DNA of 64,000 nt from Candidatus Omnitrophota bacterium (GTDB lineage: Bacteria > Hinthialibacterota > Hinthialibacteria > Hinthialibacterales > JAKPRU01): the NCBI GenBank assembly GCA_029570205.1, contig JAKQSI010000033.1, forward strand, positions 1-64,000. Reading direction: 5' to 3'. The notes under the pieces are model-generated. The model saw nothing but the letters and a program-made list of their open reading frames with translations. It was not told where the DNA came from and did not search any database. Each line of letters begins with the position of its first letter. Within the stretch, counting starts at the first letter, position 1. Positions 1-64,000 of this stretch are shown here, one piece after another. Position numbers and translations under genes: made by a program.

Positions 1-199
1 ACCGGTCACATGGGTAACACTTTTTCTGTCCGAGATGCCAGGTTTTGGATCGCTCGCCCTTTTTTTCTGGTCCGGTAATCCAGGTATACTGGCTGTTGCT
101 CGTCCGGAGGATAGGGCTCCGCTGGAGAGCGACCCGAGCGCCGTGGCGAGTGGCCATACGGATGGGCAGAGCCGATTCTTTCGTGAGAAATCCGGGAAG

Positions 200-355
200 T
201 CAGGATAAATGGAGAATCCCGCACCGCTGCTCCATCTCCCGCCACAGCAGCCCGCCTGCATCCGATGTGATCGTTCCCCCATCAAAGGAGGCCGGCACTT
301 CCGGCTTCTCCAACGGTTGAAAATCAAATACCGTTCTTGTACACGCTGTTTTCAT
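200..355 (-). pseudogene. IS1380-like transposase, N-terminal fragment
   Basis: Reading from an ATG at 355 on the minus strand gives a 51-residue peptide that stops at 200. Residues about 24-42 (FDGGTITSDAGGLLWREME) match the conserved N-terminal motif of IS1380-family DDE transposases (family knowledge: F-x-G-G-x-[IL]-[TS]-S-D-A-G). After residue 51 a stop occurs and I recognise nothing further of the roughly 450-residue enzyme in the remaining bases to the window edge, so this is a broken copy. A 13-bp direct repeat, CGTGAGAAATCCG, lies at 182-194 and 436-448 on either side of the fragment. The upstream hairpin at 356-422 lies between the fragment's start and the right-hand repeat. Bases 1-181 hold no gene I can support. 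Confidence 0.6.
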
Positions 356-422
356 AAGGTCACCTTCCTGGCATACGATAAGTTCTTACTGCAACTCTAT
401 TTATGCCATAAAAGGTGACCTT
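356..422. repeat. Imperfect inverted repeat upstream of transposase fragment
   Basis: Bases 356-366 (AAGGTCACCTT) and 412-422 (AAGGTGACCTT) are perfect reverse complements; inside them 369-375 (TGGCATA) pairs with 402-408 (TATGCCA). The loop is 376-401. It immediately precedes the ATG of the transposase fragment (on the minus strand), so it may be a leader hairpin of the insertion sequence that limits read-through into the transposase. That role is inference. Confidence 0.5.
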
Positions 423-485
423 TAAAAATGGCTACCGTGAGAAATCCGTGGTAATATGAGTCAATTCGCGACACCCTTGCCCGCC

Positions 486-514
486 TTGACTGTCTCTGTG
501 CCCAAACGTATCCT
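486..514 (+). promoter_or_regulatory. Probable sigma70-type promoter for the basic-protein/spoVG pair
   Basis: TTGACT at 486-491 and TATCCT at 509-514 are separated by 17 bases, the optimal sigma70 spacing. Transcription would start near 521, leaving a leader of under 50 bases before the ATG at 568. Confidence 0.45.
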
Positions 515-567
515 TAACGACTTGCTCATTGAGTGCAATCAATGAGAAAAACATTTCGAGGAATTAG

Positions 568-657
568 ATGCCATCTGGGAAAAAACGAAAACGGATGAAA
601 ATCGCGACGCATAAGCGCAAGAAAAAGCGTCGCGCCAATCGCCACAAGAAGAAATAG
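568..657 (+). CDS. AURKAIP1/COX24-type small basic protein
   Basis: A 29-residue protein with 17 Lys or Arg residues, starting MPSGKKRKRMKIATHKRKK and ending NRHKKK. It closely resembles the short basic proteins of the AURKAIP1/COX24 family that are annotated in Bacteroidetes and other bacteria; in mitochondria relatives are ribosome-associated (family knowledge). A ribosomal role here is inference. The start is supported by GAGGA at 558-562, six bases ahead of the ATG. The gene is followed 93 bases later by spoVG on the same strand, with a perfect 12-bp hairpin between the two. It is easily missed because of its size. Confidence 0.75.
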   Translation: MPSGKKRKRMKIATHKRKKKRRANRHKKK

Positions 658-693
658 TTGCGGGTTTCTTTCTGTTGACCGGTACGCGGGTCA

Positions 694-726
694 CCTGCCC
701 GGAGCTGTTCCATGGCTCCGGGCAGG
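694..726 (+). terminator. 12-bp hairpin between basic-protein gene and spoVG
   Basis: CCTGCCCGGAGC at 694-705 is the exact reverse complement of 715-726, with a 9-base loop. No T-run follows, so it is either a weak or factor-assisted terminator, or an mRNA stabiliser or processing site that sets the relative level of the two genes. Confidence 0.45.
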
Positions 727-750
727 AACCGATGACAACGGAGAGACGGC

Positions 751-1032
751 ATGGAAATCACGGAAGTCAAGGTGTTTCCGTTGCGAAAGCCTGACGATAA
801 GTTAAAGGCTTTCGCAACGCTCGTTTTTGACGGCTGTTTTGTTATTCGCGATCTGAAAGTCATCAACGGGAATTCAGGGCTGTTTGTCGCCATGCCCAGC
901 CGGAAGCTGGGAGACGGCACATACGAGGATATTGTCCATCCCATCAATTCCGAAACTCGTCAGAAGATCGAACAGGCGGTACTGGAGGAATACGAGCGGG
1001 TGAAGGAACAACGGAGCCGTTTTTCGTTCTGA
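751..1032 (+). CDS. spoVG: Putative septation/regulatory protein SpoVG
   Basis: A 93-residue protein starting MEITEVKVFPL, with the SpoVG core around residues 25-60 including CFVIRDLKVINGNSGLFVAM and the P-S-R-K segment. Length and motif order match SpoVG. The family consists of small nucleic-acid-binding regulators, named for Bacillus sporulation and septation but widespread in non-sporulating bacteria (family knowledge). AACGGAGAG upstream of the ATG is an acceptable ribosome site. The C-terminal tail (residues 75-93) is charged. It follows the COX24-like gene and converges on murI with a 22-base gap. Nothing else in the window points to sporulation. Confidence 0.93.
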   Translation: MEITEVKVFPLRKPDDKLKAFATLVFDGCFVIRDLKVINGNSGLFVAMPSRKLGDGTYEDIVHPINSETRQKIEQAVLEEYERVKEQRSRFSF

Positions 1033-1054
1033 AAGGGAGACTCCAAATCCGTTT

Positions 1055-1957
1055 CTACCGCGTTGTCTTTGTCTTCTTCTGTGAAGATAGACACGCGGGC
1101 GGATGATCAAAGTCTGTCAGCAGGTGGAATCGAGCTTCCGCAACCCCGATAATCGTTTGAAAGTGTCGCCGGAATCCCTCAATGTCGTCGGATGAACAGA
1201 AATCAGAGGGTCCCTGCGATCCGGGGGACAACAGACCATATCGCGATAATTCCAACGCAACCGCCTTGGCAGTCTCGGCCGCCGAATTGACCAGTGTGAT
1301 CTGCGGCCCCACGACGCCTTGGAGGGTGTTCTGAAGAAGCGGGTAATGGGTGCAACCGAGAATAATCACATCCACCTTTTCGGAAATCAGGGAGGCCAGG
1401 TACCGTGCGGCAACAATCCGGGTGACCTGGTCGTCGGCCCAGCCCTCTTCCGCCAGGGGCACGAACAGGGGGCAGGGGGTTGACCAGACTTGCACCGAGG
1501 GATCAAGCCGCTTGAGCGCACGGTCGTACGCACCGCTGGCGATGGTACTTTTCGTGCCGATTACGCCGATTTTGCCTGTCTTGGTGGCGGTTACGGCCGC
1601 CATGGCTCCCGGTTCCACAACCCCCACAACCGGTCCGGGAAAGGCCTCGGTGATTGTGTCCCAAGCCGCGGCGGTGGATGTGTTGCAAGCCACAACCACC
1701 ATCTTGACCCCCAGATCTCTAAAAAAGCCTGTGATCTCCCGGCAGTATCGTCGCACCGTCTCGGACGACTTGTTCCCGTACGGAACGCGGGCTGTGTCGC
1801 CGAAATAGATCAGCCTTTCTCGCGGCAGATCATCCAGAATTGCCCGCGCTACCGTAAGCCCCCCAATACCGGAGTCAAACACCCCTATGGGCGCAATGCG
1901 GTTCTTTCCAGCAAATTGCATCTCAACCCCGCCTGTTGTTTCGATCACTTTCTCCAC
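1055..1957 (-). CDS. murI: Glutamate racemase
   Basis: Interconverts L- and D-glutamate to supply D-Glu for peptidoglycan. Near the N-terminus is IGVFDSGIGGLTVAR; the two catalytic cysteines lie in VVACNTSTAA (about residue 90) and LGCTHYPLL (about residue 202), both intact. The longest frame opens with GTG at 1957, preceded by AGGA about ten bases upstream; an in-frame ATG at residue 13 with a GGGG-type site is an equally good start and would give 288 residues, nearer the family norm. It is the last gene of a minus-strand operon behind the amidase and the GerMN protein, all acting on the cell wall. Confidence 0.95.
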   Translation of the reverse strand: MEKVIETTGGVEMQFAGKNRIAPIGVFDSGIGGLTVARAILDDLPRERLIYFGDTARVPYGNKSSETVRRYCREITGFFRDLGVKMVVVACNTSTAAAWDTITEAFPGPVVGVVEPGAMAAVTATKTGKIGVIGTKSTIASGAYDRALKRLDPSVQVWSTPCPLFVPLAEEGWADDQVTRIVAARYLASLISEKVDVIILGCTHYPLLQNTLQGVVGPQITLVNSAAETAKAVALELSRYGLLSPGSQGPSDFCSSDDIEGFRRHFQTIIGVAEARFHLLTDFDHPPACLSSQKKTKTTR

Positions 1958-1985
1958 CTTTCCATTCCTGTGTGCGTTTTCCTGT

Positions 1986-2597
1986 TTATTGGCCGGGATT
2001 TAAGAGAGACTCCGCTGAATCGTAAAACACGAACGTTTTATCCGGAGCCAAAGGCTCCGTCAAATCCCACAACAAATCGTCTTCGACCAGCTCTCCTTCC
2101 ACAAGAATCTGGACGGTTTGGATGGCGCTGTCGTGATCGGCGAGGGTATTCACCAGCGAATAAATCGAGGCCCATTCCGCCAGAGCATGCCCCGGACGGC
2201 TGTCGATGAACTCTCGCGAGAGGCTGAGAACCACACACTTCTGAGCTTCATCCCAAAAAAGCGATTGAAGGCGTGTCCCCTCGGGAATTGTCGGAAGGAG
2301 ATTCCGCGCACTCGGCCCGTCGATTAAAGCCTTGACAAGAGTCTCGAGCCGGTCCTCCAGCCGACCCGACAGGACCAGCGTTCTGCGCTCTTTTACCAGA
2401 AGCCGATGATCCGAGGAGAGGAAATACAGGGGCACGGTGAAGGTGTTGTTTTCATCCGGTGGCTCCTCCTTGACCGGTATGGGCGGCAATTCGAGAGCGG
2501 TGGATGGGCCACGCATAGAGGAGACCAGCAGGGATATTCCCACGCCCAGCATAACGATCAGTCCGAATGAAAGGATGACTAGAATGGCTTTCTGCAT
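1986..2597 (-). CDS. GerMN domain membrane-anchored protein
   Basis: 203 residues. A single hydrophobic segment at residues 4-27 anchors or exports the protein; a short acidic/proline stretch (residues 38-50) links it to a GerMN-type domain at about 53-190, recognisable by VPLYFLSSD, the LVKALIDGPSARNLLPTIPEGT segment (bounded pieces) and a final VEGELVE region. GerMN domains are found in germination proteins and, in many bacteria, in lipoproteins encoded beside N-acetylmuramoyl-L-alanine amidases (family knowledge). Here it sits 12 bases after the amidase gene and 28 before murI, so a role in cell-wall remodelling at the periplasmic face is likely. No lipobox cysteine is seen. Confidence 0.8.
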   Translation of the reverse strand: MQKAILVILSFGLIVMLGVGISLLVSSMRGPSTALELPPIPVKEEPPDENNTFTVPLYFLSSDHRLLVKERRTLVLSGRLEDRLETLVKALIDGPSARNLLPTIPEGTRLQSLFWDEAQKCVVLSLSREFIDSRPGHALAEWASIYSLVNTLADHDSAIQTVQILVEGELVEDDLLWDLTEPLAPDKTFVFYDSAESLLNPGQ

Positions 2598-2609
2598 CGT
2601 TCCGCTCGA

Positions 2610-3857
2610 TCAGGGAACCAGGGATTCCCGAATGGGTCGCCCTTCCTGACGGTACACCCAATTTCCGACGGCCAGAGACAAAGTTTCCGCAATCCTGGAC
2701 TGAAATCCCTGGCTATGCAGAATCTGTTCGTGTTCAACATTTGTCAGACTACCCAGCTCGACGACCGCGCCCGGCATCAGCAGCCCGCTGAGAACCGCCA
2801 GGCGGCCTGAACGCGGTCCCTCCTCAAATGAAACCGTACCGATCCCGGACAGATCCGCATAAGCGGTTTTCAGTGCATTGTGCAGAGTTGCAGCCAAATC
2901 CCGACTTTGCTGAAACCAGAGGGCGGAACCCAGCTGCCATGGGACAAAACGACTTCGCAAGGAAGAGGGGTCCAGGCTCCTGCTGTCGAGAGAGAGCGCC
3001 TCATTCGCTGGTGGAGCCTGATACAACACGGAAGGCAGGCTCATCGCGGGATCGAAAAGACCACCGGCATGAAGGGATACAAACGCGCAGGCCTCCGAAC
3101 TGTTCGCGAAGGTTACCCGATCCACAATCGGAATATCTGTCTGCTCTCGGCGAGTTAAAGAGACATCGATCTCAAAAGCATTCTGGATCATTTCTTCACA
3201 GAGTTTTGCAACCGTGAGAACCACCTCGGCCTCGCTGGTGGTTCCTGTTCCTACACTGCCCATATCCTGGCCGCCGTGTCCGGGATCGATCACCACCACA
3301 ATCTGTCCGGACGAGGATCGTAACGGCTGGATCGATTGCTCGGATTCCGCTCGGGGAGCGGTCCAGGGGGCAAGCGGGGAGATTTCCGGCTCGAAGTCGA
3401 TGGCGGGAGTGGGAAGCGGCTGTGAAAGGAGAGGCGTCGGTTCCGGTTGCGGCGTGGGCAACTGGATGGAGTATCCCAGAATCGGCTCCAAAACATCGAC
3501 GATTATACTTCTGGGGATTGCCAGACGATTCTGCACAAATCGGACCGGCTGACTGAGACGGAACACCTGGTTGCCGAGAGTTGCCACACGGCTATCGACC
3601 AGCAGAACCAGTTTCGCCTCTCCCGGAAGAATGATTTCGAACCGACCCAAAAGGGGATCCCAATTCCAGGATGAACCCAGAGCCTTGCACAAATCCGTTG
3701 CGGGAATGTAATCCGGCGGAAGGGCTTCGGCGATCGGTTTTGGTGACGTCAATGAATCCCATCGCTGGACAGCCACAATAGGTCCGCCGGAGAGCAGAAG
3801 CACCGACACAACCAGGAGCCATAGAAACGTATTGCGGAGGATCGAATTCGGCATCAT
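2610..3857 (-). CDS. N-acetylmuramoyl-L-alanine amidase (Amidase_3)
   Basis: 415 residues. Signal peptide or anchor at about 8-28, a small N-terminal beta domain (about 45-128, resembling copper-amine-oxidase-N/AMIN-like folds), a proline-rich linker (about 130-185), then the zinc amidase catalytic domain at about 187-400. Visible metal and catalytic elements: IDPGHGGQD (first His), the Glu in TSEAEVVL and the second His in FVSLHAGG. The enzyme cleaves the amide bond between MurNAc and the stem peptide in the periplasm. First gene of the operon with the GerMN protein and murI. The catalytic domain carries a longer insert after SLHAGG than typical AmiC enzymes. Confidence 0.92.
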   Translation of the reverse strand: MMPNSILRNTFLWLLVVSVLLLSGGPIVAVQRWDSLTSPKPIAEALPPDYIPATDLCKALGSSWNWDPLLGRFEIILPGEAKLVLLVDSRVATLGNQVFRLSQPVRFVQNRLAIPRSIIVDVLEPILGYSIQLPTPQPEPTPLLSQPLPTPAIDFEPEISPLAPWTAPRAESEQSIQPLRSSSGQIVVVIDPGHGGQDMGSVGTGTTSEAEVVLTVAKLCEEMIQNAFEIDVSLTRREQTDIPIVDRVTFANSSEACAFVSLHAGGLFDPAMSLPSVLYQAPPANEALSLDSRSLDPSSLRSRFVPWQLGSALWFQQSRDLAATLHNALKTAYADLSGIGTVSFEEGPRSGRLAVLSGLLMPGAVVELGSLTNVEHEQILHSQGFQSRIAETLSLAVGNWVYRQEGRPIRESLVP

Positions 3858-4286
3858 TCTGGGGCTGATCTCATATTGTCATAGTAACATGACTGCCTCG
3901 GCTTCTCCCGCCCGGTCACCTGTCAACGACTCGTGAGAATCGAGACGGTATCATTTTCAGTGCGGACCGCAGCCGAATCCGGATATCCGTACCGGTTGAG
4001 ATCATCTGCCGGAAGTCATGTCGCGCTACCTCCAGAGAGGAAACGTTCCGGAGAGGAAAAAGTCCCATTTCAACGCTCGGCATGGACATTTTCGGGCAAC
4101 CAGATTTCCACAGGATTGCCAAAGAGAGTCCCAGGAGGGAAAAAAAAGGCAAAAAGCGTTCTCCATCCGCTCGAGATGGGATGCTTCACTGTATTGTTCC
4201 TCGGCAAGGGGGATTTTGACTGTGGTAGAATCTATCGCAGGATCCGTCGGACTTCAACAACGACATTCCCCTGGCACAGGGCAGGA
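3858..4286. other. Intergenic stretch, no supported gene
   Basis: 429 bases between the amidase start and the ferredoxin stop, both on the minus strand. A minus-strand frame (3916-4152, TTG start, an A8/T8 run near its 5' end, one hydrophobic stretch) exists but has no ribosome site or recognisable motif. On the + strand TGGTAGAAT at 4222-4230 looks like an extended -10, with no gene behind it. I see nothing else. Confidence 0.5.
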
Positions 4287-4520
4287 TCATTCTCCGTCAT
4301 CGCCGATTGATTCGACCGGACATTGGCTCTTGGCTTCCCGGCATTGAGCCAGTTCTTCGGCATTTTCCGGCTGTTTGTAGACCACGTCGTGATCTCCGTC
4401 TTTCCCCTCTCTGAAGTTGTTGGGAGCCAGCTCGACACACAAGCCGCACACGATGCAGCTCTTATCGACATACCAGGGTCCTGGAGCGTTGTCTTCCCAT
4501 TTTTCATTCCGATCAGGCAT
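4287..4520 (-). CDS. Single-cluster [4Fe-4S] ferredoxin
   Basis: 77 residues from the ATG at 4520, which has a strong GGAGGAAT site; upstream in-frame codons were discarded. The cluster ligands are CIVCGLC (residues about 22-28) and the Cys of the C-P pair near residue 69 (SQCPV), the layout of Fer4_13-type low-potential ferredoxins; an extra Cys (AQCREA) lies seven residues before. The chain is very acidic (DNAPGPW start, GDDGE end). Soluble one-electron carrier; the partner is not evident, though a [NiFe] hydrogenase and a DUF362 ferredoxin protein occur elsewhere in the window. Monocistronic by position. Confidence 0.9.
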   Translation of the reverse strand: MPDRNEKWEDNAPGPWYVDKSCIVCGLCVELAPNNFREGKDGDHDVVYKQPENAEELAQCREAKSQCPVESIGDDGE

Positions 4521-4657
4521 TGCAATTCCTCCGAACGTAATAAACGCCGCATATAGCGGCGAGAGGTGTCGTCCTTTCCCGTAGTATACGGAATTCGGCG
4601 CCGATATGGAAAGGATGCGGGGGCGCCTGTTCTTGTGCAAGAAAACGGGTTGGAGAC

Positions 4658-5638
4658 TTAAAACAAAGACTGTATTTGATCGACTGTTTCTGCCTTCCGC
4701 AGAGTCTCTTTGATTTCCATCAATTTCCGAATGGAATCGATTCTCTCGAGACGGGGAATCAAAGCCAGGCCGGCATCCCCGAATTTCAGTTCCAGAGCCA
4801 GTCGAATTCCCTCGCGAAGGCCTTCTAAGCGGCCTTCCTCACGGCCTTCCTCACGGCCTTCCTCGCGGCCTTTATTATGGATTCTCTCGAATACGGTCGG
4901 CATGAGCTTACCTCCTGTTTTCGGCAGGGCTTTCAGTACACCTGCGCGCATTTGCTCTTCGCTGATGTTTTCCGTTGCGTACCCCACATAGTTTAATACA
5001 GTCCACAGGAAATCCATAATATCCTGCTCTTTTCGCAATCCTCTCAGCAATTCACAAATCCCCACAAACCGTTCCCCGAAATCGTCGTCATAGATATGTT
5101 TCATCAAGAGCAGCACAACTCGTGAAAAAACCTGTCCCCGGATGTCCTTTTCACTATATCGCGACAAATCGTACAGGCAATACTCGAACGACGGGATAAA
5201 CCGTGAGAATCCTTCAATCTTCCTGAACAGATTCGCGAAATCGGTATCGGCTCTCCAGCGCTCCTTCCCGTGATAAAACACGATCGGAATAATATGTGGC
5301 AGACATTCCGCAGCCTTTTTATTTCGAGTTCGCTCCCAAATCTGAACCATATAACGCAAAAGATCGAATGCCACTTGCGGCTCCGGTCGGCTTTTATGTT
5401 CAAATAAGAGGTAAACATAGACCTCTTCCCCGTCGCGCACTCTGGCTCTGTAGAGCAAGTCTGTAACGTATTCGCGCAATTCGGCGTTGACAAAGGTTTC
5501 CCCCGTGTTTTTCAGGCTTCCCGGCATCAGGTGGCAAGCAATTTCCGGCAAATTGCTGAAAAGAAAATCCTCCACCATCTCCGGATTGGAGAAAGTGGTA
5601 CGGAAGAAGCGGTCGTGGGGTTGAATCGGCTCGGTCAT
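4658..5638 (-). CDS. Rpn/YhgA-family nuclease-like protein
   Basis: 326 residues. N-terminus HDRFFRTTFSNPEMVEDFL and the core DLLYRARVRDGEEVYVYLL followed by FEHKS form the PD-(D/E)xK active site (D about 61, E and K about 81-83) of recombination-promoting nuclease Rpn proteins, once called putative transposases. These cut DNA and promote RecA-independent recombination in E. coli (family knowledge). The C-terminal part (about 255-280) holds a run of GREE-type repeats encoded by a short tandem DNA repeat near 4800-4870, which is a common and length-variable feature of the family. Probably a mobile-element-like passenger; no partner gene is evident. Confidence 0.88.
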   Translation of the reverse strand: MTEPIQPHDRFFRTTFSNPEMVEDFLFSNLPEIACHLMPGSLKNTGETFVNAELREYVTDLLYRARVRDGEEVYVYLLFEHKSRPEPQVAFDLLRYMVQIWERTRNKKAAECLPHIIPIVFYHGKERWRADTDFANLFRKIEGFSRFIPSFEYCLYDLSRYSEKDIRGQVFSRVVLLLMKHIYDDDFGERFVGICELLRGLRKEQDIMDFLWTVLNYVGYATENISEEQMRAGVLKALPKTGGKLMPTVFERIHNKGREEGREEGREEGRLEGLREGIRLALELKFGDAGLALIPRLERIDSIRKLMEIKETLRKAETVDQIQSLF

Positions 5639-5692
5639 TGGATCCCGTTTGTTTTTATATACGGATTCATTCCAAGTTCTGTCGCGTCGGAT

Positions 5693-6256
5693 TCACGGGC
5701 CAAAGCGCATGATATCCCCATAACTGGCAAGGCCGTTGGAGGAATCGTAAGGCACGTAGGAACGGTTCGCTGATGATTCGTAGTTTCCATCCGGCCCGGC
5801 GCCCAGAAGCACCCAGCGACCGCGACGGGCCTTTTCTTCAGGCAGCAGGTCGTAATAGATGCTGTTCGCCTTGAATCCATCGGTTTGGGTGGGATCCTGG
5901 AACGGGTAAAGGTTCGCACCGAATCCCGGATTGTCGCCCGCGTTCTTCAGGTTATAGAACAGGTCTACAGCGATGGAGTTCATATAGGCAATCGGCGTGG
6001 TCAACCGAATATAGAACGCCAAACGGCTGTTGGCTGCGAGCTGATCGCGCGTGGGATACGAGTTGTTATCCAGCCGATAGGATTCTACTGCGACGGAGAT
6101 GTTGCGGTGATCCGACTCGGTACGGGCCAGTTTGGCGCGGATCTGCGCATTCAAGAAATTCGGGACGGCAATCGCGGCAAGAATCCCGATGATCGCGACC
6201 ACAATCAGCAGCTCGATCAATGTGAATCCGAAACGAATAGCGATTTGATTCTTCAT
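5693..6256 (-). CDS. Type IV pilin-like (prepilin N-methylation) protein
   Basis: 187 residues. The N-terminus carries the prepilin cleavage site (RFG-FTLIELLIVVAI) followed by the hydrophobic helix IGILAAIAVPNFL. Cleavage after Gly and N-methylation of Phe would be done by the prepilin peptidase encoded at 16117-16965. The remainder is a globular domain ending GLASYGDIMRFGP, the same style of ending as the second pilin-like protein in the window (24753-25370: GLVSIGDLFYYGP), so the two are paralogues. Located 15 bases downstream of the FAD oxidoreductase gene and probably cotranscribed. It is more likely a pseudopilin or surface fibre than a motility pilin; no assembly ATPase is nearby. Confidence 0.9.
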   Translation of the reverse strand: MKNQIAIRFGFTLIELLIVVAIIGILAAIAVPNFLNAQIRAKLARTESDHRNISVAVESYRLDNNSYPTRDQLAANSRLAFYIRLTTPIAYMNSIAVDLFYNLKNAGDNPGFGANLYPFQDPTQTDGFKANSIYYDLLPEEKARRGRWVLLGAGPDGNYESSANRSYVPYDSSNGLASYGDIMRFGP

Positions 6257-6271
6257 GGGACCGATTCTTTG

Positions 6272-8938
6272 TCAATAATTGATAATCTCAAAATTATCGA
6301 ACAGGTTCTTGTTTCCTGAACCATTGTAAAAGCCAACCTCGAAAATAGACTCCCTGAACGGAACAGGAAAGGCAGTCTCGTGGCCCAGCACGCAATAAAG
6401 GATATCCCTTTCCCGATGGGCACGCAGTGTGAATCCCCGCAGCTTCGTCTCCAGGCGTTTCTTTGCCAGGGGTTCCACGGAATCGCCGGTCACACGTTCC
6501 AGCAGAATCAACACATCGAACCGATCCGTCCGAACAACAAACCGAACATACTCATTGGCGCACTCCTTCCGGAACGCCAATCCCGCTGTGGCTTCTGTCC
6601 GGGTCTGTTCCAGGAAAATATCGCAAGCGGCGGTGAATTCCTTTGCCTCGCAGGGAATCCACAGGAACGAATCGGCCTCTGTCTGAGTGGGAACCGCAAG
6701 CCCGCCTTTCACCTCCCACGGGGAAGAGGGGACATACTTCGGGCCGATCTCCGGTTTCTCCACCGGACTGTCCTTTCGGTTGAATGTATCCCGCACAACC
6801 GGTGAGACTTCTTCAACCGGATAAGGCCCCTGCGGCGATTTCTTACATAAGGCGAGGTTGAAAAGCAATCTCTTGAATATGGAAAAATGCAGAGCCGTTT
6901 TCGCGTTCGGATTCCGCCCGCATTTGAGATACCCGGCATCGGAACATTGTTTCAGAAGGGCATCGAAATTGCCTGATTCATCGAACCCGGTCAGCGTCGC
7001 CAGGATCGGCAGCGCCGTTCCCCACTCTGCCCGTTTGTCGGGATTCTCTCGGAGAATCTTTGTGATCGGATCGAATCGCCCCCTCTTGGCCGGATTCTCC
7101 GCGTACTTCAGGAAAAAATTCTCCAGGCATTCCAGCATTTCCGCATTGGAGAATGCCGCCTCAGAAATATAAATCCCCTGTGCATTCTGCAGCGGTACTC
7201 CCCGCGCGCCGAGCATCTGGTCGATGACATGGTTCTCGGTCCCCGGCATGGCGTCGTCGAAAAACACAATGGAGCGCCCCGACTCAATCAGACCGCGCAA
7301 CTGGACTTTCTCGACATCCACTTCGTGAGGTGATACCCCATCTCTTAATGCAGTATACGCGGCCATGGCACACCCCGCCCCGATCTGAAACCTCCCCGGC
7401 TCCATGCGTGGAAATGCCGAATAGGCTTGGTGAGTGTACGCACCCGCCGAGGCCACCAGTAATCCTGTCGCTTCACTTGGTCGGGGGATGCAGACATCGA
7501 AGGGAATGCAACACACTCCGAATCCCTGTTTCAAGAACCGGGGGATCTGCATTCCTTCCGGTCCCGATCCCTCCACAAATCGGTTTGTCACACCATGGAT
7601 GTCGATATTCATGGCATTGAAATAAAAGCTGCGGGGATGCCAGTAGGTTTTCCGGCAGTAGGCATCTGTTCCCTGGTTCTCCATGAATTTCCCGCCGAAC
7701 ACGCGGTCATTCACCATGCGTCTTCCCTCGCGCATGTACAACAGGGACGGCAACGGCATATCGCCCATCCGTGTGGAGGTCCCAAAATCGGCAAGTGTAT
7801 ATTTCGCTGGAAATCCTTCATGGAATGTCTTGGTGGACAGCCCCCATTCCGTTCTGCCGAGAACATGCTGACCGTAATACAGCGCTCCCAGGGTCCGCGC
7901 GATATGTTTCCGTTCGTTTTCCTCGCGGTCGGCGATATTCATGGATTCGAGCACATGCTTGCCGTTGGGCATTCTCCAGCCCTCAATGTACGAATACCAT
8001 TGATCGGAGCTGAACCGGTAATGATTGTCGGCCAGTGGAACGCCGCCGACTCCGCGCATCCATTGGTAGGCTCCGGGATCGTATCCGGCAGGCGGAAGAG
8101 TCAGCAGCCAGGGATTATCGGGAGATCGTTCGCCGAGTTTCTCGATGGTCAGAATGGCGCTCCAGGCCATGGTGCGGGCGACCTCATCCGCCTGGAATGT
8201 CGATTGCGGTAAAGGTTCGCCGCCTGCATGACTCCCGTGTGAGGCCGATACGTAGATTTCCCCCGCTGAGTATTCCAGGTTGCGGGTCGGATCGTCGGAG
8301 GCGACCTTGCCCTCCCGCTTCAGTGTCATCGAAACACCCGCCAGATACGCCGTGTCGCCCTCGATTTCCGCGTCGATTGTAATCTTCGGGTGAATCGTGA
8401 TCGTCCGGTCGATTTCTTTGCGATGTCGGAAAACGACAGCGGTGATTTGCTGCTCCTGTTTCCGAACGGCATCGACATAATAGTCCGCAATGATCGTGAC
8501 ATTGGGAAGTTTTTCAAGTTCGCTTTTGATATATCGAAACACGGTGTGCGGTGGGGCGACATATTTGGTCTCTTCAATCTGCAATCCGGTGGCAACCCGG
8601 CCCAGCACGTCCATTTCCATGGAGAAACCGCCGACGTAACGGATGAGAATGTCGCTATCGGGATTGAGACCGTTGCTTTCCAGTCCGCCCAGGTCGCGGG
8701 GAGCGCGCATGACCAGGATCGTGTCGATTCCCAATCGTCCGGCGGTCAACGCCGCAGCAGTTCCCGCCGAGCTCCCGCCGACAACCAGCAGATCGCAATG
8801 ATAGATTTGCTGGTTGGCCGGGTATGGATTGGGAGCGGAGCGAAACGCCTGCGCCGATGCTTTCGATTTGCGAGATAGTCCCACTCCGGCGATGCCCAAT
8901 CCGGCAACTGCGGAACGAAGAAAGTGGCGTCGGTGCAT
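6272..8938 (-). CDS. Tat-exported FAD-dependent oxidoreductase with C-terminal lectin-like domain
   Basis: 888 residues. A twin-arginine signal (residues 1-30, MHRRHFLRSAVAGLGIAG) sends the folded, cofactor-loaded protein to the periplasm. The dinucleotide-binding motif LLVVGGSSAGTAAALTAGRL at about 49-68 opens an FAD_oxidored domain (to about 560). A helical region follows (about 590-705), then a beta-rich C-terminal domain (about 720-888) resembling LamG-like modules. This architecture is common in Planctomycetes, Lentisphaerae and related genomes, next to sugar-degrading genes; substrates are generally unknown. A downstream pilin gene is 15 bases away. No substrate is assigned. Confidence 0.85.
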   Translation of the reverse strand: MHRRHFLRSAVAGLGIAGVGLSRKSKASAQAFRSAPNPYPANQQIYHCDLLVVGGSSAGTAAALTAGRLGIDTILVMRAPRDLGGLESNGLNPDSDILIRYVGGFSMEMDVLGRVATGLQIEETKYVAPPHTVFRYIKSELEKLPNVTIIADYYVDAVRKQEQQITAVVFRHRKEIDRTITIHPKITIDAEIEGDTAYLAGVSMTLKREGKVASDDPTRNLEYSAGEIYVSASHGSHAGGEPLPQSTFQADEVARTMAWSAILTIEKLGERSPDNPWLLTLPPAGYDPGAYQWMRGVGGVPLADNHYRFSSDQWYSYIEGWRMPNGKHVLESMNIADREENERKHIARTLGALYYGQHVLGRTEWGLSTKTFHEGFPAKYTLADFGTSTRMGDMPLPSLLYMREGRRMVNDRVFGGKFMENQGTDAYCRKTYWHPRSFYFNAMNIDIHGVTNRFVEGSGPEGMQIPRFLKQGFGVCCIPFDVCIPRPSEATGLLVASAGAYTHQAYSAFPRMEPGRFQIGAGCAMAAYTALRDGVSPHEVDVEKVQLRGLIESGRSIVFFDDAMPGTENHVIDQMLGARGVPLQNAQGIYISEAAFSNAEMLECLENFFLKYAENPAKRGRFDPITKILRENPDKRAEWGTALPILATLTGFDESGNFDALLKQCSDAGYLKCGRNPNAKTALHFSIFKRLLFNLALCKKSPQGPYPVEEVSPVVRDTFNRKDSPVEKPEIGPKYVPSSPWEVKGGLAVPTQTEADSFLWIPCEAKEFTAACDIFLEQTRTEATAGLAFRKECANEYVRFVVRTDRFDVLILLERVTGDSVEPLAKKRLETKLRGFTLRAHRERDILYCVLGHETAFPVPFRESIFEVGFYNGSGNKNLFDNFEIINY

Positions 8939-8989
8939 GGCGGACCTCTTATGGTAGTGTCTTGTAACTGAATTACCTTTGCAGAGTCA

Positions 8990-9095
8990 CGTCATCGCGA
9001 GGAGCGGCCCGGAGTCTGCGAAGGGCCGCGACGTGGCGATCTCAGGCTTACGTTCGATCCAACGGCGAGATTGCCAGGCTTCGCTCGCAATGACG
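8990..9095. repeat. MITE-like dispersed element (family D)
   Basis: Begins CGTCATCGCGAGGAGCG at 8990 and ends CGCTCGCAATGACG at 9095, imperfect terminal inverted repeats. The inner segment with CCCGGAGTCTGCGAAGGGC recurs at about 25919-25942 and, inverted, at about 59075-59096. No coding capacity, so it would depend on a transposase encoded elsewhere, if it moves at all. Confidence 0.6.
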
Positions 9096-9131
9096 ATGTG
9101 GTAAAGACTATTCGGTTACACAACAATAGGT

Positions 9132-9401
9132 TTAGATCAGCCTTTTTCCTTCCCTTTCAATGAGATGTGTGAAGCGACTTGGAGGAGACAGCGGGATCAA
9201 ATCCAGCGGCACACGGATTTCATCTTCGATTCGGCCACCAAGTTCATAGAATCGCCATCCGTCAACGCCGTCACATGCCAGATCCAAATCCTCGGCGGAA
9301 TCCGGAGAGTGCAATGCACTGCCAAACAAGATCAGACGTTTCGCGCCGAATTGTCTGGCTATGGCAGCCGCTTTTTCAATCTGTTGCTCCGATATGGCCA
9401 T
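9132..9401 (-). CDS. MNT-type minimal nucleotidyltransferase
   Basis: 89 residues. The polymerase-beta-fold signature is intact: ILFGSALHSPDSAEDLDLA (about 24-42), giving the G-S and D-x-D residues, and a third Asp in VPLDLIPLS (about 68). Such small proteins usually pair with HEPN toxins and, as MntA, AMPylate them as antitoxins (family knowledge). No HEPN gene lies on either side here: a repeat precedes it and a glycosyltransferase-like gene follows, so it is an orphan or acts in trans. Starts at ATG 9401; AGGAGACATTGCC upstream gives a good ribosome site. Confidence 0.85.
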   Translation of the reverse strand: MAISEQQIEKAAAIARQFGAKRLILFGSALHSPDSAEDLDLACDGVDGWRFYELGGRIEDEIRVPLDLIPLSPPSRFTHLIEREGKRLI

Positions 9402-9485
9402 GGCAATGTCTCCTATCCTCTTCTTATCACAGTATACCGCACATCTCTGGATTCGGCCTCGCCAGGAAAGTCCGTTGACACCGAT

Positions 9486-11024
9486 TCAGTCCATTATCCG
9501 GTAGATCGCGCCGTCTTGACATTGTCGGATTGTCTCCAACACAAAGATATCCCGAATCTCATCCAGATTGTAGATGTAGTCTTTACGACCGGCATTGAAC
9601 CACACGAGATAATTGGATCCGTCTGTAGACATCTTCGCCTTGAATTCTTCTATCGTCTCCGCGCGAAACGGACTCATGACGGCAGACTGATCGGCGAATA
9701 TATACAGAACATCCGCCGCGTTGCTGAATATCTTTCCTTCGATCGGTTCTTGCCGGATCACCCGGAGCAATTCCGACTCTCTCCATGTCTTGTGGCTGTA
9801 TCCCCCGGCACCGTATGTGCAATGATAAATCGCTTTGTCATGGACCCGATAGGCCGTGTACCCTATCCAATACAACGATAATGATACAAGGAGAATCGAA
9901 ATAATGGTTCTTCGGCCCCGGTTCCGATAATAATTGAACAGATCATCTACCGACTTGATAAACAGAAAGACCACAAACGGATATATCGGGGACAGGATAC
10001 GATCGGCTATCCGATCAAAACAGACCATTGTGGCAAGGGCGACTACCGCAACAATATAAACACAGGTGAACAGGACGATGACAGGAACCTGCACATCGCG
10101 AACAGGCGATTCTCTGTCTTTCCATATAGAGCGCAAGACATGGAACCCGGCGGCTCCCCCGAACAGCATCAGAAGGATTTTCCTGACCCAGGAAGGAATC
10201 TCAACAGGAAAAAACCAGATACTGATAACATTCAACATGTCATTGAGGTTCTGATAGCAGGTGTACTGCGAGGAGATGCGAAATCCCGTTAAAGTGGATG
10301 TGAGTATATAATTCCGGGCCAGATACAGACCTAGTGGGAAACAAGAGACGACAAAAAAACCGGCGGACAGCGCCATTCTCTTTCGGAGAGATGAATTCGG
10401 CCAGTACGCAATGATGATCGCCGAAATCGCGAATGCCAGCATGACACCGATGTATCGCTGCAAGCAGGTTAGAGCGGTCAACAGGGATACTGCAAGCAGG
10501 AGCCACATACTCCGGCGACGGAAACAGGAGGGAATCAAAAGAATCGTAAGCAAGACCAGGACAATAAACAAAGACTCGCTCAGCAGCCATATCGAGGCGG
10601 AAAGCAGCGGAATCGCCCCACTCGAAACAAAAAGCGCGAGCAGAAGAAGCCATCGGGACCGACAGTGGCGGCGAATGATCTCCCCGCTGCAAAACAGAAT
10701 GACCGCAAGAAGGAGCGCGTGCAGGACTCTAACTCCCGGCAGCAGGGGGATTGACGCAAGACTCAGAAGAGCCAATACGCCCGCATAAAGCGGAGGCCAC
10801 AGCACAAGTGGAGAGCCGGTATGGCAAAGAAGACCTTTCCCTTCGGCCAGGTTCCTGGCCGCAGAAATGTAATAGATTGAATCAGGATATAATCCTATGC
10901 CGTATTTGGACGTATAGAGCCACACGAGAGCGGCTCCCACCGCGCCGAAAAGGAGATAGAACCACCATTCGATGGGGAACTCAAAGGCTCGATTTCGATC
11001 TCCTGTTTGTTCTTGCTTCTTCAT
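9486..11024 (-). CDS. GT-C family (ArnT/PMT-like) membrane glycosyltransferase, copy 1
   Basis: 512 residues with about 10-11 hydrophobic segments, then a soluble C-terminal portion (about 400-512). After the first membrane segment comes GLYPDSIYYISAARNLAEG and WPPLYAG, matching the first-loop Asp region of GT-C enzymes that use polyprenyl-phosphate sugars (family knowledge). It would transfer a sugar at the periplasmic side of the inner membrane; acceptor unknown. It is a tandem paralogue of the next gene at 11261-12803, with near-identical endings (QDGAIYRI-D). The ATG at 11024 is followed by MKKQEQTGDRNRAFEFPIEW, which allowed the start of the second copy to be traced. Confidence 0.8.
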   Translation of the reverse strand: MKKQEQTGDRNRAFEFPIEWWFYLLFGAVGAALVWLYTSKYGIGLYPDSIYYISAARNLAEGKGLLCHTGSPLVLWPPLYAGVLALLSLASIPLLPGVRVLHALLLAVILFCSGEIIRRHCRSRWLLLLALFVSSGAIPLLSASIWLLSESLFIVLVLLTILLIPSCFRRRSMWLLLAVSLLTALTCLQRYIGVMLAFAISAIIIAYWPNSSLRKRMALSAGFFVVSCFPLGLYLARNYILTSTLTGFRISSQYTCYQNLNDMLNVISIWFFPVEIPSWVRKILLMLFGGAAGFHVLRSIWKDRESPVRDVQVPVIVLFTCVYIVAVVALATMVCFDRIADRILSPIYPFVVFLFIKSVDDLFNYYRNRGRRTIISILLVSLSLYWIGYTAYRVHDKAIYHCTYGAGGYSHKTWRESELLRVIRQEPIEGKIFSNAADVLYIFADQSAVMSPFRAETIEEFKAKMSTDGSNYLVWFNAGRKDYIYNLDEIRDIFVLETIRQCQDGAIYRIMD

Positions 11025-11260
11025 GACAGTGTCCCTTTGATCGGTTGCTCCTCAGCAAAATGTCTCAAGACTCGATTGGCATAATCCAAATCTCCAATTC
11101 AAGAAGAAGCGAATCTTGTATGCCGCATATCCTTCGGACCGATCCGGGCAGGAGATTCTGCGTATATCGGACGGTTGTGCCGTCGGGCGTGGCCGGTTGC
11201 CGTGTGGATAGGACATGCAAATAGACCTCAAGGAACGTTGCGGCGCCAATCGCAGGCGAT

Positions 11261-12803
11261 TCAGTCCCTGATCCGGTAGATCGCGCCATCTTGACATTCC
11301 CGGATCAACTCCAAGGCAAAAATGCTTTGGATTTCATCCAAATTGTAGATGTAGTCTTTGCGACAGGCATCAAACCACACCAGGTAATTGGGTCCGTCTT
11401 TTGATAGTTTTTCTCTGAATTCCTCTATCGTTTCCGCACGGAATGGTCCCATGGTCGCCGGGCGATCGGTAAAAATGTACATAATATCCGCTGCATTACT
11501 GAATATCTTGCCTTGGATCGGCTCGCGTTGAATAACCCGAATCATATCCGATTCTTTCCACCTCTCGATGTTGTATTCCCCTGTGCCGCATTTGCGATGA
11601 TGAACAACTTTCCCATGAATATGGGGGATCATGTACCCCATCCAACAGAACGATAATGCCACAAGGAAGATGGAAACCACCGTCTTTTGGAGTCGGACGT
11701 GAGAGTAATGACCGAGCAGGTCGTCCGCCGACTTGACGAACAGGAACACCACAAATACGTAGATAGGCAACAAGAAACGGTTGGCTATGCGCTGGAAAGC
11801 AACCGTCGTGGAAAGGGCAACCAGCGTCAGAATGTAAATCCAGGTGAACAGTGCCATGACCGGAACCTGCACGTCTCGCGTGGGTGATCTTCGGCCTTGC
11901 CATATCTTGTAAAGGATGTGGATTCCGGCGGCTCCCCCGAACAGCAACAGAAGGACTTCCCGAATCCATAAAGGAATCTCAACAGGTATAAACCAGATGC
12001 TGATTCCATCCAACAGGTAGTGGATGTTATCATAGAGTGTATTCGGTGATGAACCCCGATATCCGGTCAGGGTGGATGTAAGCATGTAATTTCGAATCAG
12101 ATACAATACCAATGGGAAACAAGAAACGATGAGGAAACCGACCGAGAGCACGACTCTCTTTCGCCGGGATGATTCCGGCCAATACGCGAGAATGATCGCC
12201 GAAATAGTGAGAGCCAGTGTCACACCTATATAGCGCTGCAAACAGAACAGAGCCGTCAAGAGGGATACCGCGAGCAATCGCCGGATGCTTTGTCGGCGAA
12301 AGCACGAGGGAATCAAAAGAACCGTGAGCAACAGCAAAACAATAAAGAGAGGTTCGCTCCACATACATATCGAAATGGAGACCAGCGAATACGATACGCT
12401 CAGCATAAAAATCGCGAACAAGACAAGCCATCGGGACCGGCAATGACGGCGGAATATCTCCCCGCTGCAGAAAAGAATCACCGCGAAAAGGATTGCGTGG
12501 ATGACCCGGGCTCCCGATGGAATGGGGATCGATGCGAGACTCAGAAGAGCCAGCAGGCACGCATAGAGCGGGGGCCATGAAACCTGCGGTATCCCGTCAT
12601 ACTCGACAAGACCGTTCCCATCGGCGAGGTTATTTGCTGCGGAAATGTAATGGATGGAATCCGCGGTCAATCCGATGCCGTATTTGGATGTGGAGAGCCA
12701 CATTATGGTGATTCCCACCATGCCAAAGAGGAGAAAAAAAATACCACTCTATCGGGATAGCGAATATTCGCTTCCCATCTTCTGTTTTGTCTTGTTCCTT
12801 CAT
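11261..12803 (-). CDS. GT-C family membrane glycosyltransferase, copy 2, frameshifted in an A8 run
   Basis: The main frame covers 11261-12721 (486 residues from an internal Met). Comparison with copy 1 shows that the true N-terminus, MKEQDKTEDGKRIFAIPIEW, is read in another frame from an ATG at 12803. The two frames meet at a run of eight A (12734-12741, T8 in the coding strand): with seven the protein reads continuously W-Y-F-F-L-L-F-G-M-V-G and matches copy 1. So the gene is phase-variable, frameshifted by slippage, or the base call is wrong. The GT-C first loop (LTADSIHYISAANNLADG) is intact. The 236 bases between the two copies hold only short unrecognised minus-strand frames (11052-11297), perhaps gene debris. 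Confidence 0.72.
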
Positions 12804-12843
12804 GGCTGCACCCCTTCGATTCGATTCTTTGCCACAGAGTTTC

Positions 12844-13911
12844 TCAATACCCAATCGGCGTGGTCCAGGTTTCCACGCCGAGGCGGTCGAATCCGAATTC
12901 AAGTATCCGTGCCCCGTTCTCTTCCAGTGCGCGGCGGACCCGATGCTCGGTCTCCGGGCGGCAGGCAAACAGCAGGCAGCCGCCGCCACCGGCTCCACAG
13001 GCTTTCCCACCGGTCGCGCCTTCCGCTTGTGCCACCGTGAACAGGCGTTCGATTTCCTCCGTCGTGATGCTTGGATGCAAGGCTTTCTGAAGCGCCCAGT
13101 TCTCCGATAACAGACCGCCGAATTGGACAATGTCGCCCTGCAAGAGTGCATCTTTCATCTCATAAGCCGTCTTCTTCAGACCCCGAATCGCCGCCACCGT
13201 GTCGGGATTCCCATCGACAAATCGCTGCAGCACAGAGGCATGGACATCCCCGGACAGGCGCGATTTGCCGGTATAACAGAGCACCAGGCTCCGTTCAAGC
13301 TCCAGAAAGATACTCGCGGGCAGGTTCAGTACCGATGACCGCACCGCCTCGCCTTGGAACTCCAGGAACTGGATAGACCCCAGCGCGCTGGAATACTGGT
13401 CCTGTTTGCCTCCCCGAATCCCCAACTCCTCCCGCTCAATCCGGCTGGCCTCTTCCGCGATCTGGTATTTCAAAATATGTTTGCCGGTATATCGAAACAG
13501 CGCCGCCAGCAAACAAACCCCCATGGCGGCGGATGTTCCCAGGCCGCTGCCCGGTGGCGCTTGCGATTGCGTGATGATCGAGAGTCCACCTTTTACAGCG
13601 GCATCTTTCAGCGCCGCTTTCACCAGATCGATATTCCCGTCGTATTCCAGCTCGCGGATGCTTTTTGCCTCCACATAGCGGTCAAAATCACTGGAATAGA
13701 TCCGAACTCCTTCCTCCGGCAGTTCCCCGCGTGAACAGAGACTGACGCCCAGGTCCGCAATCCCCGGCAGCACAGTCACATACGAATAAATCGTGATCGC
13801 CGCATTGACCACGAATCCCGGTTCATCCATGCAGAACTCCGCCACATCCGTCCATCCCCCGGCGAAATCGATGCGCACCGGGGCACGTGCCCGAACCGCT
13901 TCTTTGGCCAT
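12844..13911 (-). CDS. GHMP-family sugar kinase (heptose-7-phosphate kinase-like)
   Basis: 355 residues from the ATG at 13911 (GGAG nine bases upstream). N-terminus RARAPVRIDFAGGWTDVAEF is the substrate-binding start typical of HddA/GDP-fucose-pathway GHMP kinases; the ATP loop is PPGSGLGTSAAMGV (about 123-136) and the third motif GGKACGAGGGGCLLFAC is near 318-334. Such kinases phosphorylate D-glycero-D-manno-heptose 7-phosphate or L-fucose. Neighbouring DUF4254, GT2 and CMP-sugar genes favour a cell-surface polysaccharide role, so HddA-like is the better guess. Divergent from DUF4254. Confidence 0.85.
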   Translation of the reverse strand: MAKEAVRARAPVRIDFAGGWTDVAEFCMDEPGFVVNAAITIYSYVTVLPGIADLGVSLCSRGELPEEGVRIYSSDFDRYVEAKSIRELEYDGNIDLVKAALKDAAVKGGLSIITQSQAPPGSGLGTSAAMGVCLLAALFRYTGKHILKYQIAEEASRIEREELGIRGGKQDQYSSALGSIQFLEFQGEAVRSSVLNLPASIFLELERSLVLCYTGKSRLSGDVHASVLQRFVDGNPDTVAAIRGLKKTAYEMKDALLQGDIVQFGGLLSENWALQKALHPSITTEEIERLFTVAQAEGATGGKACGAGGGGCLLFACRPETEHRVRRALEENGARILEFGFDRLGVETWTTPIGY

Positions 13912-14009
13912 GAATCGAGTCTCCTTCTCTTCGCATTGATCTTGCGATTTTGATCCGATAAAAGGAAGATAAACCAAAGTCCATCCTATTTCAACGAGCG
14001 GGGAACACC

Positions 14010-14477
14010 ATGCTGGGTGAAGCCATCGACAAACTGATTGAAGCCAACCTGGTTCTGTGGCATCAGGAAGACCGCCGGAGAGACCGCAACCTGGCGGATT
14101 CCGAGCGCCTTGCAGCGGCCGATGAGATTACGGTCTGGAACCGGAAACGCAACCAGGCCATTGATGAAATCAATTGCCTGATTGCAGACCGCTTCTCCGG
14201 CGCAACCCCAAAGTTGACGGGGACAGGCGCCGCCCTGCTGACCGGCTCCATCGGCGATCTGATCGACCGACTGGCCATCGCGAAAATCCGCCGGTTTCAT
14301 CTGGAGGAATCCGGCGAGACCGACCGCCTGGCGTCTGTATCGGCGGAGATTGAGGATTTGATTTGTCAAATTAACGAGGCGTTTGCGCTGGCCTCCTCTC
14401 CTTCGGAAAAAGACCGGCAGCGCCTTTTCGGTTTCGGCAAGAACAAGGTTTACAGGAACGACGAGACCTATCGATAA
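14010..14477 (+). CDS. DUF4254 protein
   Basis: 155 residues, all helical and charged (MLGEAIDKLIEANLVLWHQE at the start, RNQAIDEINCLIADRF in the middle). The pattern of a helical bundle with N-x-x-R-N-x-x-I-D-x-I-N is that of PF14063/DUF4254, which tends to occur in lipopolysaccharide or surface-glycan loci of Bacteroidetes and others (family knowledge). No catalytic motif is recognised. GGGGA six bases before the ATG supports the start. Followed 54 bases later by a GT2 gene on the same strand. Confidence 0.8.
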   Translation: MLGEAIDKLIEANLVLWHQEDRRRDRNLADSERLAAADEITVWNRKRNQAIDEINCLIADRFSGATPKLTGTGAALLTGSIGDLIDRLAIAKIRRFHLEESGETDRLASVSAEIEDLICQINEAFALASSPSEKDRQRLFGFGKNKVYRNDETYR

Positions 14478-14531
14478 TGCCTGTCTCATTGGTCGATTCG
14501 TCAGGTGAAATGGAAACATGGGTCTGAAACG

Positions 14532-15236
14532 ATGGGTCAACCGAAACTTTCCCTCATCATCCCGATTTACAACGAAGCGGATCTATTGCCGGAGGTTCTT
14601 CGGCGTGTCCGTGCCATGCCGTGGCCTAATAAGGAGCTGGTCCTGGTGGATGATTGTTCCGAGGACGGGACACAGGAGATTCTCGAGCAGGAAAAAGGAC
14701 AGCCGAATACCATTGTTCTGCGTCACGACCGCAATCAGGGCAAGGGGGCAGCCATCCGCACCGGCTTGCAACATTTCACCGGCGACATTGCCATTATTCA
14801 GGATGCCGATCTCGAGTACGACCCGGCGGAAATTCCCCTGGTCATCGCGCCGATTGTCCGAGGGGACAGTGATGTGGCTTATGGTTCCCGGTTTCTCGGT
14901 GAGGTAAAACGGATGCGTTTGCCGAACCGGGTGGCGAATTGGATTCTGGCCCGGCTGGTGACCCTTCTGTATGGGCAGCGGATTACCGATGAGGCCACCG
15001 CATACAAGGCATTTCGACGTGAGGTGATTCAGTCGATCCCGTTGGAATGTCAACGGTTTGAGTTCTGCCCGGAAGTGACCGCCAAGGTACTCAAACGAGG
15101 CTATCGCATCATTGAGATCCCCGTGACATTTACCGCTCGTACGTTCGAGGAGGGGAAAAAAATCGGCTGGCGTGATTTTATCACGGCGGTCTGGGTGTTG
15201 TTGAAAGTCCGATTTCAGCGGGAAACCGCATGTTGA
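14532..15236 (+). CDS. GT2 family glycosyltransferase (dolichol-phosphate-mannose-synthase-like)
   Basis: 234 residues from the ATG at 14532; a GTG at 14505 in frame would add nine residues without a ribosome site. GT2 landmarks: SLIIPIYNE (about 8-16), LVLVDDCSEDGT (about 38-49), the metal-binding D-x-D as IIQDADLEYDP (about 92-102), and the catalytic-loop region ITDEATAYKAFRR (about 155-167). The short length without membrane segments and the VTFTARTFEEGKKIGWRDF tail (two bounded parts) match cytoplasmic polyprenyl-phosphate sugar synthases, which charge the lipid carriers used by the GT-C membrane enzymes in this window. That pairing is inference. Confidence 0.88.
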   Translation: MGQPKLSLIIPIYNEADLLPEVLRRVRAMPWPNKELVLVDDCSEDGTQEILEQEKGQPNTIVLRHDRNQGKGAAIRTGLQHFTGDIAIIQDADLEYDPAEIPLVIAPIVRGDSDVAYGSRFLGEVKRMRLPNRVANWILARLVTLLYGQRITDEATAYKAFRREVIQSIPLECQRFEFCPEVTAKVLKRGYRIIEIPVTFTARTFEEGKKIGWRDFITAVWVLLKVRFQRETAC

Positions 15237-15289
15237 TGCGGATATGGCACAGGCAAACACGAACGAATACCGATAGACACCAGGAAATC

Positions 15290-16003
15290 CTACCTGTCTT
15301 TCCCGTGTTTTTCCTGTAAGAGCATTTCCGCCTTCTTGAAATCCAGATAATCGTTGATATCTACCGAGCTGACACTGTCCATCACGTAGGCCACACAGTT
15401 GTCGAAATCGCAGACCGGCGCGACGGGGGAGATATTCCGGTAATACTCCCGTTTGGAGATGTACAGCGCGCCGTTGATCCGATAATAATAGGGAACCTCC
15501 TGGCGGCGCAGAGGGCGATCCTGAATATACATGAACGGCCGGATTTTTTTGTCTTCTTTCAATTCGAACATGTAATATGGGTGTTCGTATACCTCGGTCA
15601 TGCCCATTACGGAGGTGGCCCCGCTGGACTCGAATAATTCCAGGGCCTCGTTGATATGTTTCGCGGTGCGGAACGGGGAAGTCGGTTGGAGATACACGAC
15701 CGCATCGGGGAAAAATCCCTCATGCTCTTCCATGAAATGAAGCGCATGGAGCAAAACCAGCAATGAGGCAACCGTATCGGTGGCGAATTCGGGAGGGCGC
15801 TTGAACGGGACTTCCGCTCCCCACTTGCGCCCGATCTCGGCGATTTCGTCGTCATCGGTTGTCAGGATCACCCGGTCGATCCGGCTTTCCTTCGCGGCCT
15901 CGATGGTGTGCACAATCAATGGTTTGCCACCGAGTTCGCGGACATTTTTTCTCGGTAAACCTTTCGAACCGCCACGGGCCGGTATAATTCCCAGTGTCTT
16001 CAT
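15290..16003 (-). CDS. CMP-sugar synthetase (acylneuraminate cytidylyltransferase family)
   Basis: 237 residues beginning MKTLGIIPARGGSKGLPRKN, the CTP-binding signature of NeuA/KdsB-like enzymes (about 6-20). Further landmarks: TTDDDEIAEIG (about 48-58), VVYLQPTSPFRT (about 102-113) and the metal-binding Asp near DINDYLDF (about 218-225). Activates a nonulosonic or related acid sugar with CTP in the cytoplasm. It may act on sialic-like acids, but no neuB/neuC homologue is in view so the substrate is open. Converges with the GT2 gene. Confidence 0.9.
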   Translation of the reverse strand: MKTLGIIPARGGSKGLPRKNVRELGGKPLIVHTIEAAKESRIDRVILTTDDDEIAEIGRKWGAEVPFKRPPEFATDTVASLLVLLHALHFMEEHEGFFPDAVVYLQPTSPFRTAKHINEALELFESSGATSVMGMTEVYEHPYYMFELKEDKKIRPFMYIQDRPLRRQEVPYYYRINGALYISKREYYRNISPVAPVCDFDNCVAYVMDSVSSVDINDYLDFKKAEMLLQEKHGKDR

Positions 16004-16116
16004 AGAAGAATCCTCTCCGTAATTGAGTCGTCTTGCACAGCATTTCCGATTCAGTATCGGCAGACCCTCAATCGAGTTAAAGTATACAGCCGAGGAGGAT
16101 TCCTGTCTCGGAACGA

Positions 16117-16965
16117 TCAGAAAGACGTTTGTGAAAGATACCAGTCAATCAAATTATGCCCCCACAACAGGCAGAGATAGGCGCCAAGAGCCAGGTATGG
16201 TCCAAAAGGGATTTTAATAAGCTTGTATCCATAGAAACGTGTAATTAAACCAAAGAGCGAGCCGAACAATGACCCCAGGAAGATAGTCAACAGCGCAAGG
16301 TCCCACCCAACGAACAAGCCGATCATCAGCATCAGATCGACATCGCCCAACCCCATCGTTTCGATACGGTCTTCCTCGTTTTCTTTGTAGACACTGTAAT
16401 TGCGATACTTGTTGTAGTACCAGTTCGCGATGAGTCGAACGAGGTAGATCACGCCGCCGCCGACACAGGCTCCAAGCAGGGCATCCCAAGGCGTGGCGAC
16501 AATCCACTCGCCCGGCCATTTGAAGAACCAGATTAGAGTTGTCAACACAAGACCGACAATTGTTCCGGGCCTGGTCAGAAAGCGGGGGATCCAGAGATGG
16601 TCCCAGTCGATCCCCGATGCGATGATCAAATCCAGCGCCAGAAGGCAATAGACGACAGTCGGCAGGGACGCGCCGAACCGCAGATAGATTCCTGTGAATG
16701 CGGCACAGGTCAGAAATTCGATGAAGGGATACCGGGGGGAGATCGGCGCGGCGCACCAGCGGCATTTCCCGCGCAGCAGCGCATAAGAGAGCAGGGGGAT
16801 ATTATCCCGCCACAGGAGCGCCCTGCCGCAGGAAAAACAGTGGGAAGCCGGAAAGACAATGGAGAGATCCGCCGGAATGCGCAAAATACACACATTCGCA
16901 AAACTTCCCGACACCAGGCCGATCAGCACGGTCAACACGAAAAAGAACCAATCTGATATCGACAT
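16117..16965 (-). CDS. Type IV prepilin peptidase
   Basis: 282 residues from the ATG at 16965 (12 upstream residues dropped). N-terminal domain has the zinc-type cysteine pairs FSCGRALLWRD and CRWCAAPISPRYPFIEF, and about eight membrane helices follow. The two catalytic aspartates of A24 peptidases appear in SGIDWDHLWIPR (about 128) and ETMGLGDVDLML (about 202). It cleaves prepilin leaders and N-methylates the new Phe, and would process the pilin-like proteins at 5693-6256 and 24753-25370. It is not clustered with other pilus genes. Confidence 0.92.
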   Translation of the reverse strand: MSISDWFFFVLTVLIGLVSGSFANVCILRIPADLSIVFPASHCFSCGRALLWRDNIPLLSYALLRGKCRWCAAPISPRYPFIEFLTCAAFTGIYLRFGASLPTVVYCLLALDLIIASGIDWDHLWIPRFLTRPGTIVGLVLTTLIWFFKWPGEWIVATPWDALLGACVGGGVIYLVRLIANWYYNKYRNYSVYKENEEDRIETMGLGDVDLMLMIGLFVGWDLALLTIFLGSLFGSLFGLITRFYGYKLIKIPFGPYLALGAYLCLLWGHNLIDWYLSQTSF

Positions 16966-17132
16966 GAGGCACACTGTAGCCGGGGGGTGTGCGGGTGTCA
17001 ATGAAACGAATCCCCGTTCGAAAAAATTGTTATGTCAGACAATAGACCTGATCGACCGGCCTGCACATTTTACGTTAAATACCATATAATGCAATTTCCC
17101 GTTGAATATCGGCATCTATGAGGAAATTTTTG

Positions 17133-17816
17133 ATGACCGCGAAACTGACATCCGAACTGATCGACAAACTGCTTTCTGTGGACAGCCCCACCGTGTCCAA
17201 CGCCATTGAGACATTCCAGGTCCGCTCACGACGCGAGGGATATATGGGTCCGCAGATTCAATGCCGGTTCCCGGATCTCGGCCCGGTGGTGGGCTATGTC
17301 ACAACCGGTACGATTGTCGAATACGATGAGAAATACCCCCCCGACCCGAAAGAACGCTTCAAATGGATCGAATCGATCGCCAATTCTCCCAAGCCGGTGA
17401 TTTGTGTGATCAAAGACACCTGCCACCGTAAAGGCTGGTCCTCCCATTGGGGTGAGATTCTCGGCACGCAAGTGCAGGTGCTCGGCGCGGTGGGGATTAT
17501 CACCGACGGCGCGGTGCGGGACCTGGAGGCGCTGCACAGCATGGGCATGAAAGTCTGGAGCGAGCATGTCGTAGTTTCACACGGTCATATTGATCTGGGC
17601 CTGGCGAATATCCCGGTGGAGGTCGGCGGCCTGGTGGTCAAACCGGGCGATGTTCTCCATGCGGATATCAACGGTGTGGTATCCATCCCGCCGGAGGTAT
17701 TGGACCGAATGCCGGAGGCCATCGACGGCATTCTCAATAGAGAGCGTCAGATCATCGGGGAATTGCGCGAGAAAGGATATGACCTTGAAACCCACCGGAG
17801 AGAGATTGAGCATTGA
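17133..17816 (+). CDS. RraA-like aldolase/decarboxylase family protein
   Basis: 227 residues from the ATG at 17133, preceded by AGGAAA; an ATG five codons upstream lacks a site. Core motif GAVGIITDGAVRDLEAL (about 116-132) contains the Arg-Asp and Gly residues that bind substrate and metal, and VKPGDVLHADINGVVSIP (about 170-187) the closing loop. Family members are class II 4-hydroxy-4-methyl-2-oxoglutarate aldolases/oxaloacetate decarboxylases or the RNase E regulator RraA (family knowledge). The N-terminal SVDSPTVSNAIE is the usual start of the aldolase-like branch, so an enzymatic role is favoured. Confidence 0.85.
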   Translation: MTAKLTSELIDKLLSVDSPTVSNAIETFQVRSRREGYMGPQIQCRFPDLGPVVGYVTTGTIVEYDEKYPPDPKERFKWIESIANSPKPVICVIKDTCHRKGWSSHWGEILGTQVQVLGAVGIITDGAVRDLEALHSMGMKVWSEHVVVSHGHIDLGLANIPVEVGGLVVKPGDVLHADINGVVSIPPEVLDRMPEAIDGILNRERQIIGELREKGYDLETHRREIEH

Positions 17817-17875
17817 GGGGTAAAGGCAGGAACTGCGCTCCCGCACTCCAAGGGGGCCTCTTGAGCGCCTTGTGG

Positions 17876-18985
17876 TTAATCCTGCAGATTGAGAATCTCC
17901 GCGGCCGCACGCTCTGATGCGCCGGTGGAACCCAGCAATTCTCTTGCCCGCAAAAGTTCCTCGTGCATGATCCGCCTGCGGTTCTCATCCGTAAAAAAAT
18001 CAAGGGTCCAGGAGGCAAGCGATTCGGCCTGAAGCCGTTCCTGCAAGAACTCCGGGCATATCTTCTCTCCGGCAACCAGGTTCACCAGACCGATGTGATG
18101 CGTTCGAATGAGCCGCCTCGCAAGGATCGCATTTACCCAGTGTGTTCGATACAGGACCGCCATGGGCACGCCCAGAATGGCATTTTCCAATGTTGCCGTG
18201 CCGGAGGTGGTCCATGCAAAATCCATCTGCGTGCGCCTGCGATAAGCAGGGTCGCGTGTAACCTCCACCCAGGGAGGAAGCGAAAACGGCTGCAAATCGG
18301 ATTCGTTTAGTGTCTCGGCAAGCGGCAAGGCAAAGGATGCCCCGGAATAACTGTCCCGGATCCGTTGCGCAGCCTCCAGCATCGTCGGGAGTATGTGTTT
18401 CAGTTCCCCCCGTCGGCTTCCGGGCAGCAGCCCGATAGTCGGATTTTCAACGGTCCCCGAATGGAATGCTTTCGGCTTTATCCTCTGCAGTATGTCCATG
18501 AGGGGATGTCCGACAAAAACGCAATCAACCTTATGTTTTTGAAAGAATCCTTCTTCAAAAGGAAGTATTACCAATAACTTCCTGACGCATTCCCGAAGCA
18601 CGGCAACACGGTATTCCGCCCATGCCCACATCTGTGGCGCAATGTAGTAAACCACCGGGATCCCCATGCGGTGCGCCAGTTTTATCAGACGCAGATGGAA
18701 ACCGGGATAGTCGATCAACACAACCACATCCGGTCGCTCGGTCTGCCAGGAGCGACGCACCAGACTCCAGACGTTCCAGATTTCCGGCAAATGGCGGAAC
18801 ACTCCGACAAAGCCGATTATTGCATGGCGGGGCAGGGGATACAGAATGCGAACTCCGGCGGATTCCATTCGGATCCCGCCGAGTCCGAGCAATTCGGTTT
18901 CCGGTTGAAGGCGAAGGATTTCACGCGCCACGGCGGCCCCGTGAAGATCGCCTGATTGTTCGCCTGCGGACAGGAAGATGCGCAT
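17876..18985 (-). CDS. lpxB: Lipid-A-disaccharide synthase
   Basis: 369 residues. Starts MRIFLSAGEQSGDLHGA, the LpxB signature with the catalytic-region S-G-D. Other landmarks: IDYPGFHLRL (about 103-112), YYIAPQMWAWAE (about 127-138), VFVGHPLMD (about 170-178), LLPGSRRGEL (about 203-212) and TTSGTATLENAI (about 263-274). It joins UDP-2,3-diacylglucosamine to lipid X, a peripheral membrane GT19 enzyme in lipid A synthesis, and shows that the organism has an LPS-type outer membrane. Five bases downstream of thrB, so probably cotranscribed. Confidence 0.96.
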   Translation of the reverse strand: MRIFLSAGEQSGDLHGAAVAREILRLQPETELLGLGGIRMESAGVRILYPLPRHAIIGFVGVFRHLPEIWNVWSLVRRSWQTERPDVVVLIDYPGFHLRLIKLAHRMGIPVVYYIAPQMWAWAEYRVAVLRECVRKLLVILPFEEGFFQKHKVDCVFVGHPLMDILQRIKPKAFHSGTVENPTIGLLPGSRRGELKHILPTMLEAAQRIRDSYSGASFALPLAETLNESDLQPFSLPPWVEVTRDPAYRRRTQMDFAWTTSGTATLENAILGVPMAVLYRTHWVNAILARRLIRTHHIGLVNLVAGEKICPEFLQERLQAESLASWTLDFFTDENRRRIMHEELLRARELLGSTGASERAAAEILNLQD

Positions 18986-18990
18986 TGTGT

Positions 18991-19932
18991 TCAGGAATCC
19001 GTTCCGGTGAGGATTGTGCCGTTATTGTCGCATTGGAGATGAAGGATCCTGCAGGAATATCCGGTTCCCCGATTCTCCCGGTTGAATGTTTCCTCCATGG
19101 CTTGCCCGACTTCCCGTGCGTGTTGAAGTGTCACGGCCATCATGGTGGAGCCGGACCCGCTGAGGTATGCGCCCAGCGCGCCTGCCTCGCGGGCCGCACG
19201 GGTCACGGCTGTCAAGGCCCGCAGTTCGGGATAGTGCTTTTCGCGATGCGGCTGGTGGAACACGTCATCGAAAAGGTCTTGCAGGAGTTCATAACGCTCT
19301 TTTGCGAACGCAGTCACAATCAATGCGAGCCGCCCGGCATTCCCGATGGCATCATCCCGGGAAATATCCTTGGGAAAAATGGAACGCGCCTCGTCGGTTG
19401 CAACCTCGCCGGTCGGTACGAGGGCCACGAATCGCAGAACACTGGAGACCGGAAATCGGACATATCGCAATCGTCCGTTCACAAATCCCGATACGGTCAG
19501 GCCACCCAGCATGGTGGCGGAGGCGTTGTCGGGACTTCCCTCCAAGTGGGCGATCAATTCCAGCAGACGTGTGGTGTCCAATGGCTCGCCGCCCAAAGTA
19601 TTGAGCGCTTTCAGGACCCCGGCACGGATCACCGTGCTGCTGCCCAAACCACGCGCTACCGGCACACCGTTGTCCAAATCGTATGCAAGCGGGACCGGTT
19701 TCAACAAACTTTCCCTGTAAAAAAGATTTTCCACCGTCCGGATCATTCCCATAGCGATTTCGTCCCATCGAGAATGCCAATTCCCCCGGAAATGGCATTC
19801 CGGATGCTCGGTCCGGCGGACTGTCAGGTCGCTGTAAAGAGTCAACGCGACCCCCAATACATCGAACCCCGGTCCCAGGTTCGCTGAGGAAGCAGGAATG
19901 CGTACTGTCACTGCGGAAGAGGCCGGTGTCAT
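18991..19932 (-). CDS. thrB: Homoserine kinase
   Basis: 313 residues from the ATG at 19932, with AAGGA upstream; the longer frame lacks support. GHMP landmarks: VRIPASSANLGPGFDVLGVA (about 10-29), PVARGLGSSTVIRAG (about 91-105, the ATP loop), and AYLSGSGSTMMAV near 258-270. Phosphorylates L-homoserine in threonine synthesis. Shares an apparent transcript with lpxB, an unusual combination of amino acid and lipid A synthesis that may only reflect operon shuffling. Divergent from the ComEA-like gene. Confidence 0.94.
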   Translation of the reverse strand: MTPASSAVTVRIPASSANLGPGFDVLGVALTLYSDLTVRRTEHPECHFRGNWHSRWDEIAMGMIRTVENLFYRESLLKPVPLAYDLDNGVPVARGLGSSTVIRAGVLKALNTLGGEPLDTTRLLELIAHLEGSPDNASATMLGGLTVSGFVNGRLRYVRFPVSSVLRFVALVPTGEVATDEARSIFPKDISRDDAIGNAGRLALIVTAFAKERYELLQDLFDDVFHQPHREKHYPELRALTAVTRAAREAGALGAYLSGSGSTMMAVTLQHAREVGQAMEETFNRENRGTGYSCRILHLQCDNNGTILTGTDS

Positions 19933-20015
19933 AAAAGGTCCTTCTGTGCGATTGCTTTTCAACGTATTGAATAGGATAATACGGGGCAACTGGAAACGGC
20001 AACTGAACCGGGACT

Positions 20016-20729
20016 ATGACACGGAACGAATTCTATCTGGCGTGTTTGTTGGTATTCCTGATCCTTGCGGGAATCGCGTACCGGGACCGTGTCGGCGGCA
20101 ACCGGGCGCAACCGGTTTTGATTACCCCTGAATCATTGGAGGATTTGCCCGCACCTGTCGAAACTCCATCCGCCACGGAGACGGTGAATGTCAATTCGGC
20201 GGATGAAGAGCAACTCGACAAGATTCCGGGGATTGACAGCGAACTGGCGGGGAATATCATCGCTTTCCGCGAGCGTTATGGACTGTTCAGCGATTTGCGC
20301 GAATTGATGGAGGTTCCCGGAATCGATCGGAAACGCTACCAGGATCTGCGTCCATATATGCGCCTGGCCGATCTTCCAGAGGTTTTGATGCCACCGCCAC
20401 CGGTTACCACTAATGTCATACAGGGCGTCGCACCGCCCATTGTCCGGGAAGGCGGGAAGAACCCCGTATATATTCCTTTGGTTCCCAGACAAACAATACC
20501 GACTCAGCCACGAATCCAGCCGAAACAGAGCTTGCGGGATTTGAATCAGGCTACACTTGCGGATTTGGATGCAGTCGATGGAATCGGGGGTGTTCTGGCG
20601 CAACGGATCCTGGATGCCCGGGTGAAACGAAGGGGATTCCGCTCCTGGCAGGACGTCCGCGAGGTAGAGGGTATCGGCGCGTCCCGCCTGAAAAAATTGC
20701 AGGAGCATTTTACGATTCAGGGGAGGTGA
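20016..20729 (+). CDS. ComEA-like helix-hairpin-helix protein
   Basis: 237 residues: one membrane segment (about 6-21), a short linker, then two helix-hairpin-helix pairs. The first (about 59-110) has VNVNSADEEQLDKIPGID and MEVPGIDRKRYQDL; the second (about 172-237) has LNQATLADLDAVDGIGG and VREVEGIGASRLKKL. HhH pairs bind DNA backbone; membrane-anchored ComEA draws DNA through the periplasm during transformation (family knowledge). With prepilin peptidase and pilins in the window, a DNA-uptake role is possible but the rest of the machinery is not here. A proline-rich spacer of about 60 residues separates the two domains. Confidence 0.8.
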   Translation: MTRNEFYLACLLVFLILAGIAYRDRVGGNRAQPVLITPESLEDLPAPVETPSATETVNVNSADEEQLDKIPGIDSELAGNIIAFRERYGLFSDLRELMEVPGIDRKRYQDLRPYMRLADLPEVLMPPPPVTTNVIQGVAPPIVREGGKNPVYIPLVPRQTIPTQPRIQPKQSLRDLNQATLADLDAVDGIGGVLAQRILDARVKRRGFRSWQDVREVEGIGASRLKKLQEHFTIQGR

Positions 20730-20933
20730 GATATTTTGCTTACGGCAGATTGAGCCGGTTATACACGCCCAGATGGCGCCGGGCAACCGGGTCGCTTCCT
20801 GGAGGCACAGGAGGGCACTCTTTCCGAGGGTCCAGTGGAAAGTCGGTGGCTTTTCCCTGGAAACACCCGTTGCCTTTGGGATTGTAAATGGAACCCGCCT
20901 TCTTTCTCTGTATACATCGCCATACTCACATGG

Positions 20934-20939
20934 TAGAAT
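20934..20939 (+). promoter_or_regulatory. Possible extended -10 element ahead of the WD40 gene
   Basis: TGGTAGAAT at 20931-20939 provides a TAGAAT -10 with an upstream TG-like extension, about 68 bases ahead of the WD40 start codon. No convincing -35 is seen 17 bases upstream (TATACA). Confidence 0.25.
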
Positions 20940-21006
20940 CCGCTTACCGGTGGAATGGCTATTCATCGGGTCAATAATCTCGCACAGTGACGGAGAGGTT
21001 CCGAAG

Positions 21007-22902
21007 ATGGATCGTCAGACTTGTTACGGCAGGGCATGTCGGTTTTATGTAGTTTTGGTATTTGCGAGCCTGGTGTTGGTGGGGCAGGCAATGGCGCAAG
21101 AGCCGTTACGCGGACCGTCGGGGGAAATTCTCATTGGTTTGGGAACGCTTGAGTATGCGGCATACTCGCCCGACGGTAAACACATCGCGACGTGCGGTAG
21201 CGCGGGTGCGTTTCTCTGGGATGTTGAAACCGGCACGGCGATTCGGATGTTTTCGGGAGGTATGGGTTCGGGATATTGTATAGTTTTTTCGCCGGATGGA
21301 AAGAAAGTCTTGATGGGGAGGGGGAATGGGACCTCGAGTTTATGGGATACGGGCACAGGGGCATTGATTCAGACGTTTTCGGGGCACGGGTTTAGCGTCT
21401 ATTCCGTAGCGTTTTCCCCGGACGGGACGAAGGTGTTGACGGGGAATGGGGATGGGACAGCGAGTTTGTGGGATGTGAGCACAGGGGCGGTAATCCGGAC
21501 GTTTTCGGGGCACAGTGATGGGGTTCTTTCCGTAACGTTTTCGCCGGATGGGACGAAGGTGTTGACGGGGAGTTACGATAACACAGCGAAGTTGTGGGAT
21601 GCGGGCACCGGGACGTTGATTCGGACGTTTTCGGGGCACGAGAGCAGTGTCAGATCTGTGGCGTTTTCCCCGGATGGGACCAAGGTGTTGACGGGGGGTT
21701 GGGATAAGACAGCGAAGTTGTGGGATGCGGACACAGGGACGTTGATTCGGACGTTTTCGGGGCACGGGTTTAGCGTCAATTCCGTAGTGTTTTCCCCGGA
21801 TGGGACGAAGGTGTTAACGGGGAGCGCCGATTATACGGCGAAGTTGTGGGACGCGAGCGCGGGGGCGTTGATTCGGACGTTTTCGGGGCACGGGAGTGGC
21901 GTCAGATCCGTGGCGTTTTCCCCGGATGGGACAAAGGTGCTGACAGCGAGTTGGGATGATACGGCGAAGTTGTGGGATGCGGGCACAGGGACGGTAATCC
22001 GGGCGTTTTTGGGGCACACGGATTGGGTTAATTCCGCGGCGTTTTCCCCGGACGGGACCAAGGTGTTGACGGGGAGTTACGATAATACAGCGAAATTGTG
22101 GGATTCGGGCACAGGGAGGTTGATTCGAACATTTTCGGGGCACGGGAGCAGCGTCACTTCCATAGCGTTTTCCCCGGATGGGACGAAAGTCTTGACAGGG
22201 AGTGTGGATAAGACGGCAAAGATGTGGGATGCGGAGACAGGGGCGGTAATCCGGACGTTTTCGGGGCACGAGGATGACGTCAGATCCGTAGCATTTTCCC
22301 CGGATGGGACGAAGGTCTTGACAGGGAGCGTGGATAAGACGGCAAAGATATGGGATGCGGGCACAGAGACGGTAATCCGGACGTTTTCGGGGCACGAGAA
22401 TTACGTCTATTCCGTGGCGTTTTCCCCGGATGGGACGAAGGTGTTAACGGGGAGTAAGGATAACACGGCGAAGCTGTGGGATGCGGGCACAGGGGCGGTA
22501 ATTCAGACGTTTTCTGGGCATGGGATTGGCGTGTTTTCCGTAGCGTTTTCCCCGGATGGGACGAAGGTCTTGACAGGGAGTGAGGATAAGACGGCGAGTT
22601 TGTGGGATGCGGAAACGGGGGCGTTGATTCGGACTTTTTCGGGGCACGGCGAGGGTGTCAATTCCGTAGCGTTTTCCCCGGATGGGACGAAGGTGTTGAC
22701 GGGGAGTTGGGATGGTACGGCGAAATTGTGGGATGTGGGCACAGGGGCGGTAATCCGGACGTTTTCGGGGTACATGGGCTACGTCGAATCCGTAGCGTTT
22801 TCCCCGGATGGGATGAAGGTGTTGACGGGAAGCGAGGATGGTACGGCCCGGATTTGGGATGTTAGTGAGTATGCGGATATTGAGCGGTGGGTAGTGTATT
22901 GA
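21007..22902 (+). CDS. Secreted 14-repeat WD40 beta-propeller protein
   Basis: 631 residues from the ATG at 21007. Signal peptide residues 1-31 (hydrophobic FYVVLVFASLVLVGQAMA, then QE), so it is exported. The rest is 14 WD40 repeats of 42 residues, consistent with two complete seven-bladed propellers. Blades 3-14 share an almost fixed frame: S-G-H-xxx-V-x-SVAFSPDGTKVLTG-xx-D-x-TAKLWD-x-GT-xx-IRTF. The varying positions are those just after GH, after V, and around the Asp before TA, which in WD40 folds form the top binding face. Codon choice is unlike the neighbours, with heavy use of GGG, ACG, GCG and TTG. It resembles high-identity WD40 proteins that turn over by repeat exchange. Ligand unknown; no enzymatic domain. 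Confidence 0.9.
   Translation: MDRQTCYGRACRFYVVLVFASLVLVGQAMAQEPLRGPSGEILIGLGTLEYAAYSPDGKHIATCGSAGAFLWDVETGTAIRMFSGGMGSGYCIVFSPDGKKVLMGRGNGTSSLWDTGTGALIQTFSGHGFSVYSVAFSPDGTKVLTGNGDGTASLWDVSTGAVIRTFSGHSDGVLSVTFSPDGTKVLTGSYDNTAKLWDAGTGTLIRTFSGHESSVRSVAFSPDGTKVLTGGWDKTAKLWDADTGTLIRTFSGHGFSVNSVVFSPDGTKVLTGSADYTAKLWDASAGALIRTFSGHGSGVRSVAFSPDGTKVLTASWDDTAKLWDAGTGTVIRAFLGHTDWVNSAAFSPDGTKVLTGSYDNTAKLWDSGTGRLIRTFSGHGSSVTSIAFSPDGTKVLTGSVDKTAKMWDAETGAVIRTFSGHEDDVRSVAFSPDGTKVLTGSVDKTAKIWDAGTETVIRTFSGHENYVYSVAFSPDGTKVLTGSKDNTAKLWDAGTGAVIQTFSGHGIGVFSVAFSPDGTKVLTGSEDKTASLWDAETGALIRTFSGHGEGVNSVAFSPDGTKVLTGSWDGTAKLWDVGTGAVIRTFSGYMGYVESVAFSPDGMKVLTGSEDGTARIWDVSEYADIERWVVY
21376..22857 (+). repeat. 126-bp in-frame tandem repeat array encoding WD40 blades
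   Basis: Unit length is 126 bases: TTTTCGGGGCAC starts at 21376, 21502 and 21628 and continues in register to the end. The first two blades (about 21142-21375) and the last are the most diverged, as expected if unequal exchange homogenises the middle of an array. Confidence 0.85.
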
Positions 22903-23292
22903 TAGATATATAACCAGTTAAAACTGAAGCGGATCGTTTTATCCTCCCGGCGTTCCCGCGAATAGCCGCATTTTCGCGCACCAGGATATTCGGACCACCG
23001 AATTACAGGGTTTGCGTTCCTCGCGTCCACAATCAGATCGTTTAGCCATGATTCTTCTTCCGGGCCGATTCGACGAGACAGAAGGATATATGGCGGGAAG
23101 CGCGCGATCAAGCAAACGGAAGTTCCTCCCCGGAGCCAGACCCAGCGCACCTGCAACCGCTCGCGCTTACCCATTGTCGGGTGAAACCATGTTGGGTTGA
23201 TACATCGCGGGTTTCACGGAATAATCCGCGATAAGTAAATCGGTTTCAACCGAATCTCCGATAATTGGGAGACACTCCGGGTTTTCAGAATC
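22903..23292. other. Intergenic region with pairing segments ahead of the metallophosphoesterase gene
   Basis: No supported gene. Near the right end are several short inverted repeats: GTGAAACC (23181-23188) with GGTTTCAC (23210-23217); ATCGCGG (23204-23210) with CCGCGAT (23226-23232); ATCGG (23239-23243) with CCGAT (23258-23262). The first two share base 23210, so they may exclude each other in an mRNA leader. Upstream (22977-23174, minus) an open frame has no recognisable motif. Confidence 0.4.
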
Positions 23293-24354
23293 ATGAAAAG
23301 CCTGTTTCGCTCAGGGGTTCGAAACGCCGTCCGTATATCGGTCTGTTTTTTGCTCTGTCTTCCGTTGCTTTTTGAAATATACACGCTGATTGTGCAGCGC
23401 GAGGGAGACGCGCCCTTACCGCCCCAATTCGGAAATTTCGAGCGTGTTCGGGATCTTCTTGCAAACAGCCCCCCCAAAGAACAGTTCGCATTTGCGGTCG
23501 CGGGCGACACAAGGAGTTTCGGGACATTCGAGGAGATAGCGGGGGAGTTGCGTTCCATCTCCCTGGATTTTGCCGTGCTGCTCGGGGACTGTGCAAACGG
23601 TGGAACGGAAGAGGATCACCGTTTCTTTCGCGCCGAAAGCGCAACGGAATGCGCCTTGCTGTTCCCCGTCTTCTATGTTGTCGGTAATCACGATGTAAGC
23701 CCCGACCGATTTCCCATTACCCGATTCGAAGAGGAATACGGACCGACTAACTTTTCATTTGAATACCAGAACTGTCTGTTCATTGTCCTCCGCATATTGG
23801 ACTCCCCTTTCTCTAACGCAGACAGCCTGGCGTTTCTCGAACAACTGGCCGAACAACCTCTGGACAACTACCGGTATCGCTTTGTGTGTATGCACATCCC
23901 GCCTTCGATTTCCGGGGAGATCGTCGCCAGAGAGTATCCGGAAAGCGATTCACTCGTTCGGCTGTTCGATCGGATGCGCATTGACTATGTTTTCGCGGGG
24001 GATTTTCACGGGTACGCACAGATTCAGCGGAACGACACAACTTACATCGTTACAGGAGGCGGTGGAGCGCCCCTGAGTAAGAAAAAAGCCCGGCAATTTC
24101 ACCATGTTGTAGTCGTAACTGTCGGGCAAAACTCGGTCTCCGAATACATTATCCCCTTTTCCGAAAGAAGAGATCCGGAAGACGTACTGGAGAATCTGGC
24201 CATCGCCAAAGTTTATCCGTGGATGTCGCGACATCCAGTGGAGACGATTATACTGAACGGAATTCAAATTGCCGTGCTTGTCGTTATTATCATATTCGTG
24301 AGACGCTCAGAGAAATCCTCCGGTAATACGCGCTCCAGTCAGTTCCCGGCATAG
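23293..24354 (+). CDS. Membrane-anchored calcineurin-like metallophosphoesterase
   Basis: 353 residues. N-terminal hydrophobic segment (about 11-33) and a second near the C-terminus (about 318-337), placing the catalytic domain outside the cytoplasmic membrane. All five metallophosphoesterase blocks are present: AGDTRS (about 69), LLGDCANGG (about 95), VVGNHDVS (about 134), CMHIPPS (about 196) and FAGDFHGYAQI (about 235). The dinuclear metal centre hydrolyses phosphate esters; the substrate is not predictable. It is flanked by non-coding stretches on both sides, so it appears to be a single-gene unit. Confidence 0.87.
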   Translation: MKSLFRSGVRNAVRISVCFLLCLPLLFEIYTLIVQREGDAPLPPQFGNFERVRDLLANSPPKEQFAFAVAGDTRSFGTFEEIAGELRSISLDFAVLLGDCANGGTEEDHRFFRAESATECALLFPVFYVVGNHDVSPDRFPITRFEEEYGPTNFSFEYQNCLFIVLRILDSPFSNADSLAFLEQLAEQPLDNYRYRFVCMHIPPSISGEIVAREYPESDSLVRLFDRMRIDYVFAGDFHGYAQIQRNDTTYIVTGGGGAPLSKKKARQFHHVVVVTVGQNSVSEYIIPFSERRDPEDVLENLAIAKVYPWMSRHPVETIILNGIQIAVLVVIIIFVRRSEKSSGNTRSSQFPA

Positions 24355-24424
24355 CCCTTCAACGATGAAATGGCCGGAATGCTCAGATTTTCAAAACAGA
24401 TCATTCCTGCTACCGACTTCCTGT

Positions 24425-24740
24425 CTAACCGTCTTCGGTTGAACGCGTTGGTCCTGGGCTTTCCGCCGAATTCAACCGTTGTGCTTTCTTGAGATTCTCT
24501 ATGTCAATAAGATCCTGTGAAGATCCTGTGAAGATCCTGTGGCCTGCCGCTTGTCTCTTTGGCCTGAATCAGGTCTTCCTTTGAGTTGAACGGAATCGAC
24601 AATTCTCCGAATCATACTACCTCCCGGCGTGTCCACGCCGCCTCGAAAATGGCTTCCGGACCCTGTGATTGCCGGAACGCGATGTCGAACCGATCCTCCC
24701 GATCGCCGATCTTTCGATAGGATTCGCGGATTTCTCTCAT
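24425..24740 (-). pseudogene. Decayed antitoxin-like/nucleotidyltransferase locus
   Basis: From an ATG at 24740 (AAGGGGG upstream) 42 residues are read, including RFDIAFRQSQGPEAIFEAAW, then a stop at 24612. This matches the start of small proteins encoded ahead of DUF6036/AbiEii-like nucleotidyltransferases. Immediately after, in another frame, comes ELSIPFNSKEDLIQAKETSG followed by RPQDL, the usual C-terminal segment of those nucleotidyltransferases; IDIENLKKAQ continues in a further frame to a stop at 24425. The last frame change is caused by three copies of an 11-bp unit (AGATCCTGTGA on +) at 24510-24541: removing two restores the reading frame. The middle of the locus, including the catalytic G-S-x-D-x-D part, is missing. 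So a two-gene toxin-antitoxin-like unit collapsed by deletion. Bases 24355-24424 hold nothing I recognise. Confidence 0.55.
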
Positions 24741-24752
24741 CGTTCATCCCCC

Positions 24753-25370
24753 TTACCGTCGGTGGTCCTTTGCGTTATCGGAGGTCGTGCCGCCAGGGCC
24801 GTAGTAGAAAAGGTCGCCGATACTCACGAGGCCGTTACTGGGCGTATACGGAACCCAATAGAAATCCCGCGTGGCAAATCCGGAGAACGGGGTTCCATTG
24901 AAGAACTTATCGGGACCGACGCTTGCCAGAATATACCGCAGGAGACCCACTTGATAGCAGGCGATGTCCGGATTGCTGACACCGTAATAGCACTCCGTAG
25001 GGAATGTGGCCAGCCAATACGGGTCCCACCAGCTGTCTCGTGTCCCACCGGGTGTTTCCGAGGCGCTGTCTTTCGGCAAGAAAGGGTCTCTGGGGGGCAG
25101 CGCCGACATGTAGGGCACCGGCGTTGTCAACTTGCGCAGCGGCTTGTATTCCGTCTCTGCCGTCTCGGCGGTGTAGGGATAGCGGTTGCCGTTGTCGAGA
25201 GCATACTGTTCAAGCGCAACACCGAGGTTCCGCATGTCGGCAATCACACGCGCCACCGCGGCGCGGGTCCGCGCATTCATGAAATTCGGCACGGCGATGG
25301 CCGCCAGAATCCCGATGATCGCAACCACGATCAACAGTTCGATCAGGGTGAATCCGGTTCGTCGAGACAT
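24753..25370 (-). CDS. Type IV pilin-like (prepilin N-methylation) protein, second copy
   Basis: 205 residues from the ATG at 25370, preceded by AAAGGAGGAA; 23 upstream in-frame residues are discarded. The leader is very short (MSRRTG) before FTLIELLIVVAIIGILAAIA. Processed by a prepilin peptidase such as that at 16117-16965. The soluble domain has one tyrosine- and proline-rich half and ends with GLVSIGDLFYYGP plus a charged tail, paralogous to the protein at 5693-6256. Not linked to assembly genes; probably a secreted or surface pseudopilin of the kind that occurs in many copies in Planctomycetes/Lentisphaerae-type genomes. Confidence 0.9.
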   Translation of the reverse strand: MSRRTGFTLIELLIVVAIIGILAAIAVPNFMNARTRAAVARVIADMRNLGVALEQYALDNGNRYPYTAETAETEYKPLRKLTTPVPYMSALPPRDPFLPKDSASETPGGTRDSWWDPYWLATFPTECYYGVSNPDIACYQVGLLRYILASVGPDKFFNGTPFSGFATRDFYWVPYTPSNGLVSIGDLFYYGPGGTTSDNAKDHRR

Positions 25371-25467
25371 GGTATTCCTCCTTTGGATGAATATCCGTAT
25401 TTTATCAGACTTATATTTCGCTCCAACTGGTGTGACCACAAAACCGGCAATGCCCTTTCGATCACCC

Positions 25468-25488
25468 CTCCAGCAGGACCGGTGATTT
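25468..25488 (-). repeat. Repeat family C copy
   Basis: On the minus strand it reads AAATCACCGGTCCTGCTGGA. Related copies lie at 39021-39041, 56270-56297 and 59227-59246 on +. Three of the four are next to family A palindromes, so C may be one edge of a composite element. Confidence 0.5.
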
Positions 25489-25519
25489 GATAAAGAAAGC
25501 AGGCTTCCTGCCCTTCTTT

Positions 25520-25888
25520 GCCAGGCAGAGACGCCTGGCCTACTGGGTAGCTGCCAGGCAGGGACGCCTGGCCTACTGGGTAGGACAGGCCTCCGTGCCT
25601 GTCAGGTCTTGATCTGCCAGGCAGAGACGCCTGGCCCACTGGGTAGCTGCCAGGCAGAGACGCCTGGCCCACTGGTAGGACAGGCCTCCGTGCCTGTCAG
25701 GTCTTGATCTGCCAGGCAGAGACGCCTGGCCTACTGGGTAGCTGCCAGGCAGAGACGCCTGGCCTACTGGTAGGACAGGCCTCCGTGCCTGTCAGGTCTT
25801 GATCTGCCAGGCAGAGACGCCTGGCCTACTGGGTAGCTGCCAGGCAGAGACGCCTGGCCTACTGGTGGGACAGGCCTCCGTGCCTGTC
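25520..25888. repeat. Tandem array of 20-bp palindromes (family A)
   Basis: Eight copies of A1, GCCAGGCAGAGACGCCTGGC (25520, 25553, 25616, 25649, 25711, 25744, 25806, 25839; one has GGGAC), and four of A2, GACAGGCCTCCGTGCCTGTC (25584, 25679, 25774, 25869). They form four superunits of about 95 bp in the order A1-A1-A2, with fixed linkers such as CTACTGGGTAGCT. Each palindrome has 7-bp arms and a 6-base loop. Other copies are at 39069-39140, 45011-45094, 53670-53719, 59122-59171 and 63286-63346. No associated protein gene is seen. Confidence 0.95.
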
Positions 25889-26199
25889 GATGACCCGGCT
25901 TTCTCAGGAGGAGCAGCCCGGAGTCTGCGAAGGGCCGGGACATCGTGTGCGAACCACGAGATTCCGATTCCCGCTTCGGCGTCCTTTGCAGGATTCCATT
26001 CGACTTGTATGACATTTGTGCAGCAGAAGATATGGAACACTGCAACCGGCGGACCATCGACATTTCCAGAACGTAATACCCCGGAAAAGCCCTCCGCAAC
26101 CGAATGACAGGCGCCGCCAGGTTACGGCAGGTTCCGGCTCGGTGTGGAAGAAACAAAGCGCGACATTCCTCCCAAAAAATCTCGGCCTCGAAAAAAATT
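25889..26199. other. Non-coding stretch with family D fragment
   Basis: Contains GGCCCTTCGCAGACTCCGGG in inverted form (about 25919-25942), part of family D, directly following the A array. Open frames read through the repeats (giving V-G-Q-A-S-L-P-G-type peptides) but have no ribosome site or conserved motif beyond them. Nothing else recognised. Confidence 0.4.
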
Positions 26200-26228
26200 T
26201 TGGATTTGCTTAATTATTGTAGTACAAT
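26200..26228 (+). promoter_or_regulatory. Probable sigma70-type promoter for the 26418 gene
   Basis: TTGGAT at 26200-26205 and TACAAT at 26223-26228 with a 17-base spacer, in a locally AT-rich stretch. It lies about 190 bases before the start codon, implying a long leader. Confidence 0.45.
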
Positions 26229-26417
26229 GATTACGGTATGTCAACAAGTTTAAAAGACAGGAGGTGAGACATCTGCCGGAATGTCGAGACCACACCCGCA
26301 AGAAACACACGATTTCGATCGCGGGCGCTGGAAGGAAAAAATCAGCAGGAAGTTGCGTTTCGAACAGTCTCGCGAATTGTTTCCAACGAATCTCCATACT
26401 CAGAAAGGAAGAAACAG

Positions 26418-27890
26418 ATGAGCAGAGCAAATTCATTCTTGTGGATTGTCGGGATGGCCGCATTGTTTGTCGTGCCCGCTTTTGCCCAACCCGACCTCGA
26501 CCCGAATAACACGGCATCGGAATTCAAGGTTTACTCCCCCGAATCGCAGGGGCTGACCCCGCTGTCACAGGCCATCGACGTGGACGCAGAATATCCGGTC
26601 GAAGATACTCAAGAGAGCGTGGGGGTGTTGATCACCTCCGATGAGAAAGTGGTTTTTGCGCTGGATTACAATCCGGGGATTCTGTGGTATGACATAAACA
26701 TGAACCGCCTTCAGTGGCCCAGGGATTTCGAAGGTAACAACATGAGTGCGTTTTACGACGACAACGGCAACCCGCTGCCTGACGGCGGTTTCTGGGGAGC
26801 CAAGGTCAAGTCGAATGCGTATGGCCCCGGTTTCGGACTGGGCGGAGCCTGCAACTTCGGACCGGAATCCGATGTGCAGATTGCTTCCCTCTTCGACGCC
26901 TGTGTAATGGGCGAAATCCCTTGTGTCCAGTTGTACAACAACGACGGGACTCCGATTGTTCCTGTGAAGTGCGGAATCAGTGAGACGCTCGCGAAGGATT
27001 ACGAGGGCGATGTCCGCATCGGTGACTGGGATTATCTGTCGAACGGCAACATTGTGATTGCCGCTGAGTGCCGCAAAGCGCTGGCGAATAGCGAAGTCTT
27101 CGGCATTGCTCAATCCAGAGTGGTAACCTATGGAATTCTCGCGCCCGGCGAGCAATTCCCATCCGTTTTTGCCCGTGTCAGCGATTACTCCCAAGGAAAT
27201 CAAGAGATGTGGCATGGGGTGGCAAGTACGAAAAATGGCTTCGCCGTGCGCTATTCTGCGGGCGGCGCCAAAATCACATTTTTCAATAACGATGGAACAC
27301 GGAGATCGCCTGAAGTGGACCTAACCTCGTTGGGTACAGGCGCAATGGCAGGCGTTCTTGCCGGCGGTCGGGGCGATCATGAGGGGTGGCACAGCGATGG
27401 TGTCAGCCGTTACATCCTGGTTTCAGAGAACGGGAACCTTTTCAGTACGTTGCATCCGTTTGTCGCTATTTTCGATGAAGACGGAAACCTGATCAAAGGC
27501 CCGTTCGGAGTCGCGACCGGCCCGGACGGCTATTACTACACGACATGCGACCGCAACGATTGTGCGCTGCATCCGAGCGGCAAGTATATCGTTGTCTGGA
27601 TTGAAACCGATTACCTGCAACTGTCGAGCGGTGGAATTCTCCTCGGGCGAATCTTCAACGAGGACGGCACTCCCGCCACCAAAATGTTCGTAATCGACAA
27701 CGCGACCAATCCCGATGCTCCGGATTCCCAGCCCGGGCTTTCCCGACGCCCGCGTGTTGTCTGGCGTGGCAATAAAATTGCCGTAGTTTGGGTCAGCACA
27801 AACCGCGATGAGGCTGGAATCCAGCGTGTCTCCGGCCGCACTTTCCAATACGGCGAGGAAACAGGGATTGAGAACTACATGATCTACTGA
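26418..27890 (+). CDS. Secreted protein of unknown function
   Basis: 490 residues. Signal peptide 1-23 (FLWIVGMAALFVVPAFA, then Q). The mature chain is rich in aromatic and Asn/Gly/Asp residues and contains recurring strand-turn elements such as YNNDGTPIVP, FFNNDGTRRSP, FDEDGNLIKG and FNEDGTPATK, suggesting a beta-propeller of irregular blades. No catalytic motif is recognised. GAAAGAAACAG upstream gives a modest ribosome site. It has its own promoter candidate and a strong terminator directly downstream, so it is monocistronic. It may be a surface or secreted binding protein. Confidence 0.7.
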   Translation: MSRANSFLWIVGMAALFVVPAFAQPDLDPNNTASEFKVYSPESQGLTPLSQAIDVDAEYPVEDTQESVGVLITSDEKVVFALDYNPGILWYDINMNRLQWPRDFEGNNMSAFYDDNGNPLPDGGFWGAKVKSNAYGPGFGLGGACNFGPESDVQIASLFDACVMGEIPCVQLYNNDGTPIVPVKCGISETLAKDYEGDVRIGDWDYLSNGNIVIAAECRKALANSEVFGIAQSRVVTYGILAPGEQFPSVFARVSDYSQGNQEMWHGVASTKNGFAVRYSAGGAKITFFNNDGTRRSPEVDLTSLGTGAMAGVLAGGRGDHEGWHSDGVSRYILVSENGNLFSTLHPFVAIFDEDGNLIKGPFGVATGPDGYYYTTCDRNDCALHPSGKYIVVWIETDYLQLSSGGILLGRIFNEDGTPATKMFVIDNATNPDAPDSQPGLSRRPRVVWRGNKIAVVWVSTNRDEAGIQRVSGRTFQYGEETGIENYMIY

Positions 27891-27917
27891 TACGAAACGG
27901 ATATCTTACCATCTCGT

Positions 27918-27950
27918 CGGGGATGATCGGTTACGGTCATCCCCGTTTTT
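27918..27950 (+). terminator. Rho-independent terminator
   Basis: Stem CGGGGATGA (27918-27926) with TCATCCCCG (27937-27945), 10-base loop, followed by TTTTT at 27946-27950. It ends the 26418-27890 transcript. Confidence 0.9.
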
Positions 27951-28010
27951 ATGTTTCCCGCGACTGGAAACGGTGCGGCTTGATGAGCAGGGCAAGAACT
28001 GCAATCGCTA

Positions 28011-28712
28011 TTAGACCTCCACGTCAATCTGTGACTTGGGGGCAGGGATGGGGTCGGTTTTCGGGAAGATGGTGACAATGGCCCGGCCACCGGCGATATG
28101 TCGTTTCCCGGTTGCCGGATCGATCTGACTCAGAATCCGCACGGTCTGATACACCTTATGCCCGTGGAGGATGGCCTCTTCGGTCTCATGGCGCAGGTGA
28201 GTTGTTTCGTGGCTCATGACAGCCAGTGGGGCTTGAAGTTCCGTCAGGGGAGCGCCCATCTTGAATGAAATTCCGCTGTCGCTGGAGGCATCGCGGTAAA
28301 TGGAGCTCTCTTGCTTACTGGGAAGCGGCTCCTGTTCCCCCTGGGATTCTTGCCTCTGGGGGACAGTCTCGGTGGTCGGCGCAGATTCATCCTCTTCCTT
28401 ATCGGAAGGAACAGGAAGAATTGTTCCATCCTCATCGCGGGCCATATCCAGGGCCTGGTCAGCGAGTCGTTTGGCTTCGGGGATTTCTCCCAGGGTGGTA
28501 GAAATTTCGGCCTGGTCAATCAGGGCGCGGATACGGATGGCCTCAGCCCCTTTGATTTTACCGGTGTCGATCAGCCGCTCCGCCTCTTTGAGATCGCGTC
28601 GCAAGTGAGAATCTTGTGGGGCGGAAGACGATGTCGATGACGGCTTCCGAGCGCGCGTCTCGTCCGCAACAGGCCGAAGCGAAACCGGCGATATGGCAAA
28701 TCCGTCGCCCAT
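28011..28712 (-). CDS. SprA-related (CJM1_0395-type) putative metalloprotease
   Basis: 233 residues. The C-terminal third has APLAVMSHETTHLRHETEEA, an H-E-x-x-H zinc motif (about residues 178-182), followed by a strand-rich end IDPATGKRHIAGGRAIVTI, the layout of the SprA-related/CJM1_0395 family. The N-terminal two-thirds is charged and of low complexity (Glu, Ser, Pro), with no signal peptide. The function of the family is not established; it is often cytoplasmic and near flagellar or envelope genes. Divergent from the aminotransferase gene at 28915. Confidence 0.7.
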   Translation of the reverse strand: MGDGFAISPVSLRPVADETRARKPSSTSSSAPQDSHLRRDLKEAERLIDTGKIKGAEAIRIRALIDQAEISTTLGEIPEAKRLADQALDMARDEDGTILPVPSDKEEDESAPTTETVPQRQESQGEQEPLPSKQESSIYRDASSDSGISFKMGAPLTELQAPLAVMSHETTHLRHETEEAILHGHKVYQTVRILSQIDPATGKRHIAGGRAIVTIFPKTDPIPAPKSQIDVEV

Positions 28713-28914
28713 GATGGCCCTTCCGGGGAGTCCAACTCGTTTTGTCCCTTCTCACCAACGTTTTCCAAACTCCTTTTGGATATCCGTCTTTCATGGACTC
28801 CCTCTGGTCGCAATTATCGGCAGAAGCGCGGTCGGACTTAAGTGTTCCCACAGTCCATTTCTGACTGCTTCCGAATGTGCTACGCTACGATCAAATCGCA
28901 CAAAGGAGGACAAC

Positions 28915-30177
28915 ATGTCGCCTGACCGCAAACCTGACAAAACCACCGACCCCGGAAGAATCTGGGTTCAAACTGGAGTCCCCCAATTCAAGGATTTCGA
29001 CCGCTGGCAGCAAGTCGGCCCGGAGGAGGCCGGAATGGTCTCTGAAATGACGCTTCGAAACGAACTTTCCGGCGGCACGCCCGTCGTTCGGGAGTTTGAG
29101 AAGGAGTGGCGCGAGTGGATCGGGGGAAAATACTCCCTGAGTGTAATGAACGGCTCTTCCGCGCTGTACAGCGCTTATTTCGGTGTGGGAGTCGGCCCCG
29201 GTGATGAGGTCATCTGCCCCACCTACACCTGGATTTGCACCATCGCACCCGCCACGCTCCTGGGCGCAAGACCGGTGTTCGCCGAATCCAACCCTGAAAC
29301 CCTTCTGGTTGACCCCGACGATGTAAGACGTCGCATCACCAACAAAACCCGTGCCATTGTGGTGGTTCACCTCTGGGGATTCGTGGCCGATATGGACGGC
29401 TTCCTTAAACTCAGCCGGGACACCGGCATCCCCATTATTGAGGATTGCTCTCATGTCCATGGCGGGAAATACAAAGGGCAGATGTGCGGAAATCTCGGCG
29501 CTGCCGGATGTTGGAGTTTCCAGGGAAGCAAACCGGTCAGCGGCGGCGAGGCGGGAATTATGGTAACAAATGATCAAGAGATATTTGAGCGCGCCTGTCT
29601 GCTCGGCCAGGTAAACCGCATCGCCGGGGTGGACCTGGTCACGGAACGATACGCAAAATACCAGCCCCTCGGTGTCGGCATGAAATTCCGCTCCCATCCC
29701 CTCGGTATCGGCCTTGCCAAGGTCCAATTCGGCAAACTGGATGCGTTGAACGCCCGGCGCAGGAAATATGTCGAGACCATCGAGGCAGGGTTGGAAAGCA
29801 TACCCGGCCTGCACCCTGTCAAACAGTATCCGGGTGCGGAACGGGCAGGATTTTATGGCTTCCCGATTCATCACGTGCCCGAAGAAACCCCCGGCCTCTC
29901 TACAAAACAGCTGATCGAGAAGATTCAGGCAGAGGGAATCCCCGCAACGGCCGATCCCTACGGACTCCTCCACCTGCTCCCCATTTACGCCGAGGGATTC
30001 GACTTGTTCACACGGAACCGGGGACCGCTCTGCGGAGACTATCCGGGATACCGCCCCGGCGATTTCCCCCAAACCGAACAGATGCGGGACCGCCTGATCT
30101 TCCTGCCAATGTGCAGCGATCCCGTCCCCGGCGCGGAGGATTTCGTGCTGAAACGACTGAGCCGAAGTGTTGCATGA
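28915..30177 (+). CDS. DegT/DnrJ/EryC1/StrS family aminotransferase
   Basis: 420 residues from the ATG at 28915 (AAAGGAGG seven bases upstream). PLP-enzyme fold: NGSSALYSAYFGVGVGPGDE (about 79-98), VICPTYTWICT, DCSHVHGGKYKG (about 181-192) and the PLP lysine in WSFQGSKPVSGGEAGIM (about 203-219). The family aminates keto sugars or makes amino-shikimate-type precursors. Many genomes of Hydrogenedentes/Lentisphaerae type carry many such genes near sugar catabolism, where the role is unsettled. Next is a secreted fucosidase 90 bases downstream, so a sugar-linked role is likely. Confidence 0.88.
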   Translation: MSPDRKPDKTTDPGRIWVQTGVPQFKDFDRWQQVGPEEAGMVSEMTLRNELSGGTPVVREFEKEWREWIGGKYSLSVMNGSSALYSAYFGVGVGPGDEVICPTYTWICTIAPATLLGARPVFAESNPETLLVDPDDVRRRITNKTRAIVVVHLWGFVADMDGFLKLSRDTGIPIIEDCSHVHGGKYKGQMCGNLGAAGCWSFQGSKPVSGGEAGIMVTNDQEIFERACLLGQVNRIAGVDLVTERYAKYQPLGVGMKFRSHPLGIGLAKVQFGKLDALNARRRKYVETIEAGLESIPGLHPVKQYPGAERAGFYGFPIHHVPEETPGLSTKQLIEKIQAEGIPATADPYGLLHLLPIYAEGFDLFTRNRGPLCGDYPGYRPGDFPQTEQMRDRLIFLPMCSDPVPGAEDFVLKRLSRSVA

Positions 30178-30267
30178 CCGCGAGCCAACAGGCCCCGCGA
30201 GCCGGACCGGCGTGCTGTGTGAGCCAACCATCGGTATTGGAATAATCTCCTTTGAGTACTGGAAACG

Positions 30268-31311
30268 ATGAGCAGAGCCGTATCCCATAGAGGCGCCGTT
30301 CTTTATCGCGCGGTTCTCTGCGCATCCCTGCTATGCTGTTCCATGGGTTATTCTTTTTCCGCTGTTTCACAGGAGCCGGCCGACGCACGCATTGCCGGGT
30401 GGCGTGAAGCACAATTTGGCGTAATGATCCGCTGGGGACTTCATGCCCTTCCCGGCTGTGTGTGGAATGGGATTCGATTCCAAGGCCCCTCAGACTGGAT
30501 TCAATTCCGCGCGCAGGTTCCCAGCTCGGAATACGCCGCTCTCGCCGCACAATTCACAGCTCCTCTCTTCAACGCGGATGAATGGGCGCAATCCGTAAAA
30601 CACGCGGGCGCACAGTATCTTATTCTCCCGGCAAAATCCTGCGACGGTTTTTGTCTCTTCGACAGCGCCCTCACCGATTTCAAGATCACCGCCACGCCTT
30701 TCGGGAGAGATTTCCTCCGCGAAATGTCGGATACCTGCCGCCGGGAAAACATCCGATTCGGCGTGTATTACTCAATCCTGGATTGGCATCACCCAGACTA
30801 CCTGCCGCGCGGTCCGGACAGTCCCCGCCCGTGGGACGAAAGGCCCACCGATACGGCTAACTATGACAGGTACATTGACTATGTCAAACGGCAGATGGAG
30901 GAATTACTGACCCGCTACGGCCCGATAGATATCCTCTGGTTTGACGGCGCCTGGGAGCATACGCCGACGGAAAATCATGCGGATGAACTCATCCGATATG
31001 TCCGCACTCTCCAACCCGGCATTCTAGTCAATAATCGCCTGGGAGTACCCGGAGACTTTGACGCGCTGGATTCCATGCCCGAACATCCTTTACCCGATCG
31101 GCCTTGGGAGATGAGCATTTCCCTCCATGACACGTATGGCTATAAACGTTATGATGTCGAATGGAAGGAGAGCCGCGAAATCATTACTCAACTTGCAACT
31201 TGTTCCGCGAAAGGGGGCAATTTACTGTTGAATATCGGGCCGGATGATTCCGGCGCATTCCCGCCGCCCGTTCGGGAACGACTGAAGCAGATCGGCGAAT
31301 GGACGCGCTAA
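30268..31311 (+). CDS. Secreted alpha-L-fucosidase (GH29)
   Basis: 347 residues. Signal peptide to about residue 35 (AVLCASLLCCSMGYSFSAVS). GH29 core: FGVMIRWGLHALPG (about 50-63), the pocket segment YLILPAKSCDGFCLFDS (about 115-131), FGVYYSILDWHHPDY (about 163-177) and the nucleophile Asp in DILWFDGAWEH (about 224-234). Length covers the catalytic barrel only; the C-terminal beta-sandwich of longer fucosidases is absent. It releases L-fucose from host or algal glycans outside the cytoplasm. Note CDGF where most members have HDGF. First gene of a cluster with an oxidoreductase and DUF6807. Confidence 0.92.
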   Translation: MSRAVSHRGAVLYRAVLCASLLCCSMGYSFSAVSQEPADARIAGWREAQFGVMIRWGLHALPGCVWNGIRFQGPSDWIQFRAQVPSSEYAALAAQFTAPLFNADEWAQSVKHAGAQYLILPAKSCDGFCLFDSALTDFKITATPFGRDFLREMSDTCRRENIRFGVYYSILDWHHPDYLPRGPDSPRPWDERPTDTANYDRYIDYVKRQMEELLTRYGPIDILWFDGAWEHTPTENHADELIRYVRTLQPGILVNNRLGVPGDFDALDSMPEHPLPDRPWEMSISLHDTYGYKRYDVEWKESREIITQLATCSAKGGNLLLNIGPDDSGAFPPPVRERLKQIGEWTR

Positions 31312-31354
31312 TTGAGAACCGCTTTATCTATCCACAAGATGACGAGGTGACAAG

Positions 31355-32662
31355 ATGAACAACACGCAATCCGAACTTTCGCAGTATTCGATCTGGTCTC
31401 GGCGCAGAATGCTTACGGCCCTTGGAACCGGGATTGCCATGACCGGGTTCGGCCCTTTGATTCTGCCCGGCGGCGCCTCACCCAACGCGCAGATTCACCA
31501 TGCGGTCATCGGTTCCGGTCGGCAGGGGAGAAGCCATTGCAAACAATTCTCCGGTATCGGGCCGGATTGCCGCGTGGTAGCCATCTGCGATGTCGATCCC
31601 GATCAACGCCGCCTCGCGCTGGAAGCGCTCCCCCGTGACTTCCCTGTCGAAGAGCAGGAGGACTACCGGCGTATTCTGGATAATCCCGCAATTCACACGA
31701 TCAGCATCGCAACCCCCGATCATTGGCACACAAAAATAGCCGTCGAGGCCATCCTTGCCGGGAAACATGTTTATGTTGAAAAACCGTGTTGCCACAACAT
31801 TTTCGAGGGAACTCTTCTGCTGCAGGCGGCGAACAAGTACGGAAAATGTGTCCAGCACGGAACACAGAATCGCAGCTCGGAAAGTGTCCGAAACGCTGTT
31901 CAATTCCTTCGTGACGGCCGGTTGGGCAAGGTGCGCATGGCCAAGGCTATCAATCACCAGCTCCGGGAGCCGATCGGCCGTGCGCCGGAGTCCGAGCCGC
32001 CCCCGGGAGTCAATTACGATTTATGGCTGGGACCCGCACCAAAAGTAGCTTTTACCAGGAACCGCTGGCATTACAATTGGCATTGGTTCTGGGATTACGG
32101 AACGGGAGATATGGGGAATGACGGTATTCACCAGGTAGATATTGCGCGGTGGGGGTTGGGCGTCGGCCTTCCCGACGCTGTTACCGCCGCCGGCGGCCAA
32201 TTGTTCTACAATGACGACCACGAGACACCGGATACCCAGGTGGTCACCCTCGAGTATGAACATTGTTATCTGTTGTACGAAATGCGATTGTGGACAGACT
32301 ACCCGCTCGAAGGCCATGATAACGGCGTTGTATTCTACGGAGATTTGGGTAAGCTGGAGATTGGCCGAAAGGGATGCTTTGTCACCTTGGTAGACAAACG
32401 GCCGGAACAGATTCCCGGTCAGGAGGCGAGTCATGCCCGCAATTTTATCGACGCGGTGATTGCGGATGATCCGTCGAAGTTGACGGCGCCGATATCGGAA
32501 GGTTACATCTCCGCGATCCTGTGCCATCTGGGAAATGTCGGCACGAGGGTGAAACAACGTTTACCGTTCGATAAAGAGCGCCTTCAATTTCCCCGAAGTG
32601 ACGATGCCAACCGTCTCTGTAGCCGTGACTATCGCGACGGATATCAACTACCTGCGCTGTGA
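31355..32662 (+). CDS. Tat-exported Gfo/Idh/MocA-type oxidoreductase
   Basis: 435 residues. Twin-arginine signal SRRRMLTALGTGIAMTG (about 15-31). Rossmann motif HHAVIGSGRQGRSH (about 49-62) and the family signature GKHVYVEKPCCHNIFEG (about 132-148) with the Lys-Pro of the active site, then the C-terminal alpha/beta dimer domain with DMGNDGIHQVDIARW. Such exported, NAD(P)-binding proteins are common in PVC-group bacteria; they are thought to use a tightly bound cofactor to oxidise or rearrange sugars in the periplasm. Lies 43 bases downstream of the fucosidase and nine upstream of the DUF6807 gene. Confidence 0.9.
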   Translation: MNNTQSELSQYSIWSRRRMLTALGTGIAMTGFGPLILPGGASPNAQIHHAVIGSGRQGRSHCKQFSGIGPDCRVVAICDVDPDQRRLALEALPRDFPVEEQEDYRRILDNPAIHTISIATPDHWHTKIAVEAILAGKHVYVEKPCCHNIFEGTLLLQAANKYGKCVQHGTQNRSSESVRNAVQFLRDGRLGKVRMAKAINHQLREPIGRAPESEPPPGVNYDLWLGPAPKVAFTRNRWHYNWHWFWDYGTGDMGNDGIHQVDIARWGLGVGLPDAVTAAGGQLFYNDDHETPDTQVVTLEYEHCYLLYEMRLWTDYPLEGHDNGVVFYGDLGKLEIGRKGCFVTLVDKRPEQIPGQEASHARNFIDAVIADDPSKLTAPISEGYISAILCHLGNVGTRVKQRLPFDKERLQFPRSDDANRLCSRDYRDGYQLPAL

Positions 32663-32670
32663 GGTGAACC

Positions 32671-33657
32671 ATGCGAACAGCTCTTCATTCTGTTATTCTC
32701 ATCGTGTTTTCAGTAGCCTTGTTCGCCGTGCAGTTTCCGCGGTCATCCCCCGCCGAGACCGCCCGGATTGTCGGACATGTCCAGGATGATGGGGGACTGA
32801 TTATTCAAATTGACGGTAAACCGTTTGCCCGTTATGTCTTCAAGGATGAGAAGATTCTTCGGCCCTGTTTTTGCAACGTTCACGCTCCTTGTGGGGTTCA
32901 GATCACCCGGAATCATCCGCCGGTTGAGGGTGTCGACAGCACAGACCACGCCGAGATGCACCCCGGGATGTGGCTCGCATTCGGTGACATCAACGGCGAG
33001 GATTTCTGGCGCAATCGCGGGCGTGTCTTCTCTACTCTTCAAGAGCCGTTTCGCTGTGAGGCCAACAACGGCTACTTCCAAGTAAAGAATCGGTATGTGT
33101 CGAGCCGGGACGAGAATGTGATTTGCGAAGAACTCTGTCGATATCGAATTGTTGTCGGGCCGGAGTCCTATTTCCTCGTCAGCCGCTCCTCTTTCTCCTC
33201 AGACAAGAATGATTTTGTGTTTGGAGACCAGGAGGAGATGGGCTTCGGAGTTCGTGTGGCCACACCGATTTCCGTCAAAAGCGGCGGTGTCATCCGGAAC
33301 AGCGACGGGTTTACAAATGAAGCGCGGGCGTGGGGAAAACAGGCGGATTGGTGTATGTATGCAGGAATAATGGACGGCCGGCATGTCGGAGTTACAATAA
33401 TACCCTCCCCGGGCAACTTCCGCCGTTCCTGGTTTCATGCGCGCGATTACGGCCTCCTGGTAGCGAATCCGTTCGGTCGGAACGCCTTTACACAAGGCGA
33501 AAGGAGCCGGGTAGTTGTCAAGAAAGGTGAACAGTTCGAGTTGGTATTCGGGGTCCTGATCCGCAGCGGGACGGAGCCGTTTCCAGGGGGAATGGATCTT
33601 CGGGACATGGATGTGTCTCTGCTCTCTATTCCAGAAGGAATGAATAGCCGGAAATGA
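32671..33657 (+). CDS. DUF6807 secreted protein
   Basis: 328 residues. Signal peptide 1-29 (VILIVFSVALFAVQF, ending SSPA). The mature part matches DUF6807: FKDEKILRPCFCNVHAPCG (about 57-75), VEGVDSTDHAEMHPGMWLAF (about 88-107) and a beta-sandwich C-terminus. Databases sometimes call it methane oxygenase PmoA, which is not supported by membrane topology or metal sites. It is regularly found beside Gfo/Idh/MocA genes in polysaccharide-degrading bacteria, and starts here only nine bases after one. Function unknown; a sugar-binding or sugar-modifying periplasmic role is plausible. Confidence 0.85.
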   Translation: MRTALHSVILIVFSVALFAVQFPRSSPAETARIVGHVQDDGGLIIQIDGKPFARYVFKDEKILRPCFCNVHAPCGVQITRNHPPVEGVDSTDHAEMHPGMWLAFGDINGEDFWRNRGRVFSTLQEPFRCEANNGYFQVKNRYVSSRDENVICEELCRYRIVVGPESYFLVSRSSFSSDKNDFVFGDQEEMGFGVRVATPISVKSGGVIRNSDGFTNEARAWGKQADWCMYAGIMDGRHVGVTIIPSPGNFRRSWFHARDYGLLVANPFGRNAFTQGERSRVVVKKGEQFELVFGVLIRSGTEPFPGGMDLRDMDVSLLSIPEGMNSRK

Positions 33658-33684
33658 AAACCGGTATCGTAGCCTGTAGCCTTC

Positions 33685-35763
33685 TCAGGGCACGGCCGGC
33701 GGCGGGGTTTCCAGCCATTTCTTATTGAAAGCGTAGTGCTGGCGGCTGCTGATGAGCTGAATCACCCCATCCGCCGTCTGGCAGACAGAAAGATAGCCTT
33801 TCGGCTCCGCCTTTTCATAATCCATCAGGAAAAGACGGCCGTCAAGTTGTTCTATATATCGTCCCGGTCCGTCATCGCTGATCAGGCGAATAACCGGCCA
33901 GGTTTCGCCGTCATCGTACGAAAGCGCGGCGAACAGGCCGGAAACCGGTCGCTGTTTCCCGCTCGCATCGGTGAGGAGAATTGTCCGGTCCGGTTCCCGT
34001 TCGGAACCGGCAAAAGAGGCGAAGAATAGAGGACCTTCCTGAAGTCGAATCAATACCAATCGTTGCCCTCCGGATATGGGAGGAAACGGGCTTGCGCTAT
34101 AGGTCCAGGTTTTGCCCATATCCGAAGAGATACTTTTGGGCATCCGATTGTCGATATCGTTACCCCGTCCCAGAGCCATTAGCCGTCCGTCGGTCAGTTG
34201 GACAACACCGGCGTGGATTCCGGCGATCAGCGACTCGCAGGCCTCGGTCCAGGTCGCTCCGTTGTCCCGGCTCACATAGAGGGTCGAGCCGGTTTCCGTT
34301 TCGGTCCGTGCCGCATCCGAGGGAAGAAAAATCCAGCCTTCGCGCGAGCGAAAGACCGATTCGATCGGCATGTGGCTCGCGTGATGCTCCGGTAGAATAA
34401 TCCGCGCTTTCGACCAGGTTGCTCCACTGTCCGTGGAAGTGCGCATGATAATAGCCAGATTCCCCCATGTCGATGCAACGGAGAGTCCGACAAAATGGTA
34501 GATCGTCTTGTCGCCGTCGAACCACAGCGCCGGTGCATGGTCGTTTCGGTCCGGGGCATCCCAGAACGGCGAGGCCGGTTCCCATTGCTCCTGTCCATAC
34601 CGAAGGCGGCTTGCGGCCAGACCTAATTCTCTACTTTTCTCTGAGGTACACGTGTACCAGATCGCGAGTAAATCACCGTTCGGGCATTCGACTAACGCCG
34701 GATCATGGTTATGATAATAGAACAGGGGACCGTACGATTGAGGAGGGATAATGACATATTGCCGGGGCCCTTTGAAAGACGGCTTTTCGGGATCCGGACC
34801 GTTCCGGATATCGACTGGAACCGCCTGCGTTACATTCTGTTGATTCAACGGAAGCGGCGGCGCAGGCAGAGGCGGCGACGGCGGCATTTTCCCGATCACC
34901 AGACGAAAACCGATCAACCAGTTACGCTCTTCTGGAACGGTACCCATCCGATTAGCGGAACGCAGATAATAGAGTTCTGTAGAATGGCTGCCTCCGCGCG
35001 TGACACGAAAATCGCCGTCGGCCCGCCCAACCGGATTAACCTGGTCCCCGGGTTCGTATGGCCCGTACCAATCCAGACACCACTCCTCGACATTCCCGTG
35101 CATATCAAACAGCCCCCACGGATTCGGCGGTGTTTTCCCGACCGTAAGATCGATTTTGGCTGCTTTCTCTGTCCGGGATGGATGCGGAAACCAATCCTGA
35201 CAGGGATTCTTATGAAAAACTTGGGGTAGAGAGTCGCCGGTATGGAATGGTGTCAGTGTCCCCGCTCGGCACGCATATTCCCACTCGGCTTCTGTGGGTA
35301 GACGGTACGGAATGCCCTCTTTTTTTGAAATCCACTTACAGAAATTCAGGGCATCCTGCCAGCTGACAAAAATCACCGCCTCCTCATCGCCGGATGAAAA
35401 GCCCAGTTTCCCGCGCAAGTCTCGATGGCTGGGATCGAATTGTTCGTATTGCGCGTTGGTTACTTCATGGGCGCCCAGATAGAACGGGTTGGTTATGGTG
35501 ACCTTGTGACGGGGCCATTCGTCGAAATCCCCATACCGGCGGTGGACGGTCCCACCGCGTTCCTCATGGTTGTCGAACGGTTGACGCAATTCCTCCGGCA
35601 AAAGACGGTCATAGACCCCCATCAGAAACTCCCCCGCTTCCATGCGGATAAAATGTTGCCCCAATGAGTTGGTGTACTCTTTGCCGCTTGGCTGGGACCA
35701 TCCACGGCCGCTCATCAGGAGAATCGGTCCGACAAACAGGAGCATCCGAATTGTTTGCTTCAT
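33685..35763 (-). CDS. Fusion of FGE-sulfatase (SUMF1-like) domain and sialidase
   Basis: 692 residues with a signal peptide (1-23). Residues about 28-290 are an FGE-sulfatase/SUMF1-type domain: AGEFLMGVY, LGAHEVTNAQYEQF, RLPTEAEWEYACRAGT, WGLFDMHGNVEEWCLDWYGP and VTRGGSH. A proline-rich linker (about 294-306) leads to a sialidase-like beta-propeller (about 345-690) with four Asp-box repeats (STDSGATW, SRDNGATW, SSDMGKTW, SYDDGETW) and an arginine-rich start. The first domain has no obvious redox Cys pair as in true FGE, so it may bind glycans rather than modify sulfatases. The protein probably cleaves terminal sialic-type sugars outside the cell. It converges with the fucosidase cluster. Confidence 0.85.
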   Translation of the reverse strand: MKQTIRMLLFVGPILLMSGRGWSQPSGKEYTNSLGQHFIRMEAGEFLMGVYDRLLPEELRQPFDNHEERGGTVHRRYGDFDEWPRHKVTITNPFYLGAHEVTNAQYEQFDPSHRDLRGKLGFSSGDEEAVIFVSWQDALNFCKWISKKEGIPYRLPTEAEWEYACRAGTLTPFHTGDSLPQVFHKNPCQDWFPHPSRTEKAAKIDLTVGKTPPNPWGLFDMHGNVEEWCLDWYGPYEPGDQVNPVGRADGDFRVTRGGSHSTELYYLRSANRMGTVPEERNWLIGFRLVIGKMPPSPPLPAPPLPLNQQNVTQAVPVDIRNGPDPEKPSFKGPRQYVIIPPQSYGPLFYYHNHDPALVECPNGDLLAIWYTCTSEKSRELGLAASRLRYGQEQWEPASPFWDAPDRNDHAPALWFDGDKTIYHFVGLSVASTWGNLAIIMRTSTDSGATWSKARIILPEHHASHMPIESVFRSREGWIFLPSDAARTETETGSTLYVSRDNGATWTEACESLIAGIHAGVVQLTDGRLMALGRGNDIDNRMPKSISSDMGKTWTYSASPFPPISGGQRLVLIRLQEGPLFFASFAGSEREPDRTILLTDASGKQRPVSGLFAALSYDDGETWPVIRLISDDGPGRYIEQLDGRLFLMDYEKAEPKGYLSVCQTADGVIQLISSRQHYAFNKKWLETPPPAVP

Positions 35764-35961
35764 TTTTCAATCCTTGTTTCTGTGGTGTCGACCGCTTTGG
35801 AGATCTTCCAGTCAAAAATCGACCCTCCTTTGCTTCCTCCTGAAGACCGGGGGGAATACAAGGGGGAGATGATCCGGGACCGCAGGATTTCAGCCGGCTT
35901 TCGTGTCAACCTCCACCGGCCCAAACAGATCTTCGGGGGAGGGATTCCGCTCCTCCTTCTG

Positions 35962-37410
35962 TCAGCATTCCTCGACAACCTTCAAGCCCAACAGGTGGGC
36001 CAAGTGGCGGACGCTTCGAGTGTGGTCACCGTAGTAAGCTACTCGGTGCAGTGAAGCAAAGTAGTCCTTCGCGCTTGCGCCAAGCGCACCGCCGCCCCAA
36101 TTCTCCGATAGCTTGTCCGCATCCCTCACTTCGGCAACGATTTCTGTTCGGCAGCCTCGCTCCGTATCTTTGGGGACCTTGGGAACCTCGATGATCTTCC
36201 CCGTGAACACCAGCAAAGTGTCGAGGTGGATCATTTTCGTGAATGTAACTTCCTGCCCGATGCGATAATGGACCTCGGTAACAGCCCCGCCACGGATCTC
36301 TGCGTGACGGCGGAGCAGATAAGGAGCCTTCGCGCTTTCGGGACCCTCCATTCGCAGCGGGGCCGAGCAGTGGGAGAGATGAAAGGCGTTCTTTGCCGTA
36401 TCTACGCCCGCTGCGTTGCCCAAAAACCCGGCTCGGTTCAGTGCGTATTGGAAAATGAGCATGGTCAGCAGACAGTCCATATCCCCGTCGCAAGCGGCAG
36501 GAATCCCCCGGTCGTTCAGGCGCGAGAACCCCAGGCACGGGAAACCTCTCGGCAGCCAGCTCATGCACGTTCCGACAGAAAGTCCATGAGCGTGGTTTTC
36601 GGCGATGAGCTGATCCAATGTCAAACTCGCTCGCGCCGCTTTGATAACATCCTCCCGTGTCGGTTCGACAACGCGCTCTGCCTCTTTGATCCACTGCTCC
36701 GCCCGTTTTTCCGCGGCGTCGTTATCCACGCCTGTCATGACCTCGTCGTACCGTTCCTCGGCGAGCGGCACGAGTTCCACACCCAGCCGGTCTCTCACCA
36801 GGTCCGGCGAGGAGGAGGCTGGTGTGCCTTTGAGCGGGGGTGAGACAAGTACGCGGCTCTGTCGGAGAAGCGGGATTACTCGGAGCAACGCCGCCGCTTG
36901 CTCCAGGTCGTTATAGTCGCTGCTTTCGAACAGTGTGATCCGGTTCCCCTCTGCGCGCCATGGGTTCACCAGACACCAGTCGTGCCCGCCGACAACGGGT
37001 ATGTGAAAGACCGCTGCAGGTCGGCCCTCTTTGAAGACTATCGGCATGACGCTGCGAAGCCCAAAAATGTCCGTGCTGATTGCCAGCACGGGGGCATCCG
37101 GGCCGGATTGCGCCAGCAACTGGGCGGTTTCATCGGCGTTGCACGCCTGGCCGATAACGAACTCCACATTGCCGAGGTTTTTCTCCGCCTCGGCCAGGCG
37201 CTCGCGTGCGGCCGTAACCTCGGTTTCCGATAAGGCCCAGCTGCGCTCACCCGGTTTGCCGGCAATGATCGCGCAGATTCGGACTTTCGAACCGGGCGAG
37301 GATGCCGCGCTCGACACATCCTTCGCAGCAGCCAGGTGACCGGCTGCCAGCGCTATCCCGCTTGCTGCACTTACTTCGAGAAACTGCCGACGAGTGCAAT
37401 GTGTACACAT
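35962..37410 (-). CDS. Tat-exported L-fucose-isomerase-like protein
   Basis: 482 residues from the ATG at 37410 (AAGGAGA upstream; the longer frame is discarded). Twin-arginine signal TRRQFLEVSAASGIALAAG (about 7-25). The mature chain has the fucose/arabinose-isomerase-like fold: IFGLRSVMPIVF (about 117-128), CMSWLPRGFPCLGFSRLND (about 286-304), PAACDGDMDCLLTM (about 308-321) and a Glu-rich C-terminal beta domain. Authentic sugar isomerases are cytoplasmic; a Tat signal on this fold is unusual but recurs in PVC-type genomes. Proximity to GH29 suggests fucose is the substrate, but that is inference. Flanked by an MFS gene on the other strand. Confidence 0.8.
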   Translation of the reverse strand: MCTHCTRRQFLEVSAASGIALAAGHLAAAKDVSSAASSPGSKVRICAIIAGKPGERSWALSETEVTAARERLAEAEKNLGNVEFVIGQACNADETAQLLAQSGPDAPVLAISTDIFGLRSVMPIVFKEGRPAAVFHIPVVGGHDWCLVNPWRAEGNRITLFESSDYNDLEQAAALLRVIPLLRQSRVLVSPPLKGTPASSSPDLVRDRLGVELVPLAEERYDEVMTGVDNDAAEKRAEQWIKEAERVVEPTREDVIKAARASLTLDQLIAENHAHGLSVGTCMSWLPRGFPCLGFSRLNDRGIPAACDGDMDCLLTMLIFQYALNRAGFLGNAAGVDTAKNAFHLSHCSAPLRMEGPESAKAPYLLRRHAEIRGGAVTEVHYRIGQEVTFTKMIHLDTLLVFTGKIIEVPKVPKDTERGCRTEIVAEVRDADKLSENWGGGALGASAKDYFASLHRVAYYGDHTRSVRHLAHLLGLKVVEEC

Positions 37411-37530
37411 GAGTGGTTTCTCCTTATCTTCCAGCGCCTTTCCAAGTCGATTCCACCGGTGCTGGTACTCCTGTTTGCAAGCCTTGTCTAGGGCCATCTG
37501 CGAGCGGCGTCACTGGGGGAAAGGGTTTGT

Positions 37531-37574
37531 GAGTTTCTCCCCCGAAGATCGGAGGAGGTCAGGTGCGGGTTGAT
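37531..37574 (-). repeat. Repeat family B copy
   Basis: Read on the minus strand, it carries CCGATCTTCGGGGGAGAAAC preceded by ACCTGACCTCCT, matching the family B element at 38926-39005. A shorter piece, GATCTTCGGGGGAGG, lies at 35930-35944, just after another G-rich stretch (about 35819-35871). Confidence 0.55.
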
Positions 37575-37672
37575 ACGGCACATCCCGACTTCCGAAATCA
37601 CCCCACGGCCTACAGAGACCGCTTTCACATCGCTAGACTGTTCCCTTGTTTGACCCCGGGGGACACAAGGCC

Positions 37673-38866
37673 ATGAATTCCGAATCCGTATCTGTCGCCA
37701 ATGGCGAACACAGCGTTCGCCTCCTGAAAACGTTCATTTTCTTTCTCTATGGAATTGCCGCATTATCCGGACCGTATCTTACCCTGCATTACCGGAAGCA
37801 GGGGCTTTCCGGCAAGGAGATCGGTCTGCTTGGCACAGTGTTTCCGTTCATGGTGATTTTCCTGCCGCCGGTGTGGGGATATATCTCCGATCGCGCCAGG
37901 GACCCTCGTATGATCCAGTTCGTGGGGGTGGCGATGTCGGGTCTTGCTCTTATGCCGTGCGCATTCGGGCGCTCCTTTGCGTTCTTTCTCCCGTGCATCC
38001 TTGTTTTCTCGATTTTTAATTGCCCCCTGGCTCCCATCAGCGACAGCCAGATTTTCGCGGTGGTTGCCGCTTACGGCGGGGATTACGGGAGAATCCGGGT
38101 GTGGGGCAGTCTCGGATTTAATTTCACGCTGTTGGTTCTTTCCATTGTCTTTCTTTTCACGTCGGAAATTCGAGTCATTTTTGTAGTCTTGTTCTTTGTC
38201 GTTGTGGCGGCCCTGCTGAGTCTCCGTGGTGTACCGAATCTTCCGTCTCGGCTGAAGCACGGCGAATATCTGCAAGGGATCAAGCTGCTTCGGAACCGGA
38301 AGTTTTTTGTGTTGATTGTGGGTGTATTTATCAACCGCCTGGCCCTGACACCGCTGTATACGTTTTTGAGTATCTATTTGCGGGAGATGAACATTTCTTT
38401 ACCGGTCATCGGACTGATCTGGATGATCGGTCCTTTCGCGGAACAGGTTTTTTTCCATTATGGAGATGTTCTGCTGAGGGTGTTTCGGATTAAGGGGTTG
38501 ATTATGCTCAGCCTGGTAGCCGGGGCTGTGCGTCTGTTTCTCCTTGCCGGTCAACCGCCGACCTGGGTAATTCTCCTTTCGCAGCTGTTGCACTGTCTCA
38601 CCTTTGCCGCGAATCACTTGGGCGCAGTAGTTTATGTCGATTCCTACCTGCCGCCTCAGCTGCGATCGAGCGGCCAGACCATTTTCTCGGCGATTGCCAT
38701 TGGAACCGGTTGCGCCATCGGCTCTTATATCGGCGGCCTGCTCTTTGATTCGGTCGGAATCGCGGTCACCTTTGGAATCATGGGATTTGTAACCATCCTT
38801 GGAGCGGGTTTCTTCTGGTTCGCGTTCCACCCGAACGACCGGCCGCGTGGCCGTTTGGAGATATGA
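37673..38866 (+). CDS. Major facilitator superfamily transporter
   Basis: 397 residues from the ATG at 37673. About 12 hydrophobic helices in two halves, of the MFS_1_like type: FFLYGIAALSGPYLTLHYRK first helix (about 19-38), then the between-helix-2-3 motif VWGYISDRARDP (about 64-75) with the Asp-Arg pair, and GRIRVWGSLGFN (about 139-150). Related proteins include nucleoside/proton symporters and sugar-related exporters. No specificity motif can be read. Position between the sugar-degradation cluster and a surface glycosyltransferase-like gene fits uptake of released monosaccharides, but this is inference. Confidence 0.87.
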   Translation: MNSESVSVANGEHSVRLLKTFIFFLYGIAALSGPYLTLHYRKQGLSGKEIGLLGTVFPFMVIFLPPVWGYISDRARDPRMIQFVGVAMSGLALMPCAFGRSFAFFLPCILVFSIFNCPLAPISDSQIFAVVAAYGGDYGRIRVWGSLGFNFTLLVLSIVFLFTSEIRVIFVVLFFVVVAALLSLRGVPNLPSRLKHGEYLQGIKLLRNRKFFVLIVGVFINRLALTPLYTFLSIYLREMNISLPVIGLIWMIGPFAEQVFFHYGDVLLRVFRIKGLIMLSLVAGAVRLFLLAGQPPTWVILLSQLLHCLTFAANHLGAVVYVDSYLPPQLRSSGQTIFSAIAIGTGCAIGSYIGGLLFDSVGIAVTFGIMGFVTILGAGFFWFAFHPNDRPRGRLEI

Positions 38867-39238
38867 GACTGTCTCCCAAGAAGGCTCGGTCACAACCGTC
38901 ACGCCGAGGAATCTTGCCCGATCCGGTCAACCCCCACCTCACCTCCCCCGATCTTCGGGGGAGGAACTTCTCTCCCAAAGTTTCTGGGAGACAGAGAGGG
39001 GGTTGTGCAGATCTTCACCCCAATCACCGGCCCCGCTGGAGAGAGGCTCCTGAGAAAGCTCAGTCATCGACAGCACGGAGGCCTGTCCCATCGGTTTTCC
39101 AGGTCATGTCTCACCAGTTGGCCAGGCATCTCTGCCCGGCAAAATCGCCGCGCATCTCCCAATTTCCCTTGTCGACACGCTCCATACCGTCCAGAATGTT
39201 CACCCCCGGTCCGACAGAATTGCCAACAAGAGGCAAGC
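38867..39238. other. Intergenic repeat cluster (families A, B and C)
   Basis: Holds a B element (38926-39005: CTCCCCCGATCTTCGGGGGA then CTCCCAAAGTTTCTGGGAG), a C element (39021-39041), and a degraded A element (39050-39148) with palindromes near 39069-39087 and 39121-39140. Long open frames run across it on + but are repeat-derived; none has a credible ribosome site. Confidence 0.6.
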
Positions 39239-41239
39239 ATGCGCCTGAAATGTCCTTTCCCGCAGATCGGTCCCTGCCTTGCGGCGCTCGGAGCCGGTGT
39301 GCTTTATCTGCGCACAATGTCTCCCGGATTCTCGTTTGGCGACAGCGGGGAGCTGATTGCCGGCGCTGCAACATTGGGAATCGTGCATCCGCCGGGGTAC
39401 TCCCTGTATCTCCTGATGGCGCATGTCTTCCTGACCCTGCCGATCCCGGGCGACATTGCCTGGCGGGTGAATCTGTTCACGGCATTGTGCGGGGTGGCTG
39501 CCGTATCGCTGCTGTGTGTATTTCTACGGCGGATGATTCTGCACTTGCCTGCCTCCGAACGCACAGCGGATTTTGCGGCTCTGACCGGCGCGTTCTTTTT
39601 TGCCGCATCGCGGACCTGGTGGTCTCAATGCGTGGTGACAGAGGTCTATACGCTCCAGATCCTTCTCGTCGTCGGTATCTTGCTGACCCTGGAGACAAAA
39701 CGATTCTCCGCAGCCTGGTTCTTGAGCGGACTCTCGTTGATCGCCCATCCGTCCTCTGTTCTTGTGTTCCCGTTGAGTCTCTGGTTTACCTGTGCCTCGG
39801 TGCGCCTGTCTCGGAAGAATCTGGCCCGATTTGCCCTGCTGTTTCTTCTGGGTCTCTCTCCGTGTCTCTATGTTTATTTGCGGGCGATAGGGTCTCCCTT
39901 TCAGGACTGGGGGCAGATTCTTTCAGTCGGCGATGCGTTCCGGCATCTGACACGTGAACGTTACGGCCATTTCGAACTGCATCGCCTGTACGCCCTGGGG
40001 TGGATGCTGAAACGTTACGCCTGGAGCCTTGTACTGGAATGGCCGTTTGTGGGTCCGGTGTTGGCGGTGATCGGGTGGGCCGCTCTTCGACATTGGCAAA
40101 CGTTTCTCGCGGATGTCTGGCTGGGGCAGTTCCTTTTGACCGGACCGGTTGCCGTGATTCTGATCACCGGCCTGTTGGCTCCCAGCCAGCGAACCGACTT
40201 TGAGCCGTTCTGTCTCCTTTCTTATCTGATGCTTTCGTGCCTGATCGCGATCAGTGTTACCTGGTTGGTTCAGCGATGGTCAATGTGGGGGGCGTCGATT
40301 GCTGTGCTTGTCCTTGCGCTGGTGTGTCTGGTCAACGGGCCGATTGTCTCGCAGTCGGACAACATTGTTCCCCAAGTCTATGCTCGCCTGCTTGTCTCCT
40401 CGATTCCATTCGGCGCCGTAGTGGAATCGATCAAGGACTCCACGGCGTACGCGCTGGACTACGAGATTGCGGTAAACGGAACACGTCGCGATCTCGTGAT
40501 CGACCGAGGTTTTTCCGGTAAAGGTCTGGTATCGGACATCCGACACCTCGCCGAGAAAGGATATGCCGTCTTCACCGATATTGTAGTCGATACCTGGGTA
40601 TTGCATGACCGAATGAAACCCTCCGGGCTGCTCGTGCAAGTCTGCCCCGAGCCGATTGAAACGCTTTCAATGGAAGAGATCGAACCGGTTCAACAAGCGC
40701 TGAAAGGATTTCAGGCTTCTGTCATACGTCGGATGGCCCGGTCTCCCCGAAGCCTGGAAGGGCGAGTGATCGGAACCCATTGGATCGATTGGGGCATGTT
40801 GCTCGGGGCGCGTGACCGCCTCGATGAAGCCGAGGCCTGCTATCTGGAAGCCCTCACATGGAATCCCAACAGCGTGGACGCTCGTCTCCAGCTGGCCGAA
40901 CTGGCGATTCGCCGGGGGGACTGGGACTCTGCCTCGAGTCATCTGGCCGCCGCCGTCCAATCGGATCCTTTCTCGCCGGAGATTTACCGCATTCGGGGCC
41001 GTCTGAAATTGGTGCAACAGGATTTGGACGGAGCAATCGCCGATTGGGAATACGCGAGGAAAATCGCCCCGGAAGAGATTCTTTCACGTGTATTATTGGC
41101 AAAGGCCTATTTGGAAATGGGGAACTCTCAAAATGCAGAGATACTTCTTCTGGAAATCCTTCAGCGCCAACCCGCCCATCCCGAAGCGATCTCTATGCTT
41201 CGGCAGATATTCGGAAAGCAGAATATCCCCGGCCCCTGA
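39239..41239 (+). CDS. DUF2723 GT-C-like membrane protein with TPR tail
   Basis: 666 residues from the ATG at 39239 (AGAGG upstream). N-terminal DUF2723: TMSPGFSFGDSGELIAGAAT (about 21-40) and GIVHPPGYSLYLLMAH (about 42-57), where the Asp in GDSGE corresponds to the GT-C first-loop acid. About nine membrane helices run to roughly residue 390; a soluble linker follows; the C-terminal 120 residues form about three TPRs (YLEALTWNPNSVDARLQLAE, then AAVQSDPFSPEIYRIRGRLK). DUF2723 proteins are thought to be protein O-mannosyltransferase relatives. It would act on the outer face of the inner membrane, with the TPR perhaps binding protein partners. Confidence 0.85.
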   Translation: MRLKCPFPQIGPCLAALGAGVLYLRTMSPGFSFGDSGELIAGAATLGIVHPPGYSLYLLMAHVFLTLPIPGDIAWRVNLFTALCGVAAVSLLCVFLRRMILHLPASERTADFAALTGAFFFAASRTWWSQCVVTEVYTLQILLVVGILLTLETKRFSAAWFLSGLSLIAHPSSVLVFPLSLWFTCASVRLSRKNLARFALLFLLGLSPCLYVYLRAIGSPFQDWGQILSVGDAFRHLTRERYGHFELHRLYALGWMLKRYAWSLVLEWPFVGPVLAVIGWAALRHWQTFLADVWLGQFLLTGPVAVILITGLLAPSQRTDFEPFCLLSYLMLSCLIAISVTWLVQRWSMWGASIAVLVLALVCLVNGPIVSQSDNIVPQVYARLLVSSIPFGAVVESIKDSTAYALDYEIAVNGTRRDLVIDRGFSGKGLVSDIRHLAEKGYAVFTDIVVDTWVLHDRMKPSGLLVQVCPEPIETLSMEEIEPVQQALKGFQASVIRRMARSPRSLEGRVIGTHWIDWGMLLGARDRLDEAEACYLEALTWNPNSVDARLQLAELAIRRGDWDSASSHLAAAVQSDPFSPEIYRIRGRLKLVQQDLDGAIADWEYARKIAPEEILSRVLLAKAYLEMGNSQNAEILLLEILQRQPAHPEAISMLRQIFGKQNIPGP

Positions 41240-41286
41240 CAGAGAGTTCTTATTTGGTGTCTATCTGTGCCTGTCTGCTGTTGTCC

Positions 41287-42063
41287 TCACCGGACCGGCT
41301 TGAATGTCTCATGGAAGAAATCCACCAGCAACGCCATTTCCCTGGGACGCTGGTCGTACTTGGGAGGCACATCAAATGTGAACTCTACCGGCTTCCCCCC
41401 TTTTTTGATATAGGTCAGTTTCAAGTTCAGTGTCTTGGTATCTGCAAGAATATCCGCCTTTTTTTCCGGATTTTTCTTGTTCTTTCCGACAGGAACATAT
41501 CGGTCGAAACCGAGAATCATGGATTTGTAATAGAAGTCCTGTCGAAGAGTCAAATCCCGCAACAATTCTTCCTGGAGTTTTCCCTCGACCTGAACTCCTT
41601 TCTCATTGGATAGAATCACCTTGGAGGCCATATTGCTGGGCAAGGTGTATTCCGGCCCGCCGGGCGTCCAGCGAAACACCACCACCATTTGAATAACGTC
41701 GTCCGGGATTTCTTTTTCAAAATACTCCTTGAGGAGGTCATTGACCTCTTGAGTCTTCAGCTCGTTGAGCGGAGTCTGCTGTTTCAGCTCGCGGATCTTC
41801 CTCACAATGAAATACTCCGCGTTATGCCACCGGGCAATACATTCGACGTTATCGACCAGATAGACGCTTCGAGCAATGATTTTCTTGTTGGGATCCAACA
41901 GGTCTCCCCAGTACAGGTCCACTGCATCGAGTTTGGATGGAGTCTGCTGCTCGACCTTTATTTGGAACACATCCTCCCGGTCGGTTTTATCCTCCGCGAG
42001 GACAGGCAGGGTCAAACAGAGAATCCCGAATACAAAAGCGCCGATCGACGAACGAACCACCAT
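41287..42063 (-). CDS. Secreted hypothetical protein
   Basis: 258 residues from the ATG at 42063, with AAGGAGG upstream (an earlier in-frame ATG is unsupported). Signal peptide 1-23 (SSIGAFVFGILCLTLPVLA). The mature part is polar with repeated Lys/Glu/Asp: a first half with VDLYWGDLLDPNKKIIARSV and VECIARWHNAEY, and a second half rich in strands ending EFTFDVPPKYDQRPREMAL. I do not recognise a family. Convergent with the DUF2723 gene. The chain has no cysteine except one near residue 92, so it is unlikely to be disulfide-rich. Confidence 0.7.
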   Translation of the reverse strand: MVVRSSIGAFVFGILCLTLPVLAEDKTDREDVFQIKVEQQTPSKLDAVDLYWGDLLDPNKKIIARSVYLVDNVECIARWHNAEYFIVRKIRELKQQTPLNELKTQEVNDLLKEYFEKEIPDDVIQMVVVFRWTPGGPEYTLPSNMASKVILSNEKGVQVEGKLQEELLRDLTLRQDFYYKSMILGFDRYVPVGKNKKNPEKKADILADTKTLNLKLTYIKKGGKPVEFTFDVPPKYDQRPREMALLVDFFHETFKPVR

Positions 42064-42427
42064 GGCAACAAACCTCCTTGGTTCCGACTGTCCCACCCAC
42101 CCCATTTCCTTCCGCAAAAGTTTCCTTCCCCTTTGAGAAAACTTTCTTCTTTCACCACTGGGAAAGCCTCAAGGCTCTCTCTGCATCCGGCAAAAAGGTT
42201 GGGATGAGGGTTTTCGATTTCGAACATTTTAGGAAACGACCGACTATCGAAAAAGGTTACGATATTCGCAGACAGGCCGTCTCAACAGACTCAAAAAGTA
42301 AAAGCCTCTTTCCCTGTCCGGCAAAAAGACGACGGGTTCAACAGAAAAAAGACACTCTATCCAGTGCTGCACCCCAAAAGCGCACAGCCGTGCCCCCGCA
42401 CACCTGTCAATCTCCGATTCGCGGTCG
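42064..42427. other. Intergenic stretch between two minus-strand genes
   Basis: 364 bases with pyrimidine-rich character and several A-runs on +. No ribosome site, motif or strong hairpin supports a gene. Frames present are short. Confidence 0.5.
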
Positions 42428-44785
42428 TCAACGGTTTTCGGCGGATCGGCGCAATTCCCGACTGCACGCATAAAAAGTGTCCAAATCCAGCTCCCGCAAA
42501 AAGACCAGGCCCCGCGTGGCCCGAATTTGCGGACTGGAATGCTCCTGAAACCACTCCCGACCCAGGCAGGTTTTCATCATCTGGTACTGATCCACCTGGA
42601 TTTTCTGCGCAAGTTCGCAGAACGGCCCATCGTGTTCGTAGCTCGGAAACGACGCATCTTTCTGAGAAAGAAACATGTTCATAAACGCGCTTCGAAGAAT
42701 GGCAAACATGTTGAGCGACACTGGAACATACATGTTTGCCTCGGAGGGATGGAAACGATACCAAACGTTGCGATATCCCCAAATCCGGATATCCATGCGG
42801 TTGGTTCTTTCCACATAAAGACGCAGCGCTTCGGTGATCGCCTGAAGCGCCTTGTAGTGAGTATCCGGCCCGCTGGCTTCCGGGTCCAGGGCCACCGTGA
42901 CGATATCCGCTTCGCTCTCATCGAAGACATCAAGAATCGGGGGAACATCTCGGCTTGCTGTCGGTTCCTCCGTGAAAATGTCGCCGGTGTAAAATCCGAG
43001 ACGAAGGTGTCGGACACGCTCGCAGCGATAGCCGAAATAGCCCCAGAGACATTCTGCCTCCCATTCCCGGCACATCCCTTTCAGCTTCTGAATATGGGGG
43101 GGATCTTTTTTGCCCGGATAGCCGGAAGCAATACTGTGCTTGATTTCGGTGATGCGGGCTTTGATATCTTCCAGCCCGGATCGTCCGAACAGTTCGACCA
43201 GGTCTCGCAGCAGACGCCGCGCGGTTCCCTTGTCACACATCGACTGGCTGCCGCTCGCCACACCGTCCAGGTATTGCCAGACATCCCGATTGCGCGCCAC
43301 CGGGTTGGCCGGATCAAAATAGCCTTCGCACATCAGCTTCGCAAACGGAAGCGTGTCGATAAAATTGCGGAGTATCTCGAACCGTTGCAGAAGATAATTG
43401 TTCGTAACCGCCGTGAATCCGCTCGTCATGGTCGCAAACAGGTGCGAATTGGAGTGGTCCCGCATACTGCGCACTACGGCCGGCAGGTATCCCAGCATAA
43501 TGTCATCGTGATGCGGTTCCGTGTGAAGGAACTTCTTGTTGGAGGAGGCCCGTCCACCCTTCTCAATCCGCTGAATCAGTCGATCTCGCACAAGACCGGC
43601 GAGGACTTCAGGTTTTTCGGACCGCTTACGCAGCAGTTCCGCGGCAAATCGGTCCGACTCGAAGTCCTCCTGGGTCAGATCCGTCAATCGCTTCTGCTTT
43701 TGCAGGGAAAGGTCGATGATGATCCGTTCCGTTTCTTCTTCGCTCACGGATTCCGCCAGCGTCAGAAGATGGAACTTCCGTTCGTGAAGATCTTTGGCGG
43801 CTCCCTGGGTAATGAAGAATCGGGCGTTGGGCAGGCGCTGAAGCGAGGAAGCGGGGATCAGGACATCCTTTTCGCCTTCGATGGCTTTCTTGACAACGCC
43901 CGCTTTGGCATCTCCCGCCGCGATAATGATCGCCGTGCATTGCGGATTAAACGTAATCGTGCCCAGACCGATCGTAATGACCAGCCGCTTGCGCGCAATT
44001 TCGATCCCGCCCAGATCCGAGGCCGCGGCGGCCTGCGTCATATAGTTGGTGGCACAGAGACGGGTAACCGAATGATGACTGGAACCACGCACATTGAACG
44101 CAATATGCCCATCCGGTCCGATCCCCCCCAGGAAAAATCCGATCCCGCCCAAGCTGCGAATCTTGTCCTCGTATTCTTCACACCACTGGTCGACTCGATG
44201 CAGCAATGCTTTCTGTTCGCATTCAAGCGGGGTCTTGCCCGGGCGGCGGCGCAAACTCAGATCAACCACGTTGTCCGGCCAGAGCGCATCAAGAGATTGG
44301 TCCGGACGAAGACCGATCTTGTAACAGTCCATCAGGAGCGTCTTGGAGGGGTCCAATCCGAACCCATCCAGATAAAAACGTCTCACGTATGCATAGAAAC
44401 TGTTCTCATGCCAAGGATGAATGGGGTAAAACTCGTCAATCTGAACAAAATGGAGGCTTTTCATGTCCGGGAATATTCCCGGGTCCAATCCATTTTCCTG
44501 AAGAATGGCCTGGGTCCGAGCCGATTTCCAGGTACTCAAAAGACGCCTGACCCACTGAATGAAATGCTCCGGCGTTTTCCCGGTCGGAAGGGAAATCACA
44601 CCGCCCGGATTCTGCTGGACCCATTCGATGAACCGCAGCGCGGCCAGTTGTCCCAAGGCCGGGAAATTGTCCACGACAATGGTCTTGATTTTCTCGACCG
44701 GTGGATACAACAGACGACAGGCGCAATTTTTCAGCGCGGCTTCCTCCACCTTGCTGACGGATTCTACAGCAGTCTCACTCATCAT
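42428..44785 (-). CDS. Glucosamine-6-phosphate deaminase fused to PIG-L-like deacetylase
   Basis: 785 residues. Residues about 35-340 are NagB-like: GGVISLPTGKTPEHF (about 60-74), VQIDEFYPI (about 112-120, catalytic Asp-Glu) and LGGIGPDGHIAFN (about 216-228) with the active-site His. From about 420 begins a second domain with FLHTEPHHDDIMLGY (PHxDD, zinc-binding in PIG-L/LmbE enzymes). The double-domain form occurs in Bacteroidetes and related groups; here the C-terminal part is longer by roughly 100 residues than usual (AVESVSKVEE start, ACSRELRRSAENR end). It would deaminate GlcN-6-P to Fru-6-P, and possibly deacetylate the GlcNAc-6-P precursor. Fits use of amino sugars from glycans. Confidence 0.88.
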   Translation of the reverse strand: MMSETAVESVSKVEEAALKNCACRLLYPPVEKIKTIVVDNFPALGQLAALRFIEWVQQNPGGVISLPTGKTPEHFIQWVRRLLSTWKSARTQAILQENGLDPGIFPDMKSLHFVQIDEFYPIHPWHENSFYAYVRRFYLDGFGLDPSKTLLMDCYKIGLRPDQSLDALWPDNVVDLSLRRRPGKTPLECEQKALLHRVDQWCEEYEDKIRSLGGIGFFLGGIGPDGHIAFNVRGSSHHSVTRLCATNYMTQAAAASDLGGIEIARKRLVITIGLGTITFNPQCTAIIIAAGDAKAGVVKKAIEGEKDVLIPASSLQRLPNARFFITQGAAKDLHERKFHLLTLAESVSEEETERIIIDLSLQKQKRLTDLTQEDFESDRFAAELLRKRSEKPEVLAGLVRDRLIQRIEKGGRASSNKKFLHTEPHHDDIMLGYLPAVVRSMRDHSNSHLFATMTSGFTAVTNNYLLQRFEILRNFIDTLPFAKLMCEGYFDPANPVARNRDVWQYLDGVASGSQSMCDKGTARRLLRDLVELFGRSGLEDIKARITEIKHSIASGYPGKKDPPHIQKLKGMCREWEAECLWGYFGYRCERVRHLRLGFYTGDIFTEEPTASRDVPPILDVFDESEADIVTVALDPEASGPDTHYKALQAITEALRLYVERTNRMDIRIWGYRNVWYRFHPSEANMYVPVSLNMFAILRSAFMNMFLSQKDASFPSYEHDGPFCELAQKIQVDQYQMMKTCLGREWFQEHSSPQIRATRGLVFLRELDLDTFYACSRELRRSAENR

Positions 44786-45167
44786 TCGGATCTCCTCTGA
44801 ATGAAAACAAAACGCCCGTACACCATCTTCAACTGCGGGCGGATTGTATCGACCCGTGGGAGATGCAGAGCCAGATATTTCCCGAATTGTATCACGGTAT
44901 TATCAGAGCCGTATTCGGGGCTGGAGGGCAATTTACTATGTCCTAGAAGAATAGACTGCCCTGCGGTTTTGCCCAAGCTTACCGGCCTGTTCGGGCTGCT
45001 GCCTTTCTTTGCCAGGCAGAGACGCCTGGCCTACTGGTAGGACAGGCCTACTGGTAGGACAGATCTATTGGTAGGACAGGCCTCCGTGCCTGTCAATAGG
45101 CACAGAAACAAACCGCCCGTCCTTCGTGAGAGGGACAGGCGGTTCATGGATTCGTGTTCAGGCCGGA
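44786..45167. other. Intergenic stretch, A-family repeat and terminator
   Basis: Between nagB-PIG-L start and the groEL stop. Holds one A1 palindrome at 45011-45030, a partial copy at 45041-45060 and one A2 at 45075-45094 with CTACTGGTAGGACAG linkers, and the groEL terminator described separately. The flank CTTTCTTTGCCAGGC also borders the array at 25515. No gene. Confidence 0.7.
45112..45143 (-). terminator. Terminator of the groESL operon
   Basis: On the minus strand, ACCGCCTGTCC (45143-45133) pairs with GGACGGGCGGT (45122-45112) over 11 bp with one G-U, followed by TTTGTTTC. It starts 25 bases after the groEL stop. Confidence 0.85.
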
Positions 45168-46820
<1,653 letters not shown>

Positions 46821-46860
46821 CTATTTTTCAGATTCGATTGTTCGGGGTGGAATCCTGTGT

Positions 46861-47151
46861 TCAACTGAGAATGGCCAGAACATCATCCTCTCGCAGAATC
46901 AGATGCTCTTCGCCGTTGATTTTGACTTCGGTCCCGCCGTACTTGCTGATGAGAATCCGATCGCCCTTTTTGACTTCCATTGGGATCCGTTTCCCGTTCT
47001 CATCCAGTTTACCCGGGCCTACTTCCACCACAATAGCCTCTTGAGGCTTCTCTTTCGCCGTGTCGGGGATAATAATTCCGCCGCCACTCTTCTGCTCTTC
47101 CTGCTCAACTCGCTTGACCAGAATTCGGTCAGCCAATGGTTTGACGGCCAT
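46861..47151 (-). CDS. groES: Co-chaperonin GroES
   Basis: 96 residues from the ATG at 47151 with AAAGGAGA upstream; 31 upstream in-frame residues are discarded. The mobile-loop motif [19 protein letters not shown] (about 17-35) and the roof-hairpin [20 protein letters not shown] (about 62-81) are intact. Caps GroEL during the folding cycle. Leader upstream of it holds a spaced inverted repeat. Confidence 0.98.
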
Positions 47152-47202
47152 GGCAATCTCCTTTCTGTCCGTCCCAAAAATGATAGTGTAGTATTGTATT
47201 GC

Positions 47203-47227
47203 GAATGAATAGTTGCGAGATTCGTTC
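47203..47227. promoter_or_regulatory. Spaced inverted repeat upstream of groES
   Basis: GAATGAAT (47203-47210), nine bases, then ATTCGTTC (47220-47227); the arms match at 7 of 8 pairs. The N9 spacer is the same as the CIRCE operator of HrcA, but the arm sequence (TTAGCACTC) is not. It lies about 52 bases upstream of the groES start, so it could be an operator of another heat-shock repressor. Weak evidence. Confidence 0.3.
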
Positions 47228-47444
47228 AGCAAGCCTGATGCCATAAATCATCCGGTTCCCGCTGTGACATAACTAATTCTTTCGACTGGAGTTAGATTAC
47301 TCAGTGCGCTGGAGCGCGCGCCGAAATACGCAGAGTACCTGTTCAAAATGGCAAGCATCCGGTCTCCGGGTGTGCCAAAATGATTCATCCAGCCGGGTGG
47401 CAGCGGAAGGCAAAAGAGGGCTTTCTTGTCCCGATTGGCATAAG

Positions 47445-50400
47445 ATGCGGATCAGCAAAAACCAAGGCTGTATACTTTTATTCATCGCGCTGGTTCCGGC
47501 CGCGCTCGGATCATCAGTTGGATTGTGGATTCCAAGTCCTTTGCGGCTGCTGCTCACTTTTCTCTGGGTGACTGCGCCAATGGGCGATTTTGTTCTGCGG
47601 GCGGGGCACGGCAGAATCCCCTGGACAATCCGCCGGCCGATGGCCTGTCTCCTGGGATGGTGTATCGCCTCTGTTCTGGCATTGCTCCTGGCGTGCATCG
47701 GAGCAAACTGGCTGGTGTTCGGTATTTTACTGGGCTTGGGAAATGCCGCTGTCATCCTTTTTGAGAAAGAAGGCCGGACCGCAGACTCGCAGCGGATCCA
47801 TGCCGGATTCTCCGCCCTGTCTGTTTTTCTCCTCCTGCTTACCGTGATTGCGCTTCTGTATGTATTGAATATGGGCGGGTTTATGGCGCAGGATGGGCGA
47901 TATCATATCGGTTACATGCTCGAAGTGATTCAGCGGGGCGGGCCGGGAACTGCCCATCCGTTTCTGGATGGCGGCGATTATGATCCCCGGTATTCCGTTT
48001 CCTCCTACCATTCCGTTCTGGCGTTTTTGTCGGTATTTGCAAAGGTTCCGCATGACGAGGTGTGGTTTTACCTTCCGGCATTTTGGGTGATTCTTGCGGT
48101 GGGGGGCTGGCGGTTTTTTGGCCTCCGGGTGTTTGAGTCACGTCCTGTGGGGGACCTGTGCGCATCGTTCTTTCTTCTGCTTTCGCTGGTGGGCTATCCG
48201 GGCGGCCCGGGATTTCACGAGTTGCGGACCCTGGCGTACCCCGGCGGCATGGCGCTCCATATCCTCTTTCCGGCGTTGATTGCCTGGTCCTGGAACGGTA
48301 TGCGGTTCCGGTGGGCGCAGGTTGTTATTCTATTGATTCTTGCGATCACCCTTGCCACGACTCATGTGTTCTATCTTCTTCTTGCTGTTCTGGTTCTCTG
48401 CTCCGGTTTCCTCGGATTTTTAATTATGGGGGCGGATCGGAGCCGATTGCGGTTCATGGGGATTGAAGTCGGGATTATTCTTCTTTCGGCGGCTCCGGCG
48501 ATTCTCTGGGGGATGATTCACTTTAAGGGAATTGAGAATTCCGCCTTTCTGTTCGATATCGAGTCCGGCATTCCGAATGACTATGCGGGCCATATTCTGT
48601 TGACCGGCGGAAATCTGTTTATTTTAAAGCCGATCCGCTGGCTTACATTGACCGGGCTGAACGCCTGCCCCACCGGTGCGCCCGCGATTGCGCTCATCTT
48701 ATTTGTTTTGTTCTGGACAAAGATTCCACGGGAACCGCGCGCTTTCTTTGCGGGTGTTTTGGTGGTTGTGATCACCCTGATGTCTGTTCCGCCGCTGTTT
48801 GTCCTGGTGACCGGCATCATTACGCTCTACAAGAGTTTTCGCCTTTTCCAGGCCTTGCCGGTAATTCCGCTATTGGCCGCCGGGACGCTCGCGTTGTCGG
48901 ACTGGATTGTTCATATTCAGTGGAAGAATTCGCGCCACCATGGAGTCACTCGCAAGGTTGCTGCGCACGCTGAACCGATCACCCCCACCCTGCCCCTCCC
49001 CAGCCATGGGGAGAGGCTCTCCCCCAACATTGCGGGAGATACAGACCTGCAAGCCTCTCCCCCAAAGATTGGGGGAGACACAGAGGGGGTTGATCTCCTT
49101 CCTTCCCCTTCCTGGCTCTCTGTCGTCGTCTGCCTTGCGCTGTTTGTGATTGCTGTTCCCACATGCCGTACGCGTCTGTTGGAAGTCTACGGAACGTGGA
49201 AAAGTGTCAAACCATGGTGGATTGAGCCATACCGGGATTTTACCGACCCGATCACGTTCCCTGCCCTGAAAGAGATCGCGTCAAGAGGATATGGCGGAAC
49301 TGTCCTGGCCGAGCCGCAACCTGCCATGGCCTATTCGGCATTGTTCGGCGGGAAGGTTGTGGCCATCCCCAGTTTTCACGCTTCTCCGTCGGCAGCCGAT
49401 ATACCGGAACGGCTTGATACGGTGGATGCGTTCATGCGAGGTTGGCTGGCTCCACAGGAGGCCATTCGCAAATTGCAGCAATATCGGGTAGGCATGGCTT
49501 TCTTCCGCTGGTCTCACCTCAGCCCGCTTGGCGAAGCGGTGTTAGCCTCGTGCATGGAAGAAGAAATAATCATTCCACGTCTCGAACAATCTTCCCCATC
49601 CCCCATCCCCCATCCCCCATCCGCAATCCCTGATCCGCAATCGGCCTTCGCTCTGTTTCACCGACCGGATACGGGATACAAAAATCCCACACCGGTGTTT
49701 GTGGATATGGCGATCAAAGACGGTCAATCTTATCGGCTGAATCGGAACGGGGAGATTTGGGGACCGTCGAATGAGATTGTGGTTTCCGTGGCCTCCGGAC
49801 TTCTGGAAGATACTGCGGAGCGGGTCGCAGGCAAGAGTGGGACAAATGAGACAGATGGGACCAACGAAAGAGAGGAATTCGAAGAGGATGCTGCAGAGCG
49901 GTTCTTGAGTACACCGGAAGGGTGGTTGATCGCAACTCGCGCAGGACGATTGTTAAGAGAAGACGGGACCAGGATCGACTTGTCTGATGTGGAAAAAAAG
50001 AAGTGGGAGAAACCCATCGGGATATTGCCGTCGCCGGACCGGAAAAACATCTTGTTGCTTGGAAGCAATGGATGCTGGTGGAAAACGAGGGATGGAACCC
50101 TGGAGGATATATTACCCGACTGGAGAACCGCACCATTGTGCAGTGCCTGGCGAGACCCGCGCGGAGGCATTCTCTCTCTGAATATCCACGGTGGCGTCCT
50201 CTCGTTCGGCAAGACTTTCCTGAGCGAGAAAGGCTTTTCCCAAGTTCAGGCACAGTGGGGAGCGAGGGCGGGCAGTCTCGACATGGCAACAGACCTGGCC
50301 CTGGACCCATCGGGGTCCTGTCTTTATCTTCTGACACGAACCGGGGATGTCTACCGATGTGTTCCGGGATCCCCGCCCGCAATTTTTTGGCGGGTGGATC

Positions 50401-50516
50401 AACCTGCCCAGTCGATATGGCTTGCGATGGAATGTCACGGGAATGATATGCTTTTGATGGACTGCGCGGGGTATATACTCCGTATCCCCCTATCGAACGG
50501 GAGCACAGCCGGATGA
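47445..50516 (+). CDS. Large polytopic membrane protein with C-terminal propeller-like domain
   Basis: 1023 residues from the ATG at 47445. The N-terminal 500 residues are about 11-12 membrane helices with a GT-C-style first loop (FMAQDGRYHIGYMLEVIQ, about 146-163); the C-terminal 480 residues are soluble, ending in repeats such as IATRAGRLLREDGTRIDLSD and LYLLTRTGDVYRCVPG that look propeller-like. Three low-complexity inserts interrupt the soluble part at the membrane exit: a family B repeat (residues about 511-549), a proline-rich insert (about 714-735) and a Gly-Thr-Asn-Glu one (about 799-811), all repeat-derived. Stop overlaps the next start by four bases (ATGA), so translation is coupled. 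Function: probable glycosyltransferase or carrier for surface glycan; inference only. Confidence 0.7.
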   Translation: MRISKNQGCILLFIALVPAALGSSVGLWIPSPLRLLLTFLWVTAPMGDFVLRAGHGRIPWTIRRPMACLLGWCIASVLALLLACIGANWLVFGILLGLGNAAVILFEKEGRTADSQRIHAGFSALSVFLLLLTVIALLYVLNMGGFMAQDGRYHIGYMLEVIQRGGPGTAHPFLDGGDYDPRYSVSSYHSVLAFLSVFAKVPHDEVWFYLPAFWVILAVGGWRFFGLRVFESRPVGDLCASFFLLLSLVGYPGGPGFHELRTLAYPGGMALHILFPALIAWSWNGMRFRWAQVVILLILAITLATTHVFYLLLAVLVLCSGFLGFLIMGADRSRLRFMGIEVGIILLSAAPAILWGMIHFKGIENSAFLFDIESGIPNDYAGHILLTGGNLFILKPIRWLTLTGLNACPTGAPAIALILFVLFWTKIPREPRAFFAGVLVVVITLMSVPPLFVLVTGIITLYKSFRLFQALPVIPLLAAGTLALSDWIVHIQWKNSRHHGVTRKVAAHAEPITPTLPLPSHGERLSPNIAGDTDLQASPPKIGGDTEGVDLLPSPSWLSVVVCLALFVIAVPTCRTRLLEVYGTWKSVKPWWIEPYRDFTDPITFPALKEIASRGYGGTVLAEPQPAMAYSALFGGKVVAIPSFHASPSAADIPERLDTVDAFMRGWLAPQEAIRKLQQYRVGMAFFRWSHLSPLGEAVLASCMEEEIIIPRLEQSSPSPIPHPPSAIPDPQSAFALFHRPDTGYKNPTPVFVDMAIKDGQSYRLNRNGEIWGPSNEIVVSVASGLLEDTAERVAGKSGTNETDGTNEREEFEEDAAERFLSTPEGWLIATRAGRLLREDGTRIDLSDVEKKKWEKPIGILPSPDRKNILLLGSNGCWWKTRDGTLEDILPDWRTAPLCSAWRDPRGGILSLNIHGGVLSFGKTFLSEKGFSQVQAQWGARAGSLDMATDLALDPSGSCLYLLTRTGDVYRCVPGSPPAIFWRVDQPAQSIWLAMECHGNDMLLMDCAGYILRIPLSNGSTAG
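48977..49093 (+). repeat. Family B element inside a coding region
   Basis: CTCCCCAGCCATGGGGAGAG, then CTCTCCCCCAAC, then CTCTCCCCCAAAGATTGGGG and CAGAGGGGGTTGAT. It matches the intergenic B element at 38926-39005 in order of hairpins and ending, and is read in frame without stop. Confidence 0.7.
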
Positions 50517-53500
50517 ATCGCAAACGGAACCGGACCTGGCTGAGGCCGTTGCTGCTATTGGCGGCAGTTTGTGGTTTGTTCATCACACCCCGAGTCCTTC
50601 AGGCCGAGACCCCCATTCCTCTGAAACGAATCATCCTGGAAGGCAAGGTCGTTACCGCTGACGATCAGACTCCGCTGAACCGCGTCCACGTTGCCATTTA
50701 TGCCGGTGGAGATGAACCGCTTGCGTGGGAATGGACACGAGCGGATGGATCGTTCCATTTCGGAAATGTTACGTTCATCCCCGGGATATACCAGGTCCGG
50801 CTGCGATCGGATAACCAGATCATCAAGGACGCTACGGCGGAAATCTCGCTTCCGGAATTGGCTCCAGGAGAGACACCAGAGACTCTCCTGACTGCCAATC
50901 GATTCCTTTCGGCGCAGGGAATCCTCAAGCAGGAGATCAATCAGGTTATTGTTGATCGCGTCGCGGAGGTCACAGAGCAGGACAAAGAAACGGTACGGAA
51001 AGTCATGACCGCCTTGATTGATGCGGTCAATAATTTCTACATCCGTTATCCAGTGACTCTGACCATGGAAAAGGTGGAGAATCTGACCTTGCAGACAGTG
51101 GACCTGCGTGGAAGTGTGCGGGGACTGTTGGGAAAGAGCCGTTTGCGTGGCGGTGTAGTGCGATTTCTCTATAGAGATTATGTTATTGCCAATCCCCAGA
51201 CCGGCGCGGATAACAAGTTTGTCTATGAAGACGTTCAGGTTCCCCTGGGAACGATCAAGGTTGTGGCAAGCGACCGATTCGGCCTGTTCCAACAGGCGGA
51301 GAAAGAATATGAGATCACACCGGAAACCACGGTGCTGGAGGTCGAAGATCTCACATGCAGTTTGCGCCTATGGGTGAAAGCGGTCGGGGCACTGATCGCC
51401 GGAGCGGTGATCTGGCTGATTGTTCATAGCCGACGGTCTCCGCCGGAGAATCACCCACCCCAGACGGGAACGCCTGCAGGCGATTCGAATTCCCCAGGGG
51501 AGCCTTTTCTATTGAAGATCGAACGCGGGATTGATTTCCTTCGCCCGCAAGTCCGCCGGTTTCGTCAACGCGCCGCAAGGTATTGGGGGCGAAGGGAGGA
51601 TGAGATAAAAGAGACACTCATTGTTTCTCCCTGGTTATGGATGCACGGCGGGATGTGTGTCGTCCTGCTGTTGTGGGCAGGGCTGCAACTATACGGTCAT
51701 ACCATCCAGGCCGGTGGGCCATTGCCTGCGCCGGAGGCCGGTGCGGTGAGCCATGCTCAACAACTCCGCGATGCGTCTACGGAAAACGATGGGGAATTGT
51801 ATGAAAACGCGCTTCAAGTCCCTCCCGACTTCGCCCCATTTCAAGTTCTGATCTGGTCGCGAGTTCTGGCTGCCGCTCGGTTCAACCAGACCGCTTGGCA
51901 GTGCCTCCATCTAGCTCTTTTCTGCGGGGCGGTTTTGCTCACCGGCCTGGCAGTCTGGGCCTTATCCCAACGCGCGTTTCGCTTGCCCTCCGGAGGAACA
52001 ACCGCCGGGCTGTGCGCATCGGTCCTGCTTCTTCTCTGTCCGGGCGCGATTCGGTACTCATGCAGTTTGTACCCGGAGACTGTCTCATTGTTTCTAATCA
52101 GTGCGACACTTGCCGCCTGGTGTTTCGCCGGCGTGACCCCATGGCGACCGACACTCACTCTTTGCTCTTTTCTCCTGGGATTTGTTTTTCTTTTCCATCC
52201 GACACATGGGATTCTGGTTGCCGTGGTACTTGGCATCGCAACCCTGTTTCGACAGCGATTGTCCCGGAGTTCACTGAGTGATCTTCTTTTTCTTCTCCTA
52301 CCGGCTGTCGTGATGGTTACGGTGGTCAGCCGGATTTTCCTTCCCGAAACCAGTCAGGTCACCCGCGCATTTCTGGAACGCGGGGAACATCTCGGCTGGT
52401 TTGCAGGTCTGGTATGGTGTTTCGAGCGGCTCGTGATGGATTACTCGCCGTACCGCGAGGCAATGGCGGCAATTCTCCTGTTGTCCGGCGCAATGGTCTG
52501 GATCAGCCCATCGCGTCGCGTAAAAGGGTTGGCGGCAGGCTGGGCAGCAGGCATTTTGACAATCACTTTAATGAGCGGGAAATACTGGTCATCCCTGCTG
52601 GCGTTGCTCCCCGTCCTGGCGCTTTTCCCTGCCTTGGCCGCCGAGGCCGCGGTCAGTATGACCGAAAACCGTCAGCGTCAGTCCTACGCCATCACCATTG
52701 CAACCCTGGTCTTTTTTGCCGCGCCGTTCACTCAGGCCGGAACATACCAATACCCGTACAGTCGCGCAGGCAAGGAATGGAAGGTTGTGTTGGAGAACCT
52801 TCTGCCGACCATCGATCTGGAGAATGGCGCATTAATCATTGGAGAAAACAGCTTTCTTAACAGCGAGATTGTGAATGTGGCCCTCGTGGAACGCTACGAG
52901 GCCAACCTTCGGAAAATCTACCGCCCTGACTTTCAGGGAACTATCGGGTCCAACGGCGCGCGAATTGCCGATGCCTCCCAGACCGCTCAGGAAATCGATC
53001 GCTGGCTCCGCAACAACCTGGTGGGAAGTGTAAGCGCCATCGAACTGCTTCCGGGACACCCGCTGCTCAACGACAACTCATTCATGCAGCAGGAGGGTTG
53101 GTCACAAACCTGGGTGAACCTTCTCAAATCACAACCATGGTGGCCTGAGACACACACAACAGTCCTCGACGTCGAGAAAGTGGCAATCCACACATATAAG
53201 AAACTTATCGAAAAGACGAACATCGGGTATTCAAGGAGACTCGACACACCGTACGCGGGAATCACCGACTTGTCTCTCCTGGATGATCACGGCATGTATA
53301 CCGTTGAGGTCCCGGCCGGTTCTCCCATAGTCGCGCAGGCCCGGATCAGTAATCTTCTGGACAGTGAATTGCGGGCCACGATCTGGTGGGTCATCTCCAA
53401 GCGGTTTTCCGATCGGCCTTATGAACAGGTAATAACGGAAACAAGGCAAAAGGTTACCGTTGCGCCACTGGCATGCGAGGTTTTCAATACCACACTCCCC

Positions 53501-53614
53501 ATGCCTTCAACAGGCGGTCGGTACTGGGCAGTCGTCTACCTGCACGATGAGTTGGGGAACCATCTTGATGCCGCTTATCTTGCGGATGATGTTCATGTAG
53601 AGGAAACAAGATGA
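50513..53614 (+). CDS. Large membrane protein with carboxypeptidase-regulatory-like and GT-C-like parts
   Basis: 1033 residues. Signal/anchor (about 11-31), a beta-sandwich (about 39-105: LEGKVVTADDQTPLNRVHVA and FIPGIYQVRLRSDNQ) resembling carboxypeptidase regulatory-like domains, a helical stretch, then single membrane helix near 287-306, and from about 372 a multi-helix membrane region (LHLALFCGAVLLTGLAVWAL, TLCSFLLGFVFLFHPTHGIL). The C-terminal quarter (about 780-1033) is soluble. GT39-like in layout but without a clear first-loop Asp motif. Start overlaps the previous stop; its own stop overlaps the next start. The set looks like one operon with a shared surface-glycan function. Confidence 0.68.
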   Translation: MNRKRNRTWLRPLLLLAAVCGLFITPRVLQAETPIPLKRIILEGKVVTADDQTPLNRVHVAIYAGGDEPLAWEWTRADGSFHFGNVTFIPGIYQVRLRSDNQIIKDATAEISLPELAPGETPETLLTANRFLSAQGILKQEINQVIVDRVAEVTEQDKETVRKVMTALIDAVNNFYIRYPVTLTMEKVENLTLQTVDLRGSVRGLLGKSRLRGGVVRFLYRDYVIANPQTGADNKFVYEDVQVPLGTIKVVASDRFGLFQQAEKEYEITPETTVLEVEDLTCSLRLWVKAVGALIAGAVIWLIVHSRRSPPENHPPQTGTPAGDSNSPGEPFLLKIERGIDFLRPQVRRFRQRAARYWGRREDEIKETLIVSPWLWMHGGMCVVLLLWAGLQLYGHTIQAGGPLPAPEAGAVSHAQQLRDASTENDGELYENALQVPPDFAPFQVLIWSRVLAAARFNQTAWQCLHLALFCGAVLLTGLAVWALSQRAFRLPSGGTTAGLCASVLLLLCPGAIRYSCSLYPETVSLFLISATLAAWCFAGVTPWRPTLTLCSFLLGFVFLFHPTHGILVAVVLGIATLFRQRLSRSSLSDLLFLLLPAVVMVTVVSRIFLPETSQVTRAFLERGEHLGWFAGLVWCFERLVMDYSPYREAMAAILLLSGAMVWISPSRRVKGLAAGWAAGILTITLMSGKYWSSLLALLPVLALFPALAAEAAVSMTENRQRQSYAITIATLVFFAAPFTQAGTYQYPYSRAGKEWKVVLENLLPTIDLENGALIIGENSFLNSEIVNVALVERYEANLRKIYRPDFQGTIGSNGARIADASQTAQEIDRWLRNNLVGSVSAIELLPGHPLLNDNSFMQQEGWSQTWVNLLKSQPWWPETHTTVLDVEKVAIHTYKKLIEKTNIGYSRRLDTPYAGITDLSLLDDHGMYTVEVPAGSPIVAQARISNLLDSELRATIWWVISKRFSDRPYEQVITETRQKVTVAPLACEVFNTTLPMPSTGGRYWAVVYLHDELGNHLDAAYLADDVHVEETR

Positions 53615-56196
53615 CCGATACTTCCCTGCAAGATCAGAGTCCCGGATCTCCTGAGAAATCTCGCCCATCGACAGGCACAGAGGCCTGTCCCACCAGTGGG
53701 CCAGGCGTCTCTGCCCGGCAAGAAAGGGCCGGAAATGCGGTTTCCCTGTCAAATCACGGGAACCGTCGGTCTGCCGCTCGAAGCATCGACCTGTTCCTGT
53801 TGGTCATGGCGGGGATTTGCATACTGACTCTCTTGATCGGCGGAATCGATACGCAATGGGGGCGGATTCATTTCAGAATGCATGATCCGACACCGCTTTT
53901 TGTGCCGGTTCTGTTTCTGTATTTGTTCCGTTTTTTGTTGATTAACGAGAAGTTTCCATTCGGCATGAACCTGAGCGATGAGGGACAATGGCGCGTTCGA
54001 GCGGCCTTGTTCTTTGCGCTCCTTCCGGTCTTGCGGTACTGGGATGTGCTGGGATTCGCACGAGTCGATTCTTTCTGGTCCGATGATGCTTTCGCTCTGT
54101 TTTATCCGCTGCGTGTTCTGCATCATCGTGAAGGAGCCTTGTCGGTGATCCAATCGTGGAATCCATACGTGTCCGGCGGGTTTCCGAATGTGTCCGATCT
54201 TTCGACAGGATTCCTGTATCCGCTCAATGTCCTTTTTAGCCTTCTTCCCTACGAAGGCGGCCGGATGCCGTTCCGCGCGTTTGCCGCGCAGACACTCCTG
54301 CATCTCAGTCTGGCCGGATGGGGAACGGCGCTGTTTGCGCGACGGCTTGGGATCCGGCGTGGCGGCGCGTTGTTCGCCGGGATTGTGGTGCTTCTTTCGG
54401 GATTCCTGTCGGGACACAAAATCCATTCTCCGGCAATCTGCTCATTCGCCTGGCTGCCCCTTCTGCTCTATTATTGGGATATCATTCTGGAACACGGCGT
54501 TCTCTGGAGCCGTAACCTTGTCTGGGCCTGTGTTTTGTTTGCGCTGATTCTATTTGCGGGCGACCTGGAAATGGCTCTCCTGGCAGGATTTCTCGCGGTT
54601 GCATGGATGATCTTCTGTAGAGAGCCTGAGTATCTCCGCAATGCCGTCATTGCGTTCTGTTTGATCGCCATGTTAGGTAGCCTGCTCGCCGGAATTGCCG
54701 TTGCGCCCCATATCGAGTACCTCGACAATGCAGACCGACTTATTCCAAGGTTCGCCTATGTAGCAGGTGGTTCGCTTCCGGTCCGTTTGCTGGCAACCGC
54801 GTTCGTGCCTGTGCTGCCGTCGCTCATAGTGCGGGATTACCGCGAGTTTTGCATCTATCTCGGCGCTTTCACTCCGGTTCTCCTCGGCCTGGCCTGCCTG
54901 CTCCGCCTTCGCGGAGCCATGGCGGGATTGCGATGGTTGCTCGTGATCTCTGTTTTGTTGATGCTGGGTGGAGCAAGCGGACTGTGGCGTGCCATGTATG
55001 CTTTCATCCCGCCGATCCGGTGGATTCATACACCGGCGCATTTCGGCTGGGCATGGTCCCTTACCGGATCGCTCCTGGCCGCTTATGGATTGGAGCGCCT
55101 TTCGGATTTGAGCCGGGAAGGTCGCGCCATGACAAAACGGACGCTGGCCGCCACGTCGGTTCTTTTCGGGATCGTGTGTCTGGTTGGCATTGCTGTGTTT
55201 GTGGTCCGAGGCGGAACAGGCTCCGATTTTTCCATCCCGGATGAGGTGGACCACCTTGCGGCAACCGCCTTCATCCTGGGATTGAATCTCTTGATCCTGT
55301 TTTTATGGTACCGGCGGACGATTCGACGAAGGTCTTTCATTCTCCTGATTGTCACAGTCGCTGTCCTGGACCTCTCCGGTGATTATCTCGCCTTTGATAC
55401 GGCCGGTGAGCCGGAAAATGTTTTGAACAACCAGCCCGCCGTTCTCAGTTGGTTCGAAAAACAAGAGCCGCCGTTCCGCGTATGTTTGAACAAGCAGGCG
55501 TTTGAAAACCTCGGTTTCTTTCGGCCCCTGGAAACTTTGGACGGTTACGGTGTACGCAGGCCCGCATCCATCGCCCGCCTGTCTCAGCATCTCTCTCAGG
55601 ATCGGCTGTTGGATTTGCTCAATGTCAGATGGGTGGTCGGCAAAGCGATGGATGATGCTCTCGGGCCGATCGTTCACCAGAAAGGAGATGCTGTCATTCA
55701 GGAAAACCTGGGTGCGCTGCCTCGCTATCGGGTTGTCTATCAGACAAAATGGGCCACACGGGAACGCCTGTATGAAGCAATCGAATCGTCTGACCCGGAA
55801 CGGGTGACCGTGATCTCGGAAAGATACCGGAATATCCTGGAACCTCTGCTGAAAGGAATAAAAGCGCCGAAAAGCTCCCCTGATGCGGAAATCAAAATCC
55901 TGCAATATGATCCGAGGCACGAGGTAAGACTTCAGGTCGGGATGCCCGCCAAAGGCATTCTGATTGCCGCCGAGCCGGACCTGCCGTGCTGGAAAGCAAA
56001 GGTGGATGGGAAGCCGGTGACCACATTTCCCGCCGATGGCGGTCTGCGCGGCACTGTAGTTCCATCCGGGCGTCATACCGTGGTGTACCAGTACACTCCC
56101 AGGGGTCTGTGGATCGGGTTGATGCTGACTCTTCTCGGCGGATTTGTTTTGGTAGAGATCTTCCTGAGGACCCGAAGCAGGCCGACTGAACATTGA
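53611..56196 (+). CDS. YfhO-like membrane protein
   Basis: 861 residues with roughly 13 membrane helices from about 58 onward and a soluble C-terminal part (about 610-800), then a last helix (about 828-846). FWSDDAFALFYPLRVLHH and SWNPYVSGGFPNVSDLSTGF (about 152-169, 178-197) match the YfhO/GT-C first-loop region, where an Asp-Asp pair is conserved. YfhO of Bacillus helps glycosylate lipoteichoic acid (family knowledge). Its N-terminus (residues about 13-39) is encoded by an inserted family A repeat (STGTEACPTSGPGVSARQ); hence the first 55 residues are probably not conserved. Starts at the ATGA overlap. Last of three coupled genes. Confidence 0.78.
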   Translation: MTDTSLQDQSPGSPEKSRPSTGTEACPTSGPGVSARQERAGNAVSLSNHGNRRSAARSIDLFLLVMAGICILTLLIGGIDTQWGRIHFRMHDPTPLFVPVLFLYLFRFLLINEKFPFGMNLSDEGQWRVRAALFFALLPVLRYWDVLGFARVDSFWSDDAFALFYPLRVLHHREGALSVIQSWNPYVSGGFPNVSDLSTGFLYPLNVLFSLLPYEGGRMPFRAFAAQTLLHLSLAGWGTALFARRLGIRRGGALFAGIVVLLSGFLSGHKIHSPAICSFAWLPLLLYYWDIILEHGVLWSRNLVWACVLFALILFAGDLEMALLAGFLAVAWMIFCREPEYLRNAVIAFCLIAMLGSLLAGIAVAPHIEYLDNADRLIPRFAYVAGGSLPVRLLATAFVPVLPSLIVRDYREFCIYLGAFTPVLLGLACLLRLRGAMAGLRWLLVISVLLMLGGASGLWRAMYAFIPPIRWIHTPAHFGWAWSLTGSLLAAYGLERLSDLSREGRAMTKRTLAATSVLFGIVCLVGIAVFVVRGGTGSDFSIPDEVDHLAATAFILGLNLLILFLWYRRTIRRRSFILLIVTVAVLDLSGDYLAFDTAGEPENVLNNQPAVLSWFEKQEPPFRVCLNKQAFENLGFFRPLETLDGYGVRRPASIARLSQHLSQDRLLDLLNVRWVVGKAMDDALGPIVHQKGDAVIQENLGALPRYRVVYQTKWATRERLYEAIESSDPERVTVISERYRNILEPLLKGIKAPKSSPDAEIKILQYDPRHEVRLQVGMPAKGILIAAEPDLPCWKAKVDGKPVTTFPADGGLRGTVVPSGRHTVVYQYTPRGLWIGLMLTLLGGFVLVEIFLRTRSRPTEH
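53648..53726 (+). repeat. Family A element inside the YfhO-like gene
   Basis: Palindromes GACAGGCACAGAGGCCTGTC at 53670-53689 and a near-perfect A1 (GCCAGGCGTCTCTGCCCGGC) at 53700-53719. Edges CTCCTGAGAAA and GGCAAGAAAG agree with the intergenic copies at 39050 and 59101. No stop codon in the frame used. Confidence 0.85.
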
Positions 56197-56220
56197 CCTG
56201 TTTTGCAGAGACGTTATGGT
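56193..56220 (+). promoter_or_regulatory. Possible promoter for gcvTH
   Basis: TTGACC at 56193-56198 and TATGGT at 56215-56220, 16-base spacer, about 99 bases ahead of the gcvT start. It overlaps the end of the YfhO-like gene. Modest match only. Confidence 0.3.
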
Positions 56221-56318
56221 AGAACTCGAGTGTCCTGTAACGGAAGCGCCTATACAGGGATCGCACTTTCTTCACCCAATCACCGGCTCTGCCGGAGTCG
56301 CGTTCGTGAGGCCATCCA

Positions 56319-57425
56319 ATGAATCCCGCCTCCCCTCTGCAAACATGCCTTTCCGACCTTCACCGCAACTGCGGCGGGCGAATGGTGGATTTTGCCGGTT
56401 GGGAAATGCCGGTGCAATATGAGTCCATTCAGAAAGAACACATGGCGACACGCAGCAGCGTGGGCATTTTCGATGTCGGGCACATGGGACGGATTTGCAT
56501 TCTAGGCGAGAAAGCGCTCGATTTCGTCAATCGCCTGGTGACACGAAATGTCACTGCGCTCCAGGCGCACCAGGTCGGTTATACCCTGGTCTGCAATACC
56601 GAGGGTGGAGTACAGGATGATATTCTGGTCTATCGCGGCGAAGGCTCTACTGTCTCCCTGGTAGTCAACGCGAGCAACCGACAGAAGATCCTCCAATGGT
56701 TCCAGGAATACAGAGACTCCCACGGCGATGACGTTGAGATTCGCGATAACACCCTTGAAACCGGCATGATCGCCGTGCAGGGTCCCGGCGCGGAAATAGT
56801 CACCGGCCACATCCTGAGACAGGACTTGAGTAGAATGGGGTATTACCGTTGGCGCGAGGTCTCTTTGCTGGGTACGCCGGTTTGTGTATCGCGCACGGGA
56901 TATACCGGCGAGGATGGATTCGAGTTGAGCGCGCCGCCGGATATGATCCGAAAAATGTGGCTGGCGCTTTTCTCGGCAGGCGCAGAGCCGTGTGGACTGG
57001 GAGCGCGCGACATTCTTCGTCTCGAAATGGGTTACCCCCTCTACGGACACGAATTGACTGAACAAACCAATCCATGGGAAATCGGCCTGGGGCGCGTGAT
57101 TGACTTGGGCAAGTCCGATTTCATCGGCAAAACCGCTCTTCAGGCAATGAAAGAGCGGGGAATTTCGAAGCGACTGACGGGCCTGGTTCTAAAGGAACGC
57201 GGCATCCCCCGTGAGGGATACCCCGTCCTCGCGGGAGATAAACACGTCGGTATCGTGACCAGCGGAGGCTATTCTCTATGCCGGAAAGCCGGAATCGCGC
57301 TCGCGCTGGTCGAGGCGGGTTGTGTGCCGGAAGCCGTCGAGATTCGCGGTCGGGCAATTCCCGCAGCGGTTGAGAAACCCCCATTCATCCCAAGTCGTGT
57401 GAAAGCGATCCCAAAACCCAAATGA
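56319..57425 (+). CDS. gcvT: Glycine cleavage system T protein (aminomethyltransferase)
   Basis: 368 residues. Landmarks: GRMVDFAGWEMPVQYESIQKE (bounded, about 19-37), VGIFDVGHMGRI (about 47-58), NTEGGVQDDILVYR (about 92-105) and SRTGYTGEDGFEL (about 190-202), with the folate-binding Asp in QDD. The enzyme transfers the methylene group from the H-protein aminomethyl-lipoate to tetrahydrofolate, releasing ammonia. GTGAGG precedes the ATG at 56319. 13 bases from gcvH; gcvP and lpd are not in the window. Confidence 0.97.
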   Translation: MNPASPLQTCLSDLHRNCGGRMVDFAGWEMPVQYESIQKEHMATRSSVGIFDVGHMGRICILGEKALDFVNRLVTRNVTALQAHQVGYTLVCNTEGGVQDDILVYRGEGSTVSLVVNASNRQKILQWFQEYRDSHGDDVEIRDNTLETGMIAVQGPGAEIVTGHILRQDLSRMGYYRWREVSLLGTPVCVSRTGYTGEDGFELSAPPDMIRKMWLALFSAGAEPCGLGARDILRLEMGYPLYGHELTEQTNPWEIGLGRVIDLGKSDFIGKTALQAMKERGISKRLTGLVLKERGIPREGYPVLAGDKHVGIVTSGGYSLCRKAGIALALVEAGCVPEAVEIRGRAIPAAVEKPPFIPSRVKAIPKPK

Positions 57426-57438
57426 GGAGATTGATCGA

Positions 57439-57825
57439 ATGAATATCCCGAAAGACCTTTTGTACACCAAAACCCATGAGTGGGTTAGAATCCAGAACGA
57501 CACCGCCACGGTCGGGATCACGGATCACGCACAGGAACAACTAACCGACATTGTGTTTGTCGAAACGCCGCAGATCGGGGAAAAGGCTATTCAGAACAAA
57601 GAGATCGGCGTCGTAGAATCCTGCAAGATCGCAGCGGACATTTATTCTCCCCTTTCCGGCGAGGTCATCGCCGCGAATGACCGCCTGGCGGATGAACCTG
57701 ACCTGCTGAATAAAGACCCATACGGGGAAGGGTGGATATTTCAGATCAGGATTTCGGATGAATCCGAAGTGAAATCTCTCCTTAATGCGGAGGATTATCA
57801 GGCGTTGATAGAAAAGGAGGCATGA
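57439..57825 (+). CDS. gcvH: Glycine cleavage system H protein
   Basis: 128 residues with KTHEWVRIQNDTATVGITDH (about 11-30) and the lipoyl-lysine region IGVVESCKIAADIYSPLSGE (about 56-75), where the modified Lys is the K of ESCK, as in the family ESVK/ESCK. Carries the aminomethyl group between P and T proteins. GGAG eight bases upstream. Ends 35 bases before a convergent gene. Confidence 0.97.
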   Translation: MNIPKDLLYTKTHEWVRIQNDTATVGITDHAQEQLTDIVFVETPQIGEKAIQNKEIGVVESCKIAADIYSPLSGEVIAANDRLADEPDLLNKDPYGEGWIFQIRISDESEVKSLLNAEDYQALIEKEA

Positions 57826-57860
57826 GCCGGGACTACTTTCCGGTTCTTGGTCTCTGGTTT

Positions 57861-58940
57861 TTAATTTTCATCGATCGCTGCCAATTCATACGCCCGACTT
57901 CCCAGTCCGACCTCCTCGGCGTATTGGAGCAGGCGCGAAAAATCGGGGCAATGAAACAACTCGCGGAACGACCGCCCGATGGTTTTTTCGATCAGGTCCA
58001 CCCCCGCCTGCTCCAGGGCCACCGGATCACGGCTCGCCGCCACACCGACAGCGGGAACAATCACATCTTTTTCCTTGTTCGGCGCACAGTCGCATTCCTG
58101 TGTGATGTTCATCAGGAAGCTGAGATAGGCGATCTTGTCTTTCTTGACCCGCGACACACCCAGGGCGTGTTCTACCATCCGCTCCTGCAACGGCGGACCG
58201 CTGTTGTCCCAACTGAAAGTCGCTGCGCCGTACCGGCAGACAACAAGACACTCGCCGCATCCGATGCAGATGTCCTCCTGAATCTCGGCCTTGCGGTTCC
58301 TCTGAATAATCGCGTTGGAAGGACAATTGGGGATGCACCGAAAATCACCGACACATTTTTTGGGATTGATATGGGGTTTCAGCGCGGCATGTTGGTGGAG
58401 CTTGCCTTTTCGACCGGCGCATCCCATCCCGAGATTCTTGAGGACACCGCCCAAGCCGGCTGCGCAATGACCGGTCACGTGCGTAATCACCAGCAGCGCA
58501 TCCGCCGCCACGATCCCCGATGCAATCCCGACACGCTCCAGATGCCGCCCGTTGATTTCCACCTCCACCTCATCAGCCCCGGCCAGCCCGTCCGCAATCA
58601 GGACCGGAATCCCTGTTTCCGCAAGGCCGAATCCATGCCTGAGAGCCAAATGAACATGGTCAACAGAATTGGACCGCATTCCGACATACAGCGTGTTCGT
58701 ATCGGTAAAAAACGGCTTGGCTCCCAGTTTGTGGAGCGGCTCGATGACACGACGCAGGCGAGACGGTCGAATAAACGTCTCATTCCCCTCTTCGCCGAAA
58801 TGCACCTTCAATCCGACCAGGTCTTTCTTCCTGACAATGTCGATCAGGCCCGCCGCTTCAAACAGCTTGCCGACTTTCTCTTCAATAATGGACTCCGTAT
58901 CCTGCGGATGAACGGGTATGAAATGGACCAAAGGCGTCAT
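57861..58940 (-). CDS. DUF362 4Fe-4S ferredoxin-type protein
   Basis: 359 residues from the ATG at 58940 (AGGAGG upstream). DUF362 occupies about 35-190 and 245-345 (LKVHFGEEGNETFIRP, VTGHCAAGLGGVLKNLGMGC). Inserted between are two ferredoxin clusters: C-x4-C-x3-CP (KKCVGDFRCIPNCP, about 195-208) and CIGCGECLVVC (about 226-236). The first cluster has the spacing of a degenerate motif, so only the second is certain to hold a full [4Fe-4S]. The biochemical role of the family is unclear; redox maturation or electron transfer is likely. Convergent with gcvH. Confidence 0.88.
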   Translation of the reverse strand: MTPLVHFIPVHPQDTESIIEEKVGKLFEAAGLIDIVRKKDLVGLKVHFGEEGNETFIRPSRLRRVIEPLHKLGAKPFFTDTNTLYVGMRSNSVDHVHLALRHGFGLAETGIPVLIADGLAGADEVEVEINGRHLERVGIASGIVAADALLVITHVTGHCAAGLGGVLKNLGMGCAGRKGKLHQHAALKPHINPKKCVGDFRCIPNCPSNAIIQRNRKAEIQEDICIGCGECLVVCRYGAATFSWDNSGPPLQERMVEHALGVSRVKKDKIAYLSFLMNITQECDCAPNKEKDVIVPAVGVAASRDPVALEQAGVDLIEKTIGRSFRELFHCPDFSRLLQYAEEVGLGSRAYELAAIDEN

Positions 58941-59522
58941 AGAGAAACCTCCTGAATGAATGAGGCGAATTGCCGATTTGTGACCTGCCGAGATTCCTCA
59001 CTTCGTTCGGAATGACAACATGAATGGTGGCATTCTCTTTGTTCGAGCAAGCAAGCCTGAGATCGCCACGTCGCCGCCCTTCGCAGACTCCGGGCGGCTC
59101 CTCCTAAAAAGCTCGCCCATCGACAGGCACAGAGGCCTGTCCCACCAGTAGGCCAGGCGTCTCTGCCTGGCAGAAAAAGCGCCTTGTCCCGTCATCGCGG
59201 TTCCGTGAGGTCATGCTTTCTTGTCCAGTCACCGGCCCCACCGGAGGAATGCTCGGAATGACACATTCCTGGCGTGTCGACCAAAGGGAGAAATCTCTTA
59301 TATCTGTTCAGAAAGCCTTTCTTTGAGGCGGCTTAAATCCGATTCTCTCCCCTCATCCATCCTCAAGATCCACGGAAACCAGCCGATAACGATACTGCCA
59401 CGGAGGGCCTTGTTTAATCCAGGATGGATGAATGCTATGTGGTCCGATCTGTGGCGCTCCGCATTGATCTGTGACCTCCATTGAGGTCGGTGCCCGAATC
59501 GTACCACCGATTGAGGGCTTCA
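58941..59522. other. Intergenic repeat-rich stretch
   Basis: Contains GAGATTCCTCACTTCG at 58990-59005 and GGAATGACA (family D-like), inverted family D core at about 59075-59096, a family A element at 59101-59180 with palindromes 59122-59141 and 59152-59171, and a C element ending at 59246. A minus-strand frame (59298-59507, 69 residues ending DLSRLKERLSEQI) has no ribosome site and no motif I know; it may be a gene end left by rearrangement. Confidence 0.6.
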
Positions 59523-60755
59523 ATGGCCGACCCGATTACCTCCCTCGAAACGCTTCTCGCCCAGCAACGTTCCATTACGTTCGAATCCAATCGTACCTCA
59601 AGCAATCCGCAGAACACCTCCACGCGCCTGCGCTGGGATGCCGATGCTCAATCCTCGCCGGCAGTCCGGAGCGACCGGCTGGAGATCAGCCAGGATGCGG
59701 TGGCGGCCTCTCAAAATGCACCCAACGAGTCCGTGATGGTTCTCGGGAGCCATGAGATGGTGGAGATGGAACAGAATTTCCTGGATTCCCTGACCACCGA
59801 AGCAGCGGAATGGGCAAAAAGCCAGGGATTCAAGATGCGACGGACTGTCTCTGTTACCGCACAGATGACCCAGAATCAGGGCGGCCCGGTATCTTTGTTT
59901 ACGAGATCGGGAGATATCAACGAAGATGCGCTCGAAGAACTGGAAAAATCGGGTGATCCGACCGTGCGGGAATACCTGGCGCTGATCCGCGCGCTGTCCA
60001 GAGACAAAGATTCAGTAGACACCTTTCTGAAAATGATCGAGCAGTTCCAGTCGGCGGGAACGGGGGATGTAAGCACGATGGAGGAGATGGCTGACCAGGC
60101 ATCTATTTCCGAGGGAACCGGCTTTACGATGCAGTCCCTGAGTTTCTCCGCGTCGATTGAATTCAAAATCGATGTCAACATTGAAGTGGAACTGAACGGG
60201 GAAATGATCTCCATGGAGGAGTTCCAGCAGCAAATCGCCGGGATGGGAGGAATGTCCGATCCGATTGTGTTCGATCTGGACGGCGATGGGATTGAGCTCA
60301 CCTCCGCACAAAACGGAGTGCAATTCGATATCACCGGCGACGGGACGAGGGAACGGACAGCTTTCGCAACCGGCAATGATGCGTTCCTGGCATTGGATAA
60401 GAACGGAAACGGACGAATTGACAACGGACGCGAGCTGTTCGGGGATCAGAACGGCGCAAAGAACGGCATGGAAGAACTGGCCAAGTACGACACTAACGGG
60501 GACAACCGGATCGACGAGTATGACGCAATCTATGACAGCCTGGCTCTGTTCAGTGACAGCAATGCGAACGGCGTATCGGAAGCGGGCGAGCTGCGTTCGC
60601 TTCGGGAAGCGGGAATTGCCTCGATCAACCTTGCCTATCGGAATGTCGATCAGACACTTTCCAGCGGAAATCGTGTGGCGCAGTTGGCCTCGTTCAGCAC
60701 GTTCGACGGTCGAAAAGGAACGGTGGCCGATGCGCTGTTGAACTACGTTGCCTGA
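59523..60755 (+). CDS. Calcium-binding (EF-hand/RTX-domain-like) protein without signal peptide
   Basis: 410 residues from the ATG at 59523 (GAGGG eight bases upstream). N-terminal 200 residues are helical and polar. The C-terminal part matches the Ca-binding module usual in large RTX-type proteins: DPIVFDLDGDGIELT, FDITGDGTRERTAF, ALDKNGNGRIDNGRELFGD, YDTNGDNRIDEYDAIY and FSDSNANGVSEAGEL (about 252-370), several EF-hand-like D-x-[DN]-x-[DN]-G loops. There is no N-terminal signal, so it would be cytoplasmic or exported by a type I system using its C-terminus. In RTX proteins the same module sits inside larger adhesins; here it stands nearly alone. Followed by a long hairpin. Confidence 0.78.
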   Translation: MADPITSLETLLAQQRSITFESNRTSSNPQNTSTRLRWDADAQSSPAVRSDRLEISQDAVAASQNAPNESVMVLGSHEMVEMEQNFLDSLTTEAAEWAKSQGFKMRRTVSVTAQMTQNQGGPVSLFTRSGDINEDALEELEKSGDPTVREYLALIRALSRDKDSVDTFLKMIEQFQSAGTGDVSTMEEMADQASISEGTGFTMQSLSFSASIEFKIDVNIEVELNGEMISMEEFQQQIAGMGGMSDPIVFDLDGDGIELTSAQNGVQFDITGDGTRERTAFATGNDAFLALDKNGNGRIDNGRELFGDQNGAKNGMEELAKYDTNGDNRIDEYDAIYDSLALFSDSNANGVSEAGELRSLREAGIASINLAYRNVDQTLSSGNRVAQLASFSTFDGRKGTVADALLNYVA

Positions 60756-60835
60756 ATATCGGGAGGCCAAAAATCCCTGTTCGATGTGGGTTGTGGGACG
60801 CCGGCCGGAGTTCGATACAGATTCAGCCGTGCGAA

Positions 60836-60877
60836 TTCAGCCCCGTGGTGGGAACGGATGCCAACCACGGGGCTGAA
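60836..60877 (+). terminator. 14-bp hairpin downstream of the calcium-binding protein gene
   Basis: TTCAGCCCCGTGGT (60836-60849) and its exact complement (60864-60877) with a 14-base loop, followed by CTTT. Strong stem but short T-run, so moderate as terminator. Next, 60888-60955 holds short AAGATGA-type tandem words. Confidence 0.6.
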
Positions 60878-60965
60878 CTTTGCGCAGAAAGAATGAAGGC
60901 TGAAAAATGTAAGATGAAGAGTATAAGATGAAGAATGCAAGATGAGAGAATGGGAGGATTTTGAT

Positions 60966-61808
60966 ATGAATACCAACCTGCGAATCACCTGCCTTGTCGA
61001 TGATTGCGCGCATCAAATGGGATTGCTTGCAGAGCATGGTCTTTCCTTCCTGGTTGAGATGGGGGGATCGCGGTTTCTGTTGGACACGGGCAGCACGGAT
61101 GTCCTGCTGCGGAATACCGAAACAATGTCGGTTAATCTTGCCGGTCTGAACGGAGTGATTCTGAGCCACGGGCATTACGATCACACCGGCGGTTTACCGG
61201 GTTTGCTTCGCAAAATCGGCCCCACACGGGTGTATTGTCACCCCGATGCGTGCAAAGAGAAGTTGGTGGTCCGAGAAGGAAGCAAGAAAGAAATCTACGC
61301 GGGACCGAACTGGAAAAAGGATGAAATGATTTCGCTGGGAGCCGAGTTTGAATGCTCGTGCGAACCACGCGCCATTGCACCGGGAATGCGAATCAGCGGC
61401 CAGATTCCTCGCGTTCATCCCGAAGAGCCGGTTCCGGGGGTGTTTCAGCGTCGGACGAAGGTTGGGCTGGAACAGGACGATCTACCGGACGATCAGTGCC
61501 TTGTTCTGCATACCGACAAGGGACTGGTGGTTGTCCTGGGGTGTACCCATGCGGGGATCATCAACACCCTGGATTACATTGACAAGTTGAGCGGCGGTCA
61601 ACCGATTCGGGCGATGGTCGGCGGGCTTCACCTTGTGGATGCCAAGCCCGAACGGATTCGGCGGACAATCGAGCATCTCAAGAAGCGCAATATGGAGATG
61701 ATCGGCCTATGCCACTGCTCCGGGTTGGATGCGTTCTGTGCCATGCGACAGGCATTCCCGGAACAAGTGCAATATGTTCCCACGGGAACCGTCCTGAATT
61801 TCGATTGA
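60966..61808 (+). CDS. Metallo-beta-lactamase-fold hydrolase (RFAP-synthase-like)
   Basis: 280 residues from the ATG at 60966 (GGAGG upstream). Metal motif GVILSHGHYDHTGG (about 61-74), H-x-H-x-D-H; later VLGCTHAGI (about 189-197) supplies another ligand and the C-terminal LCHCSGLDAF (about 245-254) the last His. Length and the CTHAG motif match the family of 7,8-dihydropterin-6-yl-methyl-4-(beta-D-ribofuranosyl)aminobenzene 5'-phosphate synthase relatives (family knowledge), widely spread outside methanogens; true activity uncertain. No cofactor domain. Single gene. Confidence 0.87.
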   Translation: MNTNLRITCLVDDCAHQMGLLAEHGLSFLVEMGGSRFLLDTGSTDVLLRNTETMSVNLAGLNGVILSHGHYDHTGGLPGLLRKIGPTRVYCHPDACKEKLVVREGSKKEIYAGPNWKKDEMISLGAEFECSCEPRAIAPGMRISGQIPRVHPEEPVPGVFQRRTKVGLEQDDLPDDQCLVLHTDKGLVVVLGCTHAGIINTLDYIDKLSGGQPIRAMVGGLHLVDAKPERIRRTIEHLKKRNMEMIGLCHCSGLDAFCAMRQAFPEQVQYVPTGTVLNFD

Positions 61809-61888
61809 TCCGGGTCAGGGCAGGTAGACACTCGGCAACCTCGCGCCTATCCTGTTCCGATGTGATTTCTATGGAAGGATCAAAGGAA

Positions 61889-63130
61889 ATGAGAACCAGT
61901 CATGCCGCATTCATTCAAATCTTCATGATCGGGGCGATGGCGCTGTTCCCTGCTCTGACATTCAGCGAAAGTTGGGAATGTGAGGTACTGCCGCCGGAAC
62001 GGAAGATTCTGACAGACCCGCTTTCGGGGGCGCCGATGGTGTTTATTACCACGGCCCCATCTGGGGATAACAATCTGTATTTTCATCAAAGATCCTTCTT
62101 GCCGAACGGGTCGATGGTGTTTTTTACAAGCGACCGAAGCGGGCATGGAGAGTTGTATGGATATCTGGACTCCACGGGTGAGCTCGTGCGCTTGCAGCGT
62201 CCGGGAGATGGAACCTCCGGTCTCGTTACGGCGGGACGGTTTGAGAATGCGCTTTATGTTGTACGCGGTCGGAATGTCTGCGAGTGGCATTTTGAGATTA
62301 CGCCGCCCAAGCAGGATGGAGAGCGCTCCACGGTAAAAGTCAACGAGCGTGTCATTGCCGAACTGCCGGATAAGAATTGCATTCCCATCGGGATCAGCGA
62401 TAACAGCGACGGCCGGGCGATCATTGTCGGTGTTCGTCTCGCGGACCGTGTCTATAACCGCATTTTCCATGTCGACAAGCAATTCGGGGCCATCAAGGAG
62501 ATCGCCCATACCGATTATGCCACCACACATATTCAAGCCAGTTGGGACAAACCGGACCTGGTGATGTGGGCCAGCGAGTATACCGACCGAGCAAAAAAGA
62601 TCCCCGAAGGGAAGATCCATTCCCGGATGATGATGGCGGACCTTTCGGACCGTGAACCGTGGCCTGTGTATCCGCAGGTGGAGGGAGAACTGGTGACCCA
62701 CGAATGTTTCTGGGTGAACAATCAGATCACTTTCTGCTCGGGGACCGAGTCGGACGGCCATGCGGAAGAGGCGCATGTCAAGGTTCTGAACGTCGGCGCC
62801 GGCGTGTCGCGGATCATCGGCGCGGGAGCCTGGTGGCCGGGGGGGAGTCCGCAAGAGGTTTCCCGGTTCAACTGGTGGCACGCCTCAGGTGCGCCGAGCG
62901 GACGGTGGGTTGCCGGAGATAACTGGCACGGGGATATTGCGATATTCAGCGCAAAAACTGCGCGCAAGCGGCTGTTGACTCGCGAGCATCGCACTTATGG
63001 CCGGGGGGCGCATCCGCATGTGGGCTGGAATCCCGATGGAACAAAAGTCATTTTCGATTCCAACAAGCTGGGCAGCTCGGACGTGGTGATCTGCACAATT
63101 CCGAAGGAGTGGCAGGAGCAGGAATGGTGA
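61889..63130 (+). CDS. Secreted oligogalacturonate-lyase-like propeller protein
   Basis: 413 residues from the ATG at 61889, for which GGAAGGA lies nine bases upstream; a second ATG at 61871 is less well placed. Signal peptide 1-26 (IQIFMIGAMALFPALTFS). The mature protein is a beta-propeller of the PL22 type: FTSDRSGHGELYGYLDSTGE, VTHECFWVNNQITFCSG (about 275-291, with the metal-binding His), then GAHPHVGWNPDGTKVIFDSN (about 378-397). Oligogalacturonide lyases cut short pectin chains with Mn; catalytic identity here is a family-level guess. Downstream lie only repeats. Confidence 0.75.
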   Translation: MRTSHAAFIQIFMIGAMALFPALTFSESWECEVLPPERKILTDPLSGAPMVFITTAPSGDNNLYFHQRSFLPNGSMVFFTSDRSGHGELYGYLDSTGELVRLQRPGDGTSGLVTAGRFENALYVVRGRNVCEWHFEITPPKQDGERSTVKVNERVIAELPDKNCIPIGISDNSDGRAIIVGVRLADRVYNRIFHVDKQFGAIKEIAHTDYATTHIQASWDKPDLVMWASEYTDRAKKIPEGKIHSRMMMADLSDREPWPVYPQVEGELVTHECFWVNNQITFCSGTESDGHAEEAHVKVLNVGAGVSRIIGAGAWWPGGSPQEVSRFNWWHASGAPSGRWVAGDNWHGDIAIFSAKTARKRLLTREHRTYGRGAHPHVGWNPDGTKVIFDSNKLGSSDVVICTIPKEWQEQEW

Positions 63131-63278
63131 TAATCAATTAAAAGAGAGGGAGGAAGGAAATAGATTGGGACGGATGAGACGAATAGGACCAATGGAGGTT
63201 GCCGGTTTTGATCGCCCTCACCCCGAGGCTCGACCGGCGAGAGCCGGAATCCAGGCCAAGGTAGATGGGTACGCAGCA

Positions 63279-63358
63279 GACCTCTGACAGGCAGGGACGC
63301 CTGTCCCTCCCGGACCGGAGACCTCTGACAGGCAGGGACGCCTGTCCCTCCCGGACCG
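63279..63358. repeat. Family A hybrid palindromes, two units of 41-bp period
   Basis: GACAGGCAGGGACGCCTGTC at 63286-63305 and 63327-63346: stem of A2, loop of A1. Flanks ACCTCT and CCTCCCGGACCG are repeated with them. The stretch CCTCACCCCGAGGCT appears at 63219 and 63361 on each side. At 63160-63190 GGACGGATGAGACGAATAGG is related to in-frame bases at 49841-49875. Confidence 0.85.
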
Positions 63359-63362
63359 ACCC

Positions 63363-63866
63363 TCACCCCGAGGCTGTCCCGGTGGGAGAGGGAGAAGAGA
63401 CGGTCATCCGGAAGGAAAGAAATCGTTCGATTTCAGCGACGGCTCGCTCGATATCGCGCCGGGTTTCATCGCTGGGCGGATCGCCGAATTCGAATGATTT
63501 GGCGTACACGGTTATTAAATAGGCTTCCGGTTCCGACTCGTAAAGCGTCTTTGCCAGGGTAAGCAATGTTCCGGGTTCCAGGGTGTGAGTGAAATCGGAT
63601 GTTCCGGGTGACGGCTCCAATGTCGCGAGAGACCGGCCCGGTGGATTCTCCCGCTCTTCGGCGTCTATGAAGATAACCAGATCGAACTGAGGAATTCGTT
63701 CCGCAACAACAATGTCCAGCTGGTGAAGGATCAAGACCTCCACCTTGTCTCCCCATCGTTTCTCGAGGATTTCTGCGACCAGCCACCCGGCGGCATCATC
63801 GCCCCGTCCGGGATTGCCGTAACCGACAATTAAGATGCGCGGTGCATTCTGCTTCGATGAATTCAT
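63363..63866 (-). CDS. Hydrogenase maturation protease
   Basis: 167 residues from the ATG at 63866, which overlaps the stop of the hydrogenase gene (ATGA), so the two are coupled. Signature ILIVGYGNPGRGDDAAGW (about 10-27), a second metal-side Asp in VIFIDAEE (about 64-71) and the His in FTHTLEPG (about 91-98), the residues that bind nickel of the hydrogenase precursor (family knowledge, HybD). It removes the C-terminal peptide of the large subunit once nickel is in. The last dozen residues (SSPSPTGTASG) come from a repeat copy at the 3' end and are probably dispensable. Confidence 0.92.
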   Translation of the reverse strand: MNSSKQNAPRILIVGYGNPGRGDDAAGWLVAEILEKRWGDKVEVLILHQLDIVVAERIPQFDLVIFIDAEERENPPGRSLATLEPSPGTSDFTHTLEPGTLLTLAKTLYESEPEAYLITVYAKSFEFGDPPSDETRRDIERAVAEIERFLSFRMTVSSPSPTGTASG

Positions 63867-64000
63867 GAGCCACGGCGCTCCAGTCGGTCCAGCACACAAC
63901 CGTCAGGCGAAATCAATTCGATCCCGATGGGCATTTGCCCGAAGGCATGGGTACTGCACGAGAGGCAGGGGTCATAACAGCGTATGGCGGCCTCCACACG
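63863..64000 (-). CDS. [NiFe] hydrogenase large subunit, C-terminus (partial)
   Basis: Only 45 residues lie in the window, the 5' part running off the right edge. It reads RVEAAIRCYDPCLSCSTHA and then FGQMPIGIEL with the ending GCVLDRLERRGS. The D-P-C-x-x-C-x-x-H motif gives the two nickel/iron-bridging cysteines; the peptide after the His is the part removed by the protease. DPCLSCSTHA with G-Q-M-P is the style of group 3 bidirectional cofactor-coupled hydrogenases (MvhA/HoxH relatives). The processed extension here is about 27 residues. Confidence 0.93.
   Translation of the reverse strand, partial: RVEAAIRCYDPCLSCSTHAFGQMPIGIELISPDGCVLDRLERRGS

Follow-up and report, generated by a model that had tools for sequence, protein, structure and literature searches.

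A predicted exported WD40 double propeller of a Hinthialibacterota bacterium with diversifying codons on its modelled upper face

What kind of protein arises when a bacterium repeats one WD40 blade many times over and varies a handful of its codons, and what maintains that variation? The question is raised by an open reading frame on the + strand of the window (the whole 64,000-nucleotide stretch that was analysed), which runs from an ATG at 21007 to a stop codon ending at 22902. The coding part (21007-22899) specifies a 631-residue protein composed of a putative signal peptide, fourteen 42-residue WD40 blades and a disordered tail. The locus is organized as follows.

20985-21006, + strand: putative ribosome-binding site region (GGAGAGG) before the ATG at 21007, from direct reading of the sequence
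21007-21096, + strand: putative signal peptide MDRQTCYGRACRFYVVLVFASLVLVGQAMA, residues 1-30, with a basic n-region, a hydrophobic core and a site between AMA and QE, assigned by eye and with a simple rule
21100-21252, + strand: N-terminal founder-type segment together with blade 1 (LRGPSGEILIGLGTLEYAAYSPDG...), the segment having homologs in 10 of 14 phylum genomes
21250-21375, + strand: blade 2, divergent, 85% identical in DNA to the sister-species copy
21376-22761, + strand: blades 3-13, a young tandem array of eleven 126-bp units, variable at codons 5, 6, 7, 9, 25 and 27 (predicted top face)
22762-22887, + strand: blade 14, the last, whose scaffold is kept in the sister species while its top face is replaced
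22867-22899, + strand: C-terminal tail EYADIERWVVY, disordered in the AlphaFold2 model and resembling the tails of unrelated exported proteins of the same phylum

The 126-bp period of the array is detected by Tandem Repeats Finder. Pfam WD40 (PF00400) matches the whole protein with an E-value of 5.2e-161, twelve stretches pass singly, the GH and WD signatures are present, and the best 25 of 61 Pfam matches are all to propeller families. Blades 3-13 are 67-83% identical to one another in protein and 71-88% in DNA, with a silent divergence (dS) of 0.38-0.40; their high internal identity and recent duplication place them among the highly repetitive prokaryotic WD40 repeats. The first-pass annotation had described fourteen near-identical 42-residue blades at 21007-22902; the coordinates and the count are correct, and near identity applies to 11 of the 14 (blades 3-13) but not to the founder-type N-terminal blade 1 (12-24% amino acid identity), blade 2 (45-62% to blades 3-13) or blade 14 (52-64%). 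It had also proposed a signal peptide and no effector domain. Signal peptide, blades and tail fill all 631 residues, leaving no NACHT, HET or other effector domain, and the N terminus can be read, by eye and with a crude rule, as a putative MDRQTCYGRACRFYVVLVFASLVLVGQAMA followed by QE. Cleavage is likely between AMA and QE, and an alignment indicates that paralogs keep the same N-terminal arrangement; the protein is accordingly predicted, from sequence, to use Sec export.

The AlphaFold2 model, for which thirteen sequences were aligned, some of them paralog segments of the same genus, replaced a poor one made without an alignment (pLDDT 69). It has a pLDDT of 91.8 and a pTM of 0.77, and contains 14 blades that are four-stranded throughout; the last ten residues have a pLDDT of 34. 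The first short N-terminal strand (model strand 10-12) probably closes the last blade. The closest solved structure by Foldseek E-value is 2ymu, presumably a Nostoc protein of the WRAP family, which aligns over 577 residues, nearly the full length, with 41-42% identity. By TM-score relative to query length, the model matches 8i7o_P1, a sperm doublet microtubule chain that we take to be CFAP52-like, at 0.86, and AIP1 (1nr0) at 0.77. Because VIA-align and Foldseek place the model with 2ymu, WRAP designs and double seven-bladed proteins, the arrangement in two seven-bladed rings, as first annotated, is well supported as a prediction. The comparison with 2ymu, itself a highly repetitive propeller, covers structure and sequence match. 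AIP1 and the CFAP52-type chain share the predicted two-ring, seven-bladed architecture but differ in sequence (about 18-22% identity), in having old, divergent blades and in their cytoskeletal functions.

Each unit of the young array follows the frame FSGHxxxVxSVAFSPDGTKVLTGSxDxTAKLWD. Variation falls on codons 5, 6, 7, 9, 25 and 27, with entropies of about 1.9-2.7 bits, and many scaffold positions are invariant. The model puts these codons in three places, the d-a loop, the beginning of strand a and the b-c turn, which correspond to the upper face of the propeller, outside the core. This assignment is based on the secondary structure of the model, the established WD40 topology and the published HET-E model (PMC1805685). 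In the WD40 repeats of the fungal HET-D and HET-E proteins, codons 7, 9, 25 and 27 are under positive selection, and codons 8 and 26 under purifying selection (Paoletti et al. 2007, PMC1805685). The four codons 7, 9, 25 and 27 were therefore fixed in advance from that literature; since the six-codon set was picked after the data had been seen, the figure for the four codons is to be preferred.

Between blades 3-13, dN/dS at codons 7, 9, 25 and 27 is 3.2 (blade bootstrap 2.3-4.8), as calculated by pairwise NG86, which is approximate between recombining repeats and whose dS may be lowered somewhat by the biased codon use of the young array (GGG and CCG invariant). About 1 in 10,000 random four-codon sets reaches this rate. 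Internal controls are lower, with ratios of 0.75 [0.49-1.06] for the bottom c-d loop, 0.19 for the core strands and 0 for the a-b turn. Codon 26, flanked by variable codons 25 and 27, reads GAT in every one of the twelve blades 3-14, and all changes at codons 8 and 10 are silent; this pattern is more in keeping with selection than with a local hot spot of mutation. Two other young arrays in the third genome of the genus (G002) also exceed 1, at 3.1 (C199) and 1.7 (C572). In older paralogs the ratios fall below 1 because silent sites are saturated, and these paralogs neither support nor refute selection. Some of the top-face variety could come by inheritance from older donor blades. The first-pass annotation had placed the variable residues after GH, after V and beside the Asp, at the positions that vary in fungal HET proteins, and had offered buried sites or purifying selection as grounds for abandoning its proposal. 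The six codons are those it pointed to, the four HET-D/E codons among them; they map to predicted upper-face loops and change at about three times the silent rate.

Distances between units calculated from their first halves are uncorrelated with those from their second halves (Mantel r = 0.02, p 0.47), and the two variable cassettes (codons 5-9 and 25-27) therefore appear to be reassorted, as expected with intra-unit recombination. A nearest-neighbour blade in another array is found for 18 of 46 blades, where 36 would be expected if arrays were mixed. Most blades are thus closest to their own array, so amplification is mainly internal, and inter-locus blade exchange of the Podospora kind was rejected.

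The gene is also set apart by its codon use, as had been noted at first: GGG accounts for 67% of Gly, ACG for 62% of Thr and TTG for 72% of Leu codons, compared with 20-38%, 15-38% and 17-36% in four neighbouring genes. The same bias is found in the young array G002:C199 and is absent from the older paralog C112. We read it as the mark of recent amplification of one blade. A foreign origin was considered and set aside, since the bias recurs in G002:C199 and follows from one-blade amplification.

A syntenic copy is present in a sister species, G001 (JAKPRU01, deposited under the label Candidatus Omnitrophota), and the next gene is 94% identical in amino acid sequence with a dS of 0.19. This copy has four blades: blades 1 and 2 (92% and 85% identical in DNA, respectively), a single blade of the array, and the last blade, which is followed by the same tail. 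In the last blade, nonsynonymous changes number 9.5 per 14.3 sites on the top face and 3.5 per 81.5 in the scaffold; five of six top-face residues differ while the scaffold is kept. The missing blades were not found on other G001 contigs, where the remaining matches are to diverged paralogs. The comparison, made with this one sister species, supports turnover. The first-pass annotation had suggested comparing blade number and order between relatives: 4 blades are assembled against 14 here, a count that may reflect real loss, decay or assembly error because the G001 copy starts on a contig edge and is interrupted by a 1-nt frameshift; on the last blade the top face is a new one. The frameshift is a single extra G at the junction of blade 2 and the array (L043, reverse complement, about 250-260), which may represent decay, slippage or misassembly. 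In G002 the neighbouring gene has no clear ortholog, its best match being 33% identical.

We favour, at a probability of about 0.58, the reading that the gene encodes an exported WD40 double propeller with a mosaic upper face that serves as a binding surface under diversifying selection, grown by duplication and shuffling. It draws on the computed fold and face, the ratios above 1, the reassortment of half-units and the turnover relative to one sister species. One blade would have been duplicated in tandem, and recombination between and within units would shuffle the two small cassettes. Diversifying selection would then retain new residues at cassette sites, and purifying selection would hold the scaffold. 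The protein would act in the periplasm or outside the cell, where it would bind a variable or antagonistic extracellular target that forces change, such as a phage, the surface of a competitor or prey, or a matrix polymer. The first-pass annotation had proposed a secreted, rapidly re-assorting binder, with self/non-self, prey, phage or glycan recognition as candidate roles.

An exported scaffold or adhesin, serving matrix, glycan or envelope assembly with each blade tuned to its own fixed partner and no arms race, is a doubtful alternative. Double propellers of the AIP1 kind act as fixed scaffolds, and paralogs with He_PIG domains, F5/8 type C domains and, in one case, a BlaR1-type M56 peptidase suggest several roles for the family; a fixed scaffold is nevertheless unlike what the G001 assembly shows, where most blades are missing from this locus and the last blade carries a new top face. 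Neutral outgrowth, in which propellers recur from single blades, folding holds the scaffold and the top face drifts without a recognition role, seems to us improbable. Propeller amplification is documented, with peaks at 7 and 14 blades (PMC9218822), and the rate in the bottom c-d loops is close to that of silent sites as drift would allow, but drift caps dN/dS at about 1, while bootstrapped top-face values span 2.1-5.6 and the ratio is above 1 in three young arrays. Mutagenesis aimed at the variable codons, whether from a diversity-generating retroelement or from a dedicated hot spot, could explain why multi-base changes cluster in few codons and is scarcely credible given that this 93% complete genome (G000) has no RVT_1 (reverse transcriptase) match, that the gene has no strict G-quadruplex motif and that silent change (pS) is about equal beside variable codons (0.41) and in the distant scaffold (0.38). 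Recombination driven by G-quadruplexes, as in pilin variation, was likewise rejected: the gene has 94 G-runs against 54 expected with its neighbours' codons, yet no strict G4.

The diversifying propeller most closely resembles the HET-D, HET-E and HET-R proteins of Podospora anserina (NWD/HNWD; PMC1805685, PMC2873952). Both have near-identical WD40 units, diversifying selection at codons 7, 9, 25 and 27 with codons 8 and 26 conserved, and two shuffled codon pairs. Unit number varies in the fungal proteins; here 14 blades stand against 4 assembled in one sister species, in a copy with a contig edge and a frameshift. The fungal proteins are NLRs that work inside the cell, with NACHT and HET domains and demonstrated allorecognition, whereas the bacterial protein is predicted to be exported and varies also at codons 5 and 6. 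Podospora arrays exchange units between loci, in contrast to the mainly internal amplification seen here. The gene evolves in the HET-E WD40 mode; because it lacks a NACHT or effector domain, it is not a member of the HET-D/E/R family. An extended reading treats it as a bacterial, exported counterpart of HET-E-type recognition, from a family of secreted double propellers in which amplified blades and shuffled cassettes, under diversifying selection, would yield new surfaces for extracellular recognition; the family would have converged on the same four codons and would be sorted by a new short C-terminal tail, [IV]xx[W/F]x[ILM][YH]. We advance this only tentatively, as an unlikely combination.

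Propellers are continuously amplified, and the blade counts of WD40 arrays have peaks at 7 and 14 (Pereira and Lupas 2022, PMC9218822); that article also cites an innate-immunity role proposed for WRAP. A survey by Hu et al. (2017, PMC5587647) describes conserved scaffolds and diverse hot-spot residues in highly repetitive WD40 proteins, of which half are bacterial, and the present protein resembles those proteins in these respects and in its high internal identity and recent amplification. The part of the survey consulted here treats hot-spot diversity qualitatively, with no per-codon selection test and no exported double propeller of this phylum. What the present analysis adds is the codon-level test, the match to fungal codons, the predicted export, the cassette shuffling and the sister-species comparison. 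Highly repetitive prokaryotic WD40 proteins being already described, the case is remarkable for its putative export together with exact codon convergence with fungal allorecognition genes. It is a bacterial example in which the diversifying sites were predictable in advance from those genes, and convergent use of the WD40 upper face therefore becomes testable. The array itself offers a natural library of variants of the top face, and a partner could be sought directly because the protein is predicted to be exported and its fold is confidently modelled.

No defence or effector gene adjoins the locus, the near neighbours examined being housekeeping or unrelated. A link to anti-phage defence was rejected: the sole PADLOC match, to HEAT-ARM_XIII, is a partial match to a 1972-position profile and was read as a WD40-like stretch.

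Exported WD40 proteins of this family are widespread in the phylum, and the founder N-terminal blade occurs in 10 of 14 phylum genomes examined. In the same genome, C112 (L009 1710-11291) is an exported, 3194-residue paralog in which dozens of WD40 blades form several arrays split by F5/8 type C (discoidin) domains, and C126 is a further exported WD40 array. G002:C199 contains nine He_PIG Ig-like stretches, and G002:C572 has a weak, sub-threshold dockerin-like match. The He_PIG and F5/8 type C domains of some paralogs are typical of surface proteins. At L045 1297-7542, WD40 double arrays are fused behind a BlaR1-type M56 membrane peptidase, and L050 starts inside similar sequence; the domain order suggests sensor proteins with the propeller outside.

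The tail motif, in the form [ILV]xx[WYF]x[ILVM][YHF], ends 8 of 601 open reading frames, compared with 0.24 expected from its internal rate. Its sites are at 22879-22899 and 27867-27887 in the window, at L012 8940-8960 and L093 14743-14763, and in L096, L087, L010, L102 and L140-L169. Of the eight tail-bearing frames, seven encode a signal peptide; the remaining one is a broken fragment of a paralog. The tail spans unrelated families (WD40, F5/8 type C and a family of roughly 500 residues without a Pfam match), and a similar tail ends most of 30 homologs of the last family across the phylum; it is a possible new sorting signal. An exported 490-residue protein without a Pfam or NCBIfam match is encoded at 26418-27890 of the window; it has several paralogs per genome in the genus and homologs in 10 of 14 phylum genomes. 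The window also contains a repeat that is dispersed and often tandem, with GGCAGNGACGCCTG as its palindromic core, at 25519-25888, 45028-45083 and 63278-63358. This repeat occurs genome-wide and often sits at contig ends; counting both strands of the 4.39-Mb genome, the core has 498 exact copies and the reversed control pattern has 2.
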